Made by a program: the position numbers and the translations under genes | Notes under the pieces: generated by a model | The model's input: the letters and a program-made list of their open reading frames with translations, nothing else | Told to the model about the DNA's origin: nothing | Database searches by the model: none | NCBI RefSeq assembly: GCF_000385335.1 | Contig: NZ_ARWA01000001.1 | Span: forward strand, 1,194,001 to 1,258,000 | DNA: 64,000 nt | Direction: 5' to 3' | Source of the DNA: Methyloferula stellata AR4 | GTDB taxonomy: Bacteria > Pseudomonadota > Alphaproteobacteria > Rhizobiales > Beijerinckiaceae | Shown: piece by piece, positions 1 through 64,000 of the stretch | Position numbering within the stretch: position 1 is the stretch's first letter | Layout: each line of letters begins with the position of its first letter

Positions 1-12
1 GCGGCAGGAAGA

Positions 13-507
13 TCAAAGCGGGCCTCCCAATTTGGCGGCTTCGGCTTGCGCGGGCTCCGTCGATCCGAAACCGCCCTCGCCGCGCGCGGTCTCGTTAAGC
101 GCGGCACTCTCGACAAAGGCCGCGCGCACGACGGGCGCTACAACGAGTTGCGCGATGCGGGCACCACGGATGATCTCGAAAGGTCTGTCGCCGTGATTGA
201 CGAGCAGCACAAGAATCTCGCCGCGATAATCGCTATCGATCGTGCCGGGCGCGTTGAGAACCGTGACGCCATCCTTCGCGGCCAACCCCGATCGCGGCCG
301 GATCTGCGCCTCATATCCTTCGGGCAATTCGAGCGCGATGCCGGTTGGAATTTTATCGCGGGCGCCCGGCATCAGTGTCAGCGCCTCGCTGACCGCGGCA
401 TGCAGATCGCAGCCGGCGGCGCCCGCCGTCTGATAGGATGGCAAGGGCAGGCCCTCGCCATGCGTGAGGACTTTCAAGATGACCGGGATTGAAGGCGTGC
501 CGCTCAT
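13..507 (-). CDS. dut: dUTP diphosphatase (dUTPase)
   Basis: Hydrolyses dUTP to dUMP and pyrophosphate, which keeps uracil out of DNA and supplies dTMP synthesis; a cytosolic homotrimer in this family. The 164 residues carry the trimeric dUTPase motifs in order: AGCDLHA near residue 30, PRSGLAAK near 72, the catalytic stretch [13 protein letters not shown] near 85, RIAQLV near 117, and the C-terminal glycine-rich closing motif RGEGGFGST near 142. The ATG overlaps the coaBC stop codon as ATGA, so the two are probably translationally coupled. The gene is complete, with its TGA at the very edge of the window. The dut-coaBC pairing is common in this order. Confidence 0.97.
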
Positions 508-1742
508 CGCGTGCGCCCGTCGAGCTCGCCCGCGAGCCGCGCGATCAACCGGCGCGCGACCTCGTCCTTGGAGAGATCGGCCCAGGTCTCCGTGCTCGCG
601 GCGGTGATGATCGTCACCGTGGTCTCGTCCTTGCCCATGACGCCATCTTTGCCGACATCGTTTGCGACGATCAGATCGGCGCCTTTGCAGCGCAATTTTT
701 CCTGCGCATTGGCCAGAAGGTTTTCAGTCTCCGCTGCGAAGCCGAGGACAAGCGAAGGCCGCGCGGTGGTCCGTTGTGCGATGGTGGCAAGAATATCGGG
801 GTTTTCGACGAAATGCAGAACCGGCGCCTCGCCCGCGCCCTTCTTGATCTTCTGATGCGCTTCTTCGTCGGCGCGCCAATCGGCGACGGCGGCGGCGGCG
901 ATGAAAATATCGGCGGGCAATGCGGCTTCTGTTTCAGCCAGCATTTGCCGCGCCGTTTCGACATGATGCGTCGTGACGCCAGCCGGATCGGCGAGCGTCA
1001 CCGGCCCTGAAATGAGCGTCACGCGCGCGCCGGCGGCAGCGGCTGCTTTGGCGAGCGCATGGCCCTGCTTGCCGGAGGAACGATTGGCGAGATAGCGCAC
1101 CGGATCGATCGGCTCATGCGTCGGCCCAGAGGTGATGACGACCGTCTTTCCGGCGAGCGCCGCGGTGGCCGATGGCAGCGGCAGAAAGGTCTCCGTCGCC
1201 AGCGCGCTTTCGATCGCCGCGAGGATCGCCAAGGGCTCGCTCATTCGGCCGGGACCATATTCGCCGCAGGCCATGTCGCCATCCTCCGGCCCGACGAAAA
1301 GCACGCCGTCGTGGCGCAAAGTCTCGACATTGCGCATGGTGGCCGGATGCAGCCACATGCGGACATTCATCGCTGGCGCCACGAGGATTTTCTTATCCGT
1401 CGCGAGCAGCAGCGTGGAGGCGAGATCGTTCGCGATCCCTTGCGCCATTTTCGCCAGAAGATCGGCGGTGGCGGGCGCGACGACGACGAGATCAGCCGAG
1501 CGCGACAGCTCGATGTGTCCCATCTCGGCTTCGTCGGTCAGCGCGAAAAGAGCGTCGTGAACTTTGGTCCGCGCAAGGCTCGCAACTGATAGCGGCGTGA
1601 CGAAATGCTTAGCCGCCGCCGTCATCACTGGCGTGATCTCGATGCCGCGTTCTTGCGCGCGGCGGATGAGCTCGAGCACCTTATAGGCCGCTATGCCGCC
1701 GCCGATGACGAGAAGGATGCGTTTTTGTGTTTGCGCGGTCAT
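504..1742 (-). CDS. coaBC: Bifunctional phosphopantothenoylcysteine decarboxylase/synthetase
   Basis: Two successive steps of coenzyme A synthesis: ligation of cysteine to 4'-phosphopantothenate (CoaB half) and decarboxylation to 4'-phosphopantetheine (CoaC half). The N-terminal flavoprotein half (about residues 1-190) shows GGGIAAYK at its start, the PAMN motif of the decarboxylase, and the substrate-lid sequence [10 protein letters not shown]. The CoaB half follows from about 195 with [25 protein letters not shown]. Length (412 residues) is normal for the fusion. It is the upstream partner of dut and lies downstream of ubiB on the same strand, separated by a 270-bp gap holding a dispersed repeat. 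Confidence 0.97.
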
Positions 1743-1781
1743 GGGTCTTGGTGCGGCCTTCGGTCTTGCATGCCCACTAAA

Positions 1782-1901
1782 GCCCTCGTGCTTCGAGACG
1801 GGTCCTGCGGACCCTCCTCAGCATGAGGGGCTTTCGGCAGGAGCTACCACTAGCCCTCACCCTGAGGTGCGAGCGAAGCGAGCCTCGAAGGAAGAGGGCG
1901 A
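1782..1901. repeat. Dispersed palindromic repeat, family A copy 1
   Basis: Paired inverted elements with the cores CCTCGTGCTTCGAGACG, CTCCTCAGCATGAGG and CCTCACCCTGAGG. Related copies lie near 3643, 20312 and 58780. It occupies most of the coaBC-ubiB gap. Elements of this sequence type are abundant between genes in this bacterial order; here it probably forms hairpins in the ubiB 3' or coaBC 5' RNA. Confidence 0.8.
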
Positions 1902-2015
1902 GCCCCAGCTCTTTTATAATCCATATGGGCCAAATTTCACGGGTAAAATCCGTTAAATGTCTATAAAGTTAAATTGCCAATGTGAAACGTGCCCGCTTTT
2001 GCGGAGGAGAGGCTT

Positions 2016-3581
2016 CTATCGCAGCAGCCAGATGGCGACCAGGACCGCAATGACCCAGAGCGCGGCATGGCCGAAGCGCTGGGCCCGGGCTTGAGCCGCG
2101 CCGATCTGTTGCAGCGCCGTTTCCGACAGATCGAGCCCGTCCTCGGCGATATCTTCGAATTTCGCGATGATGTTTTCGGCCCGCAGGAGAGCGCGCGGCA
2201 GATTGGCCGCGACCTTCGACAAAAGCGAGGCCGTGCGGGCGCCATCCTGCACCCTGCCGAGCAGCCCGAGGTTCTGTTCGATCCAGTCGCGCACGACGGG
2301 TTCGGCGGTCGACCACATGTCGAGCTTCGGATCGAGCCTGCGCCCGACGCCTTCGACGACGACCATGGTCTTCTGCAAAAGCACGAGTTCGGTGCGCGTC
2401 TTCATGTCGAAGATGGCGGTGATCTCGAAGAGAAGCGTCAAAAGTTTCGCCATCGAGATCTGATCGGCCGTGCGCGAATGGATCGGCTCGCCTATGGCGC
2501 GGATCGCCTGGGCGAAATCCTCGACCTTATGGATGCGCGGGACATAGCCCGCTTCGAAATGCACTTCCGCGACGCGGCGATAGTCGCGTGTGATGAAGCC
2601 ATAGATGATCTCGGCCAAGAAGCGCCGCTCATTGAAGGCGAGCCGGCCCATGATGCCGAAATCGACGGCGGCGATCCGGCCTTCGCGATCGACGAAGAGA
2701 TTGCCCTGATGCATGTCGGCATGAAAGAAGCCGTCGCGCATCGCATGGCGCAGGAAAGATTGAATGACGATGCGTCCGAGATCGGGCAGATCGAAGCCCG
2801 CCGCGATAAGACGGTCCGTGTCGGAAAGCGGCACGCCGTCGATCCATTCGAGGGTCAGCACATCCTTCGCGGTGCGGTCCCAGTCGATGCCGGGCACGCG
2901 GAAATCATGGTCCCGCTCGACATTCTCGCCGAATTCGGAGGCGGCCGCGGCCTCGAGCCGGAAATCCATCTCCATCTTGACGGTGCGCGCTAAGGTATCG
3001 ACAACCTCGACGAGCCGCAGGCGTCGCGCTTCGGCGAACCAATATTCGGCAAAATGCGCGGCGACATACATGTCGCCCAAATCACGCTTGAAACGCCGTT
3101 CGACGCCCGGCCGCAGCACTTTGACCGCGACATCGCGTTCGCCTTGCGCATCGCGCACCTTGCCGCGATGCACCTGCGCGATCGAGGCGGCGGCGACGGG
3201 CTCGCCGAACTGCACGAAAAGCTGATCGATCTTCCGGTCGAAAGCGGCTTCGATGGTCGCGATCGCGACGGCTCGCGGAAAGGCCGGCATGCGGTCTTGC
3301 AGACGTTCGAGCGCGAGCACGACCGCGGGTCCGACGACGTCGGGGCGCGTCGCCAAAAATTGTCCAAGTTTTACATAAGACGGGCCGAGTTCGCTAAAGG
3401 CGTCCGGCAGACGCGCAAGGCTTGGGCCCGCGTCACGTCTTGCGATGAATTTCGCGATGGCGAGCGGCAAGCGTGCGGCGGGCGGCAGCACGGTCGGGTC
3501 TATGTCGCGAAAAACGCCGGCCCGAGCCAGGACGAAACCGGCCCGCGCGAGACGAAGGTAAGATCCGAAGGGAAAAATCAC
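2016..3581 (-). CDS. ubiB: UbiB family protein (ABC1/ADCK atypical kinase, ubiquinone biosynthesis)
   Basis: Required for ubiquinone synthesis, probably as an ATPase-like accessory factor at the inner membrane rather than as the hydroxylase it was first taken for. Family marks visible in the 521 residues are the KxGQ motif (YVKLGQFLATRPD), the alanine-rich loop (AAASIAQVH), the HADMHQGN catalytic-loop equivalent and a DFG motif (VDFGIMGR). The last ~20 residues (ALWVIAVLVAIWLL) form a membrane anchor. It lies downstream of ubiE on the same strand, the usual alphaproteobacterial order, with a repeat-filled gap between them. Confidence 0.95.
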   Translation of the reverse strand: MIFPFGSYLRLARAGFVLARAGVFRDIDPTVLPPAARLPLAIAKFIARRDAGPSLARLPDAFSELGPSYVKLGQFLATRPDVVGPAVVLALERLQDRMPAFPRAVAIATIEAAFDRKIDQLFVQFGEPVAAASIAQVHRGKVRDAQGERDVAVKVLRPGVERRFKRDLGDMYVAAHFAEYWFAEARRLRLVEVVDTLARTVKMEMDFRLEAAAASEFGENVERDHDFRVPGIDWDRTAKDVLTLEWIDGVPLSDTDRLIAAGFDLPDLGRIVIQSFLRHAMRDGFFHADMHQGNLFVDREGRIAAVDFGIMGRLAFNERRFLAEIIYGFITRDYRRVAEVHFEAGYVPRIHKVEDFAQAIRAIGEPIHSRTADQISMAKLLTLLFEITAIFDMKTRTELVLLQKTMVVVEGVGRRLDPKLDMWSTAEPVVRDWIEQNLGLLGRVQDGARTASLLSKVAANLPRALLRAENIIAKFEDIAEDGLDLSETALQQIGAAQARAQRFGHAALWVIAVLVAIWLLR

Positions 3582-3642
3582 GCGGTGCCTTTGCTTACGG
3601 CGGGGTCCCGAAACGTTACAGACTTTTCAAAGCAACGGCCCC

Positions 3643-3787
3643 CGTCCTTTGAGACACCTCGCTTCGCGAGGCTCCTCAGGATGAGGGCTGAATGATAGAT
3701 CCTTGAACCTTCATGCTGAGGAGGCGTATCGCTGGCGATCTTTCGCAACAGCGAGATCGCAAAAGGCGCCGTCTCGAAGCACGAGGG
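3643..3787. repeat. Dispersed palindromic repeat, family A copy 2
   Basis: Fills the ubiE-ubiB gap. It contains CTCCTCAGGATGAGG, a CCTCGCTTCGCGAGG hairpin, TTCATGCTGAGGAGG and CGTCTCGAAGCACGAGGG, matching the elements near 1782, 20312 and 58780. Two inverted units are separated by about 40 bases, so the whole can fold as one long hairpin. Confidence 0.8.
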
Positions 3788-3815
3788 TTTCATACATGCG
3801 TTCTTCCATAAAATG

Positions 3816-4595
3816 TTAGAGCTTCCAGCCGGAATGGATTGCAACGATGCCGCCGCTCATGCGCAAAAAGGAGACGCGCGCGAAGCCCGCCTTTTCGATC
3901 ATCGCGGCGAATGTGTCGGCTGCCGGAAACTGCCTGATCGATTCGACGAGATAGCGATAGGCGTCTTCATCGCCTGCGACCAGCCCACCGATGCGTGGAA
4001 TCGCATGAAAGGAATAGGCTTCATAAATACGGTTAAGACCCGGAAGCGTCACGTTGGAGAATTCGAGGCAGAGAAATTGCCCGCCGTGCTTCAAAACGCG
4101 ATGGATTTCGGTGAGCGCCTTTTCGATCCGCGGCACATTGCGGATGCCGAAGGCGATCGTGCATGTGTCGAAACTATTTGATGCAAAAGGCAGGTCTTCC
4201 GCATTGGCCTCGATGAAATTCAGCCTGGCGGGCAAATGCTGTTTGGCGGCGCGTTCACGTCCGACGGCGAGCATGTCGCCATTAATGTCGAGAATGGTGA
4301 CGTCGCCGGCATAATTGGGCTTTTTTAAAATGCGGAAGGCGATATCGCCGGTGCCGCCTGCGAGATCGAGATGGCGTGCCCGACGCGCGCGCGGCAAGGC
4401 GAGCTTCGCGACGAAGCGATCCTTCCAAAGCCGGTGCAGACCGCCTGACATCAGATCGTTCATCAGGTCGTAGCGGGCTGCGACCTGATGGAAAACATCA
4501 TCGACCAGATGCTGCTTTTGGCGCAGCGGCACGGTTGAAAAACCGAAGTGGGTTTCTTCTGCCGGACTCTTATTTTTTAAACGCGGTTCGGGCAT
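3816..4595 (-). CDS. ubiE: Demethylmenaquinone/2-polyprenyl-benzoquinol C-methyltransferase
   Basis: SAM-dependent C-methylation in ubiquinone (and menaquinone) synthesis. The 259 residues show the class I methyltransferase glycine loop [13 protein letters not shown] near residue 76, the acidic end of beta-2 ([10 protein letters not shown]), and the UbiE signatures [17 protein letters not shown] and FGIRNVP. Length is typical. It precedes ubiB on the same strand and is divergent from mutM, with two small secreted-protein genes now lying between them. Confidence 0.97.
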
Positions 4596-4828
4596 ATTTT
4601 TTCTCCAATCGGGACCATAGCGCGGGATATTTGCTATGGCTATGGAAGCTGGCGATGGACCTCGTCTTCTTTTTCATTTCAGCAACTTGTCATCTGGGGC
4701 GTTACACGGAAATGCGATTTGCAGTTGGCATGCCGGGCGTGTGAACTATCTAACGTCAGGTCGTCCCCATCCGGTTTGACGAAAGGCAACAAGCGACGCG
4801 TCGCCTTGCCACCATTCGGGAGAATGAA

Positions 4829-5263
4829 ATGCCCCATTTTTCGACAAAGATAGTTTTGGCCGCCGCTGCGCTTTTGACCGCGAGTCTCCCCTGCCTCGCG
4901 GAAACGGTCAATCTGACCGCCAAATTGAAAGGCTCGGAGGAGACGCCGCCGAATGATACCAAAGGCACTGGCGCGCTTAGCGCAACCTATGACACGGATA
5001 CCAAAAAACTCACGTGGAGCGTGACCTATTCGGGCCTCACCGGCCCAGCGACGGCGGCGCATTTTCATGGACCCGCCGGGCCCGGTAAAGCCGCACCTGT
5101 CGAAGTGCCGGCTCCCGGCGCAGATAAAAACCCGATTGTTGGCTCCGCGACTTTGACCGATGCGCAAGCCAAGGATCTTTTGGACGGCAATCTCTATTTC
5201 AATATCCACACGGAGGCCAATAAAGGCGGCGAAATCCGCGGCCAGGTCGGCAAGGGGTCGTAA
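4829..5263 (+). CDS. Exported CHRD domain protein
   Basis: A 144-residue protein with a Sec signal peptide (hydrophobic VLAAAALLTASLPCLA, predicted cleavage after CLA near residue 24), then one CHRD domain, a beta-sandwich module first noted in chordin. CHRD signs include GTGALSATYD, the AAHFHGPAG turn and the closing GEIRGQV. CHRD proteins of bacteria are periplasmic or surface proteins of unsettled function, so no reaction is assigned. The start is set by GGGAG seven bases upstream of the ATG. The 3' end lies in a 20-bp tandem duplication: the last codons and stop are repeated just downstream. Confidence 0.85.
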   Translation: MPHFSTKIVLAAAALLTASLPCLAETVNLTAKLKGSEETPPNDTKGTGALSATYDTDTKKLTWSVTYSGLTGPATAAHFHGPAGPGKAAPVEVPAPGADKNPIVGSATLTDAQAKDLLDGNLYFNIHTEANKGGEIRGQVGKGS

Positions 5264-5392
5264 TAAGTCGGCAAGGGGTCGTAAAAAGACCTCAATCTGT
5301 TAAACCGGCGCGCAGCATAAACTAACTGCGGAAAGTGCAGAACCAAACTTGATGCGAGGCGTTGCCGTAACGTGTCCATCAAGGAGAATGTA

Positions 5393-5650
5393 ATGAAACT
5401 TGGTTTTGTTCTTGCCGCTGGTCTTTGTGCCAGTCTGTCTTTCCCTCTAATCGCGGAGGCGCAAGGATTGGTAGGCGGTGCGGAAGAGGGCGCACATGCA
5501 GGCAACCGCGCGGCGGGACCGGTCGGTGCCGTCGTCGGCGGCGCCATCGGCGCGGGTGTCGGCACCGTCAACGGGGCGCTCGGCATCCGCCCGCATTATT
5601 ATCACCGCCATCACTGCTATTGGCGTCATGGCTATCGGCGCTGCTACTAG
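5393..5650 (+). CDS. Small exported glycine-zipper protein
   Basis: An 85-residue hypothetical protein. The start at 5393 is chosen for AAGGAG seven bases upstream; an in-frame GTG at 5372 has no such site. The sequence is a signal peptide ending LIAEA, a glycine-zipper stretch (GPVGAVVGGAIGAGVGTVNG) able to insert in or pack on a membrane, and a His/Tyr/Arg-rich tail (HYYHRHHCYWRHGYRRCY). Such tails are frequent in small envelope proteins of this order; function is unknown. It lies between the CHRD gene and mutM on the same strand. Confidence 0.75.
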   Translation: MKLGFVLAAGLCASLSFPLIAEAQGLVGGAEEGAHAGNRAAGPVGAVVGGAIGAGVGTVNGALGIRPHYYHRHHCYWRHGYRRCY

Positions 5651-5720
5651 CCTCATCCCGAAAAATTGTTCGAAAGAGAAGCGCTTGACGGACTCGGGGC
5701 TTTCCTAGAGTTTGGGCTCT

Positions 5721-6602
5721 ATGCCCGAACTTCCGGAAGTTGAAACCGTCCGCCGCGGCCTTGCGCCGGCTATGGTTGGCGCAAGGTTCGAATCGATCGA
5801 CCAGCGGCGTCCGGATCTGCGCTTCCCATTTCCTACCGATTTTGCGCAGCGCCTGACGGGGCGGCGCATAGAGGCGCTCGGACGCCGGGCCAAATATCTT
5901 TTGGCCGATCTCGACGATGCTCAGGTGCTCGTGATGCATCTTGGCATGTCGGGCTCGTTCCGGGTCGAGGCACGTGAAGGCACGGAGGCGTTCGGCACTT
6001 ATTATCACGATACGACCAAGGACTCCGTCCACGATCACGTCGTCTTCGAACTCTCGAGCGGCGCACGCATCGTCTATAATGATCCGCGCCGCTTCGGCTT
6101 CATGCAGATCATTCCGCGCGCCGATCTTGCCGAACATGCGCTCTTCAAGAATGTTGGATTGGAACCGCTTGGCAACGAGCTCGATGGCCATACCTTGGCG
6201 CGGCTCTTTGCCGGAAAAGCAGCGCCGTTGAAGGCGGCACTTCTCGATCAGACGCTCGTCGCGGGGCTCGGCAATATTTATGTCTGCGAGGCATTACATC
6301 GTGCCGGCCTCTCGCCGCGCCGTGCCGCCGGCACGCTTGCGCGCAAGGATGGAGGCGCGACGGAGCGCGCGCATCTTCTGGCGCGAGTCATCCGCGAGGT
6401 TTTGGAAGAGGCGCTCGCCGCCGGCGGCTCGACCTTGCGCGACCATCGCCTGACCGATGGAACGCTCGGCTATTTCCAGCATACGTTCCGCGTCTACGAC
6501 CGGGAAGGCGACGCCTGTTCGCGCGACGGCTGCGGCGGCCTGGTCAAACGCATCGTGCAATCGGGCCGTGCGAGTTTTTACTGCGGCACGTGCCAGCGAT
6601 AA
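5721..6602 (+). CDS. mutM: Formamidopyrimidine-DNA glycosylase (Fpg)
   Basis: Excises 8-oxoguanine and formamidopyrimidines from oxidised DNA and nicks the abasic site (base excision repair). The start at 5721 gives [14 protein letters not shown], placing the catalytic proline at position 2 and glutamate at 3; an upstream in-frame start would bury them. Other marks are a lysine in the LGRRAKYLL stretch, the H2TH region with [18 protein letters not shown], and a C-terminal zinc finger with CSRDGC and CGTC. At 293 residues the length is normal. It is convergent with the ParE-like gene, leaving only 9 bases between stops. Confidence 0.97.
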
Positions 6603-6611
6603 GCGCGAGCT

Positions 6612-6902
6612 TTATAGATGGCGCTCGAAATCCATGCGTTGATGGAGAATCCGCACAATGTCTATGCCATCTCGCGTCGTTCTATAGAAAAGAAGGTGCG
6701 AGCCTGCAGGAAATTTTTGATAGCCAGCACGTACGTCGTCACAGCTTTTGCCACAGCTAGGATTATTGGCGACGATCTTGATCGCCGCTTGGATCTGGCG
6801 GAGATAGACTTCCGCTTGGTCGATCCCCCAATGGGAAACCGTATAATCCCAAATGTCCTCAATGTCGGATTGAGCGCGTGGAGAGAGCTTGACGCTGCTC
6901 AC
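6612..6902 (-). CDS. parE: ParE/RelE-superfamily toxin
   Basis: The 96-residue product fits the ParE-like plasmid stabilisation fold: SPRAQSDIEDIWDYTVSHWG at the start, the helix AEVYLRQIQAAI, then GSHLLFYRTTRDGIDIVRILHQRMDFERHL with the typical YR...VRILH...D end. ParE toxins inhibit DNA gyrase; this target is inferred from the family. The start is a GTG, nine bases after the antitoxin stop, without a clear ribosome site of its own, which suggests coupling to the upstream antitoxin. The pair sits alone between mutM and the L,D-transpeptidase gene. Confidence 0.88.
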   Translation of the reverse strand: MSSVKLSPRAQSDIEDIWDYTVSHWGIDQAEVYLRQIQAAIKIVANNPSCGKSCDDVRAGYQKFPAGSHLLFYRTTRDGIDIVRILHQRMDFERHL

Positions 6903-6910
6903 GAATGAGT

Positions 6911-7144
6911 TCAGGCGCGTTTGCGAGCGATGAAGGCTTCAAAGTCGAAGGAAGTCGAAACACCACTCCTCTCGCCTTCAATAAGCGCTGCGCGGAGTGC
7001 CGCGAGTTTTGCTTCTTGCTCTTCCAACAGACGCAGGCCCGCACGGACGACATCGCTGGCGGAGCCGTAGCGTCCCTGCGAGACTTGTTCTTCGATGAAA
7101 GAGGCGAAGTGATCGCCAATCACGACAGATGTGTTTTTGGCCAT
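6911..7144 (-). CDS. parD: ParD-like antitoxin (ribbon-helix-helix)
   Basis: A 77-residue protein beginning [13 protein letters not shown], with the CopG/ParD ribbon-helix-helix at residues 5-50 ([17 protein letters not shown], then [19 protein letters not shown]) and a C-terminal toxin-binding tail. The start at 7144 is preceded by AAGGA and fits ParD lengths; an in-frame ATG 48 bases upstream would add a non-conserved stretch. It neutralises the ParE-like toxin encoded next and, as in the family, probably represses the shared promoter. Confidence 0.88.
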
Positions 7145-7225
7145 GGCGGATTCCTTTTCTAGAAAGGTACCAAGAATTGGTATCCGTGGCAATAATCACT
7201 TTGAATGAGCCGGGCGCACGCCGGC

Positions 7226-7984
7226 TCACCGGTTTGATGCCACCTTCGCGTGGCCGAGCACCACGACGCGCGTGCCGGCGGGCGTGCGCTGATAAAGATC
7301 CATCACGTCCTGATTGATCATGCGGATGCAGCCGGATGAGACGCTCTTGCCGATCGTCCAGGGCTCCGTCGTCCCGTGAATGCGAAACAAAGTATCGGCA
7401 TTGCCCTGCCAGAGATACATAGCGCGCGCGCCGAGCGGATTGCCGGGGCCGCCATGCATGCCTATGCCGCTCTGCAATTGCGCCATCTTCGCTTTGAGCT
7501 CCGGCTGACGCTCGATCATCTCTTTCGGCGGATACCAATCCGGCCATTCCTGCTTCGATTTGATGACCGCCTCGCCGGACCAGGCGAAGCCTTCGCGCCC
7601 GACGCCGACGCCATAGCGCATCGCGCGGCCGCCTGCCTCGACGAAATAGAGATAGTGATGCGGTGGATCGACGACGATCGTGCCCGGCGGCTCGGTGGTC
7701 GCATAGGCGACTTCGGTGCGAAGATAAGCCTTGTCGATTTGCGCGAGCTTGATGCCAGGGACCGGAAAGGGTTCGCCAGCCACGGGGCCGTAATGACCCG
7801 CCGGCGCATCCTCCAAAGTGGAGACCTGCGGATTCGGCGCCACGGCTCCTGCGGCAGCGGGCGGCGGCACGGCCGCTTGAAAGCCGGCGGGACCGGGAGA
7901 ATTGGTCACGCAGCCGGCCAAGCCGAGGCCGGCCAAAGCGGCGGCGGCGGCCATCAGGAAGCGGCGGGTCATGGGCATTAGCAT
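7226..7984 (-). CDS. L,D-transpeptidase (YkuD domain) lipoprotein
   Basis: Probably forms 3-3 peptidoglycan crosslinks or attaches proteins to peptidoglycan in the periplasm. After MLMPMTRRFLMAAAAALAGL comes a lipobox LAGC, so it is likely a lipoprotein. A proline/alanine linker follows, then the YkuD domain with GTIVVDPPHHYLYFVEAGG, MHGGPGNPLGARAMYL and the catalytic HGTTEP...SSGCIRM; the cysteine is near residue 219. The start is ambiguous among three close ATGs (7984, 7978, 7972); GAGAG lies just upstream of the first two. It stands alone, divergent from the PadR gene. Confidence 0.9.
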   Translation of the reverse strand: MLMPMTRRFLMAAAAALAGLGLAGCVTNSPGPAGFQAAVPPPAAAGAVAPNPQVSTLEDAPAGHYGPVAGEPFPVPGIKLAQIDKAYLRTEVAYATTEPPGTIVVDPPHHYLYFVEAGGRAMRYGVGVGREGFAWSGEAVIKSKQEWPDWYPPKEMIERQPELKAKMAQLQSGIGMHGGPGNPLGARAMYLWQGNADTLFRIHGTTEPWTIGKSVSSGCIRMINQDVMDLYQRTPAGTRVVVLGHAKVASNR

Positions 7985-8130
7985 GCTCTCGAGGGCACCT
8001 GGGCTGGATATAACTTCATCATGATAGGCGCCACCCGTCATAACAATATGGCGGCGCGTCACAAATTCTTTCGCAATCGTTAAGTGTGCTCACCGTGCAT
8101 CATAGCGCGAGCGGAATGTTTCGGACCCGC

Positions 8131-8173
8131 TTGACAAGATACAAGTTAGATATATCTTTAATTCAGATATATC
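8131..8173 (+). promoter_or_regulatory. padR promoter with overlapping perfect operator
   Basis: A consensus -35 (TTGACA at 8131-8136) is followed by an inverted repeat GATATATCT (8149-8157), seven bases, AGATATATC (8165-8173). The repeat covers the expected -10 and start region (TATCTT at 8153). This geometry fits autorepression by the PadR protein encoded 31 bases downstream. Confidence 0.75.
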
Positions 8174-8204
8174 GAGATAGTTCGCTATGTCTCAGGAGAG
8201 TAAC

Positions 8205-8834
8205 ATGAGATTTTTCAATCAGTTCCACCATTACGAAGGTCATCGCGGCCGGGACGACCAAGATCGCGCGACCTGCGGGCCATCCGGCCGGGGCGGCGAG
8301 CGAGGCTTCGGTGAACATGCCGCGCGCCGCATGCACCGCGCTTTCGGGCGGCATGGCCATCACGGTCACGGCGGGGGCAGGATGTTCGAACAAGGCGATC
8401 TTCGCTTCGTCGTCTTGAAGCTGATCGGCGAAAAGCCGAGCTACGGCTATGAGATCATCAAGGCGATCGAGGACCGCCTCGCCGGCGCCTATGCGCCAAG
8501 CCCGGGCGTCGTCTACCCGACGCTGACGCTTCTTGAAGAGCTCGGCTACATCAAGGTGCAGGATACCCACGGCCCGCGCAAACTCTTTGCCATCACGCCC
8601 GAAGGCGAAGCGGCGCTGGAGCAGAATCGCGAAATCGTCGACGCGATCTTCGCCCGCATGGCCGAGATCAACGTCCGGCACGGCGGTCAAAAGGCGCCGC
8701 AGCTCGTGCGTGCCTGGGAAAACCTGAAAATGGCGATGAACCTGCGCGTCGCGCGAGGGCCTTTGACGCAAGCGCAGATCGATGCAATTGCCGCTGTCTT
8801 GGACGATGCGGCGAAAGCCATCGAGAGCAAATAA
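8205..8834 (+). CDS. PadR family transcriptional regulator with His-rich N-terminus
   Basis: The PadR winged-helix domain occupies about residues 60-145: DLRFVVLKLIGEKPSYGYEIIKAIEDR, then SPGVVYPTLTLLEELGYIKV and the wing GPRKLFAITPEGEAAL. The C-terminal helices would dimerise. The first 60 residues are unusual: rich in His, Gly and Arg with the run HRAFGRHGHHGHGGG, which could bind a metal such as nickel, zinc or copper; ligand sensing is inference. The start at 8205 follows AGGAGA five bases upstream; an ATG at 8187 is less well placed. The operator overlaps its promoter. Confidence 0.9.
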   Translation: MRFFNQFHHYEGHRGRDDQDRATCGPSGRGGERGFGEHAARRMHRAFGRHGHHGHGGGRMFEQGDLRFVVLKLIGEKPSYGYEIIKAIEDRLAGAYAPSPGVVYPTLTLLEELGYIKVQDTHGPRKLFAITPEGEAALEQNREIVDAIFARMAEINVRHGGQKAPQLVRAWENLKMAMNLRVARGPLTQAQIDAIAAVLDDAAKAIESK

Positions 8835-8879
8835 TGGTGCCTCGCAGTCTTTCGTTTGAACGTGCGGCCGATGTTGAAA

Positions 8880-8908
8880 ACGCGACTCTCATTCTTTGAG
8901 AGTCGCGT
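8880..8908 (+). terminator. Hairpin downstream of padR
   Basis: A perfect 12-bp stem, ACGCGACTCTCA with TGAGAGTCGCGT, and a five-base loop, 45 bases after the padR stop. There is no U-run, so it may be a 3' stabilising hairpin rather than a true intrinsic terminator. The rest of the gap to 9041 shows only a short GTTTCA/TGAAAC pair. Confidence 0.5.
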
Positions 8909-9041
8909 CATCGGGTTTCAAATGAAACATTGAAATCATCTGACCGGAAGCCGGCTTCGGCCGTAACCAATTTGGCCAAATCAGCAACCATGGCGTAGCG
9001 CATGGAGCCCTTACTGCCCGCTCAACGGAACAGTGAGGCAA

Positions 9042-9680
9042 ATGATGACCAAGAGGCGGATTGCGAACAGGCTTCGGGAGCTTTCAAGGCGCATGAACGA
9101 TGCTGCGTCTTCCGTGCATCTCGGGCGGACGCTGATAGGGCCGGCTGCACTGGCCTTGGCGCTGGCCGCTATGACCGGGTTTGCGGGCGCCGCAGGTCTC
9201 GATGAAAGCAGCATCGACAAATCGCATGACACGATCATCTACCCGCGGTTTCCCGACGACCGGCCGGCCGGCCCTGGGGCAACCGTCACCGCCGTCTCGC
9301 GCAAGCGCGTGTTGAATTTGCACGACGCCAACCTCTCGACCTTTATGGTCGAATATGCACCCGGCGGGTCGGTCGTTATCCCTCGCTCCACTTCCTACGG
9401 CTATGTGCTGATGCATGTGCTGGCGGGTTCGATCAAGGCGACGGCTTGGGAAGCCGGCGTCGGCACTTACGGCGAAGGCCAGACCTGGGTCTTTCCAGCC
9501 TATGGCAATAAGATCGCAACCAGAAACACAAGCACGGACGAACCCGCGCGGGCGCTTCTGGTTCTCATCACAGGCGACGCCAAATCGCCGAGCCCGGACG
9601 CCGACTTGAAAGTGTCAGGCGATGCGCAAAGCGCCACGGCGCGTGTGCCCGACTCCGTCAGCCAAGCGCCGACCAATTAA
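9042..9680 (+). CDS. Exported cupin-fold protein
   Basis: 212 residues. The N-terminal membrane/signal segment is LIGPAALALALAAMTGFAGAAG near residues 30-50, with a long basic lead. It is followed by a single cupin barrel: NLSTFMVEYAPGGSVVIPRS, then GYVLMHVLAGSIKATA, GEGQTWVFPAYGNKIATRN and ARALLVLITG. The metal-ligand histidines are mostly replaced, so an enzymatic role is doubtful. GTGAGG precedes the ATG at 9042. It would have been the direct downstream neighbour of typA before the NnrS cassette entered (see the 49-bp repeats). Confidence 0.75.
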   Translation: MMTKRRIANRLRELSRRMNDAASSVHLGRTLIGPAALALALAAMTGFAGAAGLDESSIDKSHDTIIYPRFPDDRPAGPGATVTAVSRKRVLNLHDANLSTFMVEYAPGGSVVIPRSTSYGYVLMHVLAGSIKATAWEAGVGTYGEGQTWVFPAYGNKIATRNTSTDEPARALLVLITGDAKSPSPDADLKVSGDAQSATARVPDSVSQAPTN

Positions 9681-9691
9681 ATCGGTCAGGC

Positions 9692-9740
9692 GCTTTTCTT
9701 AGCCAGCGCGCGTGGCGCGCTTGCGGTCATTCGGATCAAG
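9692..9740. repeat. 49-bp direct repeat, distal copy of the typA 3' end
   Basis: Identical over 49 bases to 11082-11130, which is the real 3' end of typA (last codons, stop and 7 bases beyond). This copy carries no gene of its own. The two copies, in the same orientation, bracket about 1.34 kb that holds only the NnrS gene and its FNR box. Confidence 0.9.
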
Positions 9741-9769
9741 CGCGACTCGCGTGCAGGCTATTGCCTGAG

Positions 9770-9783
9770 TTGATGAAGATCAA
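9770..9783 (+). promoter_or_regulatory. FNR/NnrR-type operator upstream of nnrS
   Basis: TTGATGAAGATCAA is a perfect TTGAT-N4-ATCAA palindrome. Its centre lies 64 bases before the nnrS ATG; at the usual -41.5 activator distance, transcription would begin near 9818. It predicts control by an FNR/Anr/NnrR-class regulator, that is by low oxygen or nitric oxide. Confidence 0.85.
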
Positions 9784-9840
9784 TGAGTGAGCGCGATCTC
9801 TCGTTCAAGATAGAGAATTGTCTTGATCGGGATGTCTCTC

Positions 9841-11049
9841 ATGTCTGTGGCACAGTTGGCTTCGAGGATTCATACGGGATCAAAGAGCGAGCCGCCGCTA
9901 TGGCTTACCCAAGGCTTTCGGCCCTTCTTTTTCGCTGCGGCGATTTGGTCGATCGGGACCCTTGTCATATGGATCGCGATGCTTGCCACGGGCCGTGCCT
10001 TACCGAGCATTTTCGACCCTTTGAGCTGGCATGTTCATGAGATGCTGTTTGGATTCTGCATGGCTGCGGCCGCCGGCTTTCTCCTGACCGCAGTGCCGAA
10101 TTGGACGAAACGACCCGCCGTCTCCGGCAGGGTTCTCGCCAGCCTCGTCGGCCTTTGGCTCATTGGCCGCCTTGCATGCGCTTTCTCGGCTTTCATGCCG
10201 GCTTGGCTGGGAAGCGGTCTTGATCTTGTCTTTCCGGTGGCGCTCATTGCCATTTTGGCGCGCGAGATTATTGCCAGCCGGAATTGGCGCAATCTCGTCA
10301 TGCTCGCACCTTTGGCGGTTTTGGCAGCGGCCGATTTGCTCATGCATCTCGAAGCGACCGGAGGGCATGTCCCTGCAGGCCTTGGCTGGCGTCTCGGCCT
10401 TGGTGCGATGGTCGTATTGATGGCGGTCGTGGGGGGCAGACTCATACCAACCTTCACGGGCAATTGGCTGGCCAAGCGCGATATTGCCTTGCCAATGCCG
10501 GTGCAACATGCGTGGCTCACGCCAGCCTCGATAGCCGCTTTGAGCGTGGGCCTTTTGGGATGGGCTGCTCTGCCGGACTCTCAAGCCTTCGGCGCTGTCC
10601 TCATGATCGGCGGCATCTTGAATATATCAAAGCTCGCGCGATGGCGGGGACTGGCAACAGGCAGCGAGCCTTTGCTCTTCATTCTTCACGTCGCCTACCT
10701 TTGGATGGTAGTCGGTGTCCTTCTGCTCGGCCTCGCAACTTTCGATATCGTCCCGCAAAGCGCTGCGATTCACGCACTGACAGCCGGAGCTATGGGAACG
10801 ATGATTCTCGCGGTGATGACGCGCGTCGCCCGCGGCCACAGCGGCCAAAGCCTCACTGCCGACACCATCACACGGTGGATCTATGGGCTTGTGACACTGG
10901 CGGCTGTCTTCCGGGTGATAGCTGCCTTTGCTGCCGCACCGGGACCGAGCCTGTTGCTCTATGCGGCGGCCATTCTGTGGATCGCCGCCTATGCCGTCTT
11001 CATCTTCGCCTACAGTCCCACGCTTCTTTCAAAGAGAAACGTGGGCTGA
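9841..11049 (+). CDS. nnrS: NnrS family heme/copper membrane protein
   Basis: A polytopic inner-membrane protein of about 400 residues with roughly 12 hydrophobic segments. NnrS proteins bind heme and copper and protect cells from nitric oxide and its iron complexes. Family signs are LTQGFRPFFFAAAIWS near the start, SWHVHEMLFGFCMAAAAGFLLTAVPNWTKR, VGGRLIPTFTGNW, and HALTAGAMGTMILAVMTRVARGHSG near the C-terminus, with the conserved histidines in WHVHEM and HALT. Start at 9841 or 9832; neither has a strong ribosome site. It is the only gene between the two typA-end repeats. No nitrite or NO reductase gene is in the window. Confidence 0.92.
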   Translation: MSVAQLASRIHTGSKSEPPLWLTQGFRPFFFAAAIWSIGTLVIWIAMLATGRALPSIFDPLSWHVHEMLFGFCMAAAAGFLLTAVPNWTKRPAVSGRVLASLVGLWLIGRLACAFSAFMPAWLGSGLDLVFPVALIAILAREIIASRNWRNLVMLAPLAVLAAADLLMHLEATGGHVPAGLGWRLGLGAMVVLMAVVGGRLIPTFTGNWLAKRDIALPMPVQHAWLTPASIAALSVGLLGWAALPDSQAFGAVLMIGGILNISKLARWRGLATGSEPLLFILHVAYLWMVVGVLLLGLATFDIVPQSAAIHALTAGAMGTMILAVMTRVARGHSGQSLTADTITRWIYGLVTLAAVFRVIAAFAAAPGPSLLLYAAAILWIAAYAVFIFAYSPTLLSKRNVG

Positions 11050-11088
11050 TCGACCTTTTAAGGAATGATGCTCTTTTAGGTGCTTTTC

Positions 11089-12897
<1,809 letters not shown>

Positions 12898-12980
12898 GGT
12901 CGGTCCCGAGGGTAATCAAAATCGCGGAGCCGAGTGATTCGGGCTCCGGTCAAAGTCGAGGTCAAAGTCGAAGTTGTTGG

Positions 12981-13026
12981 AAGTTGGTTTCAGATCGAGT
13001 GTGAACACTCGATCTGAAACCAACTT
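12981..13026. repeat. 46-base perfect palindrome (family C hairpin)
   Basis: Arms of 22 bases (beginning AAGTTGGTTTCAGATCGAG) and only two central bases. A degenerate relative lies at 42571-42606 in front of nasT. It is in the 392-bp gap between typA and the small gene at 13290, where three palindromes follow one another; the rest of that gap shows no gene. Confidence 0.85.
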
Positions 13027-13030
13027 ATTT

Positions 13031-13056
13031 AGAAACATCGGATATCCGATGTTTCT
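13031..13056. repeat. 26-base perfect palindrome
   Basis: Each half is AGAAACATCGGAT or its complement. A close relative with two mismatches is at 41361-41386. Only four bases separate it from the preceding 46-base palindrome. Confidence 0.85.
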
Positions 13057-13068
13057 TTTCAAAGAGTT

Positions 13069-13118
13069 AGAGCATCTTCCAACGGCGAACCGGCTTCCAC
13101 TTCGCCTGAAGATGCTCT
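13069..13118. repeat. Hairpin repeat, family D copy 1
   Basis: AGAGCATCTTC (13069-13079) pairs with GAAGATGCTCT (13108-13118) around a centre containing CTTCGCC. A relative with the same CTTCGCCTGAA edge lies at 54099-54147. Repeats starting AGAGCATTTTC with this layout are widespread in the order. Confidence 0.7.
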
Positions 13119-13289
13119 GAAGCGAAGCTCGCGCTCAGGAAAACGTCCACGCGCATGGCTTTTATATGCGACTCGTCATATAGGCGGCCGTCTTCGCAAT
13201 TGCAGCATCCCTTATAGGAATTCAAACGATTTGGAAACGGCCGGTGGCGTCGCACCTTACGAAAACGAAACGATGACAGGGACGGCCGG

Positions 13290-13508
13290 ATGGACGCGCT
13301 GAGCCTTTTCGGTCTGTTCGCGGTGACGATGATGCTCGTCTGCTACGCGTTCGAGGACCGGAGCCACTGGTTTAGCTTAGGCTTTGCCCTAGCTTGCGCT
13401 CTGGGCTCGCTCTATGGGTTTTTGCAGGGCGCCTGGCCCTTCGGCCTCGTCGAAGGCATTTGGGCGCTCGTCGCGTTCCGGCGCTGGGCAAAGCGGCCCC
13501 GAGCTTAG
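13290..13508 (+). CDS. Small conserved membrane protein
   Basis: 72 residues, two hydrophobic segments (LSLFGLFAVTMMLVCYAF and FSLGFALACALGSLYGFLQG), then WPFGLVEGIWALVAFRRW and a basic tail. Short proteins with the VEGIWALVAFRRW ending occur widely in this order without known function. It is convergent with the TAXI receptor gene, six bases apart. Confidence 0.7.
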   Translation: MDALSLFGLFAVTMMLVCYAFEDRSHWFSLGFALACALGSLYGFLQGAWPFGLVEGIWALVAFRRWAKRPRA

Positions 13509-13514
13509 ATAAAC

Positions 13515-14840
13515 TTAAATTTTAGGGATCAGACGCGGCTCGAAAACGGCTTTCGGGCTCGCCAACAGCACTTTGCGGCGTTCCTCGATCGCATGGCGGA
13601 CCTGATCGACGGCGAGGCTCAATGCGCCGAGATCCGGGCCGGAACTCCCTTTCGCGGATAAAGATTGCGCCAAGATCACGTCGGCTTCGCGCTCAAGCAG
13701 GTCAAGTTCGGAGGTATGATCGGCCTCCCGCGCCTCGCGCAGAATGTCGAGAAGCCGCCGTATGGCTTCGCCCGTTCCCTCCCGCTGCATCTGGCTGACG
13801 CGGCTCGCCAGAGCGGCGATTGCCGATCCGAACACGGAGAGGATCATGGCCCCGATATAAAATGCGTCGCTATATTTATCGAAAAAGCTCTCGGCCTCGT
13901 CGTCGAGATAGGCGGCGGCGCCCGGATGGACGGGCAGGACCGCTCCCTTGTCGGTTTCGGGTGCGACAATCCGCGCAGCCACCGGCACGCGGAGCGCGAT
14001 GCGCGGCCGGGCCGCGAGCAGGATCCGGGTCAGGTCGCCGACGACGGTGTCGCTGAGCGTGCTGCGCGCGACGAGCCGCGTCGAAACCCCGAGCGTATGA
14101 AAAGATTTCGTCGGTTGCGGCGCTATGCCTGGGAAGAGTCCCCGGACGATCTCGACCGACTCGTAATTCGGCGAGCGCTGCGCAATGCCTTCGGCTTCGG
14201 GCACCGAAATGAATATGATTTTGCCGCCGCTGGCGCGCGTGACCGCCGCCACGGCTTCGCTCAATTTATCGGAACCAGGCATCCCAAACGCGAGGACGGC
14301 ATCGACCTCTTTATTGGTCAAAGCCTTCTCGATCTGCTCGATAGATAGAGCGACGGTTCCGACCGCCGACTCCGGGATGTCATATTGGGCAAGGGTTGTA
14401 TTGAGCAGATTGAGATTGGCGGCATGCGACAGCATGGGGTCATGCACGATGCCTATCTTCTTTCCGCGCAAATCGGCGACGCTGCCGATTCCGCTTCCGG
14501 ACGATGTCAGAAACAGGCCCGCGCTTTTGCGCATGATGAGAACGGTCTGACCGTTCGTCGGCATTTCGACGTCGCTGCGAACAATGGCGAGATCGGCGCG
14601 CCCATGTTCGAGCGCGGTGGCGGTAGCCGCCAGGCTGTCGACCGGTACAAGCGACAAATGGATGGTTTCGCGCTCATGCACAAAATCCTGCGCGGCGGCC
14701 GTCATGATCTCCTGGTCTTCGCTGCCGCGCACCACGGCGACGCGCAGGATCGTCGGTCTTTCGTAAAGATAGGTGAAAAGAACGATCGCCGCTGCCAGCG
14801 CCAAGGCGCCTGCGATGGAGAGAAGAACCAGACGACGCAT
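13515..14840 (-). CDS. TAXI family solute receptor with membrane segments
   Basis: 441 residues from the ATG at 14840, preceded by GAGG. A first membrane segment (LLSIAGALALAAAIVLFTYLY) anchors a TAXI-type binding domain: ILRVAVVRGSEDQEI, GRADLAIVRSD, VADLRGKKIGIVHDP, EVDAVLAFGMPG. Unlike standard TAXI receptors there is a second membrane segment near residue 330 (FYIGAMILSVFGSAIAAL) and a C-terminal helical domain of about 90 residues. No TRAP permease lies nearby, so it may be a sensor or an orphan receptor. It is 37 bases downstream of cysG on the same strand, probably in one transcript. Confidence 0.85.
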   Translation of the reverse strand: MRRLVLLSIAGALALAAAIVLFTYLYERPTILRVAVVRGSEDQEIMTAAAQDFVHERETIHLSLVPVDSLAATATALEHGRADLAIVRSDVEMPTNGQTVLIMRKSAGLFLTSSGSGIGSVADLRGKKIGIVHDPMLSHAANLNLLNTTLAQYDIPESAVGTVALSIEQIEKALTNKEVDAVLAFGMPGSDKLSEAVAAVTRASGGKIIFISVPEAEGIAQRSPNYESVEIVRGLFPGIAPQPTKSFHTLGVSTRLVARSTLSDTVVGDLTRILLAARPRIALRVPVAARIVAPETDKGAVLPVHPGAAAYLDDEAESFFDKYSDAFYIGAMILSVFGSAIAALASRVSQMQREGTGEAIRRLLDILREAREADHTSELDLLEREADVILAQSLSAKGSSGPDLGALSLAVDQVRHAIEERRKVLLASPKAVFEPRLIPKI

Positions 14841-14877
14841 CTTTAACCTCGCTGGTTTGGCTCCGCGCGATGCGAGT

Positions 14878-16335
14878 TTAAGTATGGAGCATGTCCGCGT
14901 CGGAGACATCGGACGACTCGGCCGACACATGCGGCTGCGCGAAGATAGCGCCAATCATGACGAGACAAGGGCCGTCCGGGCTGATAACGGCAACTTTCGC
15001 GTGAAGACTGGCGATTGTCCCATAAACCCGGTGCTCGTCCGGCCAGGTGGCACGTTCGACGAGGAGCGCTGGAGTTGCCGGATCGATGCCCTGAGCGAGA
15101 AGCCGTCGCGACAGAGCCTCAAGGGTTCTAACCCCCATATAGACGACGGTCGAAGCGCGCGGATCGCAAACGGAGGCCCAATCGATATCGTCTGGAAGCT
15201 TTCCGTCCCGCGCATGCGCGGTGATGAATTGGACGCGCCGCGACAAATCGCGTTCGGTCAAGGAGATCTGCAAGGAGGCCGCGGCGCCCAATGCCGCCGT
15301 TACGCCCGGAACGATCTCCACGGGGATGTCGGCGGCGCGCAGCGCGGCCAATTCCTCGTTGGCGCGTCCGAAGATCGACGGATCGCCGCCCTTGAGACGG
15401 ACGACGCGTTTGCCTTCCCGCGCAAGCGTGACGAGAAGCGCGATGATATCATCCTGGCGGCAGGACGGCTTATAGCCGCGCTTGCCGACCGGAATCTTGG
15501 TCGCCTCGCGGCGGGCCATATCGATGACGCCTGGCGCGATGAGGTCGTCGTAAAGCACGACATCGGCCATGTGCAGCGCCCGCAGCGCCTTGAGCGTGAT
15601 GAGTTCGGGATCGCCCGGTCCGGCGCCGACGAGTGTGACCGAGCCTGTCGCATGGGTCGTGCCGGCTTCGGCCGCTTGCACAAGCATGGCGAAGTCATCT
15701 TCCTGCGGAAGCCGGTCGCCCGTATCGAGCGCCTTCTGCGCGAAAAGATCCCAGAACCGCTGCCGCAAGCGCGCGGATAGATCGATGGCTTTCAGCCGCG
15801 GCCGCCAGACGGCGGCTGCCGCCGCCCAATGCCGGATGCCTTGCGGCAGAAAGGCATCGAGCCTTCCTCTGATCGCACGCGCGAGCGCGGGGGCTGCGCC
15901 ATGGGTCGAAATGCCGATGACAAGCGGCGAGCGGTCGATGATTGCGCCGATCTGAAAATCGCAGAAGGCCGGCTGGTCGGCGCAATTGACCGGAACGCCG
16001 GCGGCATGGGCGGCCTCGTAGAACGCCTCGGCCTCGGCCTCGGTCCCAAAAACACCGATCGCGAGCGAAGCGCCCTTCAGATCGGCCGGCGTCCAGGCGC
16101 GCGAGGCGAGGTGCAGGCGCGAGAAGCGTTTAGTAAGGCTCTTCAGCTCCTTGCCCGGGGCGGCGCAATAAAGGTCGATCTCGGCGCCGGTTGCGTGGAG
16201 CAGTTCGGCCTTCCAGAGCCCGTCGCCTGAGACGGCCAGAACGGCTCTTTTTCCGGCCAGATCGAAAAAGATCGGCAGGCTCGCTAAAACTTGCGGAATC
16301 GGCAGGGGGGCGTCCAATGGGTCGCTTTCATTCAT
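14878..16335 (-). CDS. cysG: Siroheme synthase (trifunctional CysG)
   Basis: Makes siroheme from uroporphyrinogen III: methylation at C2 and C7, oxidation and iron insertion. The N-terminal dehydrogenase/ferrochelatase part (about 1-205) has LPIFFDLAGKRAVLAVSGDG. The C-terminal methyltransferase (about 220-460) has VTLVGAGPGDPELITLKALRAL, YDDLI, GKRGYKPSCRQDDI, RLKGGDPSIFGRANEE and VPGVTAALGAAASL. Start at 16335 follows family alignment; in-frame ATGs farther upstream (such as 16392) cannot be ruled out. Siroheme is needed by the NirA-type nitrite reductase at 47316. Confidence 0.93.
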   Translation of the reverse strand: MNESDPLDAPLPIPQVLASLPIFFDLAGKRAVLAVSGDGLWKAELLHATGAEIDLYCAAPGKELKSLTKRFSRLHLASRAWTPADLKGASLAIGVFGTEAEAEAFYEAAHAAGVPVNCADQPAFCDFQIGAIIDRSPLVIGISTHGAAPALARAIRGRLDAFLPQGIRHWAAAAAVWRPRLKAIDLSARLRQRFWDLFAQKALDTGDRLPQEDDFAMLVQAAEAGTTHATGSVTLVGAGPGDPELITLKALRALHMADVVLYDDLIAPGVIDMARREATKIPVGKRGYKPSCRQDDIIALLVTLAREGKRVVRLKGGDPSIFGRANEELAALRAADIPVEIVPGVTAALGAAASLQISLTERDLSRRVQFITAHARDGKLPDDIDWASVCDPRASTVVYMGVRTLEALSRRLLAQGIDPATPALLVERATWPDEHRVYGTIASLHAKVAVISPDGPCLVMIGAIFAQPHVSAESSDVSDADMLHT

Positions 16336-16492
16336 GTCGGGCTTTGAAAGCTTTCTGCCGTTTAATCTCAAAACGCCAGTTTTGACAAACATCGCGTCGG
16401 TTTCGCGTCCTGCAAGATGAAAAGCCACGCGACGCCAAAAGGATATCTGGAACGGGGCCGCGGCACCTCTATTTCGGGGCCGAACATTAACA

Positions 16493-16574
16493 TTCGGCAA
16501 TATTAAACTTCGGCAATGAAAGCGCTTTTGGACGTTCAGCATATGGTTTCAAACAAGCGCTGGTGATACATAAT
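16493..16574 (+). promoter_or_regulatory. pqqA upstream region with 9-bp direct repeats
   Basis: TTCGGCAAT occurs at 16493-16501 and again at 16509-16517, a 16-base period that places both on roughly one DNA face. A CATAAT possible -10 lies at 16569-16574, 50 bases before pqqA. The repeats could bind an activator; none is identified. Confidence 0.45.
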
Positions 16575-16623
16575 GTCTCGGACAGCAAGACCTGTCCGCC
16601 AACTGAACTTAGGGAGAAATACG

Positions 16624-16701
16624 ATGGCTTGGACAACCCCTGCAATCACCGAAGTCTGCATCGGCATGGAAGTCACCAGCTACGCTTCTGCCGAAATCTA
16701 A
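16624..16701 (+). CDS. pqqA: PQQ precursor peptide PqqA
   Basis: The ribosomally made substrate of pyrroloquinoline quinone synthesis. It encodes 25 residues, MAWTTPAITEVCIGMEVTSY and five more, with the invariant glutamate 16 and tyrosine 20 in the E-x3-Y spacing that PqqE crosslinks. AGGGAG stands nine bases before the ATG. It is too short for most gene finders. pqqB follows after 27 bases. Confidence 0.97.
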   Translation: MAWTTPAITEVCIGMEVTSYASAEI

Positions 16702-16728
16702 GGGTTAATCCCTTCGTTTTCGGGCCAT

Positions 16729-17640
16729 GTGAAAGGCAATGCCTTGCGCGTACTTGTGCTCGGTTCGGCGGCCGGAGGCGGTTTTCCCCAGTGGAATTGC
16801 CTCTGTCCGGTCTGCCAGCTGGCCTGGAACGGCGACAAGCGGGTCCGGCCAAGAAGCCAATCGAGCTTGGCTGTCAGTGCTGACGGTGAACGTTGGCTTC
16901 TGCTCAATGCTTCGCCCGACCTTCGCCAGCAAATCCTCTCGTCGCCGTTTCTGCATCCGCGCGGTGCGAGCAGGCAAACACCCATCTCGGCGGTCTATGT
17001 CACCAATGGCGACGTGGATCATCTGACCGGGTTGCTGACGCTGAGAGAGTCGCAGAGTTTTGCGCTCTTCGGCAGTAAAACCACGCTGGCGCAGACCTCG
17101 GTCGGTGTTTTCGGCGTGCTGAACAAGAACCTTGTTCATACCAACGCGGTGTCGCTCGACGAGCGCGTCGATACGGGCCTCGGCCTTTTCGTGACGCCTT
17201 TCGCGGTTCCCGGCAAGGATCCTCTCTGGATGGAGAAGGATCATGTCGAGATCGGCGGCCTGACCGAAAATACGGTCGGGCTCGAAATCAGCGACGGGCA
17301 GAAGACGTTCTTCTACATACCCGGCTGCGCGGAAGTCACGCCCGCCATCAAGGAACGCATTTCCGGCGCGGAAGTCCTGTTCTTCGACGGCACGACATTT
17401 ACCGATTCCGAAATGGTCGATCTCGGGCTGTCGCAGAAGACGGCTTGGCGCATGGGCCATGTCGCGATGAGCGGCGAGAAGGGCTCCTTGCATTCGCTGG
17501 CCGATTGCAACATCGGCCGCAAGATCTTCGTGCATATCAATAATACGAACCCTGTTCTGATCGAGGATTCGCCGGAGCGGGCAAAGGTGGTGGCGGCCGG
17601 ATGGGACGTCGCCTATGACGGAATGGAAGTCGTTCTTTAG
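16729..17640 (+). CDS. pqqB: PQQ biosynthesis protein PqqB
   Basis: A metallo-beta-lactamase-fold protein acting in PQQ synthesis as an iron-dependent hydroxylase of the diamino acid intermediate. 303 residues. Marks: RVLVLGSAAGGGFPQWNC, then CPVCQLAWNG (paired cysteines), SSLAVSADGERWLLLNASPDLRQQI, VYVTNGDVDHLTGLLTLRE (metal site) and GHVAMSGEKG. A GTG is the only start that gives the conserved beginning. Second gene of the pqq operon. Confidence 0.96.
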   Translation: MKGNALRVLVLGSAAGGGFPQWNCLCPVCQLAWNGDKRVRPRSQSSLAVSADGERWLLLNASPDLRQQILSSPFLHPRGASRQTPISAVYVTNGDVDHLTGLLTLRESQSFALFGSKTTLAQTSVGVFGVLNKNLVHTNAVSLDERVDTGLGLFVTPFAVPGKDPLWMEKDHVEIGGLTENTVGLEISDGQKTFFYIPGCAEVTPAIKERISGAEVLFFDGTTFTDSEMVDLGLSQKTAWRMGHVAMSGEKGSLHSLADCNIGRKIFVHINNTNPVLIEDSPERAKVVAAGWDVAYDGMEVVL

Positions 17641-17792
17641 GAATTCTTTCGAAAATGTAACCCGGCTTTTTTGATTCAGAACAAATTCGGCCGAGACGTT
17701 TCGAACACATTCTAACCGATCGGATTTTCCGGTCGGAAGCGCTCCCCGAAGTGATGCGCCTTAAGACAGACATTGATGAGGAGGGTGACGCT

Positions 17793-18566
17793 ATGAACGA
17801 GCCGGGCAAGTCCGATGCTCTGATGAGCCACGACGAATTGGAAGCCGTTTTGCGCCGCACCGGCGCGGAGCGCTACCATAATCTCCATCGCTTCCATAAG
17901 CGCCAATACAGTGGCCAATGCACTTACGAAGAGGTGCAGGCTTGGGCGCTCAATCGCTACTATTATCAAGCCTCGATTCCGATCAAGGACGCGGCCGTCC
18001 TGACCCGCATGAACGATGCCGACGATCGCCGCGCCTGGCGCAAGCGCATCGAGGATCATGACGGGCTCAAGGAAGGCGACGGCGGCATCGAGCGCTGGCT
18101 GAAGCTCACCGATAGTCTCGGCTTCTCGCGCGACTATGTGAAATCGACCGAGGGCATCCTGCCCGGCACGCGTTTCGCGGTCGATGCCTATATCAATTTC
18201 TGCAAGGAGCGCACCTTGCTCGAGGCGGTGGCTTCTTCTCTCACCGAACTCTTCTCGCCGACGATCATCGGCGAACGCGTCACCGGCATGCTGGCGCATT
18301 ATGATTTCGTCAGCAAAGAGACGCTCGCCTATTTCACGGCGCGTCCCGAGCAGGCGAAGCGCGACAGCGAGTTTGCTCTGGCTTACGTCAAGCAGCACGC
18401 CAAGACGCGCGAGCAGCAGGATCTCGTCGTCGCCGCGCTCGAATTCAAATGCCATGTGCTGTGGACGCAGCTCGACGCAATCTGGACCGCCTATATCGAC
18501 AAGCTGCCGCCGGCCGGCGTCTGGGTGCCCGGCACCCATGTCGCGACGCAAGGCAAGGCGGCGTGA
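17793..18566 (+). CDS. pqqC: Pyrroloquinoline-quinone synthase PqqC
   Basis: Cofactor-free oxidase catalysing ring closure and eight-electron oxidation, the last step to PQQ. 257 residues with YHNLHRFHKRQYSG, RYYYQASIPIKDAAVLTRM, WRKRIEDHDG, FAVDAYINFC and LEFKCHVLWTQLDAIWTAY. AGGAGG nine bases before the ATG at 17793 fixes the start over an in-frame ATG at 17751. A 152-base gap separates it from pqqB; it overlaps pqqD by four bases (GTGA). Confidence 0.97.
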   Translation: MNEPGKSDALMSHDELEAVLRRTGAERYHNLHRFHKRQYSGQCTYEEVQAWALNRYYYQASIPIKDAAVLTRMNDADDRRAWRKRIEDHDGLKEGDGGIERWLKLTDSLGFSRDYVKSTEGILPGTRFAVDAYINFCKERTLLEAVASSLTELFSPTIIGERVTGMLAHYDFVSKETLAYFTARPEQAKRDSEFALAYVKQHAKTREQQDLVVAALEFKCHVLWTQLDAIWTAYIDKLPPAGVWVPGTHVATQGKAA

Positions 18567-18850
18567 GCGGACCTGTCCAACTCGAGGATCAGTCGAAGCC
18601 GCATCTACCGCGCGGCGTTCGGCTGAAGCTCGATGAGACGCGCAACGAATGGATGTTGCTTGCGCCTGAGCGCGTCGTCAAAACCGATGCGATCGCCGTC
18701 GAAATCTTGAAGCGATGCGACGGCGTCGCCACATTGAGTGAGATCGTTGATAATCTCGCTGCGACTTTCAATGCGGACCGCGCGGTCATCGATAAAGATG
18801 TCCGCGCCATGCTGACGGAACTCGCAACCAAACGGATGGTGGACCTGTGA
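18563..18850 (+). CDS. pqqD: PqqD peptide chaperone
   Basis: A 95-residue RiPP recognition element that binds PqqA and presents it to PqqE. Sequence [51 protein letters not shown] is typical. The GTG start overlaps the pqqC stop as GTGA, and its own stop overlaps the pqqE GTG in the same way. It is a separate gene here, not fused to pqqC as in Methylobacterium extorquens. Confidence 0.95.
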
Positions 18851-19980
18851 ACGCTCCCATTGTTCCGCCGAAACCCGCTGTCGCCGCGCCCGTCGGCCTT
18901 CTCGCCGAGCTGACGCATCGCTGCCCGCTCGGCTGCCCCTATTGCTCGAACCCGCTCGAAATGGACGCGCGCGCCGAAGAGCTCGATACGGAAACCTGGC
19001 TCCGCGTTTTCTCGGAAGCCGCGGCGGCCGGCGTTCTTCATGCGCATCTGTCCGGCGGCGAGCCCGCCGCGCGGCATGATCTCCTCGAGATCGTCGCGCA
19101 TTGCTATAAGGTCGGGCTCTATACCAATCTCATCACCTCCGGCATCGGACTGACGCCTGAAAAAGTGAAGGCTCTCGCGGACGCGGGGCTCGATCACGTC
19201 CAGCTCTCGATCCAGGATGCCGAAGCCAAATCGGCCGATAAAATCGGCAATTATGAGGGCGGCTATGCGAAGAAGCAGATCATCGCCAAGGCTGTCACGG
19301 ACAATAATCTGCCGCTGACGGTCAATGCCGTCATCCATCGCGCCAATGTCGCGCGCGCCGGCCGCATGGTCGAACTGGCCGTCGAACTCGGCGCAAGGCG
19401 CGTGGAAATCGCTCATGCGCAATATTATGGCTGGGGCCTCGTCAATCGCGCGGCGCTGATGCCGACGCGCGCGCAGGCCGAAGCTGCAATCGCCGAGGTC
19501 GAAGCGCTGAAGCTGAAATATACGGGCACGATCGTCATCGATCATGTCATTCCGGATTACCATGCGCATCATCCCAAGGCCTGCATGGGCGGCTGGGCCA
19601 AGCGCACGATGAACGTCACGCCGTCTGGCATGGCTCTGCCCTGCCACGCGTCGGAAACGATCCCCAATCTTGAACATTGGAGCGTCCGTGATCATTCGCT
19701 GATGGACATCTGGACCTCTTCGCCGGCCTTCAACGCCTTTCGAGGCACGGATTGGATGAAGGAGCCCTGCCGGTCCTGCGAACGCAAATTGATCGATTAC
19801 GGCGGCTGCCGCTGTCAGGCGCTTGCTCTCACGGGCGATGCGACCGAGGCCGATCCGGTCTGCCATCTCTCGCCCCATCACGACAAGATCGCGGCGGTGA
19901 CAGAGATGTTCGCCGACGATGACGCGCCGATCCCGGATTATGTCTACCGGCGGATCAAGGCGACCGCGCCGGTGGAATAG
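18847..19980 (+). CDS. pqqE: PqqA peptide cyclase PqqE (radical SAM/SPASM)
   Basis: Radical SAM enzyme forming the carbon-carbon bond between Glu16 and Tyr20 of PqqA. 377 residues: the [4Fe-4S] SAM motif CPLGCPYC near residue 25, GGEPAARHD (the GGEP-type SAM site), and a C-terminal SPASM part with clustered cysteines ([39 protein letters not shown]). Last gene of the operon. PqqF/G-type proteases are not in the window. Confidence 0.97.
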
Positions 19981-19987
19981 GGTGCGC

Positions 19988-20102
19988 GATCCCTCCCTTT
20001 GTGGAGAGGATGGCCGCGAAGCGGCGGGGCGGGGCGACCCATCTATCTCCTAACCCCATCCACCTCACTACGCTCGGCACCTTCCCCTTTTAGGGGAAGG
20101 AT
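19988..20102. repeat. Dispersed repeat, family B copy 1
   Basis: CTTCCCCTTTTAGGGGAAG hairpin plus a facing imperfect CTCCCTTTGTGGAGAG unit. Copies near 53354 and 55165 share this paired layout. It begins seven bases after the pqqE stop and may end the operon's RNA. The 500-base stretch to 20481 holds only this and the next repeat. Confidence 0.75.
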
Positions 20103-20311
20103 GACCTTCACGACATCATCCACACCTAGCCATTCATCTCTTGGCGGCAATTCTGGCGAGCGGATCGCTTTGGTCAATGATCGCTTCGCGACCGCCTTCG
20201 GCGGCGACCCGAAGGGTCGTCATTGACAAAAGCGCATCCGTCTCGCCGATGATGCCCGCCGTTGGATGAATGGCATAGTCTGACCGCTGGGCTGTCTTTG
20301 GTCATCAAAGA

Positions 20312-20466
20312 CCCTCGTGCTTTGAGACGGCCGCCATAGCCCGTTGCTTGCGACGGGTGTCGCTTCGCAACGCCCCATGGCAGCCTCCTCAGCATGAGGG
20401 TCTTTTTGGCGCGTCTTAGCCCTCACCCTGAGGAGCCGCGTTAGCGGCGTCTCGAAGGGCGAGGGC
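20312..20466. repeat. Dispersed palindromic repeat, family A copy 3
   Basis: Units CCTCGTGCTTTGAGACGG, CTCCTCAGCATGAGG, CCTCACCCTGAGGAGC and CGTCTCGAAGGGCGAGGG form two facing hairpins with a CGTTGCTTGCGACGG stem inside. Same family as 1782, 3643 and 58780. Confidence 0.8.
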
Positions 20467-20481
20467 GTGCTTCGCCATTCT

Positions 20482-20829
20482 TCACTTCTTGCAGCCCGTC
20501 AGGTCCTTGTCCTCGATCGAGAAGACCTTGCCCACCTCGACAGCGACACCTTTGACAAGGCAGGTGCGGCCATCCTCATAACCGACTTTGACGTCATAAG
20601 AGCCCGTCTCCACATTGGTGACTCTCACGCGCTCGTCGTGCTCGACCTCTTTGTCCTTGTCGTTCAAACATTGGTTCTCGCCGAAATTCGTGGTTCCAGC
20701 CGGCGCCAATTGCAGATTGGTGATGGTTTGCGACGTCAGGTTCCAGACGCGCGTCGGCTTGTCGGCCGCGAGCGCCGCGGTCGCCACGAGACCACCCAAA
20801 ATCATCGGTAAGAAAATGCGCCGCATCAT
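20482..20829 (-). CDS. Small exported hypothetical protein
   Basis: 115 residues with a signal peptide (MMRRIFLPMILGGLVATAALA, cleavage expected after ALA). The mature part starts ADKPTRVWNLTSQTITNLQL and has two cysteines (NQCLNDKD, RTCLVKG) plus a third near the end (TGCKK). No family is recognised; the beta-rich pattern and the cysteines suggest a small periplasmic domain. It is divergent from rph. Confidence 0.7.
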   Translation of the reverse strand: MMRRIFLPMILGGLVATAALAADKPTRVWNLTSQTITNLQLAPAGTTNFGENQCLNDKDKEVEHDERVRVTNVETGSYDVKVGYEDGRTCLVKGVAVEVGKVFSIEDKDLTGCKK

Positions 20830-20971
20830 GAAGTCCTCGCGTGTCTTTCGTACTCCGCGAGGCTAAAACATTTTTATGTCTCGGGCCAAGGACGTTCGGA
20901 GGATATTCCGGACCAGTTGCGCGAAACGCATCAAACTCCTACAAGCGGCAGTCGTTTTTCCCGAGATCCCC

Positions 20972-21685
20972 ATGCGTCCTTCCAAACGAGCTGTCGATGA
21001 ACTGCGAGCGGTCACGCTCGAACGCGCGGTCGCGCGTTATGCCGAAGGCTCGTGCCTTGTGAAATTCGGCGGCACGCATGTGCTTTGCACGGCTTCGCTC
21101 GAAGACAAGCCGCCGCAATGGCTGCGCGGCCAGGGTCGCGGCTGGGTGACGGCGGAATATTCCATGCTGCCGCGCGCCACCCACACGCGGACGCGGCGCG
21201 AATCGACCTCGGGCAAGCAGTCCGGGCGCACGCAGGAGATCCAGCGTCTGATCGGGCGCAGTCTGCGCGCCGTCACCAATCTTCAAGCACTGGGCGAACG
21301 TCAGATCACGCTCGATTGCGATGTGCTGCAGGCCGACGGCGGCACGCGCACGGCGGCGATCACCGGCGCCTGGGTCGCCTTGCACGATTGCTTGAAATGG
21401 ATGCATGGGCGTTCGATCATCAAGGAACACCCCTTGCGCGACCATGTGGCGGCGATCTCCTGCGGGATTTCGCAAGGCGCGGCGATCCTCGATCTCGATT
21501 ATGAGGAAGACAGCGCGGCCGAAACCGACGCCAATTTCGTCATGACGGGTGGCGGTTCGCTCGTCGAAATCCAGGCGACGGCCGAGGCCGCCGTGTTCAG
21601 CGAGACGGAATTGCACGCGATGATGGATCTCGCGAAGACCGGAATCGCGCGGCTCGTCGATCTGCAGAAAAGCGTGATTGCTTGA
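20972..21685 (+). CDS. rph: Ribonuclease PH
   Basis: Phosphorolytic 3' trimming of tRNA precursors; hexameric. 237 residues from [17 protein letters not shown], with [74 protein letters not shown] and [12 protein letters not shown]. The start at 20972 fits the family; an in-frame upstream frame adds unrelated sequence. rdgB follows on the same strand after a repeat pair, a frequent pairing in this class. Confidence 0.97.
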
Positions 21686-21707
21686 AGGTCATCGAAAACC
21701 AGCGGCG

Positions 21708-21818
21708 GCGTCATGCCCGTGCTTGTCACGGGCATCCACGCGGAGAGGTTGCTCCATCCATGCAATGGTCACAGCGATGTCTCGGCGTGGATGGCCGGGA
21801 CGAGCCCGGCCATGACGC
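21708..21818. repeat. Paired inverted palindromes, TCATG/GGATG family copy 1
   Basis: Left arm GCGTCATGCCCGTGCTTGTC and right arm GGACGAGCCCGGCCATGACGC are inverted relatives, each itself a short hairpin, around a 50-base centre. The same doublet occurs at 32053-32138 and 63332-63457, with single arms at 31667 and 34635. The layout resembles REPIN doublets. Confidence 0.85.
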
Positions 21819-21839
21819 GGTGCAGAGAGTGTCTATTCA

Positions 21840-22466
21840 ATGCCGCGATTGATCGAGGGCAAGCTCGTCATCGCGACGCATAATCCCGGCAAGCTCTGGG
21901 AGATCGCCACGCTTTTGAAGCCTTACGGTATCGACGCCGTGTCGGCGGGCGATCTCGGGCTTCCCGAACCCGAAGAAACCGGCTTAACTTTCATCGCCAA
22001 TGCCGAATTGAAGGCGCTCGCTTCGGCGAAAGGCTCGGGCCTGCCGGCGATCGCCGATGATTCGGGCCTTTGCGTCGATGCCTTGGACGGCGCGCCCGGG
22101 ATTTATTCGGCGCGCTACGCGGGTGAGTCGCGGGACTTTGCATTTGCCATGCAGAAGCTCGAAAAGGAAATCGCTGACAGAGGTGCGACGCCGCCCTTCC
22201 ATGCGCATTTCGTGTCGGCGATTTCGCTCGCCTGGCCCGACGGCAAGACCCTGAGCTTCGAAGGCAAGGTCTTCGGAACTCTCGTCTTTCCGCCGCGCGG
22301 CGGATTGGGCTTTGGCTATGACCCGGTCTTTCTGCCAAATGGCCACGACAAGACCTTCGGCGAAATGTGGGCTGTGGAAAAACATTCGATTCCGGTGGAC
22401 GGATCGGAAGCGCTTTCACATCGCGCCCGCGCCTTCCAAGCCTTCGCAAAGACCTGCCTCGAATAA
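21840..22466 (+). CDS. rdgB: XTP/dITP diphosphatase (Ham1/RdgB)
   Basis: Hydrolyses dITP, XTP and other deaminated purine triphosphates to monophosphates, keeping hypoxanthine and xanthine out of DNA. The 208 residues show the substrate-binding start VIATHNPGKLWEI, TFIANAELKA, the metal site AIADDSGLCVDALDGAPGIYSARYAGE, and the C-terminal GFGYDPVFLPNGHDKTFGEM...ALSHRARAF. A 7-bp hairpin (AAAGGCC/GGCCTTT, 22501-22524) lies behind it. Confidence 0.97.
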   Translation: MPRLIEGKLVIATHNPGKLWEIATLLKPYGIDAVSAGDLGLPEPEETGLTFIANAELKALASAKGSGLPAIADDSGLCVDALDGAPGIYSARYAGESRDFAFAMQKLEKEIADRGATPPFHAHFVSAISLAWPDGKTLSFEGKVFGTLVFPPRGGLGFGYDPVFLPNGHDKTFGEMWAVEKHSIPVDGSEALSHRARAFQAFAKTCLE

Positions 22467-22571
22467 GCAAAAGCCCTCAAAACAACGGATTGACGCAGCA
22501 AAAGGCCACCATTCATGGGCCTTTGATAGAAATAACACATGACCCGATTGAATTAGATGTGCGGCATTAAA

Positions 22572-22590
22572 TTTATTGCACCGCAATAAA
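22572..22590. other. 8-bp inverted repeat of unknown role
   Basis: TTTATTGC, three bases, GCAATAAA. It is 42 bases before the start at 22633 in an AT-rich tract, so an operator for that gene is possible. Confidence 0.4.
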
Positions 22591-22632
22591 AGCGCTCTAT
22601 CTCATATGGACAGTTAATTGCTTGGACGGGTC

Positions 22633-22932
22633 ATGAGCGCGACTTGGAACACGAAATATGGCGGTCGCAGGGTTCGGCATGATCCGCCGACCTTGCAGGA
22701 AGCCATGGCGGCTGCTCAGGGTCTGACCGATCAACTGCACGAGCAGATTGAACTCGCGGCATCGCTCATGGATCTGCCGGTCGATGAGGTGCGCGCCGAA
22801 GTCATGAAGACCATGGCGCCGATGCGGACCGTGTCGCAGCAGATCGTGACGCCATCCGGCCGGGCGGGCGTTGGCCGGACCGTGGTCGTCGAGCGCCGCA
22901 CGTCGCGCCGCGCCGCTGCGCCGCGCGCCTGA
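22633..22932 (+). CDS. Hypothetical protein with C-terminal basic tail
   Basis: 99 residues starting MSATWNTKYGGRRVRHDPPT; an in-frame TTG at 22618 is less likely. A central helical part (LQEAMAAAQGLTDQLHEQIELAASLMDLPVDEVRAEV) is followed by a basic tail (VVVERRTSRRAAAPRA). Proteins of this look are found in the order but have no assigned role. It is convergent with the flavin-dependent oxidoreductase gene. Confidence 0.7.
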   Translation: MSATWNTKYGGRRVRHDPPTLQEAMAAAQGLTDQLHEQIELAASLMDLPVDEVRAEVMKTMAPMRTVSQQIVTPSGRAGVGRTVVVERRTSRRAAAPRA

Positions 22933-22974
22933 TCTACAGGCTCTTCTGAATCGACTGTAAAGTCTTATTTCAAC

Positions 22975-23018
22975 GCATGATCTTTATCCGAAAAGTCTGC
23001 AACTTTTCGGGATCATGC
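22975..23018. repeat. GCATGATC...GATCATGC hairpin repeat
   Basis: A double stem: GCATGATC with GATCATGC outside and CCGAAAAGT with ACTTTTCGG inside, loop CTGCA. It overlaps the stop codon of the oxidoreductase gene and lies between convergent genes, so it may serve as their terminator. This sequence type recurs throughout genomes of the order. Confidence 0.8.
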
Positions 23019-23993
23019 TGCCTTGAGGCCTGGCCGGATCTGATGGACGAACAGGCTCAGATCTTGAGCGCGTTTGGCCATGTCCGGGCCGATCTGCTTC
23101 AAGATGAGGCTGCGGGGCGCCAAGTCCCGGCCGATCTGCAGCGCTTTCGCCGCGATCGTATCCGGCGTGCCGATGAGCGAATCGGCGATCAACCGCTCGA
23201 CATCGAACCATGTGGCCCAGGCCGGTTGCAGTTTGGCGACCGTCACCTGCATCCGCTCGGCAAAATTATGCAAAAGCGCACGGGCTTCGTCCAAGGCCTG
23301 CGCCTCGGTCGGCGCGACATGATAGAAGCGGATCAGCACGAGGTTCGGATCGCGCGCGCCGGCAAGATCGCGATAGATCTTCACGCTCTCGCGCACTTGC
23401 GCCAGCGGGAAGGGCGGGCCCGCCATGATGCCATAGCCGTGATGCGCGGCGAGCAGCACCGTCTCGCGCGTGGAGGTGGCCATATAGGTCGGGATCGGCT
23501 GCTGCAACGGTTTCGGCGTCAGGCTCACGCCCTCGGCGCGATAGAATTGCCCTTCGAAATGCACGTCGTTTTCATAGAGAAGCCGCGTGACGAGATTGAG
23601 CGCTTCGACAAGCTTGCCGCGGGCAGCCTCGGGATCGACGCCGAAATGCTTGTTCTGAAGTGGAAAAGGTCCGCCTTTACCGACCCCGAAATCGAAGCGG
23701 CCATCGCTCAGAATATCGATCGTCGCGACCTCTTCGGCGATCTTGAGCGGCAGATGATAGGGTAAAAGCACGGCAGCCGAGCCGAGCCTGATGTGCCGCG
23801 TTTTCGCGGCGAGAAAGGCAATGATATTGAGGCAGGCCGGGCTTATCGCATCCGGATTGAAATGATGTTCGGCGATCCAGGCCTCGTCGAAGCCGAGCGC
23901 TTCACTATGCTCGACGAGCCTTGTCTGATCGGCGAAGGCGGTGCGCTGGTCCCGGCTTGGATTTTCGTAGGTACAGAACAGGCCAAGCCGCAT
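23013..23993 (-). CDS. LLM class (luciferase-like) flavin-dependent oxidoreductase
   Basis: 326 residues in the bacterial luciferase-like monooxygenase fold, using reduced flavin or F420. It begins MRLGLFCTYENPSRDQ and has GFDEAWIAEHHFNPDA, ILSDGRFDFGVGKGG, the long insertion around ALNLVTRLLYENDVHFEG, and MATSTRETVLLAAHHGYGIM. Substrate cannot be told. GGGAG stands seven bases before the ATG. A strong promoter lies about 200 bases upstream and the RNA between is highly structured (next entries), which suggests post-transcriptional control. Confidence 0.9.
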   Translation of the reverse strand: MRLGLFCTYENPSRDQRTAFADQTRLVEHSEALGFDEAWIAEHHFNPDAISPACLNIIAFLAAKTRHIRLGSAAVLLPYHLPLKIAEEVATIDILSDGRFDFGVGKGGPFPLQNKHFGVDPEAARGKLVEALNLVTRLLYENDVHFEGQFYRAEGVSLTPKPLQQPIPTYMATSTRETVLLAAHHGYGIMAGPPFPLAQVRESVKIYRDLAGARDPNLVLIRFYHVAPTEAQALDEARALLHNFAERMQVTVAKLQPAWATWFDVERLIADSLIGTPDTIAAKALQIGRDLAPRSLILKQIGPDMAKRAQDLSLFVHQIRPGLKAA

Positions 23994-24010
23994 GAAACAC
24001 TCCCGCGAAC

Positions 24011-24194
24011 TTTGAAAGAGGGAGGATGGGCAGGTCTGTCAGATGGAAGAGTAGGGCCGAGGAAACCCTCATCTTTCAAACCTGCCCATCAGGCGCGGTG
24101 CGCATCCTTGCTTTGCCGGGCTGCGAACGGCAAGCTGGCGCACAGCGACGCTTTCCACCATGCGGCCCGAGGGCTCACCGCGCCGCGATTGGTA
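24011..24194 (-). ncRNA. Structured 5' leader of the LLM oxidoreductase gene, possible RNA switch
   Basis: On the transcribed strand, stem A pairs GATGGGCAGGT (24090-24080) with ACCTGCCCATC (24035-24025). Stem B pairs TTTGAAAG plus AGGG (24080-24066, three-base bulge) with CCCTCTTTCAAA (24022-24011). Stem B starts inside the loop of stem A and ends beyond it, so the two compete or form a pseudoknot. The 3' arm of B lies just ahead of the GGGAG ribosome site. An upstream stem GGCGCGGTG/CACCGCGCC is also perfect. I match it to no riboswitch class I know. Confidence 0.5.
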
Positions 24195-24201
24195 TTTAGT
24201 T

Positions 24202-24230
24202 TATATAACGAAAGCCGGACGTCTTGTCCA
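24202..24230 (-). promoter_or_regulatory. Promoter of the LLM oxidoreductase leader
   Basis: Reading leftward: -35 TGGACA (24230-24225), 17 bases, -10 TATATA (24207-24202). The predicted RNA starts near 24194, about 200 bases before the ATG at 23993. Confidence 0.65.
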
Positions 24231-24260
24231 GCCCAGCTATATACCGCGATGCGCGGCAAG

Positions 24261-25010
24261 CTAGCGCATGCCGCCCGAGGCCAAGAGAAGTTCACCGGTC
24301 ATCCAGCCGGACTCAGGCGACGCTAAAAACACCGCGACAGGCGTGATGTCTTCCGGCTGGCCGAGGCGCCCGAGCGGAGTCTGGTTCACCATCCATTTTT
24401 CGAAATCGGTCCCGATAATGCCCATTGCATGAACCCCTTCGGTTTCGACGCCGCCGGGATTGATGGAATTGACCCGGATTTTCTTTGGGCCGAGCTCTTT
24501 GGCAAGCACATGCGTGATGGCATCGACCGCGCCCTTCGTGGCTGTGTAGACGACCATGCCGGGCGGATTGATCTGGCTCGCGTTCGAACCGATGTTGATG
24601 ACGCTGCCGCCTTCCGGGCCGAAATATTTCACCGCCTCACGCGTCGCGAGAATGAGGCCCAGCACATTCGTGTTGAACTCGCGATGGAACTCTTCCTCGG
24701 TGACCGTCTCGAGCGGCATCACTTGATAGACGCCGGCGTTGTTGACGAGAATATCGAGCGCTCCGAAGCTCTTCTTTGTTTCCGCAAACAGCCGCTCCAC
24801 ATCGGCTGCTTTCGACACGTCGCCTTGAACGGCGACGGCTGTGCCGCCTTTGCCTTTGATCTCGGCCACGACGCGATCGGCGCCTTCCTTGCTCGATGCG
24901 TAATTCACCACCACGGAAGCGCCTTCGGCCGCGAGACCTTTGGCAATGCCCGCGCCGATCCCCTTCGAGGCGCCCGTCACCACGGCGACCTTGCCCGTCA
25001 ATTTACCCAT
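24261..25010 (-). CDS. SDR family oxidoreductase
   Basis: A classical short-chain dehydrogenase of 249 residues: nucleotide-binding VVTGASKGIGAGIAKGLA near residue 11, NNAGVYQ near 88, catalytic serine in NIGSNAS, and the YTATK catalytic pair near 154. The closest look is to the glucose 1-dehydrogenase/3-ketoacyl reductase group; substrate unknown. An ArsR-family gene lies upstream on the same strand and a good palindrome sits 31 bases before the ATG, so it is probably the regulated target. Confidence 0.9.
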   Translation of the reverse strand: MGKLTGKVAVVTGASKGIGAGIAKGLAAEGASVVVNYASSKEGADRVVAEIKGKGGTAVAVQGDVSKAADVERLFAETKKSFGALDILVNNAGVYQVMPLETVTEEEFHREFNTNVLGLILATREAVKYFGPEGGSVINIGSNASQINPPGMVVYTATKGAVDAITHVLAKELGPKKIRVNSINPGGVETEGVHAMGIIGTDFEKWMVNQTPLGRLGQPEDITPVAVFLASPESGWMTGELLLASGGMR

Positions 25011-25040
25011 CGGATATCTCCTGATCCCATCATTTTCATG

Positions 25041-25061
25041 TAATTGTCATTTCGACAATTA
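25041..25061. promoter_or_regulatory. Candidate ArsR-family operator
   Basis: TAATTGTC, five bases, GACAATTA: a perfect 8-bp inverted repeat in the 112-base gap between the ArsR gene and the SDR gene it precedes. Confidence 0.6.
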
Positions 25062-25122
25062 TCGAACTAGATAAGTATGAAAATGGCAAAAGCACGAGTG
25101 CGGCATCAAAAAGATTGCGGGA

Positions 25123-25416
25123 TCAGATTTCCGAAAGCCGGTTCAAATAGGCCTGCAAAATGTCGCGCTGGAGGATGAGATTGGCAAATTTGCCTTCGCG
25201 GACGATCTCGATGAGGCCGGCCATCTCCAATTCCTTGACGTGATGGGAGAGCGTCGCGGCGCTGATACGATGAGCTTTATGCAAGACGACGCAAGGCATA
25301 GGATCGGCGTAGTTGCTGATCTCTTTGAGGATCCGGTAGCGTCGCGGTTCCGCGAGCGCGCGGGAAATCAACCCAAATTGCCGGTCCGTGAGTCGAACGC
25401 GTTTAGCGCCTGCCAT
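25123..25416 (-). CDS. ArsR-family HTH transcriptional regulator
   Basis: A 97-residue winged-helix protein: [17 protein letters not shown], then [34 protein letters not shown], the recognition helix and wing of ArsR-type repressors. The classical metal-binding CVC motif is absent (PCVVLH stands in that area), so it probably senses something other than arsenic, perhaps a substrate of the neighbouring SDR enzyme. Confidence 0.88.
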
Positions 25417-25477
25417 GGATAAAATTACACCTCATCCAAATTCATTGTCCAGGCCCATGAGATGGGGATTTCAAGGT

Positions 25478-26461
25478 TCACCACCAGCCCCGCCATTTGA
25501 ACCAGACCGCCGGGATGATGGCGCTTAAAGCGATCACGGCGAGGCCGTAAGCATAGCCATAGGTCCAGTCATATTCGGGCATCGTCTTGAAGTTCATCCC
25601 ATACATGCTGGCAAAGAATGTCGGCGGTATCCCAATGATGGAAAAGACCGTCAGCACTCTGAAGACATTATTCTGTTCGACATTGGTGAAACCGAGCGTC
25701 GCGTCGACGAGAAGCTGAATCTTGTCGGTGAGATGCGTCTCGTAATCGTTGAGCGAGGTGATGTCGCGCGAAAGGCTGTCGAGCCGCTGCTTCGCCGTAG
25801 GCGTCAGGTAGGCAGACGCATTGGCAACGACATAGGGGATCATGCGTCCCATGCCGAGAAGGCTGTCGCTGATCTTCGCGGTCAGATCGCCGGCGCGGCC
25901 AACTTGGCGCAGCACGTTGCGGAGATTGCCGCCCTCCTTGCGCGGCTCGTGCCGGCGCGCAGCGTCCTCGCTGAAGATGCGCCACGAAATATCGTCGAGA
26001 TCGGTGCCGACATGTTCCAAAACATCGGCGACATGGTCGATGATGCTTTCGACGATGGTCAGGAAATGCCCCATGCTGTCTTGTGCCCCCCCGTTCGCAT
26101 GGGCGGCGCGGACTGAGCAGGTCTCGAAGGCCTTCAGCGTTTCGAAATGCAGCGTGAGCAGAATATCGCGCGATACGACGAAACCGACCGGCGTCGTATG
26201 CGGCATGCCTTCTGCGGTTCGAATCACAAGCGGCAGGCTCAGAAAAATATGATCGTTTTCGGTTGCGAGACGGCTCGAACTTTCGATTTCGACGAGCCGG
26301 TCGTAGCTCGGTACGCGGATCGCGAGCGCGCGCTCGAGAAAGGCGATTTCTTTTTCACTCGGATTGAGTGCGTCGATCCACGACGTCTCTTGCGGCAGAG
26401 CGTCCTTGGCGAGGTCGACCGGCGTTTCTATGCGCGCGTTTGAAGTATGGAAAACCAGCAT
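25478..26461 (-). CDS. corA: CorA family magnesium/cobalt transporter
   Basis: 327 residues. A long cytosolic alpha/beta funnel domain, then two C-terminal membrane helices (VLTVFSIIGIPPTFFASM and GLAVIALSAIIPAVWFKW) joined by the pore signature YGMNF. Works as a pentameric channel for Mg2+ and Co2+. The start follows the family; upstream there is a 360-base gap to the CsbD gene in which only the stress promoter at 26739 stands out. Confidence 0.95.
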   Translation of the reverse strand: MLVFHTSNARIETPVDLAKDALPQETSWIDALNPSEKEIAFLERALAIRVPSYDRLVEIESSSRLATENDHIFLSLPLVIRTAEGMPHTTPVGFVVSRDILLTLHFETLKAFETCSVRAAHANGGAQDSMGHFLTIVESIIDHVADVLEHVGTDLDDISWRIFSEDAARRHEPRKEGGNLRNVLRQVGRAGDLTAKISDSLLGMGRMIPYVVANASAYLTPTAKQRLDSLSRDITSLNDYETHLTDKIQLLVDATLGFTNVEQNNVFRVLTVFSIIGIPPTFFASMYGMNFKTMPEYDWTYGYAYGLAVIALSAIIPAVWFKWRGWW

Positions 26462-26738
26462 TCGGTCCCCTCGAAGGACGCATTATTGACGTCGCTGCAA
26501 CTGGCGCTTGCCGGAATGGCCTGCCGGTTGAGGCCATAGGGAAGACAATAAATAACGGCAAATGGATTTTCACAAAAATGGCTTCGTCCGAGCCGAAAGC
26601 GTGAAGATTTTTCCGCTTTAGTGCGTTTGCGCATCGTTTTCTTGACCGTGGCAGGTTCGCACAAGGGAAATGAGCGCAAATTCGACTGTTAGCTCATGCT
26701 GATCCGCTGTTTTCGATCACGCTTTGGTGAACTTGTCT

Positions 26739-26763
26739 GGAACGGAAGTCAAACTTCGACGTT
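26739..26763 (+). promoter_or_regulatory. EcfG-type (general stress response) promoter
   Basis: GGAAC (26739-26743), 16 bases, CGTT (26760-26763), an exact match to the alphaproteobacterial EcfG consensus GGAAC-N16/17-CGTT. It is 59 bases ahead of the CsbD-like gene. Confidence 0.75.
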
Positions 26764-26821
26764 AGACCAAGGTCAGACAGTTTTGCCATGATCGTGGCAG
26801 AGAAAAGCGAGGAAAAGCCTA

Positions 26822-27166
26822 ATGGATATGAATCGCGTAGATGGAACTCTAAAGAACGCCGTCGGCAAGGGCGAGGAGCTGGTCGGCAAGATCGGCGACA
26901 AACCCGGTGTCGAGGCCCAGGGTCTCGCCGACCAGGTGGTCGGCGCTGCGCAAAATATTTACGGCCGTACTAAGGATGGCTTCAACGAGGCGGTGGACCG
27001 CCTTCCCGACGCGCTATCCGATGCTGCGGACATCGGCCAGCGCGCTTATAGGGATGGGTCGCGCCAGATTGCAACCCAAGTCGGCAAACAGCCGATCGAG
27101 ACTTTATTGCTCGTCGGCGCGCTCGGCTATCTCGTCGGCTGGGCCGTTCATCGGGCTGCGCGTTGA
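26822..27166 (+). CDS. CsbD-like stress protein with C-terminal membrane anchor
   Basis: 114 residues. The N-terminal half is CsbD-like (MDMNRVDGTLKNAVGKGEE, then GLADQVVGAAQNIYG). The C-terminal half ends with an anchor (PIETLLLVGALGYLVGWAVHR) of the kind seen in DUF883/ElaB-like proteins. CsbD proteins are general stress products of unknown biochemistry; the EcfG-type promoter just upstream agrees. ATG at 26822 or 26828. Confidence 0.85.
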   Translation: MDMNRVDGTLKNAVGKGEELVGKIGDKPGVEAQGLADQVVGAAQNIYGRTKDGFNEAVDRLPDALSDAADIGQRAYRDGSRQIATQVGKQPIETLLLVGALGYLVGWAVHRAAR

Positions 27167-27230
27167 TCATGTCAATCCTCAGAATCTCGACCCCTCATTC
27201 AGCCATGACCATTTCCCGCAAGGAGCGCTC

Positions 27231-27503
27231 ATGACCCGTGAAACAAGATCGAGCACAGAGCTACAGTCCATCATCCTTCAATCCCTGAAAGTGTGTCCCG
27301 GTTTCGAGGGCATCCATGAGGTGATGATCCAGCCGCGCGAACATTGCGAAGGCGGAACCAATTGGACCCTCGCCGCCGTGCGGCCCCGCGTCGAAGGCAA
27401 AGTCCTGCGCGGTGCGCGCGACACCATCAACTTCCTGCAGCGGTCCTACGAGCTGGATCAGGCCGACATCGTTTTGCCGCGGCAGATGAAGCGGCGCGCC
27501 TGA
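27231..27503 (+). CDS. Small conserved hypothetical protein
   Basis: 90 residues from an ATG preceded by AAGGAG: STELQSIILQSLKVCPGFEGIHEVMIQPRE, then NWTLAAVRPRV and INFLQRSYELDQADIVL. It lies 64 bases behind the CsbD-like gene and before a strong terminator, so the two may share the stress promoter. No function assigned. Confidence 0.75.
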   Translation: MTRETRSSTELQSIILQSLKVCPGFEGIHEVMIQPREHCEGGTNWTLAAVRPRVEGKVLRGARDTINFLQRSYELDQADIVLPRQMKRRA

Positions 27504-27534
27504 TAAGCAAGACCTCTTCACGTAATGTTTCAGT

Positions 27535-27566
27535 CAGGCCGGACCTTGTGTCCGGCCTGTTCTTTT
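27535..27566 (+). terminator. Intrinsic terminator
   Basis: CAGGCCGGAC, loop CTTGT, GTCCGGCCTG, then TTCTTTT. A 10-bp perfect stem with a U-rich tail, 31 bases after the stop at 27503. Confidence 0.85.
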
Positions 27567-27648
27567 GATGGCCGTCAGTCTCTCTAGCGAAAAGCGCCGT
27601 TTCGGCTTATGCCTAACCGTCTGTCAGCGAGGGCTGGCTGGAAGGGCG

Positions 27649-28635
27649 GTGCATTTGACCTATTCGCATATCCTCGGCACCGGCATGTATGCGCCGGCGC
27701 GCATCTTGACCAACCACGATCTCGAAAAAATGGTCGCGACCTCCGATTCCTGGATCACGGAGCGTACCGGCATCAAGACCCGGCGGATCGCGGCGGAAGG
27801 CGAGGTGACCTCGGATATGGCGGTCGCAGCGGCGCGCCAGGCGCTCGATATGGCCGGTACGAAGCCCGAGGATCTCGATGCGATCATTGTCGCCACGATC
27901 TCACCCGATATGCCGATGCCGTCTTGCGCCGTCATGGTGCAGGCAAAGCTTGGCGCCAAGCGCGCATTCGCTTTCGATCTGTCCGCTGCCTGCGCGGGCT
28001 CCCTTTATGGATTGAACATCGCCGATAAATTCATCCGCGGCGGCGCGCAGCGCGTTCTCGTCATCGGCGCCGAGCTTTTGAGCCGGCTTGTCGATTGGGA
28101 GGATCGCAATACATGCGTGCTGTTTGGCGATGCCGCCGGCGCGATGGTGGTCGGCCCGACGCCGGATGCAAATCGCGGATTGCTTTCGGTCCACCTCCAT
28201 TCGGATGGCACGAGTGCTGGCCTGCTCGCCATTCCGGGCGGCGGCAGCAAACATCCGCAATCGCAAGAGGTCCTTGCGCAAAAGCTGAACAAGATCGCGA
28301 TGAGCGGCCGCGAGGTCTATAAATATGCGGTCAGCGTCCTGCCTGAGACGCTTCAGGAAGCGCTAAAGGCCAATGGCATGACGGCCGGCGATGTCGATCA
28401 TGTCGTCTCGCATCAGGCCAATATACGCATCGTCGAATCCGTGCTCGGCAAGGTCGGCATTCCGATGGAGAAATGCTGGATCAATCTCGATCGCTACGGC
28501 AATACGTCCTCCGCCTCTTTGCCGATTTCGCTCGATGAGGCGAGCCGCGCCGGCCGGCTCAAGGAAGGCGACGTGGTGCTGATGATGGCGATCGGCGCCG
28601 GGATCGCCTGGGGCAGCGCGGTGATGCGCTGGTAG
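27649..28635 (+). CDS. fabH: Beta-ketoacyl-ACP synthase III
   Basis: Condenses acetyl-CoA with malonyl-ACP to start fatty acid synthesis. About 328 residues with the catalytic cysteine in DLSAACAGSLYGL, histidine in VVSHQANIRI, and asparagine in RYGNTSSASLP; TYSHILGTGMYAPARILTNHDLE is a typical start. A GTG at 27649 with GGAAGG upstream is preferred; a TTG at 27655 is possible. It stands apart from plsX, its usual neighbour, which is not in the window. Confidence 0.94.
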   Translation: MHLTYSHILGTGMYAPARILTNHDLEKMVATSDSWITERTGIKTRRIAAEGEVTSDMAVAAARQALDMAGTKPEDLDAIIVATISPDMPMPSCAVMVQAKLGAKRAFAFDLSAACAGSLYGLNIADKFIRGGAQRVLVIGAELLSRLVDWEDRNTCVLFGDAAGAMVVGPTPDANRGLLSVHLHSDGTSAGLLAIPGGGSKHPQSQEVLAQKLNKIAMSGREVYKYAVSVLPETLQEALKANGMTAGDVDHVVSHQANIRIVESVLGKVGIPMEKCWINLDRYGNTSSASLPISLDEASRAGRLKEGDVVLMMAIGAGIAWGSAVMRW

Positions 28636-28750
28636 CTGCTTACGAAGCTCCAAGACGCCACGGACAATTTAGCTGTCATGGTGCCCGTTGCGTCTTGAGC
28701 GGGCCCGATACTGAAATATTCGGGCGAAGATGCCTATGCAGACTTGCGCG

Positions 28751-29035
28751 TCAGTGCGCGTCGTCGCTGTCATTGCCTCTCTTATCGTTGCGGATGCTCG
28801 GATGATCGCCCAAACCTTCCGGCTGCATGGTGGGGTCGGTCACTGAGCTGCGGCCTTCGTAAGGTCCGGCGGACGGCGGGTTGATCGCATTCGGGCCCGA
28901 ATGGACGTTACCTCTGGCGCCGGCACTCGAATCCGAATTTCCCACGCCGGCACCGCCGGCTCCTTCCTGCGCGAAGGCAAAGGACGGTAGGGTGATCATT
29001 ACGGCCGAGCAGGCCAAAATCAGGCTTTTCCGCAT
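28751..29035 (-). CDS. Small exported hypothetical protein
   Basis: 94 residues from the ATG at 29035 (AAGGAG upstream). A signal peptide ends in PSFAFA; the mature part is low-complexity and unstructured: Gly/Ser/Ala-rich, then GPNAINPPSAGPYEGRSSV and a charged tail. A weak EcfG-like box (GAAAC-N17-CGTT) lies upstream near 29077-29102 on the same strand. No family recognised. Confidence 0.7.
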   Translation of the reverse strand: MRKSLILACSAVMITLPSFAFAQEGAGGAGVGNSDSSAGARGNVHSGPNAINPPSAGPYEGRSSVTDPTMQPEGLGDHPSIRNDKRGNDSDDAH

Positions 29036-29192
29036 GGGGACTCCTTGGGTTCGTGCGGCCACAGGATGTGACGCGCGGCAAACGCCCCCTTTACGGCGAA
29101 GGTTTCAGCTTGGCCGCGCATTTATGAATTTTGATTTATAAAATGCGATATGGCGCAGAGCAGGCTTCGCCATAAACTGGTAGGCGGCTGCC

Positions 29193-30698
29193 TCACGCAT
29201 AAAATGTCTGCGCCCAATCGCGGAAGGCACGCCGCGACTCGTCCCATGTGTAGAACATGTGGCCGCCGCCGAAATGCCGAATGAAAAGCATCTCGCGCTG
29301 CTGCGGCAGAAGCTTCATCTGTTCGACAAGCCGCTCGGATGAGAAATAGGGCGTGACCATATCGTAATAGCCATGCGCGATGAGCACTTTCATGTTGGGG
29401 TTCATGCTCATCGCAAAGCGCAGATCGTCGGTGGCGCCGGCGGGGCCTTCGAGCGCATGTCTTTGCTCGTCGCGCTTCCAGGCGCGATTGACGGCGAGAC
29501 TCAAAAGCTCGTAGCGGCGTTCCGAGTCGATGCCGATCTCACCGCGCAGCACATGATTGATGCCGCTCGCGAAGATACGGTCGATCCCGGCGAAGGTCGG
29601 GTCCGGGCCTTCGTGATTTTCGCGATCCGGGAAAGGGTCGATGCCGGTGATGGTCGCGTCATAGACGCCCAAAATCTTCTGTTCGGATTTCAGGAGTTCG
29701 CGCGCGAAGCGCCAGAAGGGCACGCGGCCATGCGCCAGTCTCACAAGATCTTCGGGCAGGCCCAGGAAATCCGCGGCACGGGTAAAGACGCGGCGCTGCT
29801 CCTCCGGGTCATGCGCGGTGCCGACCAGAAAAGAATGCGCGAGTTCGCGCGTCGCAAAAGATTCGATCTCGCGGCGCTGCGTCTCGATCGGCGTAGCGGC
29901 GGCAAAGACGCGCGAGCGGCCGTGGAAGGTCGCGGCCAGCGCCATGGTGCAGAAGGAGTCCATGCTGCGCAGCACGTCATAATCGTTTTCATTCAAGAGC
30001 GACCATTCGAGCGCGGGCGAGATGGCGATCGCCGTCGAAAGCCCGATGCCATGGGTCTCTTGCAGGCGGCGCGCGAGTTTCGCGGTGCGGAAGCCGCCAT
30101 AGCTCTCGCCGATGATCGCGACGGGCACGTCCCATAATTTATATTTCGACAGGAACCGCTCGATGAATTCGCCGAGCGATTCAAGATCCCGGTTGAGCGC
30201 GAAGAATTCCTTCTCTTCGACGGTCTTCGCGGGATCCGGCTTTTCCTTATCGTCCGGCTTTTTCTCCGGCTCGATGATCTGCGAAAAGCCGGTGCCGACC
30301 GGATCGACGAAGACGAGATCGGTGAACCCGATCCAGCTTTCGGGATTATTGACGATCTGGACCGGCGGCGGCTCGAGATTGCCGTCCGGCTTGAAAAGCG
30401 CGCGGCGCGGCGAGAGCCCGCCGATGTGCAGATAGGCCGAGGACGCGCCGGGGCCGCCGTTGAAGACGAAGCTGATCGGGCGGCGGCCCTTCTCCTCGCC
30501 CATACGGTAATAGGTATAGAAGATCTCGGCGGCGGGCTTGTCCTTCTTGCGAAGGACGATCCATTCCGAGATCACATCAATATCGGCCAGCTGGCCGTGA
30601 TCGCCCGTCCAGGTGACTTTGTGGAACGCGCCCTTCGGCGCCTGATAGTCTTTCTTGTCTTTGTCGGGCGAGGAAGTATCGGACGTATCGGCGGCCAT
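29193..30698 (-). CDS. S10 family serine carboxypeptidase-like protein
   Basis: 501 residues with an alpha/beta-hydrolase fold: the oxyanion region FVFNGGPGASSAYLHIGGLSPRR, the nucleophile motif IGESYGGFR, the acid in GYYDMVTPY and the histidine in HFGGGHMFYTW, all present. S10 enzymes remove C-terminal residues at acidic pH. No signal peptide is seen at the chosen ATG (30698); an upstream TTG would not add one. The substrate is unknown. It follows the TIR-like gene on the same strand after a repeat-filled 226-base gap. Confidence 0.9.
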   Translation of the reverse strand: MAADTSDTSSPDKDKKDYQAPKGAFHKVTWTGDHGQLADIDVISEWIVLRKKDKPAAEIFYTYYRMGEEKGRRPISFVFNGGPGASSAYLHIGGLSPRRALFKPDGNLEPPPVQIVNNPESWIGFTDLVFVDPVGTGFSQIIEPEKKPDDKEKPDPAKTVEEKEFFALNRDLESLGEFIERFLSKYKLWDVPVAIIGESYGGFRTAKLARRLQETHGIGLSTAIAISPALEWSLLNENDYDVLRSMDSFCTMALAATFHGRSRVFAAATPIETQRREIESFATRELAHSFLVGTAHDPEEQRRVFTRAADFLGLPEDLVRLAHGRVPFWRFARELLKSEQKILGVYDATITGIDPFPDRENHEGPDPTFAGIDRIFASGINHVLRGEIGIDSERRYELLSLAVNRAWKRDEQRHALEGPAGATDDLRFAMSMNPNMKVLIAHGYYDMVTPYFSSERLVEQMKLLPQQREMLFIRHFGGGHMFYTWDESRRAFRDWAQTFYA

Positions 30699-30745
30699 GC
30701 GGGAACTCGAAGAAGGTATTCTGGGATCTGGACTCAATCATCGAG

Positions 30746-30848
30746 CCGTCATTGCGAGGAGCTTTGCTCCGAAGCAATCCATGCCGAAGCAATCCATGCC
30801 ATTGTCTGAAAGGTTGCCCTGGATTGCTTCGCTTCGCTCGCAATGACG
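30746..30848. repeat. Paired inverted repeat, CATTGCGAGGAGC family
   Basis: CCGTCATTGCGAGGAGC at the left and GCTCGCAATGACGG at the right, with GAAGCAATCCA facing TGGATTGCTTC inside. GAAGCAATCCATGCC is tandemly repeated once. It fills the gap between the TIR-like gene and the peptidase gene. Confidence 0.8.
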
Positions 30849-30924
30849 GTCCTCAGACGAAGCAATGGTTAGGTTCTGCCCCTAGAAAGACGATGAAGGT
30901 TGCGGCGACGGGGAAGCTACTCCA

Positions 30925-31377
30925 TCACCCTTCCATCATGCCGCCCATCACGGCGCCTTGGACGATCTCGTCCGGGCCGCCGACGCGGCTGTCGATAATG
31001 TGTCTGATCGGCTCCCAGGTGAATGTATCGGCCCAGGCCGCGCCGAAATTGAGCGCCGCCGCCGGCGCCTTGCAGTTTTTGTCGAGCTTCACGGCGACCA
31101 CGCATTTGCCGGTGACGGACGCCGTCTGGATTTCCCAATTGATCCAATCGTTGTTGCCGGTGTCCTTGCCGACGATCACGAGCAGATGGGTGCCAGACTT
31201 GATCTTGGCCTTGAGCTCTTCTTTGAGAATGGCGCCCTGAGGACTGTGGAACGGCACTTTGAAGCGATCCGTCTCATAGGCGATCTCGAAATAGTCGCCC
31301 GTGTTCCACTCGAGCAGCATGTCCATGTATTTCTGGTCCGCCGGCTTGAAGCTGACGAAAACGCGTGCCTTTTCCAT
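30925..31377 (-). CDS. TIR-like (MTH538/ThsB-type, DUF1863) domain protein
   Basis: 150 residues. MEKARVFVSFKPADQKYMDML opens like TIR-like domains of the DUF1863 group. It continues with FHSPQGAILKEELKAKIKSGTHLLVIVGKDTGNNDWINWEIQTASVTGKCVVAVKLDK, matching the strand-helix order and the W-x-x-W-E-I segment of that group. In Thoeris defence, proteins of this group (ThsB) sense phage and make an NAD-derived signal. No ThsA-like effector lies nearby, so a defence role is inference. The start at 31377 has AAGG about 12 bases upstream. Confidence 0.7.
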   Translation of the reverse strand: MEKARVFVSFKPADQKYMDMLLEWNTGDYFEIAYETDRFKVPFHSPQGAILKEELKAKIKSGTHLLVIVGKDTGNNDWINWEIQTASVTGKCVVAVKLDKNCKAPAAALNFGAAWADTFTWEPIRHIIDSRVGGPDEIVQGAVMGGMMEG

Positions 31378-31586
31378 GGAACGAGACCTTCTTCGATGAC
31401 GTGTTAAGCGCCTGTGTCTGCGGGATCGGGGCCCGGCACAGGGCAGCATTCAATATCCGCGCCATATAGCACGTCTTGCGGCGGAGGGCATCGGGGCGGC
31501 GTGGGTCCAATTGACTGGAAGCATTCTGCCGACTGAAAAGACTTTAAATTCAATGTATTGGAACGTTTTGGGGAAGCAAGCCAGAC

Positions 31587-31673
31587 CTACAGATCGCCCG
31601 AGAGCAGTCTGCCGGTCTTGCGCGAGAAGCTCAGGACCTCGACGTCGGTGCCGTCGGGATAATGCACCGTCAT
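31587..31673 (-). pseudogene. Possible gene remnant or 28-codon open frame
   Basis: Reads MTVHYPDGTDVEVLSFSRKT and eight further residues to a TAG, protein-like in composition, with its ATG inside the palindrome at 31667. It could be the 3' stub of a gene cut by the repeat. Otherwise the 337-base gap 31378-31714 shows nothing coding. Confidence 0.3.
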
Positions 31674-31700
31674 ACGCGGGCTTGACCCGCGTATCCAGGC
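31667..31700. repeat. Single palindrome arm left of the GIY-YIG gene
   Basis: CCGTCATACGCGGGCTTGAC, then CCGCGTATCCAGGC: the same element as the arms at 21708, 32053 and 63332. The GIY-YIG start codon is 15 bases beyond it. An inverted relative ends the immunity gene at 34635-34667. Confidence 0.8.
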
Positions 31701-31714
31701 ACAGACACTAAATC

Positions 31715-32002
31715 ATGTCTGGCTATGTCTACATCATGAGCAACGAGAAACAGGGCACGCTGTACATCGGCGTGACCAGCGACTTGTCTCGACGGGTTTA
31801 TGAGCATCGCGAAAAGCTAGTCGAAGGTTTTACGAGCCGCTATGGCCTTCATCGACTTGTCTATTATGAAGCCTTTGATGACATTAGAGCCGCCATTCAA
31901 CGTGAGAAAAACCTGAAACATTGGCCGCGCGCCTGGAAGCTGGCCTTGATCCATGAGCGGAATCCGGAATGGGATGATCTTTACCTGCGGCTGAATGAAT
32001 GA
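31715..32002 (+). CDS. GIY-YIG domain endonuclease
   Basis: A 95-residue single-domain protein: GYVYIMSNEKQGTLYIGVTSDLSRRVYEHR carries the two motif strands (YVYIM and LYIGVT) and the catalytic arginine; a glutamate-rich helix follows (YYEAFDDIRAAIQREKNLK) and then WPRAWKLALI. This is the UPF0213-like stand-alone group, of unknown role. It lies between a single palindrome arm and a complete palindrome doublet of the same family, a possible enzyme-substrate relation. Confidence 0.92.
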   Translation: MSGYVYIMSNEKQGTLYIGVTSDLSRRVYEHREKLVEGFTSRYGLHRLVYYEAFDDIRAAIQREKNLKHWPRAWKLALIHERNPEWDDLYLRLNE

Positions 32003-32052
32003 GAGCGAAGCCCACGGGCTGGATGCCGCAGCGATTAACATCAATGATGACG

Positions 32053-32138
32053 CGTCATGTGCGGGATTGACCCGCGCATCCAAGCATCAACGCTGATCGT
32101 CTTGCGCCTGGATGCGCGGGTCAAGCCCGCGCATGACG
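32053..32138. repeat. Paired inverted palindromes, TCATG/GGATG family copy 2
   Basis: Left arm GTCATGTGCGGGATTGACC and right arm GGTCAAGCCCGCGCATGACG, each a small hairpin around a TGA/TCAAG loop. It starts 51 bases after the GIY-YIG stop. The remaining 300 bases to 32436 are AT-richer and non-coding and presumably hold the toxin promoter; I cannot place it exactly. Confidence 0.85.
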
Positions 32139-32436
32139 GAGAGAGGGCTCCGGCTTCAAGGCATCCAGGCCTTGCGTGCTGATCATGATGATGGCGAAGA
32201 GCGCTTTTGCTGTGGTGGCGGAGAGGAGCATAGAAATCTCGACCAATATGCTTTTTATTTGATGGCGTAACGTAAACTACAGCGGCGAGCCTCGAGATAC
32301 TCTCTCGATAGACGAATTTCGCCTTTGTACTTGAACGCGGGCCGCGCGCGTCTTCTTGGAGATCTCGAAGCGATCTAGGTATTTTTTAGCGCAACCTTTA
32401 TCCTTTGGCACGCTTTTTACAGGCCAAGGATTGTAG

Positions 32437-33924
32437 GTGCTTCAAAACGACAGTGTCGCAAAGCGGTTCGAAGCGCGTCTGCGAGCAAAAACGATTTCGC
32501 CTTCTCCGCATATTACAGATGCCGGGCTTCTCTTGGGGGCGGGCACGCTCCTTGTCAGGATGTCGCTTGCTGCTAATGCGGTGCCCCATCTCGCGCTTGA
32601 AGAGGATCGCGAGCGGCTTCTTGCTCTGTTGTCGATCGCGGCCGGGCGCAGCATGACGAAGAATACGCTTCGCCACATCGACGCTGCCTCTCGCGTTTGG
32701 GATAGCGGCGACAAAGCGCTTGCCAATCTACGCTTGGCATTTGCGCGGTTGCCGCGGCTTGACGGAGCCGCAGACGCATATCGCCTGTGGCTCGCTGAGA
32801 CACTTCTTGACGATGGCTTTTCACCATACAAACTCATGAAGGAACTCGGGCTCGATCCCGCCGCGCTCGATCTCCTGAAATATGATGAAAACCAGCCGCG
32901 CGTGCCAGCCGGTAATGGCCGGGAGAGCGGACGCTGGGGGCCGGGTGAAGGTGGAACCCCATCCGCCGCCAACAAGCCGGATCCTTTTCGAGTTACGATC
33001 TCAGAGGCGCGGATCACGCCGCAACAAGCGCAGCCATCAGCCGCTAGGTCCCCGATTCCTCCGCCCCCGCCCGCCGCTCCGGTGGTCGGCGGTGCAGTGG
33101 CAACCGAGCTTTTCACGGCAGGCGAAACAAGCACCTTTATCGCGGGCCTTTCGGCACTTGTGGCAGCCGTGGGCGCCGTAATCGTCGGCGGTGTCATTTT
33201 AGTCCCTTGGCAGAAAAACCCGCTGTCTGAGGGTCCGATTCCAGGCGATTCCAATCTGCATTATGCGCTCGATGATGCAACGGGTCGCTTACAACTTTAC
33301 CGGCGGACGGAAGACGGCGGGAAAGAGCAGGTCGCTATTGCCCAGCGGGGCTCCAACGGCATTTTCTTTGAGACAGAAACGGGTCTTCCGATCGCCCGGG
33401 AAGTCAAAGGCGGTCTCGCCTTCGACTCTGATTCGCTCGCCGAAACGACCGGGGATGAGGGGACCGAGGCTCAAAGTCAGCAGAAAGATGATGAACCCAA
33501 GCTTTGCCCGGATCCTAGTCCCGACGCGCCGCATGGCGCCTCGGAACGCGCGATCGCCTATCAGAAGCAAATCAGTGCCTTGAACAACCCGCAAAGGCCT
33601 TTGCCGGAAGGCATCGCCGTCAGCTTGACCAACCCAGCAACAGGAAGGCGGGTCGTCTATGACGATTGCCGGGAAAGCGATGGCACGATGATCGAAGCCA
33701 AAGGACCAGGATATGGAAGAATGCTTGGCTCTCAATATTTTCGAGATAAATTTACAGATAGATGGACACGCCAAGCGTCGCGGCAAATTGCGGCGAGTGG
33801 AGGCCGCCCCCTTGAATGGTATTTCGCGGATCGAGAAGCGTCGGAATTCGCAAGAGAACTTTTCGACGGTAATAAAAATCTGACGCGCATTAAAGTCATT
33901 TACGAACCGGCAAAAATGCTATGA
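32437..33924 (+). CDS. Polymorphic toxin with C-terminal Tox-REase-5-like nuclease domain
   Basis: 495 residues, GTG start with AAGGA seven bases upstream. Parts: a helical N-terminal region (1-150); a motif NQPRVPAGNGRESGRWGPG (152-170); a proline run (206-216); a hydrophobic segment (234-257); a linker; then the toxin domain (357-489). The last has CPDPSPDAPHGASERAIAYQ, VVYDD...DGTMIEAKG (D410, E420 and K422 as a D...ExK nuclease site) and PLEWYFADREAS, as in restriction-endonuclease-fold toxin 5. It probably cleaves DNA or RNA of rivals. There is no signal peptide or known trafficking domain. It overlaps the next gene by four bases. Confidence 0.8.
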   Translation: MLQNDSVAKRFEARLRAKTISPSPHITDAGLLLGAGTLLVRMSLAANAVPHLALEEDRERLLALLSIAAGRSMTKNTLRHIDAASRVWDSGDKALANLRLAFARLPRLDGAADAYRLWLAETLLDDGFSPYKLMKELGLDPAALDLLKYDENQPRVPAGNGRESGRWGPGEGGTPSAANKPDPFRVTISEARITPQQAQPSAARSPIPPPPPAAPVVGGAVATELFTAGETSTFIAGLSALVAAVGAVIVGGVILVPWQKNPLSEGPIPGDSNLHYALDDATGRLQLYRRTEDGGKEQVAIAQRGSNGIFFETETGLPIAREVKGGLAFDSDSLAETTGDEGTEAQSQQKDDEPKLCPDPSPDAPHGASERAIAYQKQISALNNPQRPLPEGIAVSLTNPATGRRVVYDDCRESDGTMIEAKGPGYGRMLGSQYFRDKFTDRWTRQASRQIAASGGRPLEWYFADREASEFARELFDGNKNLTRIKVIYEPAKML

Positions 33925-34652
33925 AATCTCTTATTTTTGGGCGAAACTATCATATTCGAGCCGCCTGGGGGCCACGCGTAGAAACGCCGAGCGCGATGGC
34001 CGCCAGCTTTGTGCGCTACATCGATATTTTGCGCAATCTCGATCCAGTATTTTCCCTTTGGACGACGGGAATGAAACGGCCCGTAAAATTTGAAACGGTC
34101 CGCGATCATTTTGAAGACATCGTCATGGATAGTGTGTCTATCGATGACGATGGAGATCCCGAACTGGAATATGGCTACGGACCTTTCGCTTGCACACGAG
34201 ACGTAGCAGGTCCATTGGTTTTTGGAATCAACACAAGCCTCGGCTCATGTTTGAACAATACCAATTACGTTGACCTCCACACAAATTCTGCTGAAATCCC
34301 AGATCCCCGAATAATCACCTACAAGATCTTCAAGGCGGCTTTGCTTGGGATCGTGGAAATCTGGGATCCTCTGGATTGCCGTGCGACCCCGCATGAGCTT
34401 CTCAAGCTTATCGATTCAGATGGATATTTTCGTGCGGTTTGGATGCAATATCTCAGCCCACCGCTCGCGCGGCTCATTACGCCTCCCGCGACTTCCATCA
34501 ATGAATACCTTCCCAATGGCGGGCTGTTGATGTCGGCAACAACCGAGACCTTTAAAGTCGACAATCCGTCTCACGTGGCCGTGGCATGCGACATCGCGGA
34601 CGCCACCGCGCCATTGAACGAGGGGAGTAATGCGCCTGGATACGCGGATTAA
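33921..34652 (+). CDS. Immunity protein for the adjacent toxin (Imm52-like)
   Basis: 243 residues, ATG overlapping the toxin stop (ATGA), as expected for a cognate antidote. The all-beta/helix sequence with several tryptophans and the look of YIDILRNLDPVFSLWTTG and AVWMQYLSP resembles Imm52-type immunity proteins, which accompany Tox-REase-5; this family match is from memory and moderate. The gene is lower in G+C than its neighbours. Its last codons (GYAD, stop) are formed by a palindrome arm at 34635, so the natural end may have been replaced. Confidence 0.7.
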   Translation: MKSLIFGRNYHIRAAWGPRVETPSAMAASFVRYIDILRNLDPVFSLWTTGMKRPVKFETVRDHFEDIVMDSVSIDDDGDPELEYGYGPFACTRDVAGPLVFGINTSLGSCLNNTNYVDLHTNSAEIPDPRIITYKIFKAALLGIVEIWDPLDCRATPHELLKLIDSDGYFRAVWMQYLSPPLARLITPPATSINEYLPNGGLLMSATTETFKVDNPSHVAVACDIADATAPLNEGSNAPGYAD

Positions 34653-34667
34653 GTCCGCACATGACAG
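34635..34667. repeat. Degenerate palindrome arm at the immunity gene end
   Basis: CCTGGATACGCGGATTAAGT, then CCGCACATGACAG: an inverted relative of the arm at 31667-31700. It supplies the stop codon of the immunity gene. Together the two arms bracket the GIY-YIG, toxin and immunity genes. Confidence 0.65.
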
Positions 34668-34687
34668 CGACCGACGTTTGTCGAGTA

Positions 34688-37282
34688 TCACCGCTTCTTC
34701 CCCTTCCACGCGCGTGTGCCGCCTTTGCCCGCCGTGCTGCGGCCAGCGGCGCCGAGGCGCGGCTTGGCTTCACCGCCGCCGAAATTATGCGGCCCCATTT
34801 CGCTATCGGTCGGCTTGTGCGGGCGGTTCGCCGGCACATTGGCCGATGCGCCATATTTGCGCGGGCCGGCGAATCCGCCGGCCTGATCCTCGACCTCGGT
34901 TTGACGCGCCATCGGGTCATCGCCGATCGCAAGTTCCACGGCCTGTAGACGCTTCAACTCGTCGCGCAAGCGTGCGGCGGTTTCAAACTCCAGATTGGCC
35001 GCGGCCTCGCGCATCTTCTTTTCGAGATCGGCGACGGTCGCCTTGAAATTATGCCCGATGAGCGCTTCCGCTTCGGCGAAGCCCGCATCGACCGTGACGT
35101 GATCCTGCTCATAGACCGAGCCCAGAATATCCTGAATGTCGCGCTTGATCGTCGCCGGCGTGATGCCATGCTCGAGATTATAGGCATGCTGCTTCTCGCG
35201 CCGCCGGTTGGTCTCGGCCATGGCGCGCTGCATCGAGCCCGTCTCGTGATCGGCATAGAGGATCACCTTGCCGTCGACGTTACGCGCGGCGCGGCCGATG
35301 GTTTGCACCAGCGATGTCTCGCTGCGCAGAAACCCTTCCTTGTCGGCATCGAGAATGGCGACCAAGCCGCATTCGGGAATATCGAGGCCCTCGCGCAGCA
35401 GATTGATCCCAACCAGCACGTCGAAGGCGCCGAGCCGCAGGTCGCGCAAGATTTCGATGCGCTCAATCGTGTCTATGTCCGAATGCATGTAGCGCACGCG
35501 CACGCCATGCTCGTGCAAATATTCGGTCAGGTCCTCGGCCATGCGCTTGGTCAGCACGGTGACGAGGCTGCGATAGCCTTTCTTCGCCGTGAGACCCACT
35601 TCGTCGAGAAGATCGTCGACCTGAGTACGCACCGGCCTGATTTCGACCGGCGGATCGATGAGGCCGGTCGGGCGAATGACCTGTTCGACGAAGACGCCGC
35701 CGGTGCGTTCCATTTCCCAGGAGCCCGGCGTTGCCGAGACATGCACCGTTTGCGGCCGCATGGCGTCCCATTCCTCGAAACGCAGCGGACGATTGTCCAA
35801 GCAGGAGGGCAAGCGGAAGCCATATTCGGCGAGCGTCGCCTTGCGGCGAAAGTCGCCGCGATACATGCCGCCGATCTGCGGCACGGTGACATGGCTCTCG
35901 TCGGTGAAGACGATGGCATTGTCGGGCAGATATTCGAAGAGCGTCGGCGGCGGCTCGCCCGGCTTGCGGCCGGTCAGATAGCGCGAATAATTCTCGATGC
36001 CGGCGCAGGAGCCGGTGGCCTCCAGCATTTCGAGATCGAAGATCGTGCGCTGCTCGAGGCGCTGCGCTTCGAGCAGGCGGTTCGCATTGTTGAGTTCGTC
36101 GAGCCGCTGCCGCAGCTCCTGCTTAATGCCCTTGATCGATTGCAAAAGCGTCGGGCGCGGCGTCACATAATGCGAATTCGCATAGACCTTGATGAATTCG
36201 AGATCCTGCGTTTTTCTGCCGGTGAGCGGATCGAATTCCACGATCGATTCGATCTCGTCGCCAAAGAAGGACACGCGCCAGGCGCGGTCTTCGTAATGCG
36301 CCGGAAATAGTTCGATCGTATCGCCGCGCACGCGAAACACGCCGCGCGAAAAATCGCCCGCCGAGCGCTTATATTGCAGAGCCACGAGATCGGCGATGAG
36401 CTGGCGCTGATCAATCTTCTCGCCCACCTTCACGGTGAAGGTCATCGCCGTATAGGTCTCGACCGAGCCGATACCGTAGATGCAGGAGACCGAGGCGACG
36501 ATGATCACATCGTCGCGTTCGAGCAGCGAACGGGTCGCGGCATGGCGCATCCGGTCGATCTGCTCGTTGATCGATGATTCCTTCTCGATATAGGTGTCGG
36601 TGCGCGGCACATAGGCTTCCGGCTGATAATAATCGTAATAAGAGACGAAATATTCGACCGCATTGTCCGGAAAGAAGCTCTTGAATTCGCCATAAAGCTG
36701 CGCGGCAAGCGTCTTGTTTGGCGCCAGCACGAGAGCGGGGCGGTTCGTGCGGGCGATCACCTGCGCCATGGTGAAGGTCTTGCCGGAACCCGTGACGCCG
36801 AGCAGCACCTGATCGCGCTCATGCGCTTTGATGCCGGAGACAAGCTCGTCGATGGCGGCGGGCTGGTCGCCCTTCGGCTCATATTCGGAGACGATCTTGA
36901 AGGGAACGCCGCCCTCACTCTTATCCGGCCGGTCCGGCCGGTGCGGCGTCCAGGGCTTTTTCTCGCGCAGATTGGGATCGCCGTGCTCCAGCAGATCCTT
37001 CAGGGATTCGACCGTGGCCGCAGCGCCCGTCATGCCCGGCGGATGCGATAGGGGCCGCTGTGCCGGAGCCGTGTCGGGACCGGCCTCATAGCCCAGAACC
37101 TTGGCCAATTGCGCGTCGATGCGCGAGACTGGGCCGGCGTCATAGGGAGACTGCGGGGCTTCTTCGAGGCCGGGGCGTTTCTCGTTCAGGGCCGGATTGA
37201 GCAGGGCGGCGAGATGCTCGCCGAGCGGCTTCACGTCAGGTTTCGAGGCCTTGGAGCGGGGCGTTTTGGGAGATTTGGGCAT
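34688..37282 (-). CDS. uvrB: Excinuclease ABC subunit B
   Basis: DNA-damage recognition helicase of nucleotide excision repair. 864 residues, longer than the ~670 of E. coli because of a basic, proline-rich N-terminal extension of about 120 residues before [17 protein letters not shown]; such extensions are usual in this order. Marks: Walker [11 protein letters not shown], the beta-hairpin region [17 protein letters not shown], the motif V/VI region ([17 protein letters not shown]), and the C-terminal UVR domain for UvrC. The start [11 protein letters not shown] at 37282 is a choice; an in-frame ATG at 37366 exists. Confidence 0.96.
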
Positions 37283-37360
37283 ACGCCCAATATGGGACGA
37301 GTCGGGCTTCTGCAAAAGCCTGGAGCCGAGCCAATCAGGCCCTTGCGGGCTACCATAAGT

Positions 37361-37381
37361 GTGCATACAATATGTGCATAC
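37361..37381 (+). promoter_or_regulatory. Direct repeats ahead of brnTA
   Basis: GTGCATAC at 37361-37368 and 37374-37381, 13 bases apart, 25 bases before brnT. Probable binding site for the BrnA-BrnT repressor, and placed between the divergent uvrB and brnT starts. Confidence 0.5.
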
Positions 37382-37405
37382 TTTTTAATACGTTTTCAGT
37401 GGCGC

Positions 37406-37693
37406 ATGAAATTCGAGTGGGACGAGATCAAGCGCGCGGAGACCCTCAAGCTTCGCCGTCTCGATTTTGCCGATGCGGATTTGTTTTTCGATGGGCGTCC
37501 GGTTGTGCATATCCCGTCGATTCGCGGCGGTGAGGAGCGATGGAAGACGGTAGCCAGGATCGAAGGAGCATTTTTCACCCTGGTCTGGACGTGGCGCGCG
37601 GACGTTGTCCGAGTGATCTCGATGAGGAGGGCGCATGAAGACGAAGAACGAGCGCATCACGCACACCACGGATCAGAACATGAAGAGCCGTAG
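37406..37693 (+). CDS. brnT: BrnT family ribonuclease toxin
   Basis: A RelE-fold mRNA-cleaving toxin. 95 residues beginning MKFEWDEIKRAETLKLRRLDF (the BrnT opening W-D-x-x-K), then FFDGRPVVH, ERWKTVARIEGAFFTLVWTWR and VRVISMRRAHEDEER, the R-x-I-S-x-R-R-A pattern of the active site. It overlaps brnA by 59 bases, as is usual for these operons. Confidence 0.9.
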   Translation: MKFEWDEIKRAETLKLRRLDFADADLFFDGRPVVHIPSIRGGEERWKTVARIEGAFFTLVWTWRADVVRVISMRRAHEDEERAHHAHHGSEHEEP

Positions 37694-37949
37694 GGCGCGC
37701 GGTGAAGCGGGCAGCGATTGGCGGAAAGCCGCCGGCCAACCTGTGCCCGACGGACGCGATCCTGATGACGCGATCGAGCCCTTTGCGATGGATTGGGTGA
37801 CCACCGAGCTGCCCCAGCCCACGCGCAAGGCACATATGACGTTGCGGCTCGATGCCGATGTGCATGAATGGTTTCGTGCGCAAGGGCGCGGGTATCAGAC
37901 CAAAATCAACGCCATTTTGCGGAGCTATTTCGAGCACCATCGGCGCTAG
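37635..37949 (+). CDS. brnA: BrnA antitoxin (ribbon-helix-helix)
   Basis: 104 residues. A basic N-terminal part contacts the toxin; DWVTTELPQPTRKAHMTLRLDADVHEWFRAQGRGYQTKINAILRSYFE is the BrnA ribbon-helix-helix dimer. It neutralises BrnT and autoregulates the operon. It is convergent with the anti-sigma gene, seven bases apart. Confidence 0.9.
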   Translation: MKTKNERITHTTDQNMKSRRARGEAGSDWRKAAGQPVPDGRDPDDAIEPFAMDWVTTELPQPTRKAHMTLRLDADVHEWFRAQGRGYQTKINAILRSYFEHHRR

Positions 37950-37955
37950 CGATCG

Positions 37956-38765
37956 TCACTGCTCCGCCGCCACCGCCTTGCGGAAGGCCGTGGCCAGAGT
38001 GTCGAGCTCGCCCGGCGCTATGTCCGAGACGGCGACATAAGTGGTCTTGTTGTCCGGCGTATCGCCCGTGCTCCAAGTGTCGGTCGAATAGCCCTTGATC
38101 GTGCGGTGGCCCTCCAGCATCCCCCAATGCGCCGGGCTACCCTGTAATTCGCTTACGCTGATCACATGCTTGAGGTGGCGGAAGACCAGCGTCGCCACGG
38201 GTTTGTCGTCGATCACATCGACCCGGCCGCCGGCAAGCGCAAAGCCGTCGGCGCTGAGATCGACCACTTGCGGCGCTTGCGTGACCCGCGTGGCGAACCA
38301 GGGTTTGACCGTGTGTTTGTCGGAGGTGGCAACATCCGTCGGCTGGTCAGCGATCATGCCGCGCACATGCCCGGCGACGAGCTCCTGCGTCACGTTGGAG
38401 CCTTGCTGCGGCAGCATGAGGAAGGTCAAGCCGCTGCCGAGCACCAGCGCGAGAGATGCGGCCATGGCTGTTTGCTGCCATTCGCCGAACCATTTTTTAG
38501 CCAGTTGGGCCGCAGGCTTTTGCGGAGCGGCGATCGCCGCCATGCGGGCGCGGAAGGCGTCGCTGGCCTGCGTCTTGGGCAGCTTGTCATGGATCGCCCG
38601 CCGCAGAGCGCCGAGCCTGCGGTATTCGGCGGCGAGCGCAGGATCTTCCGCTAATTGCTTCTCGAACAGCAGCATGGCCGTGGCGTCGAGCTCGCCGTCG
38701 AGTGCAGCCTGCAAAAGCAGGGTTCTATCGCCGGAGGGTTGCGGCTCGCCGGTGACGTCGGTCAT
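37956..38765 (-). CDS. Anti-sigma factor, membrane-spanning
   Basis: 269 residues. The N-terminal helical anti-sigma domain (LLQAALDGELDATAMLLFEKQLAEDPALAAEYR) is a zinc-less ASD-like region. One membrane helix near 97-116 (TAMAASLALVLGSGLTFLML) and a C-terminal periplasmic domain (VKPWFATRVTQAPQVVDLSADGFALAGGRVDVI, as in RskA/ChrR-like transmembrane regulators) follow. Its ATG overlaps the sigma gene stop (ATGA). It should hold the sigma factor at the membrane until a periplasmic signal arrives. Confidence 0.88.
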   Translation of the reverse strand: MTDVTGEPQPSGDRTLLLQAALDGELDATAMLLFEKQLAEDPALAAEYRRLGALRRAIHDKLPKTQASDAFRARMAAIAAPQKPAAQLAKKWFGEWQQTAMAASLALVLGSGLTFLMLPQQGSNVTQELVAGHVRGMIADQPTDVATSDKHTVKPWFATRVTQAPQVVDLSADGFALAGGRVDVIDDKPVATLVFRHLKHVISVSELQGSPAHWGMLEGHRTIKGYSTDTWSTGDTPDNKTTYVAVSDIAPGELDTLATAFRKAVAAEQ

Positions 38766-39301
38766 GATTTCGATTCCAACCTGGGCTCGGCGAGGGCGGC
38801 GATCAACAGATTGCGGGCGCGGGCCAGGCGCGACATCACGGTGCCGATAGGGACGCCCGTCAGCTCGGCGATATCGCGATAGGCCAGACCGTTGATCTCA
38901 CGCATGACGATTGTTTCTCTATAGGCTTGCGGCAAAGCCGCCATTGCTTCTTCCATCCTATGTACGTCCGTCGCCGCGATCACGGCCTCTTCCGGAGTCT
39001 CCGGTCTTTCGCCCGCGAAGGTCGTTTCCTCCATATCCGGATCGGCGGTCAGAACCAGGCTTTTCGGGCGATTGCGCGCAAGCCAGGTGAAGGCGGCATT
39101 GCGCGTAATGGCCAGAAGCCAGGCGCGGGGGTTTTCGACCGCGCCCCGTTCGAGCGCCTTGAAGGCGCGCAAACAGGCTTCCTGCACGACGTCTTGGGCG
39201 TCGGTCGCATTGCCGGTCAGCCAGCGTGCCAGCGTCAATGCATCGTCGAGATGCGGCATAACCGTTTCGGCGAAGAGTCGTTCTGCCGTCGTGCCTGTCA
39301 C
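38762..39301 (-). CDS. ECF-type RNA polymerase sigma factor
   Basis: 179 residues with region 2 (LARWLTGNATDAQDVVQEACLRAFKAL, NPRAWLLAITRNAAFTWLARNR) and region 4 (MAALPQAYRETIVMREINGLAYRDIAELTGVPIGTVMSRLARAR). A GTG start follows GAGG. It lies in the common arrangement of sigma then anti-sigma. Target promoters are not known; the phosphoesterase and cytochrome genes just upstream on the same strand are candidates. Confidence 0.93.
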   Translation of the reverse strand: MTGTTAERLFAETVMPHLDDALTLARWLTGNATDAQDVVQEACLRAFKALERGAVENPRAWLLAITRNAAFTWLARNRPKSLVLTADPDMEETTFAGERPETPEEAVIAATDVHRMEEAMAALPQAYRETIVMREINGLAYRDIAELTGVPIGTVMSRLARARNLLIAALAEPRLESKS

Positions 39302-39435
39302 ATGACCTCGTATCGTACAATTCGGCGGGTCGCTCCCTTAGGCTCATTGCTTTACCGCGTGACGACGATTTTGCCTATCTTGAGCGGATGCAATCCGCGG
39401 AAATCGCCAAATTCGTCCGGCTCGGTGAAGGCGTT

Positions 39436-39801
39436 TCATTTTGCCTTTTCCTTCAAATATTCGATGACGTCGGCCCGGTCCTTCGCATCGGTTAGGCGAA
39501 AGGCCATTCTAGAGCCGGGCACAAAGCCTTGCGGATTCTTTAGCCATTGATCGAGCGTCATCTCGTTCCATATGATCTTCGCGTTTTTCAGGGCCTCCGA
39601 ATAATCGTAGTCGGGCACTGCGCCGGCGGCGCGGCCGAAGACGCCGCGGTGCATGGGTCCGACCTCGTTTTCGTCGAGCGAATGACAGTCCTGACAGCTC
39701 TGATAGATCTGTTCGCCACGCGTGGCGTCGCCGGCCGCATGCGCGGTGCCTGTCATCATCAGCATTGTTGCAAGATAAACTGCCGTCCTGCAGTTGCGCA
39801 T
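39436..39801 (-). CDS. Periplasmic c-type cytochrome
   Basis: 121 residues, class I: signal peptide ending GTAHA, heme site CQDCH after GEQIYQS, NEVGPMHRGVFGRAAG, and a likely axial methionine in PGSRMAF. The mature size (about 100 residues) suits a soluble electron carrier. The start at 39801 has GGGAGG upstream; a GTG at 39828 overlapping the phosphoesterase stop is possible. Cotranscribed with the phosphoesterase gene. Confidence 0.9.
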   Translation of the reverse strand: MRNCRTAVYLATMLMMTGTAHAAGDATRGEQIYQSCQDCHSLDENEVGPMHRGVFGRAAGAVPDYDYSEALKNAKIIWNEMTLDQWLKNPQGFVPGSRMAFRLTDAKDRADVIEYLKEKAK

Positions 39802-39824
39802 CGTCGTAATTCCTCCCGGCGCCG

Positions 39825-40763
39825 TCACGAGGCCAGCGGCGTATCGGTGATGGCGAGTGCGTGAACGCCCTGCTTGACCGAAATGGAGGCGACGCCGAGG
39901 ACCGTGCGCAATGTTCCTTCCGGCATTTTCAGCGGCCCCGCAGCAGGGACCTTACCCGGCACGCCTTGCGGAAACGCCGTCGAACGCGCCGTGTGGAACG
40001 TCACATTGCCTTCCACTTTTTGGAAAATCTGATGAATGTGGCCGTTGAGAATGGTGACCGATCCGAAGCTTTTCAGCATGTCGAGGGCCTGCATACCGTC
40101 ATCGGTCGTCCATCCCCAATCCTGATAGACGGTCCACAAAGGGATATGCGCGAAGATCACGATTGGCGTCGACGTCGAACGACCCTTGAGATCGGCGGCG
40201 AGCCAGGCGATCTGCTCGGGCCCGAGGTGGCCCAGGCCGTCGACCGTATTGGTCGCATTGACCAGACCGATGAAATGCACGCCCTCCTGATCGAAGGAAT
40301 ACCAGCCTCTGCCGACGGTATTTTTGCCATAGCGCTCGAGATAGGCCTTGGAATCATTGTCGATCAGGTCATGTTCGCCCGGCACATAGTGAACGTCGAG
40401 CCGCGCTGCCGAAATGATTTTATCGGCGTCGTCGAATTGTGCGGGCTTTGCCAGATGCGAGATGTCGCCGGTATGGATCATGAAAGCCGGCTTGTCCGGC
40501 GCGTCGGCGATCTTGCCGATGGCTTCCACCAAAGTCGCGGACGGATCGGGATTGGCGGGTTTGTTGAACCCGAGATGGCTGTCGGAGATCTGGGCGAAGG
40601 TGAAGGCTTTGGTCGCCTCCGCGTGCGCCGGTTGCGTTCCAAGAAAACCGGAGACTTTTGGAACGCCACCGGCCACGGTCCATAAGAGGCCGCCGCCGGC
40701 CCAGGCCATGCATTCGAGAGCCCCGCGCCGGTTAAGGCCGCTGTTCTTGTCGTCGTCGCTCAT
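39825..40763 (-). CDS. Metallophosphoesterase, probable Tat substrate
   Basis: 312 residues. LNRRGALECMAWAGGGLLWTVAGG is a twin-arginine-type signal (NRRGAL). The calcineurin-like motifs follow in order: FAQISDSHLG, IHTGDISH, VPGEHD (GE rather than GNH[DE]), VIFAHIPLW and LNGHIHQ. It probably acts on a phosphate ester in the periplasm. The gene precedes cytochrome c, sigma and anti-sigma genes on one strand, a recurring set in the order. Confidence 0.88.
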   Translation of the reverse strand: MSDDDKNSGLNRRGALECMAWAGGGLLWTVAGGVPKVSGFLGTQPAHAEATKAFTFAQISDSHLGFNKPANPDPSATLVEAIGKIADAPDKPAFMIHTGDISHLAKPAQFDDADKIISAARLDVHYVPGEHDLIDNDSKAYLERYGKNTVGRGWYSFDQEGVHFIGLVNATNTVDGLGHLGPEQIAWLAADLKGRSTSTPIVIFAHIPLWTVYQDWGWTTDDGMQALDMLKSFGSVTILNGHIHQIFQKVEGNVTFHTARSTAFPQGVPGKVPAAGPLKMPEGTLRTVLGVASISVKQGVHALAITDTPLAS

Positions 40764-40966
40764 GCCATCCTGCCTTTCCCGCCTTGTTCCGAGGGATCTC
40801 GGAGGCTGCTTGCGCGGGTCGGAAGAGAGACTCGGACGGATCGGCCGTTATTCCCGGTATTGCTAATTTTTTTTGAAGGCTTCGGAAGGCGGCCGAAGCA
40901 GCAAAAACACGCAATGATCGGCCGAATCGCCGCGGCCGATCATTCTTGCCAAGAGCTTTCCGAAAT

Positions 40967-41251
40967 TCAGTCGGAGAAATTGCCGGGGCCTTCCGGATGG
41001 GCCGGGCTGGCGCCGAGGCCAAGACGTCCGGCCGTCCCAGAAACGTCGCACTGGACGCCGCAAGGAATGCCTTGGAGATCGCGATTATAGGCTGCGAAGG
41101 CATCGGATGTGCCCACCCCGCCATAGGCCGCGCTGAAGTCTTGGGCGCGAGGCTGAACCGAATAATGCTGCGCGAACGCGCTGCCTGAAATGGACGCGAC
41201 GATCGCCGCGATTAAACCGAGCTTTGCAACGGTGCGAGAAGTCATGGTCAT
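40967..41251 (-). CDS. Small exported hypothetical protein
   Basis: 94 residues with a signal peptide (VAKLGLIAAIVASISGSAFA), then QHYSVQPRAQDFSAAYGGVG and two cysteines (IPCGVQCDV). AGGAGC precedes the ATG. An inverted repeat TTCGAG/CTCGAA lies upstream (41285-41300). No family recognised. Confidence 0.65.
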   Translation of the reverse strand: MTMTSRTVAKLGLIAAIVASISGSAFAQHYSVQPRAQDFSAAYGGVGTSDAFAAYNRDLQGIPCGVQCDVSGTAGRLGLGASPAHPEGPGNFSD

Positions 41252-41360
41252 GGTTTTGCTCCTATCGCTAATGACGTCAGCAAGTTCGAGCTCCCTCGAA
41301 TTTGCGAACTACGATAGAGACTCACCAATGATGCTTCTTATTCCGGGCATCACAGAAAGG

Positions 41361-41386
41361 TGAAACATCGGGGATCCAATGTTTCA
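41361..41386. repeat. Imperfect 26-base palindrome
   Basis: TGAAACATCGGGGATCCAAT and its completion GTTTCA, a two-mismatch relative of the perfect palindrome at 13031-13056. It lies between two small convergent-looking genes on the minus strand. Confidence 0.7.
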
Positions 41387-41410
41387 TGCGTAACAAATTC
41401 AAGACGTGAT

Positions 41411-41599
41411 TCAGAGCCCGTCGAAGACGACGCCGATGAACAAGATCACATAAGCGGCGGTCATCACCCAGAAGCGGTGCGCCGCGAGATAATGTCCGAC
41501 GACCGGTACGCTCGTAAACATGCTGACCACGGCGAGGACGGCGAGAATCAATGAAATGATGAAGACGGGGAATGTCGGCGGTGTAAGGCGTCTGCGCAT
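41411..41599 (-). CDS. Small two-helix membrane protein
   Basis: 62 residues: a proline-rich start (MRRRLTPPTFP), membrane helix VFIISLILAVLAVVSMF, short turn SVPVVGHYLAAHRF, membrane helix WVMTAAYVILFIGVVF. Small proteins of this pattern are conserved in the order. Role unknown. Confidence 0.7.
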   Translation of the reverse strand: MRRRLTPPTFPVFIISLILAVLAVVSMFTSVPVVGHYLAAHRFWVMTAAYVILFIGVVFDGL

Positions 41600-41716
41600 G
41601 GAGGTCGGCTCATCAGATTGGGGCGAGGGAATCGCGATACGATTTCATAGTTCAATCGCGCCGGCGCGATAAAAGCAATGCTCCAATAAAGGTTGATGAC
41701 GCAAAGGCGCGATATC

Positions 41717-42352
41717 TCAGGCGGGCCGCGTGCCGGCGAAGAGCCGGTAGAAGAAGCCCGCGGCGACGCCCATCACGATATCGACCTGCAGGTTCTCGTA
41801 ATCGCCCCATCCAAGCGTATGCATGATGGCGGCATAGGCCAAAGCGACGAAACCGCCGCAGATCGCATAGGCCGCGATATGAGTCACGCGCAACGGCGCG
41901 AGCAGCGTGCGAACGAAGAAGAGACCGATCGCGCTCGATTCGGCGCCGGACCAAAGGCTGCCTAGAAGAATGAGCGGCACGATGGGGATTGTCCGCCCGT
42001 CGATTGAGAGCGTGCCGAGCCTCTGACCCATCGCGACACTTGCGCCGAGATCGAGGCCCGCATGAAGGAAGGCGACGACAAGCCCGGCCAGAAACGCCGC
42101 ACGCCCGGAAGCCGGGACGACCAAAGTGCGGCCGGCGGTTTTATCTTGCAGCGCTTTTTGCCGTTCCTCAGCCAATGCGGCGTTGAATTTCAAAAGAGCT
42201 TCGGACTCCGGTATCGAGGCGGCATCGGAAAAACACGTCCGCGTCTCTGCCGGTCCCGCGGCGTCGCTCGCCGCTGCTACGGCCGCAGGGCGTGAGGCAG
42301 GAGGGGGGAACGGCAGATTGCGTCTGCCGAAGGGCTTTGCGGGCGCGGGCAT
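41717..42352 (-). CDS. Hypothetical inner-membrane protein
   Basis: 211 residues from the ATG at 42352; the frame stays open far upstream across nasT on the other strand, which is chance. The N-terminal 80 residues are proline/alanine-rich and cytosolic; four to five membrane helices follow (FLAGLVVAFLHAGLDLGASVAMG, IPIVPLILLGSLWSGAESSAIGLFFV, AYAICGGFVALAYAAIM, VDIVMGVAAGFFYRLF). No family recognised. Confidence 0.65.
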   Translation of the reverse strand: MPAPAKPFGRRNLPFPPPASRPAAVAAASDAAGPAETRTCFSDAASIPESEALLKFNAALAEERQKALQDKTAGRTLVVPASGRAAFLAGLVVAFLHAGLDLGASVAMGQRLGTLSIDGRTIPIVPLILLGSLWSGAESSAIGLFFVRTLLAPLRVTHIAAYAICGGFVALAYAAIMHTLGWGDYENLQVDIVMGVAAGFFYRLFAGTRPA

Positions 42353-42570
42353 GACGTCAGTTTGCTCCCATTGATCTAACGAAGGCTTGACGCCAAACCT
42401 CGGCTTTGCTCGATTCTCCGTAAATTTGTCCGTTCTTTCCCAGCATGCCTCGTTTTTCAGCGAGGTGGGAGGTCGCTTGGCCGATCCTGCCTGTTGCCGG
42501 AAGCGATTCTTCAATCTATCAAATCGGTCGAACTCGACTGAAAATGCCCTGGTGTTAGAGATGAGGGCAG

Positions 42571-42606
42571 TTTCGTATCGATTGAGTCTATACACTCGAT
42601 CCGAAA
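42571..42606. repeat. Degenerate family C hairpin in front of nasT
   Basis: TTTCGTATCGATTGAGT, then CTAT, ACACTCGATCCGAAA: the same plan as the perfect 46-base palindrome at 12981. It ends 19 bases before the nasT start, so it lies in the nasT leader. Confidence 0.6.
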
Positions 42607-42625
42607 TTGCTCCAGAGGACCCTGC

Positions 42626-43210
42626 GTGGACGTGGATCTTCGAATCGTCGTCATAGACAAAAATCCGCTTCGTGCGGCCATTCTTCGGGACGGTCTTCGC
42701 GAAGCGGGTCATTGCGAGGTCATTCATATCGACGACACCTCCGACATTCTCGCCCGCGTCAATGCGCTGACGCCTGACGTCATCATCATCGATCTCGAAA
42801 GCCCGAGCCGTGACGTGCTCGAGCAAATGTTCGAGGTCAGCCGCACGATGGACCGTCCGATCGCCATGTTCGTCGATAATTCGGATACGTCCATGATCAA
42901 TGCCGCGATCGATGCCGGCGTCTCGGCCTATATTGTCGATGGGCTGCGCAAGGAACGAATTAAGCCGATCCTTGACGTCACGATCCGCCGTTTCAACGCC
43001 TTCATGAAACTGAAGGAAGAATTGGAATCGACCAAGCTGCAATTGGAGGATCGCAAGGCGATCGATCGCGCCAAGGCGATCGTGATGAAAGCCAAGTCCA
43101 TTCCCGAAGAGCAGGCCTATGCGATGATGCGCAAGACGGCCATGAACGAGAACAAGAAGATCGCGGATATCGCGCGCTCGATTATCACCGCTGCGGAGTT
43201 ACTGCGATGA
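42626..43210 (+). CDS. nasT: Nitrate-responsive antiterminator NasT (ANTAR)
   Basis: 194 residues: an N-terminal receiver-like domain (LRIVVIDKNPLRAAILRDGLREAG, DVIIIDLESPSRDVLEQM) and a C-terminal ANTAR RNA-binding domain from about 130 (LEDRKAIDRAKAIVMKAKSIPEEQAYAMMRKTAMNENKKIADIARSIITAAELL). In the known system NasS holds NasT until nitrate or nitrite is present; free NasT then binds two-hairpin leader RNAs and prevents termination. GTG start with AGAGGA upstream. It overlaps nasS (ATGA). Its target leader is visible at 44372. Confidence 0.96.
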   Translation: MDVDLRIVVIDKNPLRAAILRDGLREAGHCEVIHIDDTSDILARVNALTPDVIIIDLESPSRDVLEQMFEVSRTMDRPIAMFVDNSDTSMINAAIDAGVSAYIVDGLRKERIKPILDVTIRRFNAFMKLKEELESTKLQLEDRKAIDRAKAIVMKAKSIPEEQAYAMMRKTAMNENKKIADIARSIITAAELLR

Positions 43211-44283
43211 CGAAAACCCTTCGCATCGGCTATATTCCGCTGGTCGACTCGGCACTGCTTCATGTCGCGCGGGCCTATGATTTCGCCTCGGCAGAAGGAC
43301 TCGATCTCGATCTCGTTCGAGAGACCTCTTGGGCGAATATCCGCGACAAGCTCGGCGTCGGCATTTTCGATGCGGCCCATATGCTGGCGCCGTCCGCCAT
43401 GGCTGTTTGCATCGGTCTCGGCTATATTGAAATTCCGCTTGTTGCCCCCGTCGCCTTGGGGCTCGACGGCAATGCCATTACTTTATCGCGCCCGCTTTAC
43501 GCCGAAGTAATGTCCGTCGTGGAAGGCGATCCTGCCGATCCTTATGTGACGGCGCAGGCGCTTGCAAAACTTGTCGCGAAACGGCGCGCCGCAGGCGCGG
43601 CGCCTTTGACTTTCGCGCATGTCTTTCCATTTTCCACGCATCATTATCAATTGCGTCTCTGGTTCGCGGCCGGCGGACTTGAATCGAAGACAGACGTCAA
43701 TCTCATCGTCGTGCCGCCTCCCTTCATGGTCGAGAGCCTCAGAAGCGGTGTGATCGACGGGTTCTGCGTCGGCGCGCCATGGAACGGTCTCGCAGTCGAG
43801 GCAGGTGTCGGGCACATCCTTCATCGCGGTCGCGACATCGTCCGCAATTGTCCTGAAAAGCTTCTGGTCTTTCGTGCCGATGCGGCTTCCGCCGATCCCG
43901 ATCGGGTCAAGGCCTTGTCGCGCGCCATCAGAGCCGCCGCCGACTGGGCTTCCGACAAAAACCATGTCGAAGATCTCGCCTATCTTCTGTCGCAGGACGC
44001 GGGCCTCAATGTCCCGATCGAGCTTCTCTGCGCGATCCTCGATCCGGAACGTGAGCCCAAGATCAAAACGGCGACGATAAGGCTCGACCGGGCTGCGACC
44101 TTCGCCTATCCGGCGCATGCCGATTGGCTTTATGCCCAGATGCGCGCGGCCGGCCAGGTCGGCGATGGACAGGACGTGAAGGCGCGCTCGGTCTACCGGC
44201 CGGATCTTGCCGGCGACGCTGCCGCGCCGGACCCCGATGATCTCAAGATTGAGGTCTTTAGTGGATTAAGGATTAAGCAATAG
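43207..44283 (+). CDS. nasS: Nitrate/nitrite sensor NasS
   Basis: 358 residues of the NrtA/CmpA binding-protein family without a signal peptide, hence cytosolic, as NasS must be: MTKTLRIGYIPLVDSALLHVARAYDF, then FDAAHMLAPSAMAVCIGLGY, VALGLDGNAITLS, FPFSTHHYQLRLWFAAGG and DGFCVGAPWN. It binds nitrate or nitrite and releases NasT. Coupled to nasT by a four-base overlap. Confidence 0.95.
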   Translation: MTKTLRIGYIPLVDSALLHVARAYDFASAEGLDLDLVRETSWANIRDKLGVGIFDAAHMLAPSAMAVCIGLGYIEIPLVAPVALGLDGNAITLSRPLYAEVMSVVEGDPADPYVTAQALAKLVAKRRAAGAAPLTFAHVFPFSTHHYQLRLWFAAGGLESKTDVNLIVVPPPFMVESLRSGVIDGFCVGAPWNGLAVEAGVGHILHRGRDIVRNCPEKLLVFRADAASADPDRVKALSRAIRAAADWASDKNHVEDLAYLLSQDAGLNVPIELLCAILDPEREPKIKTATIRLDRAATFAYPAHADWLYAQMRAAGQVGDGQDVKARSVYRPDLAGDAAAPDPDDLKIEVFSGLRIKQ

Positions 44284-44330
44284 GGCTAAGATTTGAGCAT
44301 TACATGCTCGGCATATGAGCATATAACTTA

Positions 44331-44360
44331 TTGACTTCAAAGGCTTTTCTCGGCTAATCA
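44331..44360 (+). promoter_or_regulatory. Promoter of the nitrate assimilation operon
   Basis: -35 TTGACT (44331-44336), 18 bases, -10 TAATCA (44355-44360), so RNA would start near 44367, just before the first leader hairpin. Upstream lie three GAGCAT half-sites (two facing at 44295-44309, one at 44317), a possible regulator site. Confidence 0.6.
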
Positions 44361-44371
44361 ATAAATACATC

Positions 44372-44460
44372 ACGTCTTGTCCAACGAGGGGCCAGACGTT
44401 CAGCAATGCCGCTGATTTCACCTGCCATAAAGCTTTGGCAGCGTGAAGCAGCGGCTTTTT
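44372..44460 (+). ncRNA. NasT (ANTAR)-responsive leader with two hexaloop hairpins and terminator
   Basis: Hairpin P1: ACGTCTTGTCC (44372-44382), loop AACGAG, GGGCCAGACGT. Hairpin P2: TCAGC (44400-44404), loop AATGCC, GCTGA. Both loops are six bases with A at 1 and G at 4, the ANTAR signature. The terminator is GCCGCTG, TTCAC, TGCCA (44408-44425) paired with TGGCA, GTGAA, CAGCGGC, then TTTTT at 44456. P2 uses GCTGA from the left arm of the terminator, so P2 and terminator exclude each other. The 240 bases after it hold at most an unproven 54-codon frame at 44497. Confidence 0.85.
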
Positions 44461-44700
44461 GCGTTTTTGTCCCTCTGTCAGCGATGGAATGAGTTCATGA
44501 GCGATGGTGCGGCGGTCAATGAGACTGGCTCGGCCTTTTTAAAAGCCGGTGCTGAGCGAACGCCTATTTGCGCGACGAATTCGGAAGCCGCTGTCCTGGC
44601 TGCAACCGCTGCCGATGAATTCCATAAGGACCGTCTGCGCCTATCCGGCTTGATCTGATCTGACCTATCTCCCGCGATCGCCTCATTTGGAGCTGCTGCA

Positions 44701-46056
44701 ATGACCTCGCAAAAGGCAACACGGATCAATCTCTTCAGCTTAGCGACACCACAGATGCGCGCATTTCATCTGACCTGGCTCGCTTTCTTCGTTTGCTTCT
44801 TCGCATGGTTTGCGACCGCTCCGTTGATGCCCATAATCAAGGGCGATCTGCACCTCACAGATAACGAGGTCTTTAACATCACCATCGCCGGCGTGTTCGC
44901 GACGATCCTGGCGCGTTTCGCTATCGGTCCCATGTGCGACAAATACGGCCCGCGCATTACTTACACATTGCTGCTGGCGCTCGGCGCAATTCCCGTTTTC
45001 GGTATCGCCTTTGCCTGGGACTTCACATCGTTTTTCGTCTTTCGCCTTTTGATCGGCATCATCGGCGCGAGCTTTGTCATTACCCAATATCATACGTCGG
45101 TCATGTTCGCGCCGAATGTCGTGGGCACCGCCAATGCCGCGGTCGGTGGCTGGGGCAACGCGGGCGGCGGCGCAACGCAGAGCATCATGCCGCTTGTCGT
45201 TGCCGGCGTCGTGGCGCTTGGTTTGAGCCAAGCGATAAGCTGGCGCTATTCGATGATCGTGCCCGGTACGTTGATGCTTATCGTTGCCGTGCTCTATTGG
45301 AAGTTCACGCAGGATACGCCTGAAGGCAATGTGCTGGAGCTGCGCCGGCAAGGCATCGAGGTCGACAGCGGAAAGCTGGGCGGCTGGGGCGTTATGAAGA
45401 CGGCTGCCAAGAATTACCGCGTCTGGTTGCTGGCCGCCTGCTACGCTGCGTCCTTCGGCGTCGAATTATTCGTCCACGGCATCGCGGCCACCTATTACTT
45501 CAACAAGTTTCACCTCTCGGTGGAAGATGCCGGTTTCGCGGTCGGCGCGTTCGGCTTGCTTGCCCTCTTCGCCAGGGCGCTTGGTGGCATATTTTCGGAT
45601 CGTATCGCGAAGTTCAAAGGTCTCGACGGGCGCATTTGGATGCTCTCCGGACTGATGATGAGCGAAGGCATTTTTCTCGTCGCCTTTTCGCAAGCGAATT
45701 TCGTTGCGATGGCGATCACGACCATGCTTGTCTTCGGGTTATTTACTCATATGGCCTGCGGCGGGATTTATGCGCTGGTTCCGTTCATCGATCGTAAGGT
45801 CCTGGGCGGCGTGACTGGTATCGTCGGTGCGGGTGGCAATATAGGCGGCGTCGCAGCCGGGTTTTTGCTGCGCGGAACCGGCAATGTGCAATTCTGTTTT
45901 TTTGTCCTTGGATGTGCGGCCATCGTTTGCGCGTTCGGCGCATTGGCGATCCGCTTCTCGCTCCGGCACAAGGAGGCCGAGCAAGTGCTCTACGACCAGG
46001 CAATCGCGCAACGTAGCATAACTGCGACGCCTGGATCAGACCCGGCGATGGCATAA
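44701..46056 (+). CDS. MFS nitrate/nitrite transporter (NarK/NasA type)
   Basis: 451 residues with 12 membrane helices. NNP-family marks: FHLTWLAFFVCFFAWFATAPL at the start, the first signature around GWGNAGGGATQSIMPLV, and the second around GVTGIVGAGGNIGGVAAGFLL, with conserved arginines in the substrate path. It imports nitrate (and may move nitrite) as the first step of assimilation. First gene behind the NasT leader; GGAG about nine bases before the ATG. Confidence 0.95.
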   Translation: MTSQKATRINLFSLATPQMRAFHLTWLAFFVCFFAWFATAPLMPIIKGDLHLTDNEVFNITIAGVFATILARFAIGPMCDKYGPRITYTLLLALGAIPVFGIAFAWDFTSFFVFRLLIGIIGASFVITQYHTSVMFAPNVVGTANAAVGGWGNAGGGATQSIMPLVVAGVVALGLSQAISWRYSMIVPGTLMLIVAVLYWKFTQDTPEGNVLELRRQGIEVDSGKLGGWGVMKTAAKNYRVWLLAACYAASFGVELFVHGIAATYYFNKFHLSVEDAGFAVGAFGLLALFARALGGIFSDRIAKFKGLDGRIWMLSGLMMSEGIFLVAFSQANFVAMAITTMLVFGLFTHMACGGIYALVPFIDRKVLGGVTGIVGAGGNIGGVAAGFLLRGTGNVQFCFFVLGCAAIVCAFGALAIRFSLRHKEAEQVLYDQAIAQRSITATPGSDPAMA

Positions 46057-46104
46057 GCATGGTTTCGACCGCGGCTTTGCCCCCGCGTCAGGCTGGCCCT
46101 TGTG

Positions 46105-47307
46105 ATGAGTGAGCCACTCGTCATCATCGGGCAGGGAATGGCTGCGACGAAACTCGTCGAGGAATTGTCGGCGCATGCGCTTGGCCGCTACTCGATCATC
46201 GTCATCGGCAAAGAACCGTGCCGGGCCTATAATCGCGTGCTTTTGTCATCCCTGTTGGCCGGCGAAATAGGCTCGAATGATCTCGAGTTGAAGCCGGCTG
46301 ACTGGTGGCAGCGGCAAGGTATCACCAATATCTTCGGCAGAGGTGTCGCTGCCATCGATCGCGAAGGTAAACAAGTGACGATGGAAGACGGCACCATCTT
46401 TAGCTATGAAAAGCTCGTGCTTGCGACCGGTTCCTATCCTGTCATGCTGCCGATTAGGGGCATGAATCTGCCCGGCGTGCTCAGTTTCCGTGTCAGGGCC
46501 GACGTCGAAGCCATGATCGCAGGCGTGCAACCGGGCCGCCCGGCCGTGGTTATCGGCGGTGGACTCCTCGGCATCGAGGCGGCCTATGGCCTCGCGCAGG
46601 CGGGTGTGAAAGTGACTTTGATTCATCTGATGGACCGGCTGATGGAACGCCAGCTCGATGCATCCGCGGCTGAGCTTCTCGCCGCCACGCTCGAAACCAA
46701 AGGCGTCGAGGTTCTCCTCAGGGCTCAGACCGCGCGCATCGTCGGGAATGCCAGGGTCGAGGCCGTCGAACTGGCCGACGGCCAGCTTATTCCGGCGGAT
46801 CTTGTCGTTTGCGCGATCGGGATTCGTCCCAATGCGGATCTCGCGCGTGCCGCCGGGCTTGAGGCCAATCGCGGTATCCTCATCGATGACGGCATGCGGA
46901 CATCGGACCCCTCTGTCTTCGCGCTTGGCGAATGCGCTGAACATCAAGGTATCGCCTATGGCCTCGTTGAGCCGGCTTACGAACAGGCCCGGATTCTGGC
47001 CCGGCGGCTCGCCGGAGATGAGAAGGCGCGTTATCCGGGATCGGTGCTCTCCACGCATTTGAAGGTTTCTGGCGTTTCAGTCTTTTCCGCAGGCGACTTT
47101 CTGGGCGAAGACAAGGATGCGATCATCTTCAGGGATGAGGCGCGGGGCATTTACAAAAAGCTCGTGGTCGAAAACGACCATCTGACCGGCGCCGTTCTCT
47201 ATGGCGACACGTCGGATGGCCTTTATTATCTGGGTCTCATGCGCTCGAAGGCCGAAGTGCCGGCGCTCCGCCACGACCTTATCTTCGGCCCACAACAGGA
47301 AGCATGA
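46105..47307 (+). CDS. FAD/NAD(P)H-dependent oxidoreductase (nitrite/nitrate reductase electron-transfer subunit)
   Basis: 400 residues of the NirB N-terminal/rubredoxin-reductase type: FAD site LVIIGQGMAATKLVEEL, CRAYNRVLLSSLLAGE, VLATGSYPVMLPIRG, NAD site AVVIGGGLLGIEAAYGLA, CAIGIRPNADLAR and FALGECAEHQGI. It probably passes electrons from NAD(P)H to the nitrate reductase. ATG at 46105 (a GTG precedes it). Its stop overlaps an ATG of the next gene. Confidence 0.9.
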   Translation: MSEPLVIIGQGMAATKLVEELSAHALGRYSIIVIGKEPCRAYNRVLLSSLLAGEIGSNDLELKPADWWQRQGITNIFGRGVAAIDREGKQVTMEDGTIFSYEKLVLATGSYPVMLPIRGMNLPGVLSFRVRADVEAMIAGVQPGRPAVVIGGGLLGIEAAYGLAQAGVKVTLIHLMDRLMERQLDASAAELLAATLETKGVEVLLRAQTARIVGNARVEAVELADGQLIPADLVVCAIGIRPNADLARAAGLEANRGILIDDGMRTSDPSVFALGECAEHQGIAYGLVEPAYEQARILARRLAGDEKARYPGSVLSTHLKVSGVSVFSAGDFLGEDKDAIIFRDEARGIYKKLVVENDHLTGAVLYGDTSDGLYYLGLMRSKAEVPALRHDLIFGPQQEA

Positions 47308-47315
47308 GGACTGAT

Positions 47316-49079
47316 ATGAGCGGCGATTTCACGCCGGAACAAAAGCGTTATCTCGAAGGCTTTTCGTCTGGCCTCCAGGTCGCGCGCGTCGGACGGAGCG
47401 CTGCCGCGCCCGCGACGGTTCCGGCGAAAACCACGGGCCCCGATGCGCCGCACCTCGAAGCCATGGCGCGTTTCGAAGCGCAAGGAAAGAAGCTCTCCGA
47501 TCCGGAAAAATGGAAGCGCGAGGAACATCCTTTCGACGGCTATGCGCGGCTGAAGGATCAAGCCGAAAAAGACGAGTTTCCGACGCCCGCGGATAATTTC
47601 CGCTGGCGCTTCCTCGGCCTTTTCTATGTCGCGCCGACGCAAGAGGCCTATATGTGCCGGTTGCGCATTCCAAACGGCATTTTGACTCACGTGCAATTCG
47701 CAGGTGTCGCCGATCTTGCTGACCGATACGCGGGCGGTTACGCGCATGTGACGACGCGGGCCAATCTTCAGATCCGCGAAGTCGCGGCAAAGAACGCGAC
47801 GAATGTGCTTGAAGCCGTTCTCGATCTCGGCCTCTGCTCGCGCGGCGCGGGCGCCGATAATATCCGCAACGTTACGGGCGATGCGACGGCAGGCATCTGG
47901 CCGCACGAGCTTATCGATACGCGCCCTTACGCGCGCGAATGGCATTTCCATATTTTGAACAGTCGCGTGCTGACCGGCCTGCCGCGCAAGTTCAATGTTG
48001 CCTTCGACGGCGGCGGCGGCGTGCCGACGCTCGAAGATACGAATGATATCGGCTTTCAGGCGGTCGAGGTTTTGCCGGGGGCCGAGGTCGAGCCTGGCAT
48101 TTATTTTCGTCTGATGCTCGGGGGCATCACGGGCCATAAGGATCTCGCCCGGGATACGGGCGTCGTTATCTTGCCGAAAGACGCGACGAAGGTCGGCGAT
48201 GCGATCGTGAAAGCTTTCATCGATCACGGCGACCGGAGCAACCGCGCCAAGGCGCGGCTCAAATATGTGCTCGATGCTTTGGGTTTCGAGACATTTTTGA
48301 GCCTGGTCGAAGAAAAGCTCGGCCATAAGCTCCTGCGCGTCGATGCGGATCATATCGCGACGCGGCCGCAGCAGGACCGCCACGCCCATATTGGCGTCCA
48401 TGCGCAAAGGCAGGACGGACTTTCTTATATTGGCGTGGTTCTGCCGGTCGGCAAATTGCTCTCCGCGCAAATGCGCGAACTCGCCGCTATCGCGCATGAT
48501 TGCGGCGACGGCGAATTGCGGCTGACGGTCTGGCAGAATCTTTTGATTTCCGGCATTCCCGAAGAGCGTCTCGCGGAAGCCCAAGAGCGCATCGAAAAGA
48601 CCGGGCTCGATTGGCGCGCGTCGAGCTTGCGCGCGGGGCTTGTCGCCTGCACGGGCTCACGCGGCTGCCGGTTCTCGGCTTCCGACACGAAGGGCCATGC
48701 GGAAGCGATTGCCAGCTATTGCGAACAGCGCGTCGCTCTCGATCAGCCGATCAATATTCATCTGACCGGCTGCCATAATTCCTGCGCCCAGCATTATATC
48801 AGCGACATTGGCCTTTTGGGCGCGCGCGTGCCGGTCAACGAGGAAGGCGATACGGTAGAAGGCTATCACGTCTTCATCGGCGGCGGCTTTTCCACCGAAG
48901 GCACGATCGGCCGCGAGATTTTCCACGATGTCAAAGCCGAGGATGTGCCTCAGACCGTCGAACGGCTTTTGAAAGCCTATCTCAAACATCGCGAAAGCCC
49001 GGAAGAAAGCTTCCATGCTTTCGCGACTGGTTGCGATGTCGCCGTGCTCAAACAATTCGCGATGAAAATCACCCTATGA
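47316..49079 (+). CDS. nirA: NirA-type siroheme/[4Fe-4S] nitrite reductase
   Basis: 587 residues, two ferredoxin-like halves of the nitrite/sulfite reductase family. Siroheme-Fe/S ligands: CTGSRGC and CHNSC (TGCHNSCAQHYISDIG). Substrate-binding basic region HVTTRANLQIREV, then GADNIRNVTG. Reduces nitrite to ammonium with six electrons; the position between nitrate reductase genes argues against sulfite as the main substrate. Start at 47316 (MSGDFTPEQKRYLEGF) with GAGGA just upstream; an ATG at 47304 overlaps the previous stop. Needs CysG for siroheme. Confidence 0.93.
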   Translation: MSGDFTPEQKRYLEGFSSGLQVARVGRSAAAPATVPAKTTGPDAPHLEAMARFEAQGKKLSDPEKWKREEHPFDGYARLKDQAEKDEFPTPADNFRWRFLGLFYVAPTQEAYMCRLRIPNGILTHVQFAGVADLADRYAGGYAHVTTRANLQIREVAAKNATNVLEAVLDLGLCSRGAGADNIRNVTGDATAGIWPHELIDTRPYAREWHFHILNSRVLTGLPRKFNVAFDGGGGVPTLEDTNDIGFQAVEVLPGAEVEPGIYFRLMLGGITGHKDLARDTGVVILPKDATKVGDAIVKAFIDHGDRSNRAKARLKYVLDALGFETFLSLVEEKLGHKLLRVDADHIATRPQQDRHAHIGVHAQRQDGLSYIGVVLPVGKLLSAQMRELAAIAHDCGDGELRLTVWQNLLISGIPEERLAEAQERIEKTGLDWRASSLRAGLVACTGSRGCRFSASDTKGHAEAIASYCEQRVALDQPINIHLTGCHNSCAQHYISDIGLLGARVPVNEEGDTVEGYHVFIGGGFSTEGTIGREIFHDVKAEDVPQTVERLLKAYLKHRESPEESFHAFATGCDVAVLKQFAMKITL

Positions 49080-50662
49080 GCAACCCGCCGACCATCCCGC
49101 CTCTGATCCCGGAGAACGCGCCCTTTTCGGAAGAGCAGCGCGCCTGGCTCAATGGATTTTTTGCCGGTCTCTTGGCGCCGGAAACGCTGGCGGTGCAAGA
49201 GGGGCAAGTGCCTGTCCTAGACGCCAACGATGGCGAGGCGCCCTGGCATGATCCGGCCATGCCGCTTGAAGAGCGCATGAAGCTCGCAGAAGGCAAACCC
49301 CTGCGCCGCCGTATGATGGCGGCCATGGCGCAACAGGATTGCGGTCAATGCGGCTATGATTGCGAATCCTATGCGGATGCGATCATCAATCATAAGGAAG
49401 GGCGGCTGAATCTCTGCGTGCCCGGCGAAAAGCCGACCTTTCGCATGGTGAAACTGCTCGCCGAAGAGATGAATGCGGAACAGCCCGTCGCCGAGGCTCT
49501 GGCTGTGCCGCTGCCTGCCGTGACGGAGTCAAGCGAGCCGCTGCCGCCTGGCACTTATGGTCGCGCGGCTCCGGCGACGATCAGCTTTTCGTCGCGGCGC
49601 CGCCTCAACAAAGAGGATTCGGAAAAGGCGACCTATCATATCGAATTCGATCTGACGGACAGCGGCCTCTCCTATTCCGTCGGCGATAGCCTTGGCGTCT
49701 TTCCGCAAAACGATCCGCATCTCGTCGATGCGGTGATCAAAACCATCGGCGCCGAACCGAAAGTCTTGATCGGCGGGCGCACCTTGCGCGACATTCTCAT
49801 CAATGATCTGTCGCTTGGATCGCCGCCCGATCGTTTCTTCGAATTCATCTCTTTTATGACGGGCGGCGAGCGGCGTCAGAAGGCGAAGCTTCTCTCCATC
49901 GGCGAAGATCCGGATGGCGATGCGGCAACGCTCGATGTGCTCGCCGCGCTCGAAAAATTTCCGCGTCTGCGTCCGGACCCGGAAGCCTTCATCGAAGCGC
50001 TCGATCCTTTGCAGCCGCGGCTTTATTCCATCTCCTCGTCGCCCAAGGTCAATCCGAAACATCTCTCGCTCACCGTCGATCATGTGCGCTACGTGATCGG
50101 CGATCGCATCCGTCGCGGTGTCGCTTCGTCTTGGCTCGGCGAAGCGTTGTCGCCGCATACGAAGCTCAAGGCCTATATTCAAAAGGCGCATAATTTCGCT
50201 TTGCCTGAAAGCAACGATGTTCCGATCATCATGGTCGGACCGGGGACGGGCGTGGCGCCCTTCCGCGCCTTTCTGCAAGAACGCCGCGCGATGAAGGCTG
50301 GTGGCGGCGCCTGGCTCTTCTTCGGGCATCAGCGCCGCGCTGCGGATTTCTTCTACGAGGAAGAGTTTTCAGGCATGCTCAAGGATGGCTCCTTAAGCAA
50401 ATTATCGCTCGCCTGGTCGCGCGACGGCGACACCAAGACCTATGTGCAGGACAAGATGCGCATGGAGAGCGAAGACCTTTACGATTGGATCGCGCGCGGC
50501 GCGCATTTCTATGTCTGCGGCGATGCCAAGCGCATGGCGGGCGACGTCGAGCGGGCGCTGGCGGAGATCATCGCGAAACATGGCGACTATACCGAGATAT
50601 CGGCGAAAGCCTTTATCGTCAGTATGAAAAAGGCCGGCCGCTATCAGACGGATGTCTATTGA
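49076..50662 (+). CDS. Fe-S/FAD reductase (sulfite reductase flavoprotein-like), electron donor to NirA
   Basis: 528 residues. The N-terminal part has a cysteine cluster (QQDCGQCGYDCESYADAI and LNLCVPG), probably [4Fe-4S], in place of the flavodoxin domain of CysJ. The rest is a CPR-type FAD/NADPH module: YHIEFDLTDSGLSYSVGDSLGVFPQND, RLYSISSSPK, GVASSWLG, MVGPGTGVAPFRAFLQER, WLFFGHQRRAADFFYEEEF, YVCGDAKRMAGDVERAL. It most likely delivers NADPH electrons to the adjacent NirA. It overlaps nirA by four bases and nitrate reductase by one. Confidence 0.9.
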   Translation: MSNPPTIPPLIPENAPFSEEQRAWLNGFFAGLLAPETLAVQEGQVPVLDANDGEAPWHDPAMPLEERMKLAEGKPLRRRMMAAMAQQDCGQCGYDCESYADAIINHKEGRLNLCVPGEKPTFRMVKLLAEEMNAEQPVAEALAVPLPAVTESSEPLPPGTYGRAAPATISFSSRRRLNKEDSEKATYHIEFDLTDSGLSYSVGDSLGVFPQNDPHLVDAVIKTIGAEPKVLIGGRTLRDILINDLSLGSPPDRFFEFISFMTGGERRQKAKLLSIGEDPDGDAATLDVLAALEKFPRLRPDPEAFIEALDPLQPRLYSISSSPKVNPKHLSLTVDHVRYVIGDRIRRGVASSWLGEALSPHTKLKAYIQKAHNFALPESNDVPIIMVGPGTGVAPFRAFLQERRAMKAGGGAWLFFGHQRRAADFFYEEEFSGMLKDGSLSKLSLAWSRDGDTKTYVQDKMRMESEDLYDWIARGAHFYVCGDAKRMAGDVERALAEIIAKHGDYTEISAKAFIVSMKKAGRYQTDVY

Positions 50663-53331
50663 TGGCAGCCTCCGTGCGCACGACCTGTCCTTATTGCGGC
50701 GTTGGCTGCGGCGTGATCGCGACGCCTGACGGTGAAGGTGGCGCGGCAATCGAGGGCGACGCTGATCATCCGTCGAATTTCGGCAGGCTCTGCTCGAAAG
50801 GCGCGGCGCTCGGCGAAACGATCGGGCTCGAGACGCGGCTTCTCCATCCGATGATGGATGGCAGGCGCGTGAGCTGGGACGCTGCGCTCGATCATATAGC
50901 CGCAGGCTTCAGGCGTGTCATCGCGGAGCATGGGCCGGATGCGATCGCCATCTATCTCTCGGGGCAATTGCTGACGGAAGATTATTACATCGCCAACAAG
51001 CTGATGAAAGGCTTCATCGGCTCAGCCAATGTCGATACGAATTCGCGCCTGTGCATGGCTTCCTCCGTCGCCGGACATAAACGCGTCTTCGGCTCGGATA
51101 CGGTGCCTGGCTGTTATGAGGATTTGGACGAAGGCGATCTTTTCGTGCTTGTCGGCTCCAACGCGGCCTGGTGCCATCCCGTGCTTTATCAGCGCATGGT
51201 GGCCGCGCAGGAAAAGCGGGCTGCCCGGCTCGTCAATATCGATCCGCGCGCGACCGCAACATCCGAGACGGCCTCGCTGCAATTGTCCTTGGCGCCAGGT
51301 CAGGACGGAACGCTATTTTCCGGCCTCCTGGTTTATCTCGCCGAGAACGGCCATCTCGATCACGCGTTCATCGCCGCGCATACGGAAGGCTTCGGCGCGG
51401 CGCTCGCATGCGCCAAGGAGATCGCACCGAACCTTTCCGCGATTTCCTTGCGCACAAGGCTTCCACCCGAAGACATCCGCCGCTTCTACGAGCTTTGGGC
51501 GACGACCGAGCGCGTCGTGACGCTATATAGCCAGGGTGTCAATCAATCCGCGCAAGGCACGGATAAGGTCGCGGCTATTCTCAATTGCCATCTCGCGACG
51601 GGGCGCATCGGCCGCGCCGGCATGGGACCTTTTTCTTTGACAGGGCAACCCAATGCCATGGGCGGACGCGAGGTCGGCGGCCTTGCCAATCAGCTTGCGG
51701 CCCATATGGCTTTTTCGCCGGAAGAGATCGATCGCGTGCGGCGCTTCTGGAACGCGCCCAATATGGCGCAGCATGAAGGGTTGAAGGCAGTCGATCTGTT
51801 CGATGCCGTCGATCAAGGCAGGATCAAAGCGCTGTGGATCATGGGAACCAATCCGGCGGTGAGCCTGCCGCGCGCCGACAAAGTGGCGCAAGCGCTGCGC
51901 AAACTCGATCTTTGCGTGATCTCGGAGAATGTCGTTTCGAACGATACCGTGCGCGCCGCACTAGAGTACCCCGCTGATGCCGTGCTTTTGCCGGCGAGCG
52001 CCTGGGGCGAGAAGGACGGTACGGTCACCAATTCCGAGCGGCGTATTTCGCGCCAGCGCGCCTTTCTGCCGCCGGCCGGCGAAGCCAGGCAGGATTGGTG
52101 GGCGATCGGCGAAGTCGCCAAAAGGCTCGGCTTTTCGGGCTTCGACTATGCCAATGCGGCCGCGATCTTTGCCGAACATGCGGCCTTATCGGCTTTTGAA
52201 AATGAAGGCACCCGCGACTTCGACTTGAGCGGTCTCGCTCATGTCTCGGCGGATGATTATGATTCGATGACCCCGGTGCAATGGCCTTGCCGTAAAGAGC
52301 GTCCTGCCACGCAAAGGCTTTTTGCCGACGGCGGCTTTTTCACCTCTTCCGGCAAAGCGCGATTTCAGGAAATCGCGCCGCCGCAGCTCGCCGATGTACC
52401 CTCGGTGACATGGCCTTTGCTTCTCAATACGGGGCGCGTGCGCGACCAATGGCATACGATGACGCGCACAGGGCTTTCGCCGCGTCTGGCATCGCATATT
52501 GCCGAACCTTTCATCGCAGTGCATCCGCTCGACGCCGTTGCCGCGGGTCTTTGCGACGGAGGTCTTGCCGAAGTGAGCAACGAGCATGGCCATGCGCTTC
52601 TGCGTGTCGCCGTCACGGCGGCGCAAGAGCGGGGCGGCGTCTTCGCGCCCATCCATTGGAACGCGGAAACGGCAGGGGCGGCGCGTATCGGCAGCCTTGT
52701 TCATTCGCTGGTCGATCCCTGGTCTGGCCAACCCGATGCGAAAGCGACACCGGTCAACGTGCGCGCACGCGTGATGGCCCGCGCCGGCTTCATCGTGGCA
52801 CGCAAAAGATTTGCCTTGCCGGGCGATACGTTTTGGGCCTGGCAGGCAATCGAAGGGGGCTTTGCCGCGGTCATCGAGACGAACGAGCCCGATGCCGTCT
52901 TTCAAGATCTGTTGCGCAAGAGAGGCGAAGCCGAGGAAGTAAGCCTATCGGATATCAGCCGCGGCATCTACCGGATGGCGCAGATCAAGGCCAATCGTCT
53001 CGATACGGCGCTCTTTCTGGCCAAGCGCCGGGAGGCGCCGCACTGGAGCCTTGTACAGAAAGCTTTCGCGGCCAAGGCACTCGATACCCTGACGCGCAAA
53101 CTTTTGCTGTCCGGCCGCAGCCTCGATGGCATGATCGATGAAGGCCCGAATGTGTGCGCCTGTTTTGGCGTGCCGCGCGACCGGATCGTGCGAGCGATCG
53201 AAGAGGGCGCTTCGAGCCTTGCTGCGATTCAATCGAAACTCAAGGCCGGAACCAATTGCGGTTCATGCCTGCCGGAATTGAAACGCCTGCTCGTGATCCA
53301 TCAGAAAACCCAGGCGCTTGCGCTGACTTAG
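50662..53331 (+). CDS. nasA: Assimilatory nitrate reductase catalytic subunit
   Basis: 889-residue molybdopterin enzyme: N-terminal [4Fe-4S] ligands (CPYCGVGCGV, then CSKGAALGET), Mo-bisMGD domains (RLCMASSVAGHKRVFGSDTVPGCYEDL, MGTNPAVSLPRAD, GEKDGTVTNSERRISRQR) and the dinucleotide-binding end (NTGRVRDQWHTMTRTG). The last 60 residues form a BFD-like [2Fe-2S] domain (CACFGVPRDRIVRAIEEG, CGSCLPELKRLL), typical of cytosolic Nas enzymes. It reduces nitrate to nitrite. ATG at 50662 overlaps the previous stop by one base. End of the operon. Confidence 0.97.
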   Translation: MAASVRTTCPYCGVGCGVIATPDGEGGAAIEGDADHPSNFGRLCSKGAALGETIGLETRLLHPMMDGRRVSWDAALDHIAAGFRRVIAEHGPDAIAIYLSGQLLTEDYYIANKLMKGFIGSANVDTNSRLCMASSVAGHKRVFGSDTVPGCYEDLDEGDLFVLVGSNAAWCHPVLYQRMVAAQEKRAARLVNIDPRATATSETASLQLSLAPGQDGTLFSGLLVYLAENGHLDHAFIAAHTEGFGAALACAKEIAPNLSAISLRTRLPPEDIRRFYELWATTERVVTLYSQGVNQSAQGTDKVAAILNCHLATGRIGRAGMGPFSLTGQPNAMGGREVGGLANQLAAHMAFSPEEIDRVRRFWNAPNMAQHEGLKAVDLFDAVDQGRIKALWIMGTNPAVSLPRADKVAQALRKLDLCVISENVVSNDTVRAALEYPADAVLLPASAWGEKDGTVTNSERRISRQRAFLPPAGEARQDWWAIGEVAKRLGFSGFDYANAAAIFAEHAALSAFENEGTRDFDLSGLAHVSADDYDSMTPVQWPCRKERPATQRLFADGGFFTSSGKARFQEIAPPQLADVPSVTWPLLLNTGRVRDQWHTMTRTGLSPRLASHIAEPFIAVHPLDAVAAGLCDGGLAEVSNEHGHALLRVAVTAAQERGGVFAPIHWNAETAGAARIGSLVHSLVDPWSGQPDAKATPVNVRARVMARAGFIVARKRFALPGDTFWAWQAIEGGFAAVIETNEPDAVFQDLLRKRGEAEEVSLSDISRGIYRMAQIKANRLDTALFLAKRREAPHWSLVQKAFAAKALDTLTRKLLLSGRSLDGMIDEGPNVCACFGVPRDRIVRAIEEGASSLAAIQSKLKAGTNCGSCLPELKRLLVIHQKTQALALT

Positions 53332-53353
53332 AGTCTCAAACGGTAGTGTGCGT

Positions 53354-53546
53354 TCCTTCTCCCCTTGTGGGAGAAGGTGACCCGACGAAGTCGGGTCGGA
53401 TGAGGGGTTGGACTTTCGAGCGCATGATTGAAAGCCCTCACCCGGCTTGCCACAGCTCTGCGCCATGCGCAGAGCGTTTAATCTGGCGACGGGCGTGCGG
53501 AAGCTCGCCCTATGGCAAGCCACCCTCTCCCGCAAGGGGAGAGGGT
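53354..53546. repeat. Dispersed repeat, family B copy 2
   Basis: CCTTCTCCCCTTGTGGGAGAAGG hairpin in 23 bases at the left (given as CCTTCTCCC facing GGGAGAAGG), an ACCCGACGAAGTCGGGT hairpin, GATGAGGGGTT, and at the right CCCTCTCCCGCAAGGGGAG. It fills the gap between the nitrate reductase and the Lrp gene. Confidence 0.8.
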
Positions 53547-53587
53547 CGCGCCGATCGATTTTAGAAATGGCATAATTGGTCTGTGAT

Positions 53588-54058
53588 CTATGCCGAAATC
53601 GGAAAGGCGGTCTCGGCCTTGATGTTTTCCAGCGCGAAATGCGACGTGACATTCTTCAAAGGATTGAGCGCGATCAATCTTTTGTAGAACTCGTCGAAAG
53701 CCGCGGCATCGGAAACCACCACGCGCAAGACATAATCGACGTCTCCGGCGACGCGGTAGAAATCCATGACTTCCCCCATCGCGGTGACGCGCTCGGCGAA
53801 TTGCTCAAGCGAGCTGGTCGTGTGATCGCCGATCTTGATTGAGACGAAGACCGTCATGCCGAGGCCGAGTTTGATCGGATCGAGCACGGCGATGCGGCGC
53901 CTGATGATGCCATTCGATTCGAGTTTCTGCAGCCGTTTCCAGCAGGGCGTTTGCGACAGGCCGACTTGCGCCGCGATCTCTCCGATCGATAGAGACGCGT
54001 CCTTCTGGACGATTTGCAGGATGCGTTTATCGACCTGATCCAATCTCAATTCGCTCAT
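53588..54058 (-). CDS. Lrp/AsnC family transcriptional regulator
   Basis: 156 residues: HTH at the N-terminus (LDQVDKRILQIVQKDASLSIGEIAAQVGLSQTPCWKRLQKLESNGIIRRR), then a RAM ligand-binding domain (LGMTVFVSIKIGDHT, VMDFYRVAGDVDYVLRVVVSD). Senses an amino acid or similar small molecule. It is divergent from the first TauD/TfdA gene, which it probably controls through the palindrome at 54176. Confidence 0.93.
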   Translation of the reverse strand: MSELRLDQVDKRILQIVQKDASLSIGEIAAQVGLSQTPCWKRLQKLESNGIIRRRIAVLDPIKLGLGMTVFVSIKIGDHTTSSLEQFAERVTAMGEVMDFYRVAGDVDYVLRVVVSDAAAFDEFYKRLIALNPLKNVTSHFALENIKAETAFPISA

Positions 54059-54098
54059 GTTCGACCACCCGTAAAATTTGCGCTCTCGCTCCGGCCGC

Positions 54099-54147
54099 GG
54101 AGTATTTTCGGGTGCGGCCGGCTGCCGCTTCGCCTGAAAAATACTCC
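54099..54147. repeat. Hairpin repeat, family D copy 2
   Basis: GGAGTATTTTC (54099-54109) pairs with GAAAAATACTCC (54136-54147); the right arm is preceded by CTTCGCCT as at 13069-13118. A GCGGCCGGCTGCCGC hairpin-like core lies between. Confidence 0.65.
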
Positions 54148-54175
54148 CTGCCGCCCGAACTATGGATTTATCTAT

Positions 54176-54194
54176 TAGATATTGACAATATCTA
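54176..54194. promoter_or_regulatory. Palindromic operator containing a -35 box
   Basis: TAGATATTGACAATATCTA, an 8-bp inverted repeat with a three-base centre, includes a consensus TTGACA at 54182-54187 facing the dioxygenase gene. A second palindrome AAGCATGCTT follows at 54201. Likely Lrp-family target between the divergent genes. Confidence 0.6.
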
Positions 54195-54274
54195 TGGACT
54201 AAGCATGCTTATGCTGGAAACGGCGAAACCTCAAGCGGTTGGGCCAAACATTCTGCGAAACGTGAGGGTTCGGG

Positions 54275-55141
54275 ATGGTGGTGAAGGTCGAAAAGCTCGC
54301 ATCCGCGCTGGGGGCGGAGGTCTCGGGCCTGCGTCTCGACGGAGCCCTCGATCCGGAGGTTTCGGCGGAGATCGTCGCGGCTTGGCGGCAGCATCTGGTC
54401 CTGGTTTTCCGCGACCAGAAGATCGATGATCCCGGTCTGCTGGCTTTCGCCAAATCCTTGGGCGATCTTGATCTCGCGCCGGCGCTCGACAGCAAGAAGG
54501 CGCATGTCGCGGCTTTTCCGGAAATCGCGGTCGTCTCCAATGTCGTCGAAAACGGCGAGCCGATCGGCGGCCTCGGCAGCGGCGATCTCGCCTGGCATTC
54601 GGATATGACCTTTCAGGAAGAGCCGCCCGTCGGTTGCGTGCTGAATGCGCGCGAGACGCCGATCGGCGGCGGCTTCACCTGGTTTACGAGCCTGCGCGCC
54701 GCGACGGCGGCGCTGCCCGATGCGCTGCACGCGCAGATCGCCGGCCGCAAGATCCTGCACGACCATTCCTATACGAGCGCCGGCACGTTACGCCACGGCG
54801 TCGTGCCCTCGGCCGATCCCGAGACGCGGCCGGGTGCGCGCCATGCGTTGATCTGGACGCATCCGAGCTGGCAGGAAGATTTTCTTTTGCTCGGACGGCG
54901 CTTCAACGCGCATGTGGTCGGGCTCCCGGTCGAGGAAAGCGAGAAGCTGCTCGATGCGCTTTGGGCGCATGCGACCGATCCGGCCTTCGCCATGCGGCAT
55001 GAATGGCGGCCGGGCGACGTCGTCTTATGGGACAATCTTTTGACGATGCACCGGCGCGATGCATTTGATTCCGGCGCGCGGCGCGTCTTGCACCGCGCCC
55101 AAATCCGACGTCTCAGCCAGCAATGGCGAGCCGCCGCGTGA
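54275..55141 (+). CDS. TauD/TfdA family 2-oxoglutarate-dependent dioxygenase
   Basis: 288 residues. Iron ligands: HSD in LAWHSDMTF and a distal histidine in LWDNLLTMHRRD; 2-oxoglutarate arginine in RRVLHRAQIRR. Other family marks: LVLVFRDQKI near residue 45 and GGGFTWFTSLRAA. Substrates of the family include taurine, alkyl sulfates, phenoxyacetates and small amines; this one is not known. GAGGG precedes the ATG. Confidence 0.92.
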   Translation: MVVKVEKLASALGAEVSGLRLDGALDPEVSAEIVAAWRQHLVLVFRDQKIDDPGLLAFAKSLGDLDLAPALDSKKAHVAAFPEIAVVSNVVENGEPIGGLGSGDLAWHSDMTFQEEPPVGCVLNARETPIGGGFTWFTSLRAATAALPDALHAQIAGRKILHDHSYTSAGTLRHGVVPSADPETRPGARHALIWTHPSWQEDFLLLGRRFNAHVVGLPVEESEKLLDALWAHATDPAFAMRHEWRPGDVVLWDNLLTMHRRDAFDSGARRVLHRAQIRRLSQQWRAAA

Positions 55142-55164
55142 CGACGAAGAATCGTGGAGTGCGA

Positions 55165-55292
55165 CCCCTCTCCCTTTGGGAGAGGGTGGTCAGCGGAGCT
55201 GACCGGGTGAGGGGTTACAACCCCTCAAACCTAAGACCGTAACCCCTCATCCGCCCTGCTGCGCAGGGCACCTTCTCCCACAGGGAGAAGGT
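55165..55292. repeat. Dispersed repeat, family B copy 3
   Basis: CCCCTCTCCCTTTGGGAGAG at the left, CCTTCTCCCACAGGGAGAAG at the right, with GTGAGGGGTT facing AACCCCTCATC and short hairpins (GGTCAGCGGAGCTGACC, GCCCTGCTGCGCAGGGC) in each half. It fills the gap between the two dioxygenase genes. Confidence 0.85.
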
Positions 55293-55336
55293 CCGCGCAC
55301 CAAACTAAGTGAATAGAGTATAAGAGAAATGATCTA

Positions 55337-56239
55337 ATGACTGCTTTAGCATCCATTGCAAATCAAGCTTCGACAAACTTCGAGCTGCGCCCTTTGCATC
55401 CGCTCTTCGCGGCGGAAATCATCGGGTTTGATATAGCCGCCCCGGCCGATGACGCGGCGATCTCGGCAATCGCCGGTGCGCTCGCCCATCATGGCGTGCT
55501 CGTCTTTCGCGATCAAAAGCATGTGACGCCGGAGCAGCATATTGCTTTCAGCCGCGCCTTCGGCCCGCTTGAGATTCATGTGCAGAAGAAATTTCTGCTC
55601 AAGGATCATCCTGAAGTTCTGATCGTGTCGAATGTGATCGAGAACGGCGTGCCGCTCGGGCTTGTCGATGCGGGTCGCTATTGGCACTCGGATTTAAGCT
55701 ATCTCGCCGAACCGTCGTTAGGCTCGCTGCTGCACGCGATCGAATTGCCGAGCGAGGGTGGCGATACTTTGTTCGGCAGTCTCACCGCCGCCTATGAAGC
55801 GCTCGACGAGCGCATCAAAGCGAAGCTCAAACCTCTCACTGCCGTGCATGATTACAACACGCTCAATAAGGCGCAGGCGGCTAAGAGCGATGGGTTGCGG
55901 CCGGTGCTCAGCGCGGAACAGGCCAAGACCGTACCGCCGGTGATCCACCCGGTCGTGCGCCGGCACGAGGTCACAGGTGCGCCAATCCTCTTTGTGAGCG
56001 AAGGCTTTACGACCAGAATTATCGAGCTGCCGGAGGAAGAAGGCAGGGCGCTTTTGGCGGGGCTTTTCGAGCATCAAAAGCAGCCGCGTTTCCATTATCG
56101 GCATCATTGGCAGAATGGCGATCTTGTTTTTTGGGACAATCGTGCGACGATCCATCTGGCGACGGGCACGCAGCCAAACCTACGCCGTACGCTCTATCGC
56201 ACGACCGTACGCGGCCCGAAGCCAACAGCCTTTAGCTAG
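55337..56239 (+). CDS. TauD/TfdA family 2-oxoglutarate-dependent dioxygenase, second copy
   Basis: 300 residues. HSD motif in YWHSDLSYLAEPSLGSLLHAIELP, GGDTLFGSL, distal histidine in FWDNRATIHLAT and arginine in LRRTLYRTTVRG. It is a paralogue of the preceding gene with clearly different sequence, closer to the alpha-ketoglutarate/taurine type. It may share the upstream Lrp control despite the intervening repeat. Confidence 0.92.
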   Translation: MTALASIANQASTNFELRPLHPLFAAEIIGFDIAAPADDAAISAIAGALAHHGVLVFRDQKHVTPEQHIAFSRAFGPLEIHVQKKFLLKDHPEVLIVSNVIENGVPLGLVDAGRYWHSDLSYLAEPSLGSLLHAIELPSEGGDTLFGSLTAAYEALDERIKAKLKPLTAVHDYNTLNKAQAAKSDGLRPVLSAEQAKTVPPVIHPVVRRHEVTGAPILFVSEGFTTRIIELPEEEGRALLAGLFEHQKQPRFHYRHHWQNGDLVFWDNRATIHLATGTQPNLRRTLYRTTVRGPKPTAFS

Positions 56240-56322
56240 ACCGACACGTTATTAACATTGTCATGGGTCTTCGATAAAAAAGATTGTCTCCCTTATTTTT
56301 GCTTTTTTTAAAGGTGTTTCCA

Positions 56323-57201
56323 ATGACCTCACTTCATGCGCATAAGCCGTCTGTCACTGATTCCGACGACGCCGACCATAACGATGCCCGGGATGAATAT
56401 ATCGACGACGTTCTGCAAACTGTGAAAACGGTTGCCGAACATAACGAAACGCTTCGAGCCAGAGCTCCAGCACGCATTAACGAGGCAGTCGCGGCGACAA
56501 AGGCAGCGGGCCTTAATAATGATGGCACGGACGATCCGTTGGCACATTATCACGTCGTGCAACGGTTCTTGCAGGAGAAGGCATTCTATCCGCCGCACGA
56601 CAAGCGCAAGGAATCGAAAGACTACGCGCGGGTCCATAAGCAAATGACGATTACCGAAGATCAGCCGTGCCTAGTCTGCCAAGTCCGGCACAGCACCTTG
56701 GCCGATCCGGCGAAGAATCCGTTCGGGGCGGTGCAGCTCGAGACTCATCATCATACGATCGAATGGGCCTTGGCCAATGCCATCGTCCCTGAACTGTTTA
56801 ACCTGCATGTACGCAAAGGTCTTTTGCGCCGTGCCCAACAAAGGAAGGCCGAAGGCCCGGTCGATCCGATTTACGATGAGTTCGATGCTCTTTATCCAAA
56901 CGATATGACGCCCGAACAAATCATCGCCTGGGTCGATCACAGCCCCGACAATCTCTGGGTGCTCTGCGACGTGCATCATCGCCATAAATTCGTGGGCATT
57001 CACGCGATCACCTACCCCATTTGGGGACCGCAGGACATCGTGAACTCCACGATCGTCGATTCCGAGATCAAGACGCTGAGCGACGAAATTCAGAAGGACC
57101 GCCGGGCGGCGCATACAGGCAAGCCTGCCAAGGCGGCGGCGACCGATAATCCGCCAGCGGCTCACGCGGCCCATGCCCGCGCGCGCCACGACTCCAACTA
57201 A
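56323..57201 (+). CDS. HNH-like zinc/nuclease-fold protein
   Basis: 292 residues, no clear family. ATG at 56323 preceded by AAGGTG. After a charged N-terminus come a CxxC (PCLVCQVRH), a histidine triplet (LETHHHTIEWALAN), a 70-residue helical insertion, and NLWVLCDVHHRHKFVGIH. This C-x2-C ... HHH ... N ... C-x2-HH order is that of HNH/McrA-type nucleases with a zinc-binding pair. The C-terminus is disordered and rich in Ala and His. Role unknown; it stands between the dioxygenases and the polyamine genes. Confidence 0.65.
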   Translation: MTSLHAHKPSVTDSDDADHNDARDEYIDDVLQTVKTVAEHNETLRARAPARINEAVAATKAAGLNNDGTDDPLAHYHVVQRFLQEKAFYPPHDKRKESKDYARVHKQMTITEDQPCLVCQVRHSTLADPAKNPFGAVQLETHHHTIEWALANAIVPELFNLHVRKGLLRRAQQRKAEGPVDPIYDEFDALYPNDMTPEQIIAWVDHSPDNLWVLCDVHHRHKFVGIHAITYPIWGPQDIVNSTIVDSEIKTLSDEIQKDRRAAHTGKPAKAAATDNPPAAHAAHARARHDSN

Positions 57202-57262
57202 GCTTGGATCAAGTGGCCGCCATTCGGCGCGCCCTCGCGTCGATAGGCTTCGGACATAAAAA

Positions 57263-57300
57263 CGGCCCGGTTGATCTTAGGTCAACCGGGCCGCGTCTTT
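57263..57300. terminator. Bidirectional intrinsic terminator
   Basis: CGGCCCGGTTGA, loop TCTTAGG, TCAACCGGGCCG, then CGTCTTTT on the right and AAAA on the left. It lies between the convergent HNH-like and hss genes. Confidence 0.88.
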
Positions 57301-57318
57301 TATGTAGGAGGTCGGGTA

Positions 57319-58755
57319 TTACCGTACGATCACATTCTTGAACTGCCAGGGATCCTCTTCGTCGAGATCCTCGGGGAAGAGCGCGCCGCGATCCTTGAGC
57401 GGTGTCCAATCCGTATATTCACCGACGATCGGCCCGAGATAGGGGCTTTGCACCTCGAGGCAGCGGCGGAAATCGACTTCGTCGGCCTCGACGATTCCGG
57501 AAAAGGGATTTTCCAGCGCCCAGACCATGCCTGCGAGCACGGCCGAGGTCACCTGAAGCCCGGTCGCATTCTGATAGGGCGCGATGCGGCGCGTCTCCTC
57601 GATCGAGAGCTGCGATCCGTACCAATAGGCATTCTTCTTATGCCCATAGAGCAGCACGCCGAGCTCATCGATCCCGTCCAAAATCTCATCCTCTTCGAGG
57701 ATGTGATTCTTCGTCTGAGGCTGCCATTGCGCGCCGCTCATCTCATGCAATGAGAGCACGGCATCATCGGCCGGGTGATAGGCATAGTGGCAGGTCGGGC
57801 GATAGAGCACTGTCTCGTCGTCATTCCCATGCACCGTATAATAATCGGCAATTGAGATCGCCTCATTATGCGTCACGAGAAAGCCATGCTGCGCTTTGGC
57901 CGTCGGTGTCCAGGATCGCACCTTCGTCCCGGCACCCGGGCGCATCAGATAGATCGCGCAATCGGGACCGAAGGCATGGCGCTTGCCTTCGGGCGGCATC
58001 GTCTTCTCATTGGTGCCCCAGCCGAGTTCGGCCGGCTGCAGGCCTTCGGAAATAAAGCCTTCGACAGACCAGGTGTTCACGAAGACGCCATGCGGCTTCG
58101 GCGATAGCGCGCGTTGCGTGTCGCGTTCGGCGATGTGGATGCCTTTCACGCCGGCCTTCTGTGCGAGCGCAGCCCAGTCCTCGCGCGATGACGGATTGCC
58201 GGCGTCGAGCCCGCAATCGGCTGCGACATTCAGCAAAGCCTGTTTGACGAACCAGGAGACCATGCCCGGATTGGCGCCGCAACAGGAGACGGCCGTCGGG
58301 CCAGTGCCGAGCGCATCGCGGAGGTCGAGCACTTCTTCGCGCAAAGCATAATTCGAGCGCTGCGACGGCGTCAGGCGCGTGTCGGCATAAAAGCCAAGCC
58401 AAGGCTCGGCGACCGTATCGATATAAAGCGCGCCGACCTCATGGCAGAGCCGCATAATGGCCGCGGACGACACATCGACCGAGAGATTGACGACGAAAGC
58501 CTGGCCTTCGCCTTCGGTCAGCAGCGGCTTCAAGAGATCGACGAAATTATCGCGCCGGACGGTGTCCTGAATGTAGCGGATGCCGCGCTCGTCGAGGAGC
58601 GCACGATCCTTGTCGACGGGATCGATCACCGTGAAGCGCGTCTTGTCATAATTGAAATGACGTTCGATGAGCGGCAACGTCCCGCGTCCGATCGAGCCGA
58701 AGCCGATCATCACGATCGGGCCTGTGATCGTGCCATGCACGGGCCATTCTTCCAT
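57319..58755 (-). CDS. hss: Homospermidine synthase
   Basis: Makes sym-homospermidine from two putrescines, using NAD+ as a prosthetic group. 478 residues: GTITGPIVMIGFGSIGRGTLPLIERHF (Rossmann site), DPVDKDRALLDERGI, VVNLSVDVSSAAIM, CCGANPGMVSWFVKQALL, and ETRRIAPYQNATGLQVTSAVLAGMVWAL. ATG at 58755 has GGAG eight bases upstream; another ATG is six bases before it. Downstream of odc and the GNAT gene on the same strand, so putrescine maker and user are together. Confidence 0.96.
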   Translation of the reverse strand: MEEWPVHGTITGPIVMIGFGSIGRGTLPLIERHFNYDKTRFTVIDPVDKDRALLDERGIRYIQDTVRRDNFVDLLKPLLTEGEGQAFVVNLSVDVSSAAIMRLCHEVGALYIDTVAEPWLGFYADTRLTPSQRSNYALREEVLDLRDALGTGPTAVSCCGANPGMVSWFVKQALLNVAADCGLDAGNPSSREDWAALAQKAGVKGIHIAERDTQRALSPKPHGVFVNTWSVEGFISEGLQPAELGWGTNEKTMPPEGKRHAFGPDCAIYLMRPGAGTKVRSWTPTAKAQHGFLVTHNEAISIADYYTVHGNDDETVLYRPTCHYAYHPADDAVLSLHEMSGAQWQPQTKNHILEEDEILDGIDELGVLLYGHKKNAYWYGSQLSIEETRRIAPYQNATGLQVTSAVLAGMVWALENPFSGIVEADEVDFRRCLEVQSPYLGPIVGEYTDWTPLKDRGALFPEDLDEEDPWQFKNVIVR

Positions 58756-58779
58756 TCTCATATCTCCAAATAGAATTCG

Positions 58780-58827
58780 CCCTCGTGCTTCGAGACGCAA
58801 GCTTCGCTTGCTCCTCCGCATGAGGGC
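58780..58827. repeat. Dispersed palindromic repeat, family A copy 4 (single unit)
   Basis: CCTCGTGCTTCGAGACGCAA and CTCCTCCGCATGAGG form one hairpin around CAAGCTTCGCTTG. It sits in the leader of hss. Confidence 0.7.
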
Positions 58828-58896
58828 TTCAGGGGCGAGGGGAGACCGATTTCCGGCGATTACGTCGTAGGGTTAAAGGCAAGCGCGGCGGTCAGG

Positions 58897-59544
58897 TCAA
58901 GCCGCGTGTTGAACGGCGCGCACAGGCCGGCGCGGACGATGTGCCCGCAGATCGAACGCGCCCGTTGGTTTCACAAGACCTTGCGCCTTCTGCAACGCGC
59001 CGTCCTGCAATTCGAGCCCGAGAAAACGGGCTTCGTCCACGGGGCCAGGCATGGCGAGCATCTGCATGGGCGCGCGGGAGAAACCCCAGCGCGTATAATA
59101 GGGCGCGTCGCCGACAAGGATGACGGCACGATGACCAAACGCCGCGGCGCGCTCCAAAGCTTCGTCCATCAGCAGACCGCCGATGCCAAGCGAACGCTGC
59201 GTGGCGTCGACCGCGAGCGGGCCGAGCAGCAAGGCAGGCACGCCGCCGGCATCGACATGCCACATGCGCAATGTGCCGAAGAAGACGCCGTCCTTGCGCG
59301 CGGCAAGCGACAGGCCCTGCGCGGGCATGCGGCCATCGCGCAGGCGGTGGCACGTCTTGGCAAAGCGTTCCTTGCGGCCGAAGGCGGCATCGAGCAGGGC
59401 TTCGCGCCTTGCATCGTCGCCCGGCTGCTCGTCACCGACGAGGACCGCGTTTTCCATGCCGAAACCATGAAACGCGTCGCGCGCGGCCAAAGCTTCGTGA
59501 TCGAAGCCGCCGGTATGATCTTGGATCGCGTGAACAAAAGCCAT
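58897..59544 (-). CDS. GNAT family N-acetyltransferase
   Basis: 215 residues from the ATG at 59544 (GAGGG upstream). GNAT marks: LLLGPLAVDATQRSLGIGGLLMDEALERAAAFGHRAVILVGDAPYYTRWGFSRAP, with the acetyl-CoA loop RSLGIG. It resembles the YhbS-type predicted acetyltransferases. Its place between odc and hss suggests an amine substrate, but that is inference. Confidence 0.88.
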   Translation of the reverse strand: MAFVHAIQDHTGGFDHEALAARDAFHGFGMENAVLVGDEQPGDDARREALLDAAFGRKERFAKTCHRLRDGRMPAQGLSLAARKDGVFFGTLRMWHVDAGGVPALLLGPLAVDATQRSLGIGGLLMDEALERAAAFGHRAVILVGDAPYYTRWGFSRAPMQMLAMPGPVDEARFLGLELQDGALQKAQGLVKPTGAFDLRAHRPRRPVRAVQHAA

Positions 59545-59670
59545 TTCAAAACCCTCCGCTCGCGGCAGAGAAGCCTCGCACCGTGGCAAGACTGACGCCT
59601 TGCTCGGTTGGTCGGACGTGACAGGGAAAAGGTTCAAACTTTCCGCGGACGCATGTGTCCATACGCACGC

Positions 59671-59707
59671 GGTGAGAGGTCTGACTTCTCAGTCTTGGCC
59701 TCTCACC
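59671..59707 (-). terminator. Hairpin between odc and the GNAT gene
   Basis: GGTGAGAGG pairs with CCTCTCACC, and inside GACT with AGTC around TCTC. It begins nine bases after the odc stop and has no U-run; it may attenuate or process the odc-GNAT-hss transcript. Confidence 0.5.
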
Positions 59708-59715
59708 CAGGCTGC

Positions 59716-60846
59716 TCAGATCACGTAGGATTTGAGCGGCGGAAAGCCGTTGAAGCCGACCGACGAATACGTCGTCGTATAGGCTCCCGTGCCTTCGATC
59801 AGCACTTTGGCGCCTATCTCCAGACTGACGGGCAGGAGATAGGGGTCCTTTTCATAGAGCACGTCGACCGAGTCGCAGCTGGGGCCCGCGAGCACGCAGG
59901 GCTCCTTCGCGTCATGGTCGAAGGCGGTCTTGATCGGATAGCGGATCATCTCATCGGTGGTCTCGGCGAGTCCGTTGAACTTGCCGATGTCGAGATAGAC
60001 CCACTTCACCTGGTCGGTGTCCGACTTTTTCGAGATCAGCACGACCTCGGCCTCGATGATGCCGGCGTTGCCCACCATGCCGCGGCCGGGTTCGATGATC
60101 GTCTCCGGGATGCGGTTGCCGAAATGCTTGCGCAGCGATTTGAAGATCGATTGCCCATAGGCTTTCACCGCCGGAACATTGCGCAGATATTTCGTCGGGA
60201 AGCCGCCGCCGAGATTGACCATTTGCAGGCTGATGCCGCGCTCGGCGAGATCACGGAAGATCTCGGCTGCCGCCTTCAGTGCGCCGTCCCACATGCGCGG
60301 ATCGCGCTGCTGCGATCCGACATGGAAGGAGAGCCCGTAGGCGTTGAGGCCAAGGCTATGCGCATGTTCCAGCACGCGCGGCGCCATCGCGGGCGCGCAG
60401 CCGAACTTGCGCGACAGCGGCCATTCGGCGCCGGTCGCATCGCAGAGGATGCGGCAGAACACCTTCGAGCCGGGCGCGACGCGGGCGATCTTCTCGACTT
60501 CGGCCTCGCAATCGACCGCGAAGAGACGCACGCCCAGCGCATAGGCGCGGGCGATATCGCGTTCCTTCTTGATCGTGTTGCCGAAGCTGATGCGGTCAGC
60601 GCTGGCGCCGGCCGCGAGCACCTGCTCGATCTCGACGACGGAGGCCGTGTCGAAGCACGAGCCGAGCTCCGCGAGGAGGCTCAGCACCTGCGGGTCAGGG
60701 TTGGCCTTCACCGCGTAGAAGATACGCGTGTCCGGCAGAGCCTTGGCGAAGGAGAAGTAGTTGTCGCGCACGACGTCGAGATCGAGCACCATGCAGGGCC
60801 CGTCCTCTTGGCGGTTACGCAGAAATTCAAGGATACGATCAGTCAT
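59716..60846 (-). CDS. odc: Type III (alanine-racemase-fold) ornithine/lysine decarboxylase
   Basis: PLP enzyme producing putrescine (and perhaps cadaverine). 376 residues: the PLP lysine in FYAVKANPDPQVL near residue 46, FDTASVVEIEQVLAAG, GLSFHVGSQQ, NLGGGFPTKY, EPGRGMVG (phosphate site), and the catalytic cysteine in AGPSCDSVDVLYEK. AAGGG stands ten bases before the ATG. The 5' RNA is long (see next entry). First gene of odc-GNAT-hss. Confidence 0.95.
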   Translation of the reverse strand: MTDRILEFLRNRQEDGPCMVLDLDVVRDNYFSFAKALPDTRIFYAVKANPDPQVLSLLAELGSCFDTASVVEIEQVLAAGASADRISFGNTIKKERDIARAYALGVRLFAVDCEAEVEKIARVAPGSKVFCRILCDATGAEWPLSRKFGCAPAMAPRVLEHAHSLGLNAYGLSFHVGSQQRDPRMWDGALKAAAEIFRDLAERGISLQMVNLGGGFPTKYLRNVPAVKAYGQSIFKSLRKHFGNRIPETIIEPGRGMVGNAGIIEAEVVLISKKSDTDQVKWVYLDIGKFNGLAETTDEMIRYPIKTAFDHDAKEPCVLAGPSCDSVDVLYEKDPYLLPVSLEIGAKVLIEGTGAYTTTYSSVGFNGFPPLKSYVI

Positions 60847-61330
60847 CGCGGCATCCCTTCGAAGGCGCGGACACAGCCAGCGCGAAACGAACCAAGCTTC
60901 GGGTGGACGGGCGAACGCCATCGGCAGCGCGCTGTGGAAACGCGTCTGCTGAGGTAGGTTAGCCGTCCGAGACTGCCGCGAAGACCAAAAGCCTTCGTTG
61001 CAGCCTGATGCAGCGCCGTTGGACATATCGGCACGGACAGCGAGATGCTGTCCAGCGCTTCAAATGGCCATCGCTTGGATTGGGATTGTCCCGTTCCGCA
61101 CGCCCGGCAAGAAAGACAAGCCTCTTCATGACGCCGGCGTTGGAGGCCGACAGAGACGAAAAAGCCCGGTCCGTCGTTGCTTTAAGTCGTGTCCCCCGTT
61201 TGGCGGGGTTCACCGGTTCGCTCCGGCTGCCGGTTTTTACGGGCGGTTAACTGGCCTCTTGTCCAGATCCCCGTCCACCGACACACGACCACAGGCACGT
61301 GCGATTTGGGCAAGGCGGAAAATAATCACG
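60847..61330 (-). ncRNA. Long odc leader, candidate speF-motif RNA
   Basis: About 480 bases without a convincing gene precede odc. Alphaproteobacterial ornithine decarboxylase genes are often preceded by the ~400-base speF RNA motif; position and length fit, but I have not checked the conserved core. Visible hairpins are AACCGGCAGCCGGAGCGAAC-type and GGACAGCATCTCGCTGTCC near 61035-61055. A 56-codon open frame on this strand (60959-61129) is unproven. The remaining bases to 61697 show no other feature. Confidence 0.4.
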
Positions 61331-61697
61331 TTCTCCAGCATTACAAGCGTTTTTTTCAATCAAACGGCATCGCGCGCCAAATATTTGCAACAGAGTTGCC
61401 GAAAAGACTCGCCACACGATCGTCACATCTTGCCGTTGCTGTGGTTCGCGCAGGTTCGCTTGATGGACAGATTCTTAATGCAAGGTGAAGCTTTGTTCAC
61501 ACCAACGTACCGAGGCAACGAGCGCGCGTGAGGCTCGTTCTTGAGAGAGCTTGCTGTCTCCCGCAAAGGTGATTACCCATCTGACGCTTGAGCTAGCGGT
61601 GAGCCCATCTGCCTCCTGTCCGCTCTGCCGATGACCCCGCCGCGCCAACTTCTTGCCTCAGGCCCAATGCTCCTATGCCCGTATCGATGTTGCTTCC

Positions 61698-63260
61698 ATG
61701 ACCGATCTTACCCGTCGCACGCTCGTCTCATGCCTGCTCGCCGCGGGCGCATCCGCCGCCAGCCATGCCTCGGCCCAATCCGGGCAATCGGCGGACGCGC
61801 CGCCAAAATTCAATTTCGAAGATGTGGTGCGCCGCGCGCGGGACTTAGCGACCGCCCCTTACGACCCGACGCCCCCGGAGCTGCCCGAGGCCCTGTCGAA
61901 GCTCGACTTCGATGCCTGGCGGGACATTCGCTTCCGGCCCGACAAGGCTTTCCTGGGCGCGAACGGCAGTTTGTTTCGCCTGCAGCTCTTCCATCTCGGC
62001 CATTTGTTCAAGCGCCCGGTGATCGTGAACACGATCCGCGACGGTATCCCGACGCCGATCCCCTATGCGGCCAATATTTTCGACTATGGCCGCACCAAGC
62101 TCGAGAAGCCGCTGCCGGTGAATGTCGGCTTTGCCGGGTTCAGGCTGCATTATCCGCTGAACGATCCGAAAGTCTTCGACGAGGTTATCGCCTTTCTGGG
62201 CGCCAGCTATTTCCGCTTTCTCGGGCGCAACCAGCGCTACGGTATTTCCGCGCGGGGCCTTGCCGTGGGGGCCGGAACGGACGCCGAGGAATTTCCTTTC
62301 TTCCGCGAGTTCTGGGTCGAGACGCCAGAACCCAACGCCATGCGCATCTCGATCTATGCGCTTCTCGATGGGCAGTCGGCGACGGCTGCCTATCGATTCG
62401 ATCTTCAGCCGGGCAATGAAAGCCTGCTCGACGTGTCGGTCACCTTATTCCCGCGTCAGAGCGGCACGAAATTCGGTCTGGCGCCGCTGACCTCCATGTT
62501 CTTCATCGGCGAAAACGACCATCGTGTCTTGGGCGACTTCCGGCCGGAGCTGCATGATTCCGACGGGCTCCTCATCCATTCCGGCACCGGAGAATGGATC
62601 TGGCGGCCGCTGCACAATCCGGCGCAGCCGCAGATCTCGGCCTTTCTCGATCACGATATCCACGGCTTCGGGCTTCTCCAGCGCGACCGCGATTTCGATC
62701 ATTATCAGGATCTCGATCTCGCCTATGAGTCACGGCCGAGCTATTGGGTCGAGCCGCGCGAAAATTGGGGTGACGGCCATATCGAACTCGTCGAATTGCC
62801 GACGCAGGACGAGTCGAACGATAATATCGTCGTCTCCTGGGTGCCGAAGGACTCGCCCGAGCCGGGAAAGCCCTTCACCTTTTCCTATCGGATCATATCG
62901 AGCCTCAACCTCGCACGTCTGTCGCCGAACGGGCGCACGGTGAACACTTATCAGACGACGGGCCAGGCCTTGGGCTCGCCGGAGCCCGTCACGCCCGGCA
63001 CGCGGCGTTTCCTGATCGATTTCGCCGGCGGCGACCTCGCCTATTATGCGCAGGATCCGGCGCTGGTCGAAGTCGTTCCGACGACAACGCAAGGCAAGAT
63101 CGTGCGGAGCTTCCTGGTGCCGAACAGCCATACGCAAGGCCTGCGTGCCGCGATCGATCTGCAGCTCGACTCGGGCCAATCGACCGATCTTCGGGTCTTC
63201 CTGCGCACGGGAACGCGGGCGCTCACCGAGACCTGGACCTTCCCGTGCCGCTGCGAATAA
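61698..63260 (+). CDS. opgD: Periplasmic glucan biosynthesis protein (OpgD/OpgG family)
   Basis: 520 residues. A twin-arginine-type signal (DLTRRTLVSCLLAAGASAASHASA) leads to the two-domain OpgG/D fold: FNFEDVVRRARDLATAPYDP, DFDAWRDIRFRPDKA, LFHLGHLFKRPV, GFAGFRLHYPLN, GASYFRFLGRNQRYGISARGLAV, and the C-terminal Ig-like domain ending WTFPCRCE. It acts in the periplasm on osmoregulated glucans. The start at 61698 begins the signal; the upstream in-frame stretch lacks conservation. No opgH is in the window. Confidence 0.92.
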   Translation: MTDLTRRTLVSCLLAAGASAASHASAQSGQSADAPPKFNFEDVVRRARDLATAPYDPTPPELPEALSKLDFDAWRDIRFRPDKAFLGANGSLFRLQLFHLGHLFKRPVIVNTIRDGIPTPIPYAANIFDYGRTKLEKPLPVNVGFAGFRLHYPLNDPKVFDEVIAFLGASYFRFLGRNQRYGISARGLAVGAGTDAEEFPFFREFWVETPEPNAMRISIYALLDGQSATAAYRFDLQPGNESLLDVSVTLFPRQSGTKFGLAPLTSMFFIGENDHRVLGDFRPELHDSDGLLIHSGTGEWIWRPLHNPAQPQISAFLDHDIHGFGLLQRDRDFDHYQDLDLAYESRPSYWVEPRENWGDGHIELVELPTQDESNDNIVVSWVPKDSPEPGKPFTFSYRIISSLNLARLSPNGRTVNTYQTTGQALGSPEPVTPGTRRFLIDFAGGDLAYYAQDPALVEVVPTTTQGKIVRSFLVPNSHTQGLRAAIDLQLDSGQSTDLRVFLRTGTRALTETWTFPCRCE

Positions 63261-63331
63261 CACCCGGTTTCGAAAGGGTGCAGGCTCCATGCGGCATGTC
63301 TCAAAACAAGGCTCTTGCGCTAACCTGTGGG

Positions 63332-63457
63332 GCGTCATGGCCGGGCTTGACCCGGCCATCCAGGCATCAATGACGGGCGGCACGCCGCCACGCGACGACC
63401 TGCGTTCTTGGATGCGCGGGTCAATCCCCGGATCAAGTCCGGGGACGCGCATGACGG
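63332..63457. repeat. Paired inverted palindromes, TCATG/GGATG family copy 3
   Basis: Left arm GCGTCATGGCCGGGCTTGAC, right arm from 63409 (TGGATGCGCGGGTC ... GCGCATGACGG) interrupted by an extra hairpin TCCCCGGATCAAGTCCGGGGA given as TCCCCGGA facing TCCGGGGA. Same family as 21708 and 32053. Confidence 0.85.
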
Positions 63458-63506
63458 TTGAGAGGAGCGCGCGTTCCTATTCTAATGCCCTTAGAGCGAT
63501 CTGGGG

Positions 63507-63980
63507 ATGCCCATGACGGCAAAGCGTAAACCGGCTGTACCGGCCCGCCGCGCGCGTCTCGCCGATGTCGATGCGCTCGAAAGCCTGGAGAATAAGGCCT
63601 TCGACGGCGACCGCCTGTCGCGCCGTTCCTTGCGCTATTACGTCAGAGCCGAAACCGTCGTCATGCGCGTGATGAAAGAGGACGGCGCGCTCGCCGCCTA
63701 TAGCCTGCTCGCCTTTCGCAAGGGCTCGAAGATCGCGCGGCTCTATTCGATCGCGGTCGATCCGGCGTTCGAAGGCTACGGCCTCGGGCGCGCGTTGCTC
63801 AAGGCCTGCGAGAAGGATGCGCGCGCGGCTCACTGCACAACCTTGCGTCTCGAAGTGCGGATCGACAATAAACGCGCGATCGCGCTTTACGAGAAGAACG
63901 GCTTTGAGCGCTACGACGAGATCGAGGATTATTACGAAGATGGCGCGACGGCGATTTGTTTGAAGAAGGCTTTCGCTTAA
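63507..63980 (+). CDS. GNAT family N-acetyltransferase (RimI-like)
   Basis: 157 residues: RLADVDALESLENKAFDGDRLSRRSLR, then IARLYSIAVDPAFEGYGLGRALLKACEKDARAAHCTTLRLEVRIDNKRAIALYEKNGFERYDEIEDYYEDG, with the acetyl-CoA loop EGYGLGRAL and the N-A-I-x-L-Y-E-K-x-G-F segment typical of ribosomal-protein or peptide acetyltransferases. ATG at 63507 or 63513. It lies behind opgD; the true target is unknown. Confidence 0.9.
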   Translation: MPMTAKRKPAVPARRARLADVDALESLENKAFDGDRLSRRSLRYYVRAETVVMRVMKEDGALAAYSLLAFRKGSKIARLYSIAVDPAFEGYGLGRALLKACEKDARAAHCTTLRLEVRIDNKRAIALYEKNGFERYDEIEDYYEDGATAICLKKAFA

Positions 63981-64000
63981 ACGGTCGCACACCTGCGATA

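What the first reader, a model, noticed from the sequence alone, without database searches (positions are those of the whole stretch)
32437..34652. Polymorphic toxin/immunity pair with an unfamiliar N-terminal domain
The C-terminal third fits the Tox-REase-5 nuclease, and the next gene overlaps by four bases, as immunity genes do. The front part has no signal peptide, PAAR, RHS, LXG or other trafficking domain I can name. It carries a helical region (1-150), NQPRVPAGNGRESGRWGPG at 152-170, a proline run and a hydrophobic segment. I recall RVPAG...GxW motifs in other alphaproteobacterial toxin- or phage-like proteins. It may be a delivery module not yet described.
Basis: partly seen in the sequence, partly recalled or inferred. 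Interest (0 to 1): 0.78.

Follow-up and report, generated by a model that had tools for sequence, protein, structure and literature searches.

The report
Phage-linked toxin carrier with unknown fold
The gene pair looks like an antibacterial DNA-cutting toxin with its protective partner, and the toxin's unrecognised front part belongs to a family of carriers that viruses of related bacteria keep among their particle-building genes, which suggests, but does not prove, that such toxins travel in virus particles.

Summary
Window 32437-33924 encodes a 495-aa polymorphic toxin; 33921-34652, overlapping by four bases, an Imm52 immunity protein. The C-terminus is a Tox-REase-5-like nuclease: Pfam match below cut-off, ExK core intact, model closest to P. 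aeruginosa PA3907-PA3908 and TseT-TsiT. Residues 1-180 match no Pfam, NCBIfam or PHROG family and no PDB or BFVD fold at E<=0.001.

This front ('GAGT module') occurs six times in the genome, with differing C-termini, and on 14 viral contigs; 13 of these hold virion genes. It ends in a junction, Y-x-P-x-QPR...G-x-W. Portal proteins of the same phages carry that junction too: 42 of 55 close portals, 0 of 18 distant ones. Variable tails follow it; single proteins join Phage_portal to CdiA-CT RNase A, CdiA_C or Colicin E5 domains above Pfam cut-offs. Twenty loci also hold portal fragments with other tails.

The genome has no TssC (T6SS), VirB4 (T4SS) or MuF match, but holds a related prophage with two more toxin-immunity loci among its head genes.

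Best reading: a virion-cargo polymorphic toxin system with at least two carriers, of which the window copy is a stand-alone chromosomal descendant. Loading into particles and delivery are inferred, not shown.

The parts
32437..32880 (+). GAGT carrier module, residues 1-148: helix, four strands (GLxLGAGT core), helical part with GDKALANxRLA and DAYRLxLAExLLDxGxSP
   Evidence: 40-sequence alignment; model pLDDT 89; no family match
32881..32946 (+). Junction motif, residues 149-170: YDENQPRVPAGNGRESGRWGPG
   Evidence: Conserved in the module, in portal tails and in other toxins; low model confidence
32947..33216 (+). Linker, residues 171-260: proline run and a hydrophobic segment (about 232-258)
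   Evidence: Translation; phmmer with residues 181-356 finds a comparable region in 4 other module proteins, L022, L026, L027, L030
33217..33504 (+). Pre-toxin region, residues 261-356
   Evidence: Same phmmer search
33505..33924 (+). Tox-REase-5-like nuclease domain, residues 357-495, with E420 and K422 (EAK), C411, G416, Q450 and W461 invariant in 13 relatives; stop at 33922-33924
   Evidence: Pfam 0.0016, below cut-off; 13-sequence alignment; fold match to PA3907-PA3908 and TseT-TsiT
33921..33924 (+). ATGA overlap: toxin stop and immunity start
   Evidence: Sequence; -4 spacing
33921..34652 (+). Imm52 immunity protein, 243 aa
   Evidence: Pfam PF15579, 4.8e-13, above cut-off

Best explanation
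The locus is a polymorphic toxin-immunity pair. The C-terminus is a restriction-endonuclease-fold nuclease of the TseT kind, neutralised in the producer by Imm52. The first 180 residues are a carrier module that also occurs in a group of tailed phages of Beijerinckiaceae and related alphaproteobacteria. There it sits inside the virion gene cluster (between head protease and the capsid-position gene, near terminase or portal, or between tail genes) and ends in a junction that the portal protein of the same phages also carries before its own variable, partly toxin-type tails. My most likely mechanism: the module, like the portal, places the protein in the assembling particle, probably at the portal; the junction is a flexible or cleavable link and a recombination joint at which C-terminal toxins are swapped; the toxin leaves with the DNA into the next cell and harms non-immune competitors, while lysogens and siblings carry the immunity gene. 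The window copy is a stand-alone chromosomal descendant that still looks intact, either loaded in trans by a resident prophage or kept for its immunity gene. Shown here: domain anatomy, toxin and immunity families, recurrence of the module with different C-termini, its position in virion gene clusters on viral contigs, the junction shared with portals, portal proteins with known toxin domains, portal-fragment cassettes, absence of TssC, VirB4 and MuF matches in the genome. Inferred: presence in particles, role of the junction, delivery, killing, loading in trans.
For: Six copies of the module in the genome with different C-termini: Tox-REase-5-like in the window, L022 and L023, NucA/NucB in one L025 copy, unassigned in the other L025 copy and L024. 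The two L025 copies, 3 kb apart, have 89% identical fronts, but their C-termini give no blastp hit at E<=10. Viral contigs: 15 loci on 14 contigs have most of the module; 14 of 15 loci, 13 of 14 contigs, hold recognised virion genes. Junction in portal tails: 42 of 55 close portals, 0 of 18 distant (Fisher 4e-9); 37 of 50 distinct close portal cores, and all 55 contain a query peptide other than the junction one, so the sampling did not create this. 20 loci have a full portal plus portal-C-terminal fragments, 24 of 29 fragments with the junction. Single proteins with Phage_portal and a known toxin domain, both above Pfam cut-offs: full-length portal plus CdiA-CT RNase A (L130) or Colicin E5 (L132), portal part plus RNase A (L205, L228) or CdiA_C (L205). 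A scan for the junction alone: 33 of 119 held loci have it in frame, 23 of 33 with virion genes against 24 of 86 without it (Fisher 4e-5). CdiA-CT RNase A rides the module (L064), portals, RPDA-type and short N-termini. The own genome holds a related prophage with two further carrier genes followed by Barstar x2 and DUF2019 x2. No TssC in 5 of 5 module genomes, no VirB4 in this genome, no MuF in 5 of 5.
Against: The window copy has no recognised phage gene near it (query set), and in bacterial contigs 11 of 13 module loci had none within the held flanks, some of them short. The carriers of the own prophage are not shown to be homologous to the module; only the junction aligned (probability 0.5). 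The portal family is found in 82 of 100 relatives, so its presence in 5 of 5 module genomes is no evidence. Of 139 C-terminal regions scanned, at most 16 matched a Pfam family at 1e-3, so 'toxin' is unproven for most tails; 13 of 55 close portals lack the junction. Nothing shows that the protein enters particles. T5SS ShlB-type transporters are present in 5 of 5 module genomes.
Confidence: 0.6

Rival explanations
1. Phage-borne cargo without virion delivery: the toxins are moron genes inserted in virion operons for late expression, acting inside the producing cell (addiction of the lysogen, exclusion of other phages) or released only by lysis. The shared junction would then be only a recombination joint.
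For: Insertion at several places, head and tail, and tandem immunity genes (two Imm52 genes in L068 and L076; Barstar x2 and DUF2019 x2 in the own prophage) fit moron traffic; no packaging evidence exists.
Against: It does not explain why the portal, a structural part of the particle, itself carries the junction and variable tails in 42 of 55 close cases, with known toxin domains in several.
Confidence: 0.22
2. Effector of a cellular secretion system, the module being a marker or adaptor domain like the MIX or FIX domains of T6SS effectors (domain names recalled).
For: Tox-REase-5 with Imm52 is listed for T2SS, T5SS and T6SS toxins (PMC3482391, passages); the nearest structures are T6SS effector-immunity pairs; ShlB-type T5SS transporters are in 5 of 5 module genomes.
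Against: No TssC in 5 of 5 module genomes although 19 of 100 relatives have one; no VirB4 in this genome, 1 of 5 overall; no Pfam match at all in residues 1-260; the module is found inside virion clusters.
Confidence: 0.1
3. Relic: chromosomal copies are prophage leftovers, kept at most for immunity against phages that carry the same toxin.
For: Stand-alone position; the same-genus copy in G001 is interrupted; C-terminus and immunity gene have lower G+C (0.53, 0.51) than the front (0.60) and the window (0.597).
Against: In the window copy the frame is open and the ExK residues are intact; the module shows dN/dS 0.22 (L022 against G001) and 0.23 (the L025 pair).
Confidence: 0.18

Closest known systems
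MuF polymorphic toxins of temperate phages (PMC5576092, PMC3482391: passages read)
   Same: Toxin domains fused to a protein of the phage head and packaging cluster next to the portal; prediction that the toxin is packaged in the head; different C-termini.
   Different: No MuF match in the protein or in 5 of 5 genomes; the carrier is a module without a fold match, and a second carrier is the portal itself; Alphaproteobacteria, whereas PMC5576092 reports the toxins from phages of Firmicutes.
TseT-TsiT and PA3907-PA3908 of Pseudomonas aeruginosa (solved complexes 7dym, 9oz0)
   Same: Closest solved fold for residues 347-495 (Foldseek E 3.5e-3 and 1.3e-3, probability 1.00, TM 0.54-0.66).
   Different: The 9oz0 title calls its pair a T6SS effector-immunity complex, and TseT is a T6SS effector (recalled); this genome has no TssC and the front is different.
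Bxa family of Bacteroidaceae prophages (PMC11699363, abstract and introduction start read)
   Same: Prophage-encoded polymorphic toxins with a shared N-terminal domain and immunity genes.
   Different: Other phylum, ADP-ribosyltransferase toxin; no sequence comparison was made here.
CdiA and Rhs polymorphic toxins
   Same: Constant carrier, variable C-terminal toxin, immunity gene, orphan C-terminal cassettes (general knowledge); CdiA_C and CdiA-CT RNase A domains occur behind the portals here.
   Different: The carrier here is a phage portal or the GAGT module, not a T5SS exoprotein or Rhs shell.

Membership tests
Polymorphic toxin system | One N-terminal module followed by different C-terminal domains | tested here: met
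   L025 pair with 89% identical fronts and C-termini without a blastp hit
Polymorphic toxin system | Immunity gene directly downstream | tested here: met
   Imm52 overlapping by 4 bases here; 21 of 22 REase-5 rows, not de-duplicated, the 22nd at a contig edge
Polymorphic toxin system | Orphan toxin cassettes with carrier-like ends | tested here: inconclusive
   Not searched for the GAGT module; seen for the portal carrier, 20 loci
Polymorphic toxin system | Toxicity, and protection by the immunity protein | not testable with these tools
   Needs expression
Tox-REase-5 (PF15648) | Score above the curated cut-off of 25 bits | tested here: not met
   19.4 bits for the domain alone, 15.5 for the protein; L022 19.7 and L023 20.1; 3 of 45 C-termini behind the module match at 1e-3, best 8.9e-12, member not named
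Tox-REase-5 (PF15648) | Restriction-endonuclease core residues (Y, FDG, EAK, Y, Q, W in PMC3482391) | tested here: met
   EAK, Q and W present, E, K, Q and W invariant in 13 aligned domains, D63 nearly invariant; the two Y positions were not assigned
Tox-REase-5 (PF15648) | Fold of solved toxins of this kind | tested here: met
   Model pLDDT 91.8; the two effector-immunity complexes lead with probability 1.00, the next row has 0.47; a sequence profile found no solved relative
Imm52 (PF15579) | Score above the curated cut-off | tested here: met
   49.7 against 25 bits
MuF phage toxins | MuF domain (PF04233) | tested here: not met
   No match in the protein up to E 5; 0 of 5 genomes
MuF phage toxins | Encoded in the head and packaging cluster of a temperate phage | tested here: not met
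   Not for the window copy; seen for relatives on viral contigs
T6SS effector | T6SS in the genome | tested here: not met
   TssC/VipB PF05943 absent; control rings in E. coli
T6SS effector | PAAR, VgrG, Rhs or MIX-type domain | tested here: not met
   No Pfam match in residues 1-260; marker domains outside Pfam were not looked for
CDI / two-partner secretion exoprotein | TPS domain at the N-terminus | tested here: not met
   No Pfam match in residues 1-260; ShlB-type partners do exist in the genome

The most novel reading that the evidence does not exclude
Phage portals and neighbouring head proteins of alphaproteobacterial phages, and clusters of gene-transfer-agent type, form a general toxin-delivery platform. 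A short junction tag (F/Y-N-P-x-Q/H-P/D-R...G-R-F/W) marks proteins whose C-terminal toxin is carried in the particle. The portal is itself a polymorphic-toxin carrier with orphan cassettes, the GAGT module is a second carrier with an undescribed fold, and bacterial chromosomes keep stand-alone tagged toxins, like the one in this window, that are loaded in trans.
Probability: 0.33. Interest if true: 0.9.

Novelty: new variant of a known kind. Interest (0 to 1): 0.75.

Why it matters
Phage-head polymorphic toxins have been described with the MuF domain as carrier (PMC3482391, PMC5576092, passages). Here a carrier of unrecognised fold and the portal protein itself share one junction and carry some of the same toxin families, which predicts concretely which virion proteins could deliver toxins and where to look (portal tails). 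It also gives a delivery hypothesis for short, unannotated QPRVPAG proteins of Hyphomicrobiales chromosomes and gene-transfer-agent-type clusters, and a candidate function (immunity) for DUF2019.

Tried and rejected
T6SS delivery: TssC/VipB is absent from the own genome and 5 of 5 module genomes, while 19 of 100 relatives have it.

Presence of the portal family as evidence: 5 of 5 module genomes have it, but so do 82 of 100 relatives; rejected as uninformative.

A gene-transfer agent in the module genomes: GTA-gp10 was not found in 5 of 5.

Homology between the module and the carriers of the own prophage: not shown; only the junction aligned. The comparison with A9 (probability 99.9) is biased because three of the six A9 rows are themselves module sequences; the independent link is phmmer of the L066 divergent front against module proteins (6.7e-8).

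Known fold for the module: no PDB or BFVD match at E<=0.001. The best rows of the second look (Z 5.8, 82 residues, rmsd 4.3) are mostly T4-lysozyme parts of fusion constructs; this is below the level that means more than a common arrangement, and I draw nothing from it.

Named phage and plasmid collections: no tblastn match of the module at E<=1e-3.

Counts: my first junction pattern missed the NPYHDERGRF form and counted 18 of 102; the corrected count is. 'Close' means score above 550, set at a gap in the scores (450 to 580). The portal sample is the best 80 of 93 matches. One of its six search peptides lies in the junction, but all 55 close portals also contain another of the six. The first junction-scan count (18 of 26 against 16 of 54) used the 80 listed loci and a portal query that included the junction; repeated without that tail on all 119 held loci it is 23 of 33 against 24 of 86. 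The 'other' class held many wrong-frame hits and was filtered before clustering. The 52-member cluster may be joined through the linker and is not used. In one search two comparisons without a usable dS were dropped, and two module pairs (window against L083 and L022) have saturated dS (2.8, 1.9) and are not relied on. The L087 member of the Colicin-E5-type cluster has no Pfam match itself.

Imm52 against solved structures: only 4rho, an uncharacterised protein, at E 0.0082.

Not in print: searches in the open-access library listed no title or abstract that describes portal proteins as toxin carriers or this module; of the listed papers I read passages of PMC3482391 and PMC5576092 and the abstract of PMC11699363. 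Subscription papers and preprints were not searched. DUF2019: one paper holds the word (listing only).
Full report
What is there. The ORF 32437-33924 (495 aa, GTG start) and the ORF 33921-34652 (243 aa) overlap by ATGA. Pfam finds Imm52 in the second (4.8e-13, above cut-off) and Tox-REase-5 weakly at the end of the first (0.0016 for residues 357-495 alone, below cut-off); residues 1-260 match nothing in Pfam or PHROGs, and the whole protein nothing in NCBIfam. The neighbours in the window are chromosomal housekeeping genes by my reading of the translations (for example uvrB downstream), with no tRNA and no phage gene that I recognise; a set of 13 virion queries found nothing in the window.

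The toxin. Thirteen related domains share invariant C, G, E, K, Q and W columns, in the window protein C411, G416, E420, K422, Q450 and W461; published core residues for Tox-REase-5 include EAK, Q and W (PMC3482391, passages). The model (pLDDT 91.8) has PA3907-PA3908 and TseT-TsiT as its two best solved matches (E 1.3e-3 and 3.5e-3, probability 1.00); the next row has probability 0.47. A sequence profile found no solved relative. In 21 of 22 REase-5 rows (not de-duplicated; the 22nd is at a contig edge) an Imm52 gene starts between 137 bases inside and 10 bases after the end of the toxin gene.

The front is a recurring module. The genome (4.24 Mb, one contig) holds it six times. In 100 related genomes, five (G000, G001, G021, G027, G045) have more than the motif; three further genomes have only partial hits. 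G001 and G021 have contigs of the same length as records named Hyphomicrobiales bacterium bin_134 and Beijerinckiaceae bacterium Centralia_MAG_244, so the family is probably Beijerinckiaceae (inference). Across 397 genomes of the order, 46 had a hit, but the listed hits outside G000 cover only positions 122-178 of the profile, that is the junction and its approach. The module ends in Y-x-P-x-QPR, then VPAG-NGRES or a short D-x-H form, then G-R/Q-W. In the genome the C-termini differ: Tox-REase-5-like in the window, L022 and L023, NucA/NucB in L025:9776-10810 (1.1e-6, above cut-off), none assigned in L024 and the other L025 copy. Of 45 C-terminal regions behind the module, Pfam at 1e-3 assigns Tox-REase-5 to 3 and CdiA-CT RNase A, NucA/NucB and DUF6572 to 1 each; the rest have no match. 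The two L025 copies, 3 kb apart, have 89% identical fronts and C-termini without a blastp hit at E<=10. dN/dS of the module is 0.22 (L022 against the same-genus copy) and 0.23 (the L025 pair); two further pairs gave 0.19 and 0.22 but have saturated dS. The C-terminus and immunity gene have G+C 0.53 and 0.51, the front 0.60, the window 0.597, consistent with a swapped C-terminal cassette.

Structure of the module. The model is confident (mean pLDDT 89.1): helix 2-16, four strands in 20-51, then six helices to 144; from about residue 150 confidence is low. No PDB or BFVD match reached E 0.001.

Where the module lives outside the chromosome. A scan of viral contigs gave 18 loci; 15 of them, on 14 contigs (three with identical module proteins), have most of the module. 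In 14 of the 15 loci, 13 of 14 contigs, I recognise virion genes, from adjacent to 6.5 kb away; the exception is L068. Typical positions are head protease-module-capsid position (L069, L074, L075); terminase, a protease on the other strand, module, Imm52, portal (L064); and between tail genes (L065, L070, L076, L077). Portal, head protease and terminase labels of representatives were checked against PHROGs; for the proteases the best PHROG is of unknown function and head maturation protease comes second or third. The 'capsid' family matches phrog_13692, which is of unknown function, so that label and 'tail tube' and 'tape measure' in these phages are my reading from position and sequence; the 'tailX' group includes a protein that Pfam calls DUF2460. 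In bacterial contigs only 2 of 13 module loci (L090, L093) have virion genes in the held flanks, so stand-alone copies are common.

The portal carries the same junction. In L069 the portal ends FNLDQPRDENGRWTDEG plus a short tail, in L072 FDPDQPRDEWGRWTSDGG plus about 94 residues. I fetched 77 portal loci with the L069 portal as query (best 80 of 93 matches kept). Of 73 full-length portals, 55 are close to the query (score above 550) and 42 of these carry the junction, with 18-277 residues after it; none of 18 distant ones does (Fisher 4e-9). Counting each distinct portal core once gives 37 of 50. In 20 loci, some near-identical, the full portal is accompanied on the same strand, mostly just downstream, by one or more fragments holding only a C-terminal part of the portal; 24 of 29 fragments carry the junction and another tail. 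That is the anatomy of polymorphic toxins with orphan cassettes. Single open frames contain both Phage_portal and a known toxin domain above Pfam's cut-offs: L130:2296-4143 (portal 3.6e-22 over the whole family model, CdiA-CT RNase A 8.8e-12) and L132:496-2286 (portal 8.2e-23, Colicin E5 8.5e-10); with a partial portal, L228 and L205:2515-3657 (RNase A) and L205:3973-5529 (CdiA_C, 1.2e-16). Most portal tails, however, have no family: among 47 scanned, Pfam matches at most 5 (Colicin E5 2, CdiA-CT RNase A 1, DUF4258 1, MuF 1).

Same toxins, different carriers. After clustering of C-termini, an RNase-A-type group has members behind the module (L064, confirmed by Pfam), portal (3), RPDA-repeat N-termini (1) and short N-termini or frames (3). 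A Colicin-E5-type group has one module member (L087, no Pfam match of its own) and two portal members; an amidase-like pair (my reading) has one of each. Contig L064 shows this within one element: a module protein and the frame following the portal carry related C-termini. There the portal frame ends in a run of nine A and the junction lies in another frame; whether this is a programmed shift or an assembly error I cannot tell.

A scan for the junction alone. It also showed portal-junction-tail proteins in a second portal subfamily, that of the gene-transfer-agent-type portal of L097 (L205 with four fragments in tandem, L209, L243), and HNH-like tails (my reading) on phrog_2662-type portals (L212, L255).

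Gene-transfer-agent-type clusters. Junction-bearing proteins with other N-termini lie between the capsid gene and the head-tail connector in L098, whose cluster Pfam reads as Phage_capsid, Phage_connect_1, Phage_tail_2, GTA-gp10, DUF2460 and phiJL001_Gp84_N; the two junction proteins themselves have no Pfam match. Afipia loci L097 and L107 look similar by eye.

The own genome. Region 3858000-3876000 holds homologues of the toxin phages' terminase, portal, protease, capsid-position and tail genes. Between terminase and protease lie two proteins with a different front and a variant junction (HPRW...SQGGxFAPG): one ending in an HNH-like domain and followed by two DUF2019 genes, the other with a barnase-like piece in another frame and followed by two Barstar genes (neither carrier has a Pfam match). 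A viral contig, L190, has terminase, portal, HNH-type toxin, DUF2019 gene, protease and capsid position in this order (labels by similarity to L112). These fronts are not shown to be related to the GAGT module.

Delivery systems. TssC is absent from 5 of 5 module genomes and present in 19 of 100 relatives; VirB4 is absent here and present in 1 of 5; MuF and GTA-gp10 are absent from 5 of 5; ShlB is present in 5 of 5, but the toxin has no recognisable TPS region. The portal family is in 5 of 5 but also in 82 of 100 relatives and so decides nothing.

Conclusion. The toxin-immunity pair is of a known kind. The carrier is new to the libraries and structures searched, and outside chromosomes it is found in the virion gene clusters of phages, where the portal itself is a second carrier with the same junction. 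Virion-borne delivery is the best-supported mechanism, by analogy with the predicted packaging of MuF toxins (PMC3482391; PMC5576092; passages). It remains an inference, and loading of the stand-alone chromosomal copies in trans is the least supported step.

Noticed in passing
L112:12362-14236, L190:3403-4892, L035, L040, L044, L045, L080, L095, L098: An HNH-like C-terminal domain (HHIVEQ...VLKP, my reading) has a DUF2019-like gene downstream in 15 of 16 rows, mostly with a 4-base overlap (L111 and L112 are the same place; the two L112 genes match PF09450). DUF2019 looks like its immunity family.
   Followed up: partly
L125:3182-4678, L126:2911-3687, L139:136-1665, L169:5608-6132 and others: Several portal tails and fragments end in a recurring cysteine-containing segment (PEGWQACHEKCLAETEGVWPPSDRPGLYRRCVRACLGPAGDDY) of unknown function.
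   Followed up: no
L064:7516-9503: The portal frame ends at a run of nine A, and another frame carries the junction and a C-terminus related to that of the module toxin on the same contig: programmed shift or assembly error.
   Followed up: no
L024:3040-5013 (genome about 1258040-1260012, just beyond the window end): One of the six module copies lies about 1.5 kb past the window, followed by two paralogous genes that may be its immunity genes.
   Followed up: no
window 30925-31449 (-): Small protein that reads like a TIR-type domain (MEKARVFVSFKPADQKYMDMLLEW...), by eye only.
   Followed up: no
window 16729-19980: Genes that read as pqqB, pqqC and pqqE (PQQ synthesis), by eye only, which would fit a methylotroph.
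   Followed up: no
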